Source: a virus
Reading direction: 5' to 3' (one strand)
IMG/VR virus record: IMGVR_UViG_3300025120_000436
Span: 1-27,239 of that record
DNA length: 27,239 bases
Part shown: positions 1 to 27,239 of the stretch, piece by piece
How the letters are laid out: each line of letters starts with the position of its first letter
Numbering within the stretch: position 1 is the first letter of the stretch
Made by a program: the position numbers and the translations under genes
Notes under the pieces: model-generated
Database searches by the model: none
What the model saw: only the letters and a program-made list of their open reading frames with translations
Told to the model about the DNA's origin: nothing

Positions 1-901
1 AACGTTGTGTTTTCTTTTTAGATGCCTCTTTTTTCTTAGTTATATAATCTAATCCAGTTTTTAAACGTTTTTTAACAGCAGGATCCTTTGCTCTACCATA
101 TGCTGCTCTTACTCTTTGATGTATTAAGTTAATAATCTGAGATTGTCTACCGTGTGATTTAGCTTTAAATGAAGTTTTATTTAATGTATCTACTATATCT
201 TGTCTAGTAGAAAATTTAATACCTATTGTATCTTTAGGATCCTCATCAGTGTATAATCTACGTTTTGATCCTTCAGGTTTTTTACCTGTGCCTTTTTTAG
301 GGTCTTTTTTCTTTTTTCTACCTTCTGTAACTTTATTAGAAATCATTTGATATATTTCTTCTGCTTCTTCGTCTTTTAATTCATCAGGTAAAAAACTTCT
401 TAACTTTTCAGAACTTATCTTACCTGCATTTCTAGCAGCTGTACCTGATACCCCACCTTGGGTTACAATAGTACGTAAATTTAAATTAGGATACTTGTCT
501 AGTGATTTAGTTCTTTTTGATATATCTGAAAAATCATCTTCATTTCCTTCTCTAGCTCCTAAAATAAATAAAACTTCTTTATCGGGGTTATTTTTAGCAT
601 AATCATAAGTTGCCTTGATAGGAGGAGTACTGCTATATTGAATATTAACATTAGCCGATATTGGAAGGTATTGTTTGTATATATCCCAAATTTGGATTGA
701 TTCTTCAGGTGTTACACCATCTCTTTCTTTACCTCCTATGTTAATAATAAATTCATCAATATTAGGGTTTTCTTTAATAGCTTGTTTTACTACTTCAAAA
801 TGTCCTTTAGTTGGCGGTTTAAAACCACCACCATATACTGCTACTACTTTTTCTTCTTCTTCAGGTAGTAACCCCTCTATTAAGTAACTTGCTAAATTCA
901 T
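1..901 (-). CDS. Nucleotidyltransferase (adenylyl/cytidylyltransferase fold) with basic C-terminal extension, 3' end off the window
   Basis: The reading frame is open from an ATG at 899-901 to the left edge (300 codons, no stop), so the C-terminus is missing. Residues 19-40 read VVAVYGGGFKPPTKGHFEVV, with the TxGH form of the HxGH nucleotide-binding motif (T31, G33, H34). Residues 151-157 are VSGTAAR, matching the second signature (SxTxxR) of the nucleotidyltransferase superfamily, which transfers a nucleotidyl group to a phosphorylated small molecule. NMN adenylyltransferase is one possibility; the substrate cannot be read from sequence. After about residue 198 comes an unusual Lys/Arg-rich tail of at least 100 residues, suggesting nucleic-acid binding or a second domain. 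The start overlaps the upstream kinase stop as TAATG, so the pair is probably translationally coupled. Fold confident, substrate unknown. Confidence 0.8.
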   Translation of the reverse strand, partial: MNLASYLIEGLLPEEEEKVVAVYGGGFKPPTKGHFEVVKQAIKENPNIDEFIINIGGKERDGVTPEESIQIWDIYKQYLPISANVNIQYSSTPPIKATYDYAKNNPDKEVLFILGAREGNEDDFSDISKRTKSLDKYPNLNLRTIVTQGGVSGTAARNAGKISSEKLRSFLPDELKDEEAEEIYQMISNKVTEGRKKKKDPKKGTGKKPEGSKRRLYTDEDPKDTIGIKFSTRQDIVDTLNKTSFKAKSHGRQSQIINLIHQRVRAAYGRAKDPAVKKRLKTGLDYITKKKEASKKKTQR

Positions 902-1695
902 TAAGATAAAAATTGTTTTAATCGCATTTGTGCCTCTTCTTTAGACATAGTGTATTCAATTACATCATATATAAAATCATCGCTTAACATAGCTTGAATT
1001 TCTTCTTTGTCTTGAGCTTTACGTTCATCAGATTTCTTTTGTTGAGCTGGTGTTTTTGGTATAGTACCTTGGGGAGTAAATGGTTTAAGATATTTATCTA
1101 TAATTTTATCTATATCTTGCATTTTATTATCTAATGTGTTAGCTACTGCTACAAAATTATTACCAAATAATTCAGCATATTTAGGTAAATTATTTGTTAC
1201 TCCTTTCCAAGTATTCATTACAATTGCAGGTGCTAAGCTTCTATCCTTACCTCCCGATTTTGTATATCTGTCTTGGTTTTGGCTTAATGAACGTTCTAAA
1301 TCAGTATACACGTATAGCATAAACACATTATATCCCGCTTCATCTAACGTATTTTTCAGTTTAACTGTGGTATTATATGATGCAGCTGTACCATCTAATA
1401 TAAAGGATTCTTTACCTTCGATTGTATCTTGTACTATACCTTTAAATTCTTTATTTGAAGCAGCCATTGATTTAGCTTGTATGCTTCTTTCTTCGGGTGT
1501 TGCGTTTTTTAAATCTAATGATACATTAGCTTGTTTTAATTTTTCAACATAGATATCATCTACATTTAACACTTTTATACCTCCTAAGTCTAAACCACGT
1601 AAAATATATCCTTTACCAGCACCCGGAGCACCAGCTAAAATTATAGCTTTCGGTCCACCTACTTGCTCTAGTAATAAATCATATAATTTAATCAT
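901..1695 (-). CDS. P-loop kinase, zeta-toxin/adenylate-kinase-like
   Basis: This 264-residue protein has a clear Walker A loop at residues 22-29 (GAPGAGKG), with Gly where Ser/Thr is usual, as also seen in adenylate kinases. An acidic pair follows beta-strand 2 (D46, D47), and a FILDGT strand lies near residue 100, as in zeta-toxin-like and polynucleotide-kinase-like P-loop kinases. An arginine-containing lid-like segment (LERSLSQNQDR) follows. The last 50 residues are charged and helical. It probably phosphorylates a nucleotide, nucleoside or sugar-nucleotide. No antitoxin-like gene is adjacent, so I do not call it a toxin. It heads a two-gene cluster with the nucleotidyltransferase (TAATG overlap) and has a promoter-like element immediately upstream. 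The N-terminal MIKLYDLLLE gives a natural start; there is no Shine-Dalgarno. Confidence 0.75.
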   Translation of the reverse strand: MIKLYDLLLEQVGGPKAIILAGAPGAGKGYILRGLDLGGIKVLNVDDIYVEKLKQANVSLDLKNATPEERSIQAKSMAASNKEFKGIVQDTIEGKESFILDGTAASYNTTVKLKNTLDEAGYNVFMLYVYTDLERSLSQNQDRYTKSGGKDRSLAPAIVMNTWKGVTNNLPKYAELFGNNFVAVANTLDNKMQDIDKIIDKYLKPFTPQGTIPKTPAQQKKSDERKAQDKEEIQAMLSDDFIYDVIEYTMSKEEAQMRLKQFLS

Positions 1696-1701
1696 ATATC
1701 A

Positions 1702-1733
1702 TAAATATACGAAAAATATCCTGGGTAGCCTAA
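1702..1733 (-). promoter_or_regulatory. Predicted host-type promoter for the kinase/nucleotidyltransferase cluster
   Basis: On the coding strand TATATTTA (1702-1709) is preceded, after exactly 20 bases, by TTAG (1730-1733). The Bacteroidota primary promoter is TTTG, 19-21 bases, TAnnTTTG, so this has one mismatch in each box. Only six bases separate the -7-like box from the ATG, so a transcript starting at the usual distance would be essentially leaderless. The downstream bases resemble the 26160-26167 promoter: both + strands read ATAAATrTACGA here. Confidence 0.45.
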
Positions 1734-1736
1734 TTT

Positions 1737-2504
1737 TTACGCGGTTCTCTTTACCGTAGTTTTAAATGAAGTAGTTGAAGGTTTATGTTTTGGGTTTTCA
1801 AGATCAAATAAACGTTTTACTGATTTATAAATGTCTATATTTTCTTCTTGTGATCTTGGTGACTCATGCAATTCCCAATTTTTACCTTTTAAACGTTTGC
1901 CCATTTTATCTTGACCTCTAGATTTAGATTTTAACCATAGTACACCAACACGTGCTGCTTCTTTACCATAGCATTCTTTATAACATTGAGCATATGCCGC
2001 ACCTTGTAAATCATATGTAGTTTGTAAATGGTTTGATGTTTTAAAATCAATAACCCATAGTTCACCATCAATTTCACAAATACAATCACAAGTACCAGCT
2101 ACTTTAAGTTCTTCACTAAATAAATGTACTTCTGTTTCAATTAATGTTGGTTTATATGTTTCCCAAAAATCAACAAAACGTAGAAACATTTGCCATACTT
2201 TAGGATCCATTTTAGGATAACCTTCTTTATTAAGATATGTTAATTCTTTACCTTCGAAATATTTTTCAATCATTTCATGCACCTTAGTACCTTCTTCAGC
2301 CGCCTTTTTAACAATCCAATCTGCACTATGGCCTACTTTTTTAAGCCAATCCTGAAAATGCTTACCTTTTGGGTAAGAATTTAAAACATAAGTAATAGAT
2401 GGATAATATTCACCATTACGTCTGTAGTACCTTGAATCAGGTAAAGTAATTTGTTTGTGATCGTCAGAGATCTCTAGTATTCTATTGTATGATTTTTTGA
2501 TCAT
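1737..2504 (-). CDS. PD-(D/E)XK nuclease, RecB/Cas4-like
   Basis: A 255-residue nuclease with the RecB-family motifs in order: GTxxH at residues 72-76, D140 in a GTCDC strand, then D153-F-K155 (IDFKTS) as the catalytic D-(D/E)-X-K core, and QxxxY at 167-171. Proteins of this type are single-strand or end-processing exonucleases; many T4-like phages carry one beside replication genes. There is no helicase domain and no Cas4 iron-sulfur cysteine cluster: C139, C141 and C143 sit in the catalytic strand and are not arranged as a C-terminal CxxC. It follows the primase with an ATGA start/stop overlap, implying coupled translation and a role in DNA replication, recombination or host DNA breakdown. 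Confident on fold, not on the exact role. Confidence 0.82.
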   Translation of the reverse strand: MIKKSYNRILEISDDHKQITLPDSRYYRRNGEYYPSITYVLNSYPKGKHFQDWLKKVGHSADWIVKKAAEEGTKVHEMIEKYFEGKELTYLNKEGYPKMDPKVWQMFLRFVDFWETYKPTLIETEVHLFSEELKVAGTCDCICEIDGELWVIDFKTSNHLQTTYDLQGAAYAQCYKECYGKEAARVGVLWLKSKSRGQDKMGKRLKGKNWELHESPRSQEENIDIYKSVKRLFDLENPKHKPSTTSFKTTVKRTA

Positions 2505-3430
2505 ATAGATAATTTGTGTTCCATTAAATTATAATAGGTTAATGGGACTGTTTTTTGTATAAGTTTTGTGAAATTTTCGAAACCCATCTCACTCGGATCC
2601 TTATCTTGTAAATCTACAAGATAGACTTCTTTACCTTCTGCCATTAATTGCTCGCAGAATTTTAAAGCTTGTTTAATTGCATCCCTATCTAATGCAATAT
2701 AAATTTTATCTACTACAGAAGTAACTATTTTTTTCATTAAACTACTCTGTATGTTTTTCCCTAATAGAGGGATTGCGTTTCTTTTTATAGCAATAGCATC
2801 AAACAACCCTTCACATAAAATAACTGGTACATTCCAGTTTATTAAATGTTCATTGGGTATTACATCTCTACTTGCTGATGGGTTTCTGTATTTAACATAT
2901 GGTTCTTTTTCAAATGAACGAGCAGTAAAATAATTTAATCTACCGTCTGCATCATATGTTGGTATTATAATCATGTTTTTATATAAACCTTCTTTACAGT
3001 AACCTATGTTATATTTAATAATATCGTATTTACCCACATGCCTATTTTTTAGGTACGCAGTAGCGTGTCTAGCCATTATATCGCTTAAGTCAACGTTATC
3101 TAGGCCAATAAATTCATTGGGTAATACAATACTAGACACAACTTGTGTGTCTTTTATTGATTTAGAAGTTTTAACAAGTGATTTAAGTTCTGTAAATTTA
3201 CTTATATCAGTTTTAAGTTGTTTAAATAAAGAATATATAGTAGTACCCCTAACATCACATGCCCAACAATGCCAAGGATTTTTACCTTCATGATTTTCAG
3301 TTAAATTAACTTCTAATTTAGGTTTATGATGATTACAAAAAGGACAGTGGTAAGCATAGTTGTTTCGAGCAGTTGCTTTGCCCGAACCTAACACAGAGTT
3401 CACTAACGTAACCAATAATTGATTTACCAT
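2501..3430 (-). CDS. DNA primase, T4 gp61-like (zinc-binding plus TOPRIM)
   Basis: The 309-residue protein begins with a zinc-binding domain (C29-P-F-C32 and C55-W-A-C58). After a linker comes a TOPRIM catalytic domain with the invariant glutamate E207 (ILCEGLFDA) and the DxD pair D248/D250 (IALDRDA). This order is that of DnaG-type and T4 gp61 primases, which make RNA primers for lagging-strand synthesis with the replicative helicase. The length is near that of gp61 and shorter than bacterial DnaG, with no C-terminal helicase-binding domain evident. It lies between the GIY-YIG gene (18-base gap) and the RecB-like nuclease (4-base overlap), forming a small replication cluster. No Shine-Dalgarno precedes the ATG. 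Confidence 0.88.
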   Translation of the reverse strand: MVNQLLVTLVNSVLGSGKATARNNYAYHCPFCNHHKPKLEVNLTENHEGKNPWHCWACDVRGTTIYSLFKQLKTDISKFTELKSLVKTSKSIKDTQVVSSIVLPNEFIGLDNVDLSDIMARHATAYLKNRHVGKYDIIKYNIGYCKEGLYKNMIIIPTYDADGRLNYFTARSFEKEPYVKYRNPSASRDVIPNEHLINWNVPVILCEGLFDAIAIKRNAIPLLGKNIQSSLMKKIVTSVVDKIYIALDRDAIKQALKFCEQLMAEGKEVYLVDLQDKDPSEMGFENFTKLIQKTVPLTYYNLMEHKLSI

Positions 3431-3448
3431 ATGTGGTAATATATGAAA

Positions 3449-3931
3449 CTATTTTCGTTCTTTCACGAGATCTTCAAATTCAATGTCTATTAAGTCTTTT
3501 GTAAAGAATTTACCTAAAATATTATCATTAAAAAACTCATCTGGTTTTTCTAATACTTGATAAAGCATTTGATATTTAATTTCAAAATATGTCATTGATT
3601 TTTTATCAGGACACATTTTTAAAATGCAACGTTCAAATTCATCTTTTTTTCCTTCTAAAAGTAGTTGTTTAATATCTTTTTGGGAACCATAATAATTCAT
3701 CCAATCTGATTCTTTAACTTCTAATTTATAGGTAGGACGACGTCCAACAATTCCAGTTAATGCCGCTAACTCTTTTTTACCAAGTCGCTTTTTTTTATTA
3801 TGAAATAAGACTTTTTTCCCAATATATGATTTTTCAGTGGGTTTGTGTGTAACTATATAAACGAAACCGAATGTATTTTCTGGGAATTGAGTGATGTCTC
3901 CTATTGTATGTTCTTTATAGGTCCAACTCAT
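3449..3931 (-). CDS. GIY-YIG nuclease-like protein
   Basis: The N-terminal third carries a GIY-YIG-like signature: G22-F-V-Y25 followed eleven residues later by Y36-I-G38-K39-K40. A basic stretch follows, then a DWMNYYGS segment near residue 76 and a helix with a glutamate in YFEIKYQM, a plausible metal-binding Glu of the fold. The 160-residue length fits a single catalytic domain without the DNA-recognition module of typical homing endonucleases. I infer a structure- or damage-linked nuclease and not a mobile element, because it sits in a normal cluster at the head of primase and RecB-like nuclease and interrupts nothing. A well-formed promoter-like element lies directly upstream. Confidence 0.7.
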   Translation of the reverse strand: MSWTYKEHTIGDITQFPENTFGFVYIVTHKPTEKSYIGKKVLFHNKKKRLGKKELAALTGIVGRRPTYKLEVKESDWMNYYGSQKDIKQLLLEGKKDEFERCILKMCPDKKSMTYFEIKYQMLYQVLEKPDEFFNDNILGKFFTKDLIDIEFEDLVKERK

Positions 3932-3953
3932 ATGTGTGTTTTAAAGTTAATAA

Positions 3954-3985
3954 TAAATATAACTAAAAACTTTTAAATAGACAAA
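3954..3985 (-). promoter_or_regulatory. Predicted Bacteroidota-type promoter for the replication cluster
   Basis: On the coding strand TTTG (3982-3985), exactly 20 bases, then TATATTTA (3954-3961). This matches the Bacteroidota TTTG / TAnnTTTG pattern except for the final G. Initiation a few bases beyond the -7 box would give a leader of roughly 15 nt before the ATG at 3931. It lies in the 59-base gap between the virion cluster (stop at 3991) and the GIY-YIG gene, where a new transcript would be expected. Confidence 0.6.
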
Positions 3986-3990
3986 TAATT

Positions 3991-5028
3991 TTATCTATCT
4001 ATATTTACTAATATTGTTGTATCAGTTATTAACGACGATTGTAAAGGTTCGGATAATTTACCCACAGCTAATAATTGAAAACTTTCATCATATAAACCAA
4101 CTGTTGTTATATAAGGGGTAAAATAAGAACCTGTTGCAAAATCTAAAGGTTGACCAATTGATGCTGTATTTTCATAATTTAATTCACTACCCGATAAAAA
4201 TAAAGTTGGGACTCCACTCCCTGTTATAATACTTGGATTTAACGAATAATTAAATTCATCTTCAAACACGGTTGCTTTATATTGTGTTTCAAATATTTTA
4301 TAAGAACTTGAAAAAGAACAAGTAACCCCTGCTTCAGCAGTAGCAAATAATTTCAAACCATTTGAAGAAGCTCCGGTTAGTATAACAATACCATGGTCAT
4401 ATATAATATTACCTACACCAATACCCAAAGAATCTGTATATGATAAACTTTTTGTAGTTTGGAAATTTTGACTATACATTAATCTTCCTTCTCCATCATC
4501 TTTATAAATTGCATTGCCCTTCTCAAATACAAAAGATTCAGGTTGAATATAATCCCCAAAAAGTTTTGAGGGAATTGAAATTACTACAACTTCTGGTTCT
4601 ATATTTTCACTTCCTGTTGGAAATTGTCTATTAGGCCAAAGAGTTGTTTGATTATAATTATCATAGTTTGTTTGTTGAATACCCCCAATTGTACGATTAC
4701 CCTCTTCGGATGCTCCTAATATAATACTGCTTGTATAAGCATTACCTGTAAAACCACTACTACCTGATAAATAATTTGTGTAATAAAGTTGTTTAACTGA
4801 GTCATAAACTAAGGCTTGGTTTTGAATAGTAATATTACCTGTAGTAAAACTTGAAGAAATAAGATAATTTCCCTTATAACCATAAAATCTATCAATGCCT
4901 ACATCAGAACTTGTTAAGTTTTGACCTATGTAATTAGCTCCAGACTGTCCATAAAAAGTAAAATTTTTATTTACTTCAAATGGAGATACTATTAAATCCT
5001 GTAAATTGAATTGTTTGTAAGCGCTCAT
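3991..5028 (-). CDS. Phage structural protein, paralogue of the upstream gene
   Basis: A 345-residue, Ser/Thr/Asn/Gly-rich, beta-rich protein without membrane segments. It is paralogous to the neighbour at 5034-6113. Both have an FNYxxNPSxIxGS segment about 75 residues from the end, then TTVGxYxxxxxLLAVxKLSxPxQ and a final beta strand. The N-termini also correspond (NLQDLIVSPFEV versus LDPEDFVVSSDSV). The repeated S/T-G-S tripeptides match those of the giant baseplate protein. I infer a virion protein of the tail or baseplate periphery, transcribed with the two upstream genes (5-base gap). Exact role unknown. Confidence 0.7.
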   Translation of the reverse strand: MSAYKQFNLQDLIVSPFEVNKNFTFYGQSGANYIGQNLTSSDVGIDRFYGYKGNYLISSSFTTGNITIQNQALVYDSVKQLYYTNYLSGSSGFTGNAYTSSIILGASEEGNRTIGGIQQTNYDNYNQTTLWPNRQFPTGSENIEPEVVVISIPSKLFGDYIQPESFVFEKGNAIYKDDGEGRLMYSQNFQTTKSLSYTDSLGIGVGNIIYDHGIVILTGASSNGLKLFATAEAGVTCSFSSSYKIFETQYKATVFEDEFNYSLNPSIITGSGVPTLFLSGSELNYENTASIGQPLDFATGSYFTPYITTVGLYDESFQLLAVGKLSEPLQSSLITDTTILVNIDR

Positions 5029-5033
5029 TCATT

Positions 5034-6113
5034 TTAGAAATCTAGTTTTACTCTAATTAGAGCTTCTTTTGTAAAATCCTTTTGTATTGGTTTAGATAAT
5101 TTAGCTACAGCTAATAAATCATTTGAATCATTATACATTCCAACTGTTGTTGGAAATGTTTGTGGGTTATTAATAAAATAAGGATAAATTACTTCACCAG
5201 ATGAACCTGATATAAATGATGGGTTTTCTGTGTAGTTAAATTCACTATTTCTTGATCTAACAAATACATAATCCGAAGATATAGTTTCTTGACAATTTAA
5301 CTGAAATATATTACCATTTGCATCCCCAGCTGAACCAGATATGTTATTAAATAATTTTGTTGGGTTATTACCAAATGTATCACTACCAGAGTTTGTTGCT
5401 AAATTTATACCACCACCTGTTGCTGTATTATCATTTAATGCTGATGCATTTAATAAAATTGTTGAAATATCCGGGAGTACTAAACCATAAGAACCAGAGG
5501 CTAAAGTATAACCTGTTCCTCCATCATATGAAGTTCCATCTGAACCTGATATTAGTTGATATGCTCTTTGAGTACCATAATAAGTTGGTAAAACAACCAT
5601 ATTTGAATCATCAGTTAACTCTATCTTATTATAACTAGCAACAGTATTACTACTTGATAAAACTAAATTTAATGAACCCGGTAGTAAAGATTCTTTATAC
5701 CTTGCTCTTTCAATACTAATAACATAATAGTCATTATCAGCACTTCCTGTATATGAAGTACCCCACACAAAAGATGAATTTTCATCTTCTAAAACTAAAG
5801 TTCTATATTGTCCATAAATTGTTGTTGTAGGTGAAATATTAGGTACTGCTGAGTCAAAATTAACTCCCCCACCACCATTTTTATTTGCGTAGGCAATTTG
5901 AAATTGAATAGCAGCTGTTTCATCTGTTGAAGCTGTTTGGTAAACACTTAAATAATAAGGACCGGATGAACCTTCTCTTTGTACTGATGAAGTAAAGTTA
6001 ACATTTCCTTTATTATATGTATTTAATGAAGGAGAGTTACTACTCCAAACTGTAGAAGTTACTGAGTCAGAACTTACTACAAAATCTTCTGGGTCTAATC
6101 TTTTAAAAGCCAT
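5034..6113 (-). CDS. Phage structural protein, paralogue of the downstream gene
   Basis: This 359-residue protein shares the end of its sequence with the neighbour at 3991-5028 (FNYTENPSFISGS, then TTVGMYNDSNDLLAVAKLS), and both N-termini start with a short hydrophobic strand after an acidic LDP/LQD turn. The middle is low-complexity beta-rich sequence with many SGS and GGG turns, as expected for a secreted-style beta sandwich in a virion. No catalytic motif was seen. It is separated by six bases from the 224-residue gene upstream, so the three genes at 3991-6794 look like one transcription unit. Tail accessory or adaptor protein is an inference from context. Confidence 0.7.
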   Translation of the reverse strand: MAFKRLDPEDFVVSSDSVTSTVWSSNSPSLNTYNKGNVNFTSSVQREGSSGPYYLSVYQTASTDETAAIQFQIAYANKNGGGGVNFDSAVPNISPTTTIYGQYRTLVLEDENSSFVWGTSYTGSADNDYYVISIERARYKESLLPGSLNLVLSSSNTVASYNKIELTDDSNMVVLPTYYGTQRAYQLISGSDGTSYDGGTGYTLASGSYGLVLPDISTILLNASALNDNTATGGGINLATNSGSDTFGNNPTKLFNNISGSAGDANGNIFQLNCQETISSDYVFVRSRNSEFNYTENPSFISGSSGEVIYPYFINNPQTFPTTVGMYNDSNDLLAVAKLSKPIQKDFTKEALIRVKLDF

Positions 6114-6119
6114 ATCTTA

Positions 6120-6794
6120 TTATGTTGTTGTTAATGATTGTTTAGTTATTGTTACTGGGATTGTTAGTCTTGCACCACTATCTAAACCAACTACAGTTAA
6201 AGTTGTTCTTAATTGTTTATTAGAACCAAATAAAGTATTAACAGTTGTTGCAGTTAAATTTATTTGTGTACCAATAATAGTTTTAGAAACACTAGTACCT
6301 ATAGTTTGAGTTGCATTGCTATTAGCATTAACTGCTGCATCTGTTTGAATACCTGATCCAGCAAATGTACTTGTTAATCTTACATCACCTATAGTTGCAC
6401 TATACCCACTTGTTTCAAACGTTTGTTCATTACCTAAGTAATTTAATGTTTGGGGTGTGATTGCTAATTGAGCACCTTGTTTCATTGTTATAGCAGCATA
6501 ACCTAAATCTAATACAGGTAATTTAGCTGTACCCCTAGGTAATGTTGTTAATTTATATTTCATTATTTGAAGCTCATTTGGAAAGGCTTCTAAAAGTGGC
6601 ATGTTATCTATCGCTTCACCATAGTAAGCAGAACCTGATGGATGATTTGGATTATAAAGTGTATAATCTATTTCATCATCTGATAATGCAAATTGAGTAA
6701 TTTGAAAAGAACCATCATTTCGTGCTAGTAACTCTCTTCCTTTAGTAGTTAAAATAGCATCAACTGTTATTACAGCATTATTTAAGTATCCCAT
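6120..6794 (-). CDS. Conserved phage virion protein
   Basis: The 224-residue protein opens with a helix-turn-strand block (AVITVDAILTTKGRELLARN) and then NPNHPSGSAYYGEAIDNMPLLEAF. From memory this kind of N-terminal block recurs in T4-like phages of marine and thermophilic bacteria, but I cannot run a search to confirm. The C-terminal half is Thr/Asn/Ala-rich and likely Ig-like beta structure, ending in TTT. No enzymatic motif is visible. It is first in a three-gene virion cluster and is preceded by two copies of the late-type promoter motif. Its position after the giant baseplate gene suggests a tail or baseplate-associated role. Confidence 0.7.
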   Translation of the reverse strand: MGYLNNAVITVDAILTTKGRELLARNDGSFQITQFALSDDEIDYTLYNPNHPSGSAYYGEAIDNMPLLEAFPNELQIMKYKLTTLPRGTAKLPVLDLGYAAITMKQGAQLAITPQTLNYLGNEQTFETSGYSATIGDVRLTSTFAGSGIQTDAAVNANSNATQTIGTSVSKTIIGTQINLTATTVNTLFGSNKQLRTTLTVVGLDSGARLTIPVTITKQSLTTT

Positions 6795-6807
6795 TGTATT
6801 GTTTTTA

Positions 6808-6835
6808 TATAAATATTGTTATATGTTATAAATAT
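6808..6835 (-). promoter_or_regulatory. Predicted late promoter, two tandem motif copies
   Basis: The coding strand carries ATATTTATAA (6826-6835) and a second copy reading ATATTTATA (6808-6816), 19 bases apart, in the 50-base gap upstream of the 224-residue virion gene. No TTTG lies 19-21 bases upstream of either copy. The nearer copy ends 13 bases before the ATG. The same 10-mer heads the other two structural clusters. Confidence 0.5.
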
Positions 6836-6844
6836 GTTATTTTT

Positions 6845-9800
6845 TTAAGCTTCTATAATTCCCTTAGAAATTAAATCATTTACTATTACAGAGGCACTAT
6901 TAATTAAATATTCTGTTGGGTAGTCTGGGTATAAAATACCTGGAGTTGTTGCTAACTCAATACTACTAAACGACCCTGTATATTGATGTCCTGATCCCGT
7001 TCTACCAATTGATGAACCTGATTGGGCAAATTGTGTATCAGATCCACTTAATAATCCTTGTGAAATACTTGCACTTGCTAATGCACTATAAGGGAATGGA
7101 GCATCTAAATACAGTGAATTAGGATTAGTAATCGGTCTTCTTACTAAGAAGAAATCTTTATTCACACTAAGTGGAATGCTTCCATCTACTCTAATTTTTA
7201 ATCTTGCTTGACCACTTGCATATGTTGTACTTTTTTCAATATTTTCTTGTGGTGCAAATACTTCTTTAACAACATACGTAAAGTTTTCGTTATTTCCAAA
7301 TCGTATTTCATCTCCTTCTTGTATTTCAAGAGGTAAGTTTATTTGCTCAAAATTAGTTCCAGCAGGTTCTACACCACCTGGAAAATAGTCTGATGGGCCT
7401 GGTACATATTCTATGTAACCTTGTTTAAATCCTGTTCCATAAGCCTCATTCATATTTGAAGAAGACATTACTAATATACTTTGTGAAACGCTGTTGTTTT
7501 CAGAAGTATAATTTCCAGCTGAGCCAGTATATACCCAGAATGGGGCTTGAGCTTTATTAGCATTTTCTAATAACCAATCAGATGCTCCTTGACCCTGTAA
7601 TTTTACAGACGTCATTGCACCTTCATAAGTTGTTGGAAAGAAGTATCCTTGTTGATATTTACTACTATTAACCGATTTAAAAACTCCTTTTAATCTCCAT
7701 CTAATTTTATCATTAACTTTAATTGTATAATTACCAGTATTAGCTTTTATAATCCATTCTATTCCTGTTATATTTTGCGAACTTTTTAAATTAGCTGTTC
7801 TTGTTATACCAAGATTAAATAATGTTTTTCTCATTTCCCAATCAATAGACCATTGAAGCCCGTTTTGTTGGTTTTTTGCTCTAGTACCTGATCTATTATA
7901 AGTCCATCTGGGTTGGTTGGTTTTAAAGAAATTTTTATCATAATTCTTCTTTTTCCCACTTCCCCATTCATAATCAAACCAGCCATATTCATCTATATTT
8001 TTTATTAAATAAACTTGTCCTGTGTCCGTATAAACTTTAGCATCAAGGCTTTCTAAATTAAAATTAATAGAAGTATCTATACCACTACCAGTGTAAAGGT
8101 ATAAATTATATGTTAATTCATCTCTTGTTCCTTGTCTTTCACTAACATAAGTAGTAACAACAGATGTTTCTAAACTAACTATTTGTTGATTAGATAAATC
8201 ATCACCATGTGTCCCCCAATCTCCACCGTTAGCAGTTGAAGCATAAAATGCACTTCCTGTAAGTGGATTACCATTACTTCCTGAATAAGTTGATGGGGTA
8301 GAACCACTACCATATGAAACAGTAGTTGGATTTAACCAATAATCAACTTCTTGTAATACTCCTGTTGAATCAATACTTGCAGGTCCTGCTGCCATAAATT
8401 GTCCAAATACAGTACCAAGTTCATCATCATTATCATATCTTGAAATATAACCTGATCCTGATAAAGGTATTAAATTAGTATAATTATTTGAAGAATTTTG
8501 AGAGTACATAACAGGTGAAACAAATTGCATTAACCTTGAAATTACTGAGGGCGCCCCTAAAGATTGATATGATTGTTTACCGCTTTGTATTGCTACTTTA
8601 CCCATTGAAGTTAATGGGAATACAGAATTAAAAGTGTCTATACTTAATTGGTTTAATGAAGGAGGTAAAGCATTACCTTGTTCATCAATTAAATAATTTA
8701 AATTAACTCTTGTTACTCCATTTATATTTGGATATGGATCATCTAGATCATTAAAATATCCAAAAAATGCATCCCTTAATTCTATTGTTGGTAGTTTACC
8801 AAATGTACCTGTATCTCCTATATTCCATTGATTTAGGTATTTACTTGTTGATTTAGCACCTAGATATCTAGGTAAAATCGAAGCTTTTTGAGTATAATTA
8901 GAATCTGGGACTGCTGCTTTTGTAGCTGTCTGATCAAGGATCTGTGTTTGATTTACAGGTATAATAGGTCCTGATTCATTATTATAGTCAACATTCATTA
9001 TATATGAATTTTGTCTTTGTGCATTATAATTATTAATTAAAGGTTGACAACCATCAGCTAAACTAAATGGTAACACACCACCCCCATAAAAAGTTGGTAT
9101 TACAAAGTTTGTTAGTGTTGGAACATCAAAATTATTTAATGCCGAGGGTGTTGATAAAGGAGCCCAAATAGATTGGCTTGGGCTAAATGACATAGTTACT
9201 TCGCTTACAACAAAACCTGAACCTACATTGGCCGCTGCTCTACCTATTGCAAATCTAAAGGTATCATTTGGTAAAAAATTACCACCATAAGAACCGGATA
9301 CTGTTACTCTTGTCGCCGCAGTTTCAGAAGGTAGGAAAAAAGGCATATTTAAAACTACATCTCCTGCAGGTGTAAGAATATTTTGATCAAAATTTCCATT
9401 TGTTACTATATCAGATACATTAGATTTAAGTATTCTTACTGATCCCGTAACATTAAAATCTTGGCCTGCATTTAGGTTAGAACTTTGTGTTATTATTATT
9501 GCTGCATCATTATTATTTTCTATAAATTCAACCTCAAAAGCAGTTTGTTCTACTCCCCCAACAATACCTGGTTTGTAATTACTCATTGAATATTCAATAA
9601 AGTACATTTCATCTGCATGGTTAATAGTTGAACTTGTATCAGATGTAGTTATTGCGGTATTGTTAATATCTAATACAGGTGATTCAGCAAATGGCATTAC
9701 TATCCCTGCATAAATAGAACCTGAATATCCCCCTAGAGGTCTTGTAGCTTCATCATATACAGAAGAGGTTATTATTCTTTCTCCAAAAGATCCTGTTAGT

Positions 9801-12800
9801 TTTAAATAAGCATCTACTTGTATTTGGCTATATTTATCTCCTGAAGGTACTGTAGAAGCTGTAAATTGTTGTAAATTATCTGAAGCTCCTTGATATCCAA
9901 AAGTTGCTGTTGAAAATGGTGTAAAAAAGTTATAAGTTTGGAAATTAGCAGTATTAGAACCATAATAAACCATTTCAACACTTGTTTGAAACTCAGGTAT
10001 ATAATATTTAAAGTTATTAGGTGATTCTATTCTTAAAAAGAAACAATCCCGTGTATCAGTAAAAGGAGAAATTGAACTTGTAAAGAAAGGTAATCCCTGA
10101 AGACTTAAACTTGCTTGACCATTTGATGCCATTACTTCTGTACTAGGGAATTTATAAGGACCAATTGTAGCCCCATTAACATCATGTTGTTCTCTCCAAA
10201 TAGAAGCTGTAAAGTTTTCTCCAGCAACTTGTGAATTTACTTCGTAACTTGAGTTTAGGTAAAAATATACTATATCACTTATAGTTTGTGTTGTCTCTGC
10301 CGCAACCCAATTAGCTGCTTGATTCCAATTTATTTCGAAACCTCCATTTTTTGATATACCATCAGAACCACTATAAGTAAACGCACTACCAAACCCACCT
10401 AGAGTACCAACAAAGTTATCATTAAAATTTAATGAAGCTTTAGCAGCACTACCAGATAAAGGTCTGCTTTCAACAACATCTGGATCTAAAGCAGGTGCAG
10501 GGCCTTGTAAAGATAAAGTTGGGAAAAGCCAATCCATTGAAGCGGTACCACCAGTTCTTATTTTAGGATGACCACCTTCTGAACCGGAAATAAGTACATC
10601 TCCTCCGGGTATATCATCATTATACTCGGTAAAGAAAATATCTGTTGATGTTAAACCTATATTTAGGGGTGAGGGTTGAAATACTGTAGACCCAGGAACT
10701 ACCTCTTCTGTAAATCCTGCTAGTGCGGTTTTAGCTCCAGAACCTAATGTATTCCAATTTACATTAGTAACAGTATTTCCTGATAGTAATAGTTGCTGTT
10801 TAAAAGTAAAAAATGAACCATCTCCATTTGCAGCTTTAAAAAATTTATTTCCTGTAATATCAGATGGTATAGTAAGATTAGTGTTTGTGTATATTATTGT
10901 ACCATTATTTATTTGTGCATTATTATTACCACCATTATCAAAATAAACTATTGTATCAAAAACTGTTTCAGTTGGAGTTGTAGCATTAAATGCTAGTGTT
11001 TGTGTATTAAATCCAGCTCCAGAATTTGTATTTAAATAAAAACCAGAAGCTTGATTAGTACCACCTACACCAATTCCAAAATTTTGAGATTGTAAACCAG
11101 GGCCTGAATAACTTGAACCTGAGTGATATATTCCATAAGCTATCGTATTTATAGCACATGATGGGCAATATGAAGAACTATACACTAAACTTGCTGAGAA
11201 AAAGAATGGTACATTAGGTGTATATGTTGGGGAATAACTTGCATTATAAAAATATTCTGACCCACTACTTAATATTATAGATGGAAATATATCTGCAGAA
11301 CCAGTATTAAAAAAACCTAATGGATCAACTTTAGCAATATCATTGGCTGAACTATTAAATACACTAATTATTTGTTGTTGTCCTGTGGTAGTATAATTTG
11401 TAAGTCTATTTAGCTGTAAAAGATCACTTGACTGTGATACAGCAGGACCAGTTTTTTTAGTTGTACCCCCTTGCATAGACCAATTCATTGACCCACCATC
11501 TTGAGAACTTGTTATTGGATAATAAGCTGAGGAACCTATTTCTTGGAAAATATTATTTCCTAATTCTTGAGAAACATTACAAACAACATGATTAGAATAA
11601 ACTGTTCTACCAGTTACAATATATTTTGCTGCTAATGAATCATAAGGTAAAGCTGCATCAGAAAATATTATTCTTAGATCTGTAAAATCATCTAAATAAC
11701 CTACAACTTCAGTTCCGTTTGCATCAAAATCACTAAATTTAATGGCAACGACTTGTTGTATACCAGATTGTGGGTTATCTGTTTGTTGAGAACTAATCCA
11801 AACATACCCAGCTGGTGGGACATTTGAACTATCAAAAAATGCATCTCGTGTAATAGTTGATTGTAAATTAGGAGTAAATGTAAAAAATAATGGGAAAAAT
11901 TGTACAGGGGTATCACTTTGATTTAAATAAATTTCACAACCAGGATTTAGGTCTTGGTCTGCTACTTGAATGTTTGATCCACTAAATATACCATTATAAA
12001 ATTCTGATTGATCAGAATGTATTGGATTATTAAATCCTTTAAATGACCCACTAATCCATTGTGAACTACTTTGATTAAAATATGTTGCATTTAATATAGA
12101 GTTATCGAATGATTCACTCCAACTTTGTGTTAAAAAGAATCTATTATCAGGTGATTGGATAGTATGAGTTACTAAATCAATACTTCTTAGGGTTAATACT
12201 AATTCACCTGTTCCACTACCTTCTAAAGTACTACCTAATATTGTTATAGTATCACCCACTTTTACTGGGAAATCGGCATCCGCAGATGCAATTGAAACAG
12301 CAATACTTCCTAAAGCCCCACCTGAATTTGTACCAATTAATGAACTAATTTGAACTTCTAATTCACCATAAAAACCATTATAAGTAGCAGCAAAAAAATC
12401 AAAATCATCACCACCACCAGGCAAATCTAAAGTATTTGTTGTAATAACTCCTGGAATTGAGTTGAAATTGTAAGAACCACTAACTCTAAGTATATTTAAA
12501 TTATAGGTTGATAAACCATTAAATCTATTAAATGAACCTCCTGGACCACCTGTAAATTTATAAATTGCTGAACCGGAGGAAGCATATTGAGGTTGATCAA
12601 AAGAACCAGTATTATAATCTTTTGGGGCAGGTTTTATTGAACCTGAATATTGTTCAAAAGAAGATGTTACTTGAGCTGGTCTTTGTCTGTTTCTTTCTAA
12701 TAAATGTTGTTTAATTATAACACCTGATGCTAAACTTGTTCTTGCTGGTATATAATCTTTGATCATTTTAAATAATGAATTATCAAAGAATTTAATCAAT

Positions 12801-15800
12801 CTAATAAAGTCAGTTACATCATATCCACTTATATATTTTTCAAAATAAGCATCTCTTAAAATATCTAAATTAGGATAGGTATAAGATGATGATGAAATTT
12901 GTCTTGGATCTCCTATATAATCCCCTAAATTAAAATACCCAATTTGAGCATTAATATCATCGTTTATTTGATTAGAAGGTGAAAAACCAACTTCTAAATA
13001 ATTAACATTAGGAGTATAACTTTGACTTTGAAAGGATATAGTTTCTATAGATCTTAATCCTGATAAAGTAGTATTATCTGAATTAGCTATTGTAGTATTT
13101 GAAGATGTTGGGGTTTGAAAACCATATGGTTGCTCAGCTATAAGATGTTTTTCAATTTGTATTTTATTTGTTATTCTATTTTTTATACCCGCGGGTACTT
13201 GGTCTTGGAATGTATTTTCTACATTTACTTTAAATGTTGGATCTTCAATTTTAAAATCACTATTTCCATCTTTAAAAGAAGCTGTTATTTGAACAGCTGA
13301 ACCTGTTATTCTTGGATGTATTGATGTTCTACTCGCTGTATTTATTTGAGTACCTAAATCAGCTCTAAACGCTAATTGATTAGGTGTACTATTAACACCA
13401 TTTCCTTCATTTGAAAATGGATTTACTGTATAGTCATGAAAATTACTTTCTGATATTTGTTGGTTCCAAAATCTATATTCTTGAAAAGAACCAGAAAATG
13501 GTTGATAAGTCTGTCCTGAATGTATAAGATTTGAGGAGGTATTTAAAAATGCCCTTACAGATCTATTCCAATCTCGTGTATCATGATTAAGTACGGTATC
13601 TGACCCTGTCCATCCAATTTTACCATTTATTTGATTTGCTACAAATAAAGAACTTGTTACACCATTTGAAGTAGTATCATAAGCTGCAGAAGCTGTTGCA
13701 AAATTTATTTGTGCAGACCACCAATCTCCATTAAAAAATGGAAGATAAATACTTGCGGATACTGCAGGTTGTTGTTGTGATGAAGGAATCCATTTTAATG
13801 TTCCATAATTATCATAAGCATTTGGAACAGACCCCGAATAGGAACCACTTGTAAACCCAGAACCGGTGTATTCTAATACTAATAAAGAACCAGTAATATC
13901 ACTTTCTTTTTTACTTACCCAAAGAGATTGAGAATATCTTATATCTGAGGATGCAGTATTAGCTGAAGCAGTTGGTATAGTAGCTGGTTTAAATCTTAAT
14001 TGGAGAGAATGAATATTACCATTTCCTCCTACTGTCCCGCCACCAAAATCAGTACTAAGATTAAAAGATGAAGTTAAACAAGAATTTCCATCAGGTCTTG
14101 TATCCATCATATAATTAAAAACGTCCTGTTTTAAATCATAATCTTGTGATTCATTTCTATCTTTACTACCAAATTCACTAACCCTTAATATTGTATCTGG
14201 GATACCATAAGAAGTTATTAATGCTCTTATAGTTGCTACAGTACCTTTAGTTTTAAGTAAATAAGGTATATTATGGTAGATACGTTTATATATTTGCTTT
14301 TGAGTATTGTTTAATGGTACTATGTCATTTGAAGCTGATATTTGAGTAGTTATGTACTCATACCCAACTGTTGTGCTAGATCCCGATATACTACCCGTTA
14401 TATTTGTAACTGGGAATGTACTTCCTGAAGGTGTTAATCCTAAAAAAGCTGTAAATAAATCGTCTGTATTAAAGTTATTTGAATATAATTTTAAACCAAA
14501 ATCTCTTATAGCATCATCTACTAAATCTTTTGAAATACCATAATCTAATCTATTATCAGCATTAAATTTATTAGCAATGTCTTTCGTATAAACCCAAACA
14601 TTATCATAATATTGACCTACCATATCAACAAATAATTCATAACCCGCGTTTTCAGGATCATTTCTTAAATATTCAGGTATAGCATTAAGTAAATAATCGC
14701 GATTATTGTCATCATAGTCTGATGCGGATATTATCTGGCCCCCGAAAAAGGCTGATGATGGATCTGTACTACCTAACCATGTTTTTACTGTTGCACTACC
14801 TGAGTTTGCTAGTATATAAGGAGGGGTATTTGTTAATTTTGGATAAGAATATAAAGAACCACTATTAAAATATAAAAAATACTCATAACCATCAAAGTTT
14901 TTAATTATATCATCAATTTGACCTGTTAAATTAGCTTGACTTGAACTATACGCCGTTGTATTAACTGTGTCACTAGTTTGATCCACTGTTTCAAGAAAAC
15001 TTGTAATTTGATTACTACAAGATTGTATTAAACCAACTTTATATGTAAAATTTTCTAATCGAGCCTTTGCAGAAGAAAAATTAACAAAATTACTATAATT
15101 TTCGTAATCAATATTAATGTTAATGTCTTTTTCATTTAATAAACTTTTTATTTGTGCAATTGAACTTGTTACATTACTTTTTAATAAATTTGCAAATGAA
15201 AATGAGGGACCAGAAGTTGAAGTTTCTTGTCTTACTTCTAAACTATAATTAGGTCCTTGTAAATAAGTAAAATCATCATCTATTTCCTGAGTTGAAGGAA
15301 ATACAACATTGTATGCTTGAGGTTCTGATAGAACTTCTCCTACCCATAGTTCAGTTTTTACATCAATATTTCCAGGAAGGGGCTCATATAATTTTATTAA
15401 AATAGTTGGATCTTCTGTTTCATCTTGTTCTAATTTTATATTATTGGCTATAATTGTTTGATTCTTGCCAAAATTTAAATAAAAATCTACAAAATAAGTA
15501 GCATCATCTCTATATTGTATGAAATCTTCAGCAGAAGCAATCATATCACCATTTGAAATAATGTCACTGTCTAAACGTATTTCTTTTCTATCTGAAGATA
15601 TTTCTGAAATATAATATTGATTAAAACTATCAGATGATAATCTTCTTCTATAGAAATTATAAACTATGTTAAAAGTTCCAATATCAAAACCTAAATCTGA
15701 TAAATTTGATGATGGATCTAGTAATATATTTCCTTTTCTAATTACATAATCTCTTAATTGAATTGTGTTTTTTGGATATATAAAATCTCCATTATTATCA

Positions 15801-15952
15801 TAGATATAAAATTCTATATAATCACTATCTTCTGAAAAGGATGTATCCAGGTTTGATGATGCTAATAAATTTTCATCAGCAGGGCTATAGTTTTGTTTTT
15901 CAAAACTAACAGCATCAACAGGATTAATAATAATTTCTAATTCTTCTTCCAT
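6845..15952 (-). CDS. Giant baseplate wedge/tail-fibre fusion protein
   Basis: At 3035 residues this is the largest gene here. The N-terminal ~400 residues are mixed alpha/beta. Residues about 420-595 include LRNDPENAGYELF and PYLLKTKGTVATIRALI, which resemble the KGT-containing core of the P2 gpI / T4 gp7 wedge family. Residues about 640-870 look like a concanavalin/LamG beta sandwich. A helical block near 1034-1107 (SGYDVTDFIRLIKFFDNSLF) follows. About 1110-2350 is repetitive Ser/Thr/Gly/Asn-rich beta structure with SGS turns. A conserved-looking block (LPRYLGAKSTSKYLNQWNIG) lies near 2358-2380. The gene order gp25, gp6, two small genes, this gene parallels P2 W-J-I-H and supports a gp7/I-type wedge role. 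The uninterrupted frame shows no frameshift. The receptor-binding part, if any, cannot be localised. Confidence 0.75.
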   Translation of the reverse strand: MEEELEIIINPVDAVSFEKQNYSPADENLLASSNLDTSFSEDSDYIEFYIYDNNGDFIYPKNTIQLRDYVIRKGNILLDPSSNLSDLGFDIGTFNIVYNFYRRRLSSDSFNQYYISEISSDRKEIRLDSDIISNGDMIASAEDFIQYRDDATYFVDFYLNFGKNQTIIANNIKLEQDETEDPTILIKLYEPLPGNIDVKTELWVGEVLSEPQAYNVVFPSTQEIDDDFTYLQGPNYSLEVRQETSTSGPSFSFANLLKSNVTSSIAQIKSLLNEKDININIDYENYSNFVNFSSAKARLENFTYKVGLIQSCSNQITSFLETVDQTSDTVNTTAYSSSQANLTGQIDDIIKNFDGYEYFLYFNSGSLYSYPKLTNTPPYILANSGSATVKTWLGSTDPSSAFFGGQIISASDYDDNNRDYLLNAIPEYLRNDPENAGYELFVDMVGQYYDNVWVYTKDIANKFNADNRLDYGISKDLVDDAIRDFGLKLYSNNFNTDDLFTAFLGLTPSGSTFPVTNITGSISGSSTTVGYEYITTQISASNDIVPLNNTQKQIYKRIYHNIPYLLKTKGTVATIRALITSYGIPDTILRVSEFGSKDRNESQDYDLKQDVFNYMMDTRPDGNSCLTSSFNLSTDFGGGTVGGNGNIHSLQLRFKPATIPTASANTASSDIRYSQSLWVSKKESDITGSLLVLEYTGSGFTSGSYSGSVPNAYDNYGTLKWIPSSQQQPAVSASIYLPFFNGDWWSAQINFATASAAYDTTSNGVTSSLFVANQINGKIGWTGSDTVLNHDTRDWNRSVRAFLNTSSNLIHSGQTYQPFSGSFQEYRFWNQQISESNFHDYTVNPFSNEGNGVNSTPNQLAFRADLGTQINTASRTSIHPRITGSAVQITASFKDGNSDFKIEDPTFKVNVENTFQDQVPAGIKNRITNKIQIEKHLIAEQPYGFQTPTSSNTTIANSDNTTLSGLRSIETISFQSQSYTPNVNYLEVGFSPSNQINDDINAQIGYFNLGDYIGDPRQISSSSYTYPNLDILRDAYFEKYISGYDVTDFIRLIKFFDNSLFKMIKDYIPARTSLASGVIIKQHLLERNRQRPAQVTSSFEQYSGSIKPAPKDYNTGSFDQPQYASSGSAIYKFTGGPGGSFNRFNGLSTYNLNILRVSGSYNFNSIPGVITTNTLDLPGGGDDFDFFAATYNGFYGELEVQISSLIGTNSGGALGSIAVSIASADADFPVKVGDTITILGSTLEGSGTGELVLTLRSIDLVTHTIQSPDNRFFLTQSWSESFDNSILNATYFNQSSSQWISGSFKGFNNPIHSDQSEFYNGIFSGSNIQVADQDLNPGCEIYLNQSDTPVQFFPLFFTFTPNLQSTITRDAFFDSSNVPPAGYVWISSQQTDNPQSGIQQVVAIKFSDFDANGTEVVGYLDDFTDLRIIFSDAALPYDSLAAKYIVTGRTVYSNHVVCNVSQELGNNIFQEIGSSAYYPITSSQDGGSMNWSMQGGTTKKTGPAVSQSSDLLQLNRLTNYTTTGQQQIISVFNSSANDIAKVDPLGFFNTGSADIFPSIILSSGSEYFYNASYSPTYTPNVPFFFSASLVYSSSYCPSCAINTIAYGIYHSGSSYSGPGLQSQNFGIGVGGTNQASGFYLNTNSGAGFNTQTLAFNATTPTETVFDTIVYFDNGGNNNAQINNGTIIYTNTNLTIPSDITGNKFFKAANGDGSFFTFKQQLLLSGNTVTNVNWNTLGSGAKTALAGFTEEVVPGSTVFQPSPLNIGLTSTDIFFTEYNDDIPGGDVLISGSEGGHPKIRTGGTASMDWLFPTLSLQGPAPALDPDVVESRPLSGSAAKASLNFNDNFVGTLGGFGSAFTYSGSDGISKNGGFEINWNQAANWVAAETTQTISDIVYFYLNSSYEVNSQVAGENFTASIWREQHDVNGATIGPYKFPSTEVMASNGQASLSLQGLPFFTSSISPFTDTRDCFFLRIESPNNFKYYIPEFQTSVEMVYYGSNTANFQTYNFFTPFSTATFGYQGASDNLQQFTASTVPSGDKYSQIQVDAYLKLTGSFGERIITSSVYDEATRPLGGYSGSIYAGIVMPFAESPVLDINNTAITTSDTSSTINHADEMYFIEYSMSNYKPGIVGGVEQTAFEVEFIENNNDAAIIITQSSNLNAGQDFNVTGSVRILKSNVSDIVTNGNFDQNILTPAGDVVLNMPFFLPSETAATRVTVSGSYGGNFLPNDTFRFAIGRAAANVGSGFVVSEVTMSFSPSQSIWAPLSTPSALNNFDVPTLTNFVIPTFYGGGVLPFSLADGCQPLINNYNAQRQNSYIMNVDYNNESGPIIPVNQTQILDQTATKAAVPDSNYTQKASILPRYLGAKSTSKYLNQWNIGDTGTFGKLPTIELRDAFFGYFNDLDDPYPNINGVTRVNLNYLIDEQGNALPPSLNQLSIDTFNSVFPLTSMGKVAIQSGKQSYQSLGAPSVISRLMQFVSPVMYSQNSSNNYTNLIPLSGSGYISRYDNDDELGTVFGQFMAAGPASIDSTGVLQEVDYWLNPTTVSYGSGSTPSTYSGSNGNPLTGSAFYASTANGGDWGTHGDDLSNQQIVSLETSVVTTYVSERQGTRDELTYNLYLYTGSGIDTSINFNLESLDAKVYTDTGQVYLIKNIDEYGWFDYEWGSGKKKNYDKNFFKTNQPRWTYNRSGTRAKNQQNGLQWSIDWEMRKTLFNLGITRTANLKSSQNITGIEWIIKANTGNYTIKVNDKIRWRLKGVFKSVNSSKYQQGYFFPTTYEGAMTSVKLQGQGASDWLLENANKAQAPFWVYTGSAGNYTSENNSVSQSILVMSSSNMNEAYGTGFKQGYIEYVPGPSDYFPGGVEPAGTNFEQINLPLEIQEGDEIRFGNNENFTYVVKEVFAPQENIEKSTTYASGQARLKIRVDGSIPLSVNKDFFLVRRPITNPNSLYLDAPFPYSALASASISQGLLSGSDTQFAQSGSSIGRTGSGHQYTGSFSSIELATTPGILYPDYPTEYLINSASVIVNDLISKGIIEA
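13186..13197. repeat. GC-rich perfect palindrome
   Basis: TACCCGCGGGTA is a perfect 12-base palindrome inside the giant gene, encoding the Pro-Ala-Gly of VPAGI with codons (CCC GCG GGT) that are rare in this AT-rich region. Its core CCCGCGGG recurs at 22014-22021. Confidence 0.6.
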
Positions 15953-15963
15953 ATATTTTATTT

Positions 15964-16509
15964 TTAGTATCCACCACCGCCTCCGCCGCCAGATACACTA
16001 CCACCACCTCCAGCTGTTGACCCTGCAGAAGAACCTCCTGTAGGACTGAATGATGTGTTTTGTTGTTGTGATAAATTTTCTGCTGTTTCTGTAGTATTTT
16101 GGCTAGCTATCTCTATTTCTCGTTGAATTCTATTTAAAGAATCACTTGCTTCTGGGCTACCAGAACTTGATATTTCTGTTTTAATTACTTCCATTTGAGC
16201 ATTTAGTAAATCCGTTCTTAATTGTGCAATTTCTGCTTGTAACGCATCTATTTCTTCTTGATTTTGTTGAAAGTTAATATATTCTCCACTTGTTTTTGCA
16301 AGATATTCATGAGAATTAGTTTCACCTAAAGCAGGTATATCATAGAATAAAGTATTATATTGTACAAAAAATTCACTTGTACTAGGAGTATCTAAAATAT
16401 CCTCAGCTACTGTAGTTGTACCTAATTCTGAAAAGCTTGTATCTATTGTCTTTTCATAATTGGATTTACTATAAACATTTTTTTCATTCCTTAATCTTTC
16501 TTCTGCCAT
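15964..16509 (-). CDS. Coiled-coil baseplate/tail protein with glycine tail
   Basis: The 181-residue protein has three parts. An N-terminal half holds FFVQYNTLFYDIP and NSHEYLAKTSGEYINF. A heptad-rich coiled coil spans roughly 80-112 (EEIDALQAEIAQLRTDLLNAQ) and continues weakly to about 145. A low-complexity Ser/Gly tail ends in seven glycines and tyrosine. Its stop lies 11 bases before the giant gene, and its start overlaps the upstream stop as TAATG, so it is translated with the baseplate genes. I infer an oligomeric linker or adaptor between gp6-layer proteins and the giant wedge protein; there is no catalytic motif. From memory similar N-terminal blocks occur in marine phages, but I have not verified this. 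Confidence 0.65.
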   Translation of the reverse strand: MAEERLRNEKNVYSKSNYEKTIDTSFSELGTTTVAEDILDTPSTSEFFVQYNTLFYDIPALGETNSHEYLAKTSGEYINFQQNQEEIDALQAEIAQLRTDLLNAQMEVIKTEISSSGSPEASDSLNRIQREIEIASQNTTETAENLSQQQNTSFSPTGGSSAGSTAGGGGSVSGGGGGGGY

Positions 16510-17672
16510 TACCCATTAACTACTTTAAAATTATAATTATCATCTTTAACTATAGTACTACCACTTATAGTTGTTTGTATTAAAATTGTATAATATCTTT
16601 CTGGTTGTAACCCATTCATATAAATATCAAAATAATTGCTTTTTGAATCACAACTAATTTTTGTAAACTTAGGATCAAAATCAACCACATATTCATTAGT
16701 ATCTAAATCTTTTACAGCATATAAAGAATCACTATTTAAATAATGATTAACTGTATCAATTGAAGATGTTTGGAATGTTCTAGCAGGAAAATCTGGTCTA
16801 ACATTAATTCTAAATCTATTTATACTTTCACTATAGAATATTCCTGGGTTACTATCTAATGCAGCGTAAAAATCTGTTGTTGCTATTGCAGGTAAACTTC
16901 CAGTATTAAATGATTGATCTTCCCATTTTATTTCTAATTGAGGAGGATATATTGTATTAGTATCTACTGAATAATATTGTACAATAGGTTGGATTGCATC
17001 TTGTGTTCTAAATTCTAAAGCATCTTCCCACTTAACTATAAAACCATCGTTTACAATATTAGTATAAGTTCCTGCAATACTTTTAGAACTAGAGTACCAT
17101 GTTTTTACAATGTCTGTTACATTAACATTTAAATCTTTAACTGATCTTAAAGAAAAAGATTGAGTTACTTCAATATGAGCATTAGTATCAGATGATCCTG
17201 TGTACCAGCATCCTCCTCCTCTATTAGCACTTCCTGACCAAGAAGAAGTTACATATGTATCAAATTGGTTTGGGTCTAATTCCCAAAGAACACCACCAGA
17301 CCCTGAGTATGTTTGTGCTCTCCAACTAACTCCATTTGTAGTTAAGGGTTGATCTAAATAAGTACCTGTTCCATTATTCCAAGATCCTGATACTGGGTAT
17401 ATTTCTAAATGTGTATTAAAATCAACACCCTGTGCATTAGCAATATAAGTTCTTAAACTACTTGAAAATTGAGCTCCTCCAACTTTATTATCAATAACAC
17501 TATTTATTTCAGTTTGATCAAATTCTACTAAATACCTAAATACTTGAGGTACAGGGTTAATATTAACATTAATATTTCCTGCCTCAATAATTGCATCAAT
17601 CCCTGTATTCATAAAGGGATAAAATGAATATATTGACGCATCTTGTAAAGGAAATAATTTATATACTGCCAT
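16509..17672 (-). CDS. Baseplate-associated protein with DNRLRE-like beta domain
   Basis: A 387-residue protein. Residues about 35-260 carry the spaced pattern of DNRLRE-type beta sandwiches: an LEIYPVSGSWNNGTGTY strand, a GVSWRA strand, an NVTDIVKTWY helix-strand and NDGFIVKWED. These domains occur in surface and extracellular proteins. The C-terminal ~100 residues (DFPARTFQ near the start, FDIYMNGLQPERYYTI later) form a second beta domain. No enzyme motif is seen. It sits between gp6 and the coiled-coil protein with 10- and 1-base junctions, so it belongs to the baseplate assembly. I cannot assign a T4 counterpart (gp7, gp8 and gp53 are all possible by position). Confidence 0.65.
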   Translation of the reverse strand: MAVYKLFPLQDASIYSFYPFMNTGIDAIIEAGNINVNINPVPQVFRYLVEFDQTEINSVIDNKVGGAQFSSSLRTYIANAQGVDFNTHLEIYPVSGSWNNGTGTYLDQPLTTNGVSWRAQTYSGSGGVLWELDPNQFDTYVTSSWSGSANRGGGCWYTGSSDTNAHIEVTQSFSLRSVKDLNVNVTDIVKTWYSSSKSIAGTYTNIVNDGFIVKWEDALEFRTQDAIQPIVQYYSVDTNTIYPPQLEIKWEDQSFNTGSLPAIATTDFYAALDSNPGIFYSESINRFRINVRPDFPARTFQTSSIDTVNHYLNSDSLYAVKDLDTNEYVVDFDPKFTKISCDSKSNYFDIYMNGLQPERYYTILIQTTISGSTIVKDDNYNFKVVNG

Positions 17673-17682
17673 AATTTTTTAT

Positions 17683-19578
17683 TTAATAGCTACCAACACC
17701 TGATATTCCACCACCTACAACATAACTACCTGCTCCTAATGAAACAACTTTTCCTTGTATATCAACACTAGGGTAAGCTACTTCAAATATTGAAGGATCT
17801 AAAGATGGGTAAATTATACCACCTTGGGTAGCTCCTAAAATATCATATGCATATTGTGAATATCCTGAGTTTGTGCCTGCTTTATTTGTTATACTTATAT
17901 TTTGTACTGTTTGCACCCCAATAACTGTGTCTAAAAGCACACTTAATTCTCCTAATATAATTGGTTGGTTTATCTGCCATCTATCTATATTAAAATGATT
18001 TTGAATCGCTGATGTGCATTCTGCTAATACCTCACTATTATTATAATTGGGTAGTGTAATAATTTGAAAACTAACTTGAATGTTAATAACATAAGCATCT
18101 TTAATATCTAAAACATCTCCTATCATTCTATATTGATTAAGATAGGTTTGGAGGTTTGTTTTTAATGTATCGGATGCTGTTGTTAAAATATTTTGTGAAT
18201 TTTTTGTTAAAACATAAATACATAAAGTAGCATCTGGATTATTTATATTTGGTTTTTTAGTTATTGCTTTTGAAATAACCCCAAATCTTGAGGGCATACT
18301 TAATGATCTAATTAAATAATCATCTGCTGTTACATTTCTTAATTGAGTATTAGACTGACCTAATGCATTTTGTCTTATTTCTTCTACTGTATCACCATCT
18401 TGTCCTCCACTAGCTGCAGCTGCATTATTTACTACAAGAGAATTAAATACATATTGTGCTTCTGTTGGGTTTGATTGTGTTGAGGTTGCAAACCTTACTT
18501 GACCAGTACTAATTCTTGTTAAAGCATTAGCTTGAATATTAGAAGCTACACCACCACCAGTTAAATACCTTACTGTTATAGTGGAATTTGAAGGAGCTTC
18601 TCCATAAGTATTTGTAAATACAAAATTAGTTGGAGAATAAGCAGTTGTTAATTTACTTTCCTCAAAAGGTAAACCTAAACCTACATTATCAGGGTTGGGA
18701 AGAATTTCTTCATCAACTAAATTAGGTTGACCAGCTCCAAACTGTATTTGTAAATTTGTTGGACTTAAAAATCTTGTTACAAATCTTCTATTTGTTGATC
18801 TTGTTTGTAATAAATAAGGTGCATCATTGCTATTAGCAAAATTATTTGGATCATTTGTATTAGTATTTTTAATACCATCATAAACTAAATCTTGTGCTAA
18901 ATAATCTACTTCAGACCAATTATTACCATTACTATCATATATTTCAACTACAGAAGCAATATTAGTATCATTTACTGTAATTGTTGGAAATTGTGCATAA
19001 TTCCCAAATGTATATTCTTCTGACTCAATTTGACCTGATACTGCTGTTCTTGTTTTTGTAAGTAGATAGTAATTTGGTTCGTTAGATGATATAGAAGCAA
19101 TAGTTACCTCAGTAGGGTCTAAAGAATTAGATACTGAAAAATCACATTGGTCTTGTAATATAAAATTTGTTCCATTATTTGAACTAACTGAAGAGTTTGC
19201 AGGTACTAATAGGGCATAACTATAATCTGGTACAGTTTCTGATCCTACGGTTTTTGCAGGAACTTGTTGATATAAAGTCATTGTTACTGTTGCTAAACCT
19301 GTTACTTTAGGCTTATAACCAAACATGTAAGCTAACTGATAAATATTTTCGTTCTGTTGAGCATATTGTAAATAAGTTTCTTGGATTTGATTATCCAAAT
19401 AAAATGATAAAACATCACTTACATATGATGCCTGCTCAATAAACATCATTCCTGGTGATACTTCACTAAAATCTGTATATGTGTTAGGGAAATAAGTTTG
19501 GGAAAATTGGATTAATTGGTCCCTAATAGAATTAAAATCCCTATTTACATATATTATATTTTTATTTCCTGTTGCCAT
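17683..19578 (-). CDS. gp6: Baseplate wedge protein, T4 gp6 / P2 gpJ-like
   Basis: The 631-residue length is close to T4 gp6. The N-terminus (INYVNRDF-like strand, then DFSEVSPGMMFIEQASYVSDVLSFYLDNQIQE cut here by a helix break) follows the gp6/Baseplate_J pattern of helices placing the protein in the wedge ring; key residues are the DFSEVSPG turn and LSFYLDNQ helix. The middle has the typical beta domain (IQFGAGQPN, TVRYLTGGG), and the C-terminal half the QNALGQSNTQLRNVTADDYLIR block with PSRFGVI, matching the core J-fold. gp6 forms the baseplate ring that governs sheath contraction. It directly follows the gp25-like gene with a TAATG overlap, the conserved gene order of contractile tails. 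Confidence 0.85.
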   Translation of the reverse strand: MATGNKNIIYVNRDFNSIRDQLIQFSQTYFPNTYTDFSEVSPGMMFIEQASYVSDVLSFYLDNQIQETYLQYAQQNENIYQLAYMFGYKPKVTGLATVTMTLYQQVPAKTVGSETVPDYSYALLVPANSSVSSNNGTNFILQDQCDFSVSNSLDPTEVTIASISSNEPNYYLLTKTRTAVSGQIESEEYTFGNYAQFPTITVNDTNIASVVEIYDSNGNNWSEVDYLAQDLVYDGIKNTNTNDPNNFANSNDAPYLLQTRSTNRRFVTRFLSPTNLQIQFGAGQPNLVDEEILPNPDNVGLGLPFEESKLTTAYSPTNFVFTNTYGEAPSNSTITVRYLTGGGVASNIQANALTRISTGQVRFATSTQSNPTEAQYVFNSLVVNNAAAASGGQDGDTVEEIRQNALGQSNTQLRNVTADDYLIRSLSMPSRFGVISKAITKKPNINNPDATLCIYVLTKNSQNILTTASDTLKTNLQTYLNQYRMIGDVLDIKDAYVINIQVSFQIITLPNYNNSEVLAECTSAIQNHFNIDRWQINQPIILGELSVLLDTVIGVQTVQNISITNKAGTNSGYSQYAYDILGATQGGIIYPSLDPSIFEVAYPSVDIQGKVVSLGAGSYVVGGGISGVGSY

Positions 19579-19985
19579 TAGTTAAAATTTAATATTAAAG
19601 TATCATTTATACCTGTTTGAGGTATACTATAAGTTATTGATACGTTTATTGTATTTGCATTTACATTTTTTGTTATTTCTATGTCATCAAGATTAATATC
19701 ACTAAAAAATAAATTTACTTTATCCTGTAGATCATTCTTTATAAAAGTAAAATCATCATTTGTTATACTAGTAAAAATAAAGGCCCTTAAACCTGCTCCA
19801 AAAGTTGGGTTGGCCGGTCTTTCTCCAGGGTTAGTTAGAAAATAATTAACAAGATTGTTTTTAATAGCATCTCTTGTTTGATAATTAGATTCAAAAACCC
19901 CAGGAGCACTAAAAGGTAAATTAACACCAATGGCTACTCTAGGATTAATATCTAATGGGTATACCCTTCTTCCTCCAAATGCCAT
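19578..19985 (-). CDS. gp25: Baseplate wedge protein, T4 gp25 / P2 gpW-like
   Basis: A 135-residue protein of the usual gp25 length. It has the gp25 family features: a DAIKNNLVNYFLTNPGERP helix-turn (the GER turn), then PTFGAGLRAFIF, a DFTFIKNDLQ helix and the closing beta strands NTINVSITYSIP. gp25 nucleates sheath assembly on the baseplate. It lies two bases after a small helical gene and overlaps gp6 by TAATG. The start has one of the few Shine-Dalgarno-like sequences here (AAAGGA seven bases before ATG). Confidence 0.88.
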   Translation of the reverse strand: MAFGGRRVYPLDINPRVAIGVNLPFSAPGVFESNYQTRDAIKNNLVNYFLTNPGERPANPTFGAGLRAFIFTSITNDDFTFIKNDLQDKVNLFFSDINLDDIEITKNVNANTINVSITYSIPQTGINDTLILNFN

Positions 19986-19987
19986 AA

Positions 19988-20356
19988 TTATCCTTTATTA
20001 TTCATTAATCCCATAATTTGATCCATACTAACATTTCCTTGTGGTAAGGTACCATTTGGTGATGTTGTATCAACATTTCCTCTTACTTGTAATGGAACAT
20101 CCGCAGATGTAGCTGATAGTGTTCTATTAGCTCCAGGCATCATTCCATTTAAAACATTCATCATATTTTCCCTTAATTCTTTTTTATTTTCTTCTGGTAA
20201 GGGTTTTTGATTTTGATATTGAGGGGTAGTTGAATTATTAGTTTCAACTATAGTTTTTGGAACCCTAACTGCTTCAAGAAGTATATCTTTTATTTCTTCC
20301 TGAATTGCTTCTTTTACTGCTTCTTTTACTATTGATTTTAATTGACTTAATTTCAT
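19988..20356 (-). CDS. Small hypothetical protein with amphipathic N-terminal helix
   Basis: The 122-residue protein starts with a strongly amphipathic charged helix (residues 1-30, KSIVKEAVKEAIQEEIKDIL). The rest is polar, Pro/Asn-rich and likely disordered, with a GNVDTTSPNGTLPQGNVSM stretch and a short helical end (DQIMGLMN). No membrane segment or enzyme motif was found. Position at the head of the gp25-gp6-giant cluster, after the late-type promoter motif, points to a tail assembly chaperone or minor baseplate component. I do not recognise it by family. Confidence 0.6.
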   Translation of the reverse strand: MKLSQLKSIVKEAVKEAIQEEIKDILLEAVRVPKTIVETNNSTTPQYQNQKPLPEENKKELRENMMNVLNGMMPGANRTLSATSADVPLQVRGNVDTTSPNGTLPQGNVSMDQIMGLMNNKG

Positions 20357-20369
20357 TTTTAATGATTTA

Positions 20370-20379
20370 TTATAAATAT
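20370..20379 (-). promoter_or_regulatory. Predicted late promoter for the gp25-gp6-giant baseplate cluster
   Basis: ATATTTATAA on the coding strand in the 30-base gap between the 562-residue gene and the 122-residue gene, ending 13 bases before the ATG. There is no TTTG at 19-21 bases upstream. It would drive transcription of six baseplate genes through position 6845. Confidence 0.5.
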
Positions 20380-20386
20380 TAGCTTA

Positions 20387-22075
20387 TTAAGCTTTTAAAT
20401 TATTTTGTTGTATATAAAATATTAATTCATCAAGTAAAATTTGATCATTTGAACTAAATGATAATTCTCCTTTTAATAATGTAATACCTCTATTATCTTT
20501 AGCAATAGCTCTTCTACGTTTTAATGTTCCAACTGGGTTTTGATCATCAGTTTCTACACTTAATATAAACCCGTTTAGTTCATTTATTGCAGGGTTACCA
20601 TCTAGACCCTGTTCAATAGTTAAATCTAATAATTCTTGATCAAATGCTAATTGCTCAACTTCTAACCCTAACTCCTCAGCACACTCTTGTGACATATTAT
20701 CTATTGTTTTTAGTAATAATAAGACTGTTATAATTCCTGCTAAAATATAGATTAAAGCTAATATTAATTTTTTATTTAATTGTTTATTATTGTCAGATAT
20801 TTCATCTAATAACTTACTTATTCTTTGAAGTTTTCCAGTAGATGAATAAAGTTGGGAACTTATTAAACCCCCAAAATCTTTAGATGGAGGAAGACCTGTT
20901 GCTTGGGGTATAGGTAAACTATCTATTTTCATACTTATCCCCTTTAATTGTTTTGCAAGTAATGCAAACACACCTGCTATAGCCGTATTTGTAGCAACAG
21001 ACTTATAAATATTATTTAGTTGCCTTGTTACTCCATTTCTTTTTCTAATTATTAATTCTAATTGTTCTTTACGGGGGCAAGTTTTCTGATTTTCTTCTGT
21101 TATTTTTGAAATACCAAAAGCTAATAATAATTGAATAGCAAGAGGTAATAATTTTTCTTGTACTATTTTATGCAATTTACTAACACTTTTTTGTCTAGTA
21201 TTTAAAACTAATTCAACTGGCTCCATTACATATTTTTCAACTTTTTTGTCCAAAAATTCATTAGCTTTAACTATTGTTTCTTTCTTTATAGTATTAGCTA
21301 CCTCTTTTATACTAGTTACACTTATAGCTTTTAAATCTGTTTTAATAGTTTTATCACCCTTTACTATTAAGGTATTTTGTGGTACATAACCTTTTGAAGT
21401 AAAAATCAAAGCAAAAAATAAAGGTGTTGTACTATTAAAAGCTATGGTTGGTAGGGTAATTTTAATTTTAAAATAACCATCTTTATCCGTTATGGTTTTT
21501 GTTGTAGATTTTTTATAAACATTAACTCCTGATTCTTTTTCAGAATCAAGTTCAACATTTAAGTAAGAAACAGGAACATAAGTATAGTTAGAGGGATCAA
21601 TATTAATTTCTGTTGTTGATAATTCTGTTTGAGCTAAATTACTTGTTGGGGGTGGAGCTATATCAGCATAAACCCCAGGTACAACACGTACACCTTGTAA
21701 AGGTTTTGTAGTAGTTGCATCATATACTCTTCCCTGTATATCATAAACATAATTTACTTGGACTTTTATTAACTTACCCTCATCATTTTTTTCTGTAGAC
21801 TCAACAGTATATTTAAAAGATGGCTTTCTATCTGCTATTTTTTTATTTACACTACTAATTTTATCACTTAATTCTAATTTTTTCTTTTCAATCTGCTCAT
21901 CATTTTTTCCTTGATTTTCACCTTCTTTTAATGTTAGTACAGTAAACGCTTTTTTTAATTGATCTTGTTCTTGAAGTAATAATGAAACAGTTTCATTAGA
22001 AGCTATTTTTTCCCCCGCGGGGGTTTCCATAAATTTATTTATTAAGGTATTTAATGCTTCTTCTCCTAGTTCCAT
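20387..22075 (-). CDS. Tail protein with coiled coil, regulatory-like beta domain and membrane-type segments; possible tape measure or hub protein
   Basis: A 562-residue protein. Residues about 1-90 are helical and charged (coiled-coil-like). Residues about 108-230 form a carboxypeptidase-regulatory-like beta sandwich (DIQGRVYDATTTKPLQGVRV, then KDGYFKIKI and FTSKGYVPQ). The remainder is helical with hydrophobic segments near 308-321, 360-375 and 435-456 (LILALIYILAGIITVLLLL). T4 tape measure gp29 is about 590 residues, and tape measures often have hydrophobic segments and coiled coils, so length and position beside the spike and gp25 suit a tape measure. The beta insertion is unusual for one. 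A membrane-interacting hub component is the main alternative. Its ATG overlaps the spike stop by TAATG. Confidence 0.6.
   Translation of the reverse strand: MELGEEALNTLINKFMETPAGEKIASNETVSLLLQEQDQLKKAFTVLTLKEGENQGKNDEQIEKKKLELSDKISSVNKKIADRKPSFKYTVESTEKNDEGKLIKVQVNYVYDIQGRVYDATTTKPLQGVRVVPGVYADIAPPPTSNLAQTELSTTEINIDPSNYTYVPVSYLNVELDSEKESGVNVYKKSTTKTITDKDGYFKIKITLPTIAFNSTTPLFFALIFTSKGYVPQNTLIVKGDKTIKTDLKAISVTSIKEVANTIKKETIVKANEFLDKKVEKYVMEPVELVLNTRQKSVSKLHKIVQEKLLPLAIQLLLAFGISKITEENQKTCPRKEQLELIIRKRNGVTRQLNNIYKSVATNTAIAGVFALLAKQLKGISMKIDSLPIPQATGLPPSKDFGGLISSQLYSSTGKLQRISKLLDEISDNNKQLNKKLILALIYILAGIITVLLLLKTIDNMSQECAEELGLEVEQLAFDQELLDLTIEQGLDGNPAINELNGFILSVETDDQNPVGTLKRRRAIAKDNRGITLLKGELSFSSNDQILLDELIFYIQQNNLKA
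22012..22023. repeat. GC-rich perfect palindrome
   Basis: CCCCCGCGGGGG is a perfect 12-base palindrome about 55 bases inside the 562-residue gene, encoding Pro-Ala-Gly of TPAGE. It shares the core CCCGCGGG with the site at 13188-13195 and stands out against the very AT-rich surroundings. Confidence 0.6.
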
Positions 22076-23388
22076 TACGATATTTTTATAGTATTAGAAG
22101 TATAATTATTAATATTATCTAATATTGAATTTATTTGTATATTAACATTATCTGCTGCTCCCTGTGTTCGTATCAATTTAGGCTCTAAACTAAGATTATT
22201 CATTAATATTTTCATTTCTTGTAAAAGAAATTTAATATCTGTTATAAATTTATCTCCTAATATTACTCCTTCACTAGCATTAATGTTACCAATATTAACT
22301 CTATTTGCAGTTAAATTTATATTTCCATTTCTTGAGTATAATCCTATATCATTAATAGAAGATAAAGCTATATTGTCATTAGAATCTACTAATACACTAT
22401 CTTTACTTGCATTTATAATTATTCTTTCAGATGAAACTATAGCTTGGCTACTACTATAAGAACTAATGCTTCTAGGTTCTTTAGAGATAGCGGGATAAGA
22501 ATTAAAGTTAGTATTTAAGGGAATTGCTTGGGTACTTGTTAAATAAATTGATGAGGGGTCTTCATTAATACTTTCTACCAAGGGGATATATCCTGGTTCA
22601 TCAGAGTTTATTGTACCATTTCTTAATATTAAAATGGGGTCTCCATTAGTTCCCTGAGAAGACCAATTATTTCTTGTATAAAATTCTTTATTTACATTAG
22701 TTCCTGCTTTAGTATTAAGTTCATCAGGGTTAAAAGTAATTTTATTTTTAGTAGTACTACCAAATCTAATTGAATTTCCAAATCTTCCTTCTAAAATTAC
22801 ATCACCTGCAAAGGATAATAAGGGTCTAATATTGCTTTTAGGTTCAAAACTTCCCCCCACTAATGGAGAATTATAATTATATTCAACTTCTTCATTACTT
22901 TCCTGTCTTACTTGCCCATCTTGAATTTCTTGGTAAGTTTTTCTTTGTGTGGGTTGAGTTGTTTTTACCCCCGAAGTTAATGTATCTGGGACTGCATTTA
23001 GGTTAGGTGTATTCCATATTGAAACTGGTGGTAAATAATAATATGATTTACTTTCAATCCCATTATTAATGTTTTGATTAGGTAGGTAAAAAGCTACTAC
23101 TATTTCATTTACTACTGGGTAGTTTTTAAAATTTGGTAATAAAGGTTTCGCAAAAGGTTCTCCATTTCCTACAACATTTCCAGGCCTAATATCCTCATAT
23201 AAAATAGTGCCTATACCACTCCAAGCCCCATATTGATCAAATTTAGGGTGAGTTTCATCTAATATAATGTCTGTTACTCTAACAGATATTAAATTATTTC
23301 CTAACCCATTAACTAAATCTAATAAAGTAGATTGGTCATTACCTCCAGAAGTTACTTGATTATTTACACTTGTAAATCCGTATGACAT
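22075..23388 (-). CDS. Baseplate spike/hub protein, gp5-like, without lysozyme domain
   Basis: A 437-residue protein. The N-terminal ~110 residues have an OB-fold-like pattern of strands, with a GIGTILYEDIRPG segment and NYPVVNEIVVAFYLPN. A later block, DVILEGRFGNSIRFGS (about 195-210), marks a second beta section. Residues about 320-370 are short strands repeating polar-hydrophobic alternation (IIINASKDSVLV, NIALSSINDIGLYSRNG, INLTANRVNIG), like the beta-helix of gp5 and VgrG. A helical tail ends the protein. T4 gp5 has a lysozyme domain between OB fold and beta-helix; none is visible here, so peptidoglycan cleavage must come from elsewhere. Overlaps both neighbours by TAATG. Confidence 0.72.
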   Translation of the reverse strand: MSYGFTSVNNQVTSGGNDQSTLLDLVNGLGNNLISVRVTDIILDETHPKFDQYGAWSGIGTILYEDIRPGNVVGNGEPFAKPLLPNFKNYPVVNEIVVAFYLPNQNINNGIESKSYYYLPPVSIWNTPNLNAVPDTLTSGVKTTQPTQRKTYQEIQDGQVRQESNEEVEYNYNSPLVGGSFEPKSNIRPLLSFAGDVILEGRFGNSIRFGSTTKNKITFNPDELNTKAGTNVNKEFYTRNNWSSQGTNGDPILILRNGTINSDEPGYIPLVESINEDPSSIYLTSTQAIPLNTNFNSYPAISKEPRSISSYSSSQAIVSSERIIINASKDSVLVDSNDNIALSSINDIGLYSRNGNINLTANRVNIGNINASEGVILGDKFITDIKFLLQEMKILMNNLSLEPKLIRTQGAADNVNIQINSILDNINNYTSNTIKIS

Positions 23389-23738
23389 TACTCTTTTTTA
23401 TTTTCGTAATTAGTATTTAATTTATCTAATTCCTCCATTAATTGTTGTTTTTCTTCTTCTGTTATACCCATGGATTCATCACCGCTACTGTTATTAAGCG
23501 CACGTTGTACTATAGTAGCCATTTTAATTAATTGTTCATCGTTACGAACGCCAATTTCCATATATTCCTTAATAAGTGGAACAATTAAAGTAGCATCACC
23601 TATATCATTTATAAGTGGTTTTAATTCTGAAATTAAACCTGTAATTTGAGCTTCTTTTTTCTTTTGGTTATCGTATATTTCACTTAATATATCTGAAAAC
23701 TTTTTTTTCTTGAATACTATATTATCTAATGATCCCAT
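23388..23738 (-). CDS. Conserved helical phage protein of unknown function
   Basis: The 116-residue protein is almost all helix. It opens with a basic KKKKFSDIL patch, then GDATLIVPLIKEYMEIGVRNDEQLIKMATIVQRAL, broken here as GDATLIVPLIKEYMEIG plus the ATIVQRAL helix. A charged EEEKQQLMEELDKL coiled-coil end follows. From memory similar proteins lie beside the spike gene in other T4-like phages, so it may be a conserved tail chaperone or minor baseplate component; I cannot verify this. It is first in the spike cluster and follows a late-type promoter motif. Its stop overlaps the spike ATG as TAATG. Confidence 0.65.
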   Translation of the reverse strand: MGSLDNIVFKKKKFSDILSEIYDNQKKKEAQITGLISELKPLINDIGDATLIVPLIKEYMEIGVRNDEQLIKMATIVQRALNNSSGDESMGITEEEKQQLMEELDKLNTNYENKKE

Positions 23739-23749
23739 AATGTTTTTGG

Positions 23750-23759
23750 TTATAAATAT
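23750..23759 (-). promoter_or_regulatory. Predicted late promoter for the spike cluster
   Basis: ATATTTATAA on the coding strand in the 36-base gap between the sigma gene and the 116-residue gene, ending 11 bases before the ATG. No -33 TTTG is present at the 19-21-base distance. Same 10-mer as at 6826 and 20370. Confidence 0.5.
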
Positions 23760-23774
23760 GGATATAGATAAAAT

Positions 23775-24488
23775 TTAGAATCTAGTATAACCATTTTCTA
23801 AAAAGAAAACATACTGAGATTTAAATATATCATGAAGTTTATCCGCTATTTTGGTAATTTTTGGAGTTTTAACATCAACCATTTCACGAATGTAAATATA
23901 AAGTGCTTTTTTATTAAAAACTTCTAAATCTTCTCTTTTACGAAATAATTCTAAAATTGCATCTGCTATTTGAGCATCATTTTTCTTTGGAAATAATTCA
24001 TAAATATTTTCTGATGTATAATTAACAAAAATATCAACGTATTTGTCTAAATCACTTTTAACTTTTTCCTCTCCTTGGCTGTAAGTATAAGTAGAAGTTG
24101 GTAATGTTAAAACTTCAACTCCTACTTTTTTAATTTTTTTATTATAATTTTTAGTATTATATAATATTAACCAACGTTTAACAATAGTACCAAAATAAGA
24201 ATATGCTTTTGCTCCCCTAGTTGGGTCAAATAAATGCATTTTAGATAATAAAAAGGTAATTATTTCATGTTGTAGATGTTCTAAATTTTCAACTTCAGTA
24301 TGATAAAATTTAAATGTATGAATTATATTTTGTGTAAGTTTAAAAAATGCAAAATGAATTTCGTGTTGGTATATATCACTACGTATTTTAGGATCTGGTT
24401 CGTTGTTATATTTTACTATAGCATTTTCCGTATCCTGAGTAAAGTAATTCTTAGACTTCTTCCGTCTTTTCCTAATAGGTGGTTGCAT
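23775..24488 (-). CDS. gp55: Late-transcription RNA polymerase sigma factor, T4 gp55-like
   Basis: The 237-residue protein has a basic N-terminus (RKRRKKSKNYF), then a sigma region-2-like helix bundle: EIITFLLSKMHLFDPTRGAKAYSYF followed by GTIVKRWLILY, cut here after the FDPTRG turn. The FDPTRG-x-AYSYF block is the conserved part of region 2 that binds the -10 element and the polymerase clamp. The C-terminal part is helical, with no recognisable region 4, consistent with gp55, which lacks one. gp55 directs late promoters that have a -10-like element only. It is the last gene of its cluster, immediately before the first late-type structural cluster. Confidence 0.82.
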   Translation of the reverse strand: MQPPIRKRRKKSKNYFTQDTENAIVKYNNEPDPKIRSDIYQHEIHFAFFKLTQNIIHTFKFYHTEVENLEHLQHEIITFLLSKMHLFDPTRGAKAYSYFGTIVKRWLILYNTKNYNKKIKKVGVEVLTLPTSTYTYSQGEEKVKSDLDKYVDIFVNYTSENIYELFPKKNDAQIADAILELFRKREDLEVFNKKALYIYIREMVDVKTPKITKIADKLHDIFKSQYVFFLENGYTRF

Positions 24489-24494
24489 ATAATG

Positions 24495-24764
24495 TTATTG
24501 GTTCTTTTTAAATTGAGATAATTGATATTGGATTTTTTGTATTTCTGTAAAAAACCAACCTATTTCATCATCTGACTTAAATGTTCCTTTTTCGTCTATT
24601 TGTTTAAGTCTTTTTTCGGAGAAGGAGATGTGCTCCTCTATTTTATCTATAAATTCTTGCTGGGAGACAATAATATCTTCTGCTTTTTCATTCTTGCGAA
24701 GAAGATTAAAAGTCGTAAACCCAAAGGTAACGACTAATATTCCTAATATAATTTCTATTATCAT
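24495..24764 (-). CDS. Small membrane-anchored coiled-coil protein
   Basis: An 89-residue protein with one N-terminal hydrophobic segment (residues 2-21, IIEIILGILVVTFGFTTFN), no signal-peptidase site, then a basic turn (RKNEK) and a charged helix. The end is a DDEIGWFFTEIQKIQYQLS helix. Topology would place the C-terminal coiled coil in the cytoplasm. It lies between HD gene (ATGA overlap) and sigma gene (6-base gap). I do not know its function; position beside gp55 is suggestive but it does not look like the co-activator gp33. Confidence 0.65.
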   Translation of the reverse strand: MIIEIILGILVVTFGFTTFNLLRKNEKAEDIIVSQQEFIDKIEEHISFSEKRLKQIDEKGTFKSDDEIGWFFTEIQKIQYQLSQFKKNQ

Positions 24765-25534
24765 AAACTGTCTAACATATTTTTTAACCCAGGACTTGAA
24801 ACTGTATTAAGTGCTTTAGATTTAGATGATTTTATGTTTCCCTTCAATGTATAATTTTTCTTTGGCTCGACCACGCTATTTTGGGAAAACTTTGGTAACC
24901 ATTCTACTTCAAATTCAATACGTGCCGCCATCATATCAGCTTGATGTAAAATAAATGGTAAGGATGTGCGAGGTTTTTGTTCTGGCATATACCCTTTTAA
25001 GTATTTTTCATTAGCTGTATCATATAAACCATCATGAGTTTGAATAGCTAACATTTCATTAAATGAATATGAAATATCATGTTGTTGTAATAAAAATAAA
25101 CCACGATCTGGTACGGCAGCAAATGCTAATTTCTTATTAAACATATAATCTTCACCTAGTTTATCTTTTCTCCACTGATCTGTTTGGGGTATATAGGCAT
25201 CATGATCTTTATCTCCCATTTTACCTAAATCATGGTTAATAGCAGAAAATACTAATTCTTCTTTAGTAAACGTAGTCATATCACACCCCATTTCTTCCCA
25301 CATATCATATAACCTAAGAGACCCTTCAACTACTTTATTTACATGAGCAACATATCCTCCTGGGAATGCTCCATGATATTCCTTTTTATGAGCAGCTGGC
25401 ATTAATATAATACGTTCTTCATAACGTTTATAAAAATTGGTTAAACATTCTCCTCTGTTACCTGGGATATGTACTGTAATATTATTTAAAAATATTTTCC
25501 AATTAGATTGAATTTGTTCTGCTGATAATTTCAT
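24761..25534 (-). CDS. HD-domain phosphohydrolase-like protein
   Basis: I choose the ATG at 25532-25534 (257 residues, MKLSAEQIQSNW), five bases after the upstream stop. A longer in-frame start at 25612 would add 26 basic residues and overlap the zinc protein by 73 bases, which is unlikely. The HD fold shows H64 (YVAHVNKVV), the HD pair H101-D102 (AINHDLGK) and a later HQADMMAARIE helix carrying the final aspartate. Such enzymes hydrolyse nucleotides, cyclic nucleotides or dNTPs; substrate unknown. Additional histidines (LQQHD, QTHDG) may complete a metal site. It is the third gene after a predicted host-type promoter. Confidence 0.78.
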   Translation of the reverse strand: MKLSAEQIQSNWKIFLNNITVHIPGNRGECLTNFYKRYEERIILMPAAHKKEYHGAFPGGYVAHVNKVVEGSLRLYDMWEEMGCDMTTFTKEELVFSAINHDLGKMGDKDHDAYIPQTDQWRKDKLGEDYMFNKKLAFAAVPDRGLFLLQQHDISYSFNEMLAIQTHDGLYDTANEKYLKGYMPEQKPRTSLPFILHQADMMAARIEFEVEWLPKFSQNSVVEPKKNYTLKGNIKSSKSKALNTVSSPGLKNMLDSL

Positions 25535-25539
25535 AACTT

Positions 25540-25854
25540 TTATTTTAAATTTTCTTTTAATTCTTCTTCCATTTCTTTTGGTATAAATGGTACCCATTTG
25601 TTTTTGGGGCAACCCGCTGCCATCGATCTAGTTTTTAAAGGTAATGAACAACCACAATCTGAGCAACATGGCTGCATACCGGGTAATGCGCAATGAGTGC
25701 CTACATTATCAAAATATTGACATTGTAAACATATACCATATCTAATTGAAGCTATTTCTTCAACCTCTTTATTAGTAAATACTCTATTTTTAATACCTTC
25801 ATATATTAAATCAAGGTTACCAAAGGCATTTATTAATTTATTAAATCGATTCAC
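25540..25854 (-). CDS. Eight-cysteine zinc-binding protein
   Basis: A 104-residue protein whose start codon is GTG (25852-25854); an ATG two bases earlier is out of frame and runs into a stop. Eight cysteines lie in about 45 residues: GICLQC, THC, PCCSDCGC and AGCPKNKW. They suit two Zn(Cys)4 sites, as in a double zinc ribbon. The rest is a short N-terminal helix and an acidic helical C-terminus. It could bind nucleic acid or a protein partner. It is six bases after the 66-residue gene and five bases before the HD gene. Function unknown. Confidence 0.65.
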   Translation of the reverse strand: MNRFNKLINAFGNLDLIYEGIKNRVFTNKEVEEIASIRYGICLQCQYFDNVGTHCALPGMQPCCSDCGCSLPLKTRSMAAGCPKNKWVPFIPKEMEEELKENLK

Positions 25855-25860
25855 ATTTAA

Positions 25861-26061
25861 TTATCTAATAGAATTTTGTTCATTTGCTGAAAATGGTTCT
25901 CTTTCAATCATACTTTTAATGTCTTCTGTAAGATTCTGAGCCTTTTCTACAGCTGATTTATAAGTTGATGCTGGTTCCTGGGTGTTTACTATTCTGTGTA
26001 AATTCATTAGTGTACTATCTAGTGCATCTAATTTTCTGTATAGTAAGTTTCTATTTCTCAT
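25861..26061 (-). CDS. Small helical hypothetical protein
   Basis: A 66-residue helical protein (RKLDALDSTLMNLHRIV, then AVEKAQNLTEDIKSMIE) with no hydrophobic segment. It heads the cluster that ends with the sigma factor. The ATG follows an AU-rich run (AATAATAATAAATAATAAAG) with no classical Shine-Dalgarno. No family recognised. Confidence 0.6.
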   Translation of the reverse strand: MRNRNLLYRKLDALDSTLMNLHRIVNTQEPASTYKSAVEKAQNLTEDIKSMIEREPFSANEQNSIR

Positions 26062-26094
26062 GTTTGTAAACTTTATTATTTATTATTATTAATT

Positions 26095-26147
26095 TTATCC
26101 CCCTTTTATTGCCTTTTATTACCCTTTATCTCTATCCCTTTTTTCCT
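26095..26147 (-). repeat. Purine-rich 10-base tandem repeat in the leader of the sigma cluster
   Basis: On the coding strand, three consecutive 10-base units read GATAAAGGGT, AATAAAAGGC, AATAAAAGGG (26101-26130), followed by a degenerate GGATAAAATT. The unit consensus is RATAAARGGN. It lies between the predicted promoter (26160-26191) and the ATG at 26061, so it would be in the 5' leader of the mRNA for the sigma cluster. Confidence 0.6.
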
Positions 26148-26159
26148 AAACCCGTGACA

Positions 26160-26191
26160 TAAATGTACGAGAGGGAAGTAGATATTCCAAA
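26160..26191 (-). promoter_or_regulatory. Predicted Bacteroidota-type promoter for the sigma-factor cluster
   Basis: TTTG (26188-26191), exactly 20 bases, then TACATTTA (26160-26167) on the coding strand. This is the largest intergenic gap (137 bases), and the spacing equals that at 3954-3985. The leader would be about 90 nt and contains the purine repeat. Confidence 0.6.
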
Positions 26192-26198
26192 TTATTTT

Positions 26199-26624
26199 TT
26201 AAATTCTTTTAACTACTTCTTGAATATTATGGAGATGGGCACATCTTTCATATTCTTCTATTTCTTCAAAATATTTTATTGACATTCCTAATGTATTATA
26301 TAATAATTTAGGGTCAAAAGTTAATATAGCATTTACATCATCATGGTGAGATAAATCAATTTTTTTAATATATCCCCAAGATTTATTGTAAATCGAATAC
26401 TCAGCTGCTTCTTTAGTTGTACTATTATTAAAATTAGGTTTTTCTTGCTTTAAAAACTTATCTAATTTTTGATGAAATACTTGATGATTTTGGATTAATT
26501 TTACAAACATACCTAATTTAGCAATAGGTCCTTCCATAAATTTTTTAATATCTTTTTTTGTTTTTTCGTCAGTAATTTCTTTACCCTCAACAAACAAATT
26601 AAAAATCTTATTTTTATCTATCAT
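26199..26624 (-). CDS. Hypothetical protein with a UVR-like C-terminal helix pair
   Basis: A 141-residue, mostly helical, basic/acidic protein. The last 30 residues (KYFEEIEEYERCAHLHNI) resemble the UVR motif of UvrB/UvrC and McsA-type proteins (helix, EEYExxAxLxxxI). The first half has an HQVFHQKLDKFL helix. No catalytic residues were identified. Its ATG overlaps the SNase-like gene stop by four bases (ATGA), so the two are co-translated. Could be a protein-interaction adaptor; function unassigned. Confidence 0.6.
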   Translation of the reverse strand: MIDKNKIFNLFVEGKEITDEKTKKDIKKFMEGPIAKLGMFVKLIQNHQVFHQKLDKFLKQEKPNFNNSTTKEAAEYSIYNKSWGYIKKIDLSHHDDVNAILTFDPKLLYNTLGMSIKYFEEIEEYERCAHLHNIQEVVKRI

Positions 26625-26965
26625 CTTTTACCACCAAAATAAGCTACAGCATGTCCTTCTGTAATTAATAAATCATTTAATTTAACATCTCCTAAAAATA
26701 TATCACCTAAACATCTACCATATTTACCAACACCTTGTGAGTGTAGTATAAATTCATTATTATGTTTATTTAAAATATCTTTAACATACTGTTTAGCAGC
26801 TAATCCTCTTGCTTTTTCTTCTAAATCTCTAGTACGAGATTCTGCAGCATTAATACCAACTAATCTAATTCTAATTTTTTTCCAGGTATCAAATCCAAGA
26901 TCAATAGTAGCATCAATGGTATCCCCATCTACTACTCTGTCACATTTTGCTTTATATATATACAT
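26621..26965 (-). CDS. Staphylococcal-nuclease-like (SNase) protein
   Basis: A 114-residue single-domain SNase fold. It has the metal/DNA-binding D13-G-D15 turn (VVDGDTIDA), the catalytic R34 (RIRLVGI), E42 (NAAES) and R84 (GKYGRCLGDIF), and the ending LNDLLITEGHAVAY. All three catalytic residues of the family are present, so it is probably an active Ca2+-dependent nuclease. There is no signal peptide, so it acts in the cytoplasm, perhaps on host or phage DNA. Co-translated with the downstream 141-residue protein. Confidence 0.8.
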   Translation of the reverse strand: MYIYKAKCDRVVDGDTIDATIDLGFDTWKKIRIRLVGINAAESRTRDLEEKARGLAAKQYVKDILNKHNNEFILHSQGVGKYGRCLGDIFLGDVKLNDLLITEGHAVAYFGGKR

Positions 26966-26975
26966 AGTTTAAGTA

Positions 26976-27239
26976 TTAATCAGGAATTGACCCCCTTGTT
27001 GAAGTTGATGTGTAAGTTAAATCAGTTGTTGCACCATCTTCATTTACAACAGTAGCACCATTTAAATTTACTGCTGTACCAGCCATTGACAGTGTATCTA
27101 CAGTTAATATATTAGAATCAATTGTTAATGTAATTGCTCCTGTCCCATCAAAAATATTTCCTGCGGTAGATGTTAAAGTTTGTCCTGGGGAGTAAGTAGC
27201 TGCAGATGCTGATGTTAAAAATGTAATTGTATCTAATCC
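26976..27239 (-). CDS. C-terminal fragment of a beta-rich, probably structural protein
   Basis: The frame is open from the right edge to a TAA at 26976-26978 (87 residues visible). It is Thr/Ser/Asn/Ala-rich, with alternating strands (NIFDGTGAITLTIDSNILT, then GTAVNLNGATVVNEDG). The composition resembles phage capsid-decoration, neck or fibre proteins. No membrane segment or enzyme motif is seen. The start is outside the window. The stop is ten bases before the SNase-like ATG, so they may share a transcript. Confidence 0.6.
   Translation of the reverse strand, partial: GLDTITFLTSASAATYSPGQTLTSTAGNIFDGTGAITLTIDSNILTVDTLSMAGTAVNLNGATVVNEDGATTDLTYTSTSTRGSIPD

Follow-up and report, generated by a model that had tools for sequence, protein, structure and literature searches.

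Purine-rich 5' mRNA stabilizers have been described in Bacillus phage SP82 and in mycobacterial katG, as cited in PMC7509114 and PMC2358910. In these systems a purine-rich stretch lies near the 5' end of the mRNA, as it does in the phage leader analyzed here. However, those stabilizers are tied to ribosome binding via a Shine-Dalgarno (SD)-like sequence, whereas our leader shows no enrichment for anti-SD pairing, and in the host type the anti-SD is hidden. The unstructured translational operators of phage T4 (RegA sites and the gene 32 leader; PMC3014915) have in common with our locus a single-stranded, A-rich leader of a T4-like mRNA. Nevertheless, a RegA site overlaps the AUG or lies directly next to it (PMC3014915), whereas the units of our leader lie about 40 nt upstream of it and its G-runs fall outside the RegA consensus; similarly, the gene 32 operator carries a pseudoknot, whereas our leader has no conserved structure. 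In the T4 R-loop origins oriF and oriG (PMC3016281), a promoter is followed by transcribed A/G-rich and AT-rich DNA, as is predicted here; our leader differs from these origins in having no skew evidence and in its within-clade sequence conservation. Finally, both boxes of the Bacteroidota sigma-A promoters and their approximate spacing (PMC6847099, PMC9723704) are present at our locus, but the leader adds a conserved +1 to +9 segment and an A/G-rich ladder that are not seen at the other promoters of the same phages. We found no description of this leader element in the open-access texts consulted.

A putative late sigma operon and its promoter

The window (the whole stretch of DNA analyzed, a virus record of 27,239 bases) carries nearly all of its genes on the minus strand. 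The order of a 66-aa gene, a phosphohydrolase gene, an 89-aa gene, a 237-aa gene and baseplate genes is that of genes 150 to 159 of Flavobacterium phage immuto, and on this gene order the window is assigned to a T4-like phage of Bacteroidota type. The operon (minus strand throughout) opens with the 66-aa MRN... protein (25861..26061), similar to immuto gene 150, followed by a 104-aa Cys-rich protein (25540..25854) that has a weak match to phrog_13558 and is found in only a few close relatives. Next come an HD-type metal-dependent phosphohydrolase-like protein (24761..25534), which is well conserved in the operon, an 89-aa protein with an N-terminal hydrophobic segment (24495..24764), and a 237-aa divergent gp55-like (late sigma-like) protein (23775..24488). 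A 3035-aa open reading frame is also present among the baseplate and tail genes (window positions 6845-15952).

The first-pass annotation had described this operon as the one that makes the late sigma factor. Profile-profile comparison of the 237-aa protein with gp55 (hhalign) gave P = 0.0017 over the first 106 columns, at a reported probability of only 15%, and 14 of its 42 homologues weakly matched phrog_234 (late sigma). In addition, the top PDB fold matches of its structural model (pLDDT 75) are mostly sigma factors, none of them significant alone. Each piece is weak, but they converge, and membership of the gp55 family, with a sigma-2 fold, is a reasonable assignment for this divergent protein, although not a proven one; the late-sigma label is kept here on those terms.

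In the relative L071, a gene for a phage ribosomal protein bS21 (L071:2886-3080) is located three genes upstream of the leader, in the order bS21, nuclease, 144-aa gene, leader. A bS21 gene lies at similar spacing to the leader in L014, L034, L036, L041, L059, L060, L067, L070 and L073, and likewise in L076, L077, L125, L134, L135, L137 and L150. Since bS21 governs anti-SD access in Bacteroidia, a link between bS21 and the leader is possibly of interest.

Both boxes of the Bacteroidota sigma-A promoter (consensus TTTG/TAnnTTTG; PMC6847099) are present upstream of the 66-aa gene. The -33 element TTTGG (26187..26191, minus strand; TTTG at 26191-26188) begins 8 nt past the stop codon of the upstream gene, and the -7 element TACATTTA (26160..26167, minus strand) follows the consensus TAnnTTTG. 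In an alignment of 60 leaders, the T, A and TT of the -7 box are invariant, whereas the -33 box is variable except for one G. In Flavobacterium psychrophilum, where the median 5' UTR is 24 nt, the -7 box spans -12 to -5 (PMC9723704); by the same placement, the predicted +1 would be the A at 26155 (minus strand), giving a leader of 94 nt. The promoter previously proposed ahead of the repeat is therefore of the Bacteroidota -33/-7 type and lies at the expected place, and the block downstream falls within the predicted transcribed leader. The promoter spacer in the leader alignment is G-poor (3% G, 30% C). A common phage promoter family, (A)TTTGGCTNCCC...TTTCGTATATTT, often with AAATAAAGGTTATG at the start, heads many other genes (L195, L197, L198, L199, L203, L214 and other loci), and the dataset yields a clear promoter family for T4-like phages of Bacteroidota.

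Conservation, copy number and range of the leader

The leader consists of three segments, all on the minus strand: the initial transcribed sequence ACGGGTTTA (26147..26155; consensus ACRGGKTTT); a C-poor A/G ladder with G-runs (26099..26147), whose core in relatives is RAAYAAAGGYAA...GGGG; and, as drawn from the alignment, an AT-rich end before the ATG (26062..26098), which harbors a small hairpin or a CCC element in many relatives and neither in the window. To place this architecture among relatives, we gathered about 160 phosphohydrolase loci from viral contigs, and the leader pattern was found upstream in 127 of them, one or two being chance matches within genes; the loci with no pattern match include truncated ones and others whose variant leaders escape the pattern. 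Mean pairwise identity over 60 non-redundant relatives, which for these blocks depends on a gapped alignment through low-complexity sequence, was 0.83 for the -7 box, 0.81 for +1 to +9, 0.62 for the ladder and 0.52 for the AT-rich tail. As a yardstick for the ladder, 4-fold sites of the phosphohydrolase gene gave 0.52, and the identities expected from composition were 0.34 (ladder), 0.41 (tail) and 0.37 (4-fold sites). Conservation climbs at the predicted first transcribed base and spans about 60 nt, and promoter and leader are conserved together. It should be noted that the ladder core has pyrimidines at fixed positions, indicating that the ladder is not merely a purine tract.

A sequence model of promoter plus leader (R1) gave one full-length strong match per record in 33 of 33 long relatives (E 1e-15 to 1e-25); these records were picked for carrying the operon, so that the count speaks to copy number and not to prevalence. 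The remaining R1 matches have mainly the promoter in common and precede other genes, whose leaders are short. Exact matches to the core motif in viral contigs numbered 24, all from one kind of record: the phosphohydrolase gene lies directly downstream in all 22 newly fetched loci, and the remaining two (L041 and L044) are phosphohydrolase loci already collected. Bacterial and archaeal genome contigs, scanned likewise, had no match to the core motif. The leader is thus single-copy and always at the head of the phosphohydrolase/divergent gp55-like sigma operon. On the other hand, the immuto group and several other relatives have an ordinary AT-rich leader and no ladder, which argues that the ladder is not essential to the operon; by this distribution of sequences, the element is lineage-specific.

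More distant relatives with a related phosphohydrolase have the same architecture in a different sequence, namely ACAG followed by a GA-rich, C-free ladder. In this GA clade the ladder is followed by a hairpin, GAYGUC-NCGN-GACGUC (L250, L253, L257, L269, L274, L275, L282, L283, L288, L290, L301 and L306), whose CUCCC arm could alternatively pair with the GGGAG runs of the ladder, a possible switch. In another locus, L081, a tRNA-like insert (about 2270-2350) with the T-loop GGGTTCGATTCCC and the acceptor-like ends CTATAG interrupts the leader, separating AAATAAAGG from the 3' hairpin; neither ARAGORN nor Rfam called this insert.

The ten-base repeat

The three consecutive ten-base units reported by the first-pass annotation are present exactly as described, on the minus strand at 26130-26101: GATAAAGGGT (26130-26121), AATAAAAGGC (26120-26111) and AATAAAAGGG (26110-26101), which include a window-specific extra ladder unit. 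The distance of about 40 bases to the ATG also agrees (39 nt, ATG at 26061), as does the near absence of C, with one C in the 64 nt from about +5 compared with 13.8% C over the minus strand as a whole. C-free, G-rich stretches occur elsewhere on the coding strand as well (about 11 clusters in a 119-kb relative), so that the evidence lies in conservation and not in composition alone. Tandem Repeats Finder described the repeat as period 10, 2.8 copies and score 42, and seven arrays in the 27-kb window, the reported one included, score 42 or more. Its lag 10 score was reached in none of 2000 mononucleotide shuffles of the window leader, and in 0.5% of such shuffles when any lag from 6 to 20 was allowed. 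The ten-base tandem is locally non-random, yet unexceptional for an AT-rich genome.

Comparison with relatives separated the repeat from the leader that contains it. The exact double unit AATAAAAGG-N-AATAAAAGG is found in the window and in no other collected locus; the closest relatives (L004, L005, L020 and L021) have GATAAAGGTTGATAAGAGGGGG in its place, L040 has a separate extra unit of its own, and the number of ladder units differs between relatives. Spacing of G-runs over 37 leaders showed no excess at lag 10 (z 0.5), the dominant gaps being 8-9, 5-6 and 14-16. Confinement of the exact repeat to the window, together with gain and loss of units among relatives, suggests that the ten-base period is incidental, and by this comparison the tandem is best described as a one-off duplication within a real, conserved A/G-rich leader. 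The proposal that the period places identical bases on one face of the DNA helix is consequently baseless. The repeat is thus absent from close relatives whose flanking genes are conserved, whereas the leader as a whole persists in them.

Possible roles of the leader

We propose that the sigma operon mRNA is controlled through this leader, a 5'-terminal element that a protein would read in single-stranded RNA form, and give this reading a probability of about 0.45. Transcription from the host-type Bacteroidota promoter would begin near 26155 and yield an mRNA carrying the phosphohydrolase/gp55-like operon; a phage or host protein that recognizes the single-stranded 5'-terminal ACRGG and A/G ladder would set the lifetime or the translation efficiency of the mRNA and, through this control, the timing at which the late-sigma-like protein accumulates. 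The tandem in the window would represent one extra ladder unit arising from duplication, with no role for the period itself. The computed features behind this proposal are the promoter, conservation from the predicted +1, an unstructured C-poor RNA, single copy and a fixed operon, from which we infer recognition by a protein and an effect on stability or translation. Conservation right at +1 could also mean a role in transcription initiation.

Regarding the unstructured RNA, RNAalifold over 60 leaders returned no consensus pairs, the leader had no match in Rfam, and the folding energy of the window leader is 0.0 kcal/mol, compared with -5.9 kcal/mol for random 55-mers. A structured regulator (riboswitch, hairpin or pseudoknot operator) was consequently rejected. 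In the subset of relatives bearing CCCTGT, a pairing of the 5' ACAGG with CCUGU (-2 kcal/mol) was suggested, but ACRGG is invariant even where CCUGU is absent, and this pairing was discarded as the reason for its conservation. A leader peptide was also set aside: as judged by eye, the sole ATG shortly before the predicted start begins a frame of four codons and lacks a counterpart in most relatives. As for the reader of the RNA, the first-pass annotation had suggested a RegA-like regulator, which is unlikely given that the units end 39 nt upstream of the ATG and that 19 records, many of them incomplete, yielded no RegA homologue in a search that recovered T4 RegA as positive control (E 2e-75) and that a very divergent RegA could escape. 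Hence, of the regulatory leader originally envisaged, a predicted transcribed, conserved and single-copy leader stands, helical phasing does not, and RegA is unlikely.

The same features were weighed against other roles. Given that identity peaks at the -7 box and at +1 to +9, and that the element sits at the head of a long one-strand operon, the initial sequence and the G-clustered non-template strand might act on RNA polymerase (escape, promoter-proximal pausing or loading of a phage antiterminator) for the long late operon. Such an element would tolerate the tRNA-like insert of L081 between ladder and gene, a split that an mRNA-bound element might not tolerate. We nonetheless regard this transcriptional role as rather unlikely: a search of the window leader and its surroundings gave no terminator, and the spacing of the element changes by whole units. 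To our knowledge, the known RNA antitermination sites are structured, unlike this leader. Alternatively, SD-like A/G runs could bind the 30S subunit and shield the end of the mRNA or raise initiation; the SP82 polypurine 5' stabilizer, as cited in PMC7509114, is a precedent. The bS21 gene three genes upstream in many relatives would fit such a ribosome-loading tract, as would the occurrence of TAAAGG beside the start codon in 6 of 140 phage genes, compared with 1.4 expected. However, the predicted pairing of the leader with AUCACCUCCUUUCU, which we take to be the Bacteroidota-type anti-SD tail, was less strong than that of composition-matched shuffles (mean z +0.41 mononucleotide, +0.97 dinucleotide), so that an SD array was rejected. 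Furthermore, Bacteroidia ribosomes sequester the anti-SD (PMC9976891), and we consider a role in ribosome loading or 5' stabilization clearly unlikely. AATAAAGG was likewise dismissed as a general start context, with ATAAAGG in only 6 of 140 genes, and these phages do not use the SD-like AAAGG as a general start signal.

An R-loop origin of replication of the T4 oriF type, in which a G-clustered RNA hybridizes to the template beside an AT-rich unwinding element, would match the published minimum of a promoter and an AT-rich downstream element (PMC3016281), the presence of one element per record, and a composition that is kept while the sequence drifts between clades. But this anatomy fits any promoter in an AT-rich genome, sequence and not composition alone is conserved within a clade (AAAYAAAGGYAA), and GC skew at 4-fold sites shows no switch at the leader in the 119-kb relative G008, all of which makes an origin improbable. 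At about 96 kb in G008, the coding-strand GC skew over the whole strand declines immediately beyond the leader, from about 0.2 to about 0.03, probably an effect of gene content or gene class, since no matching drop stands out at 4-fold sites. It is likewise improbable that the leader is an AT-rich, purine-biased spacer that drifts with chance tandem duplications and has no function beyond the promoter. The low Tandem Repeats Finder score, equalled or bettered by arrays elsewhere in the window, the restriction of the exact repeat to the window, the missing ladder of immuto-type phages and the similar composition elsewhere on the coding strand are all consistent with such a spacer, but the ladder and above all +1 to +9 have higher identity than the tail beside them and the 4-fold sites, and the element is tied in single copy to one operon.

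Returning to a 5'-terminal RNA element read by a protein, a bolder version would make the ladder an unstructured RNA timing signal of a new kind, whose repeated A/G units at the 5' end of the late-sigma mRNA are read by phage-remodelled ribosomes, given the bS21 genes of many relatives, or by a phage RNA-binding protein, switching late transcription on post-transcriptionally; we hold this to be very improbable. Late-gene timing in T4-like phages of Bacteroidota, whose hosts do not use Shine-Dalgarno pairing, appears to be little studied, and a conserved leader on a late-sigma-like operon offers a defined, deletable target for probing the late-gene switch.
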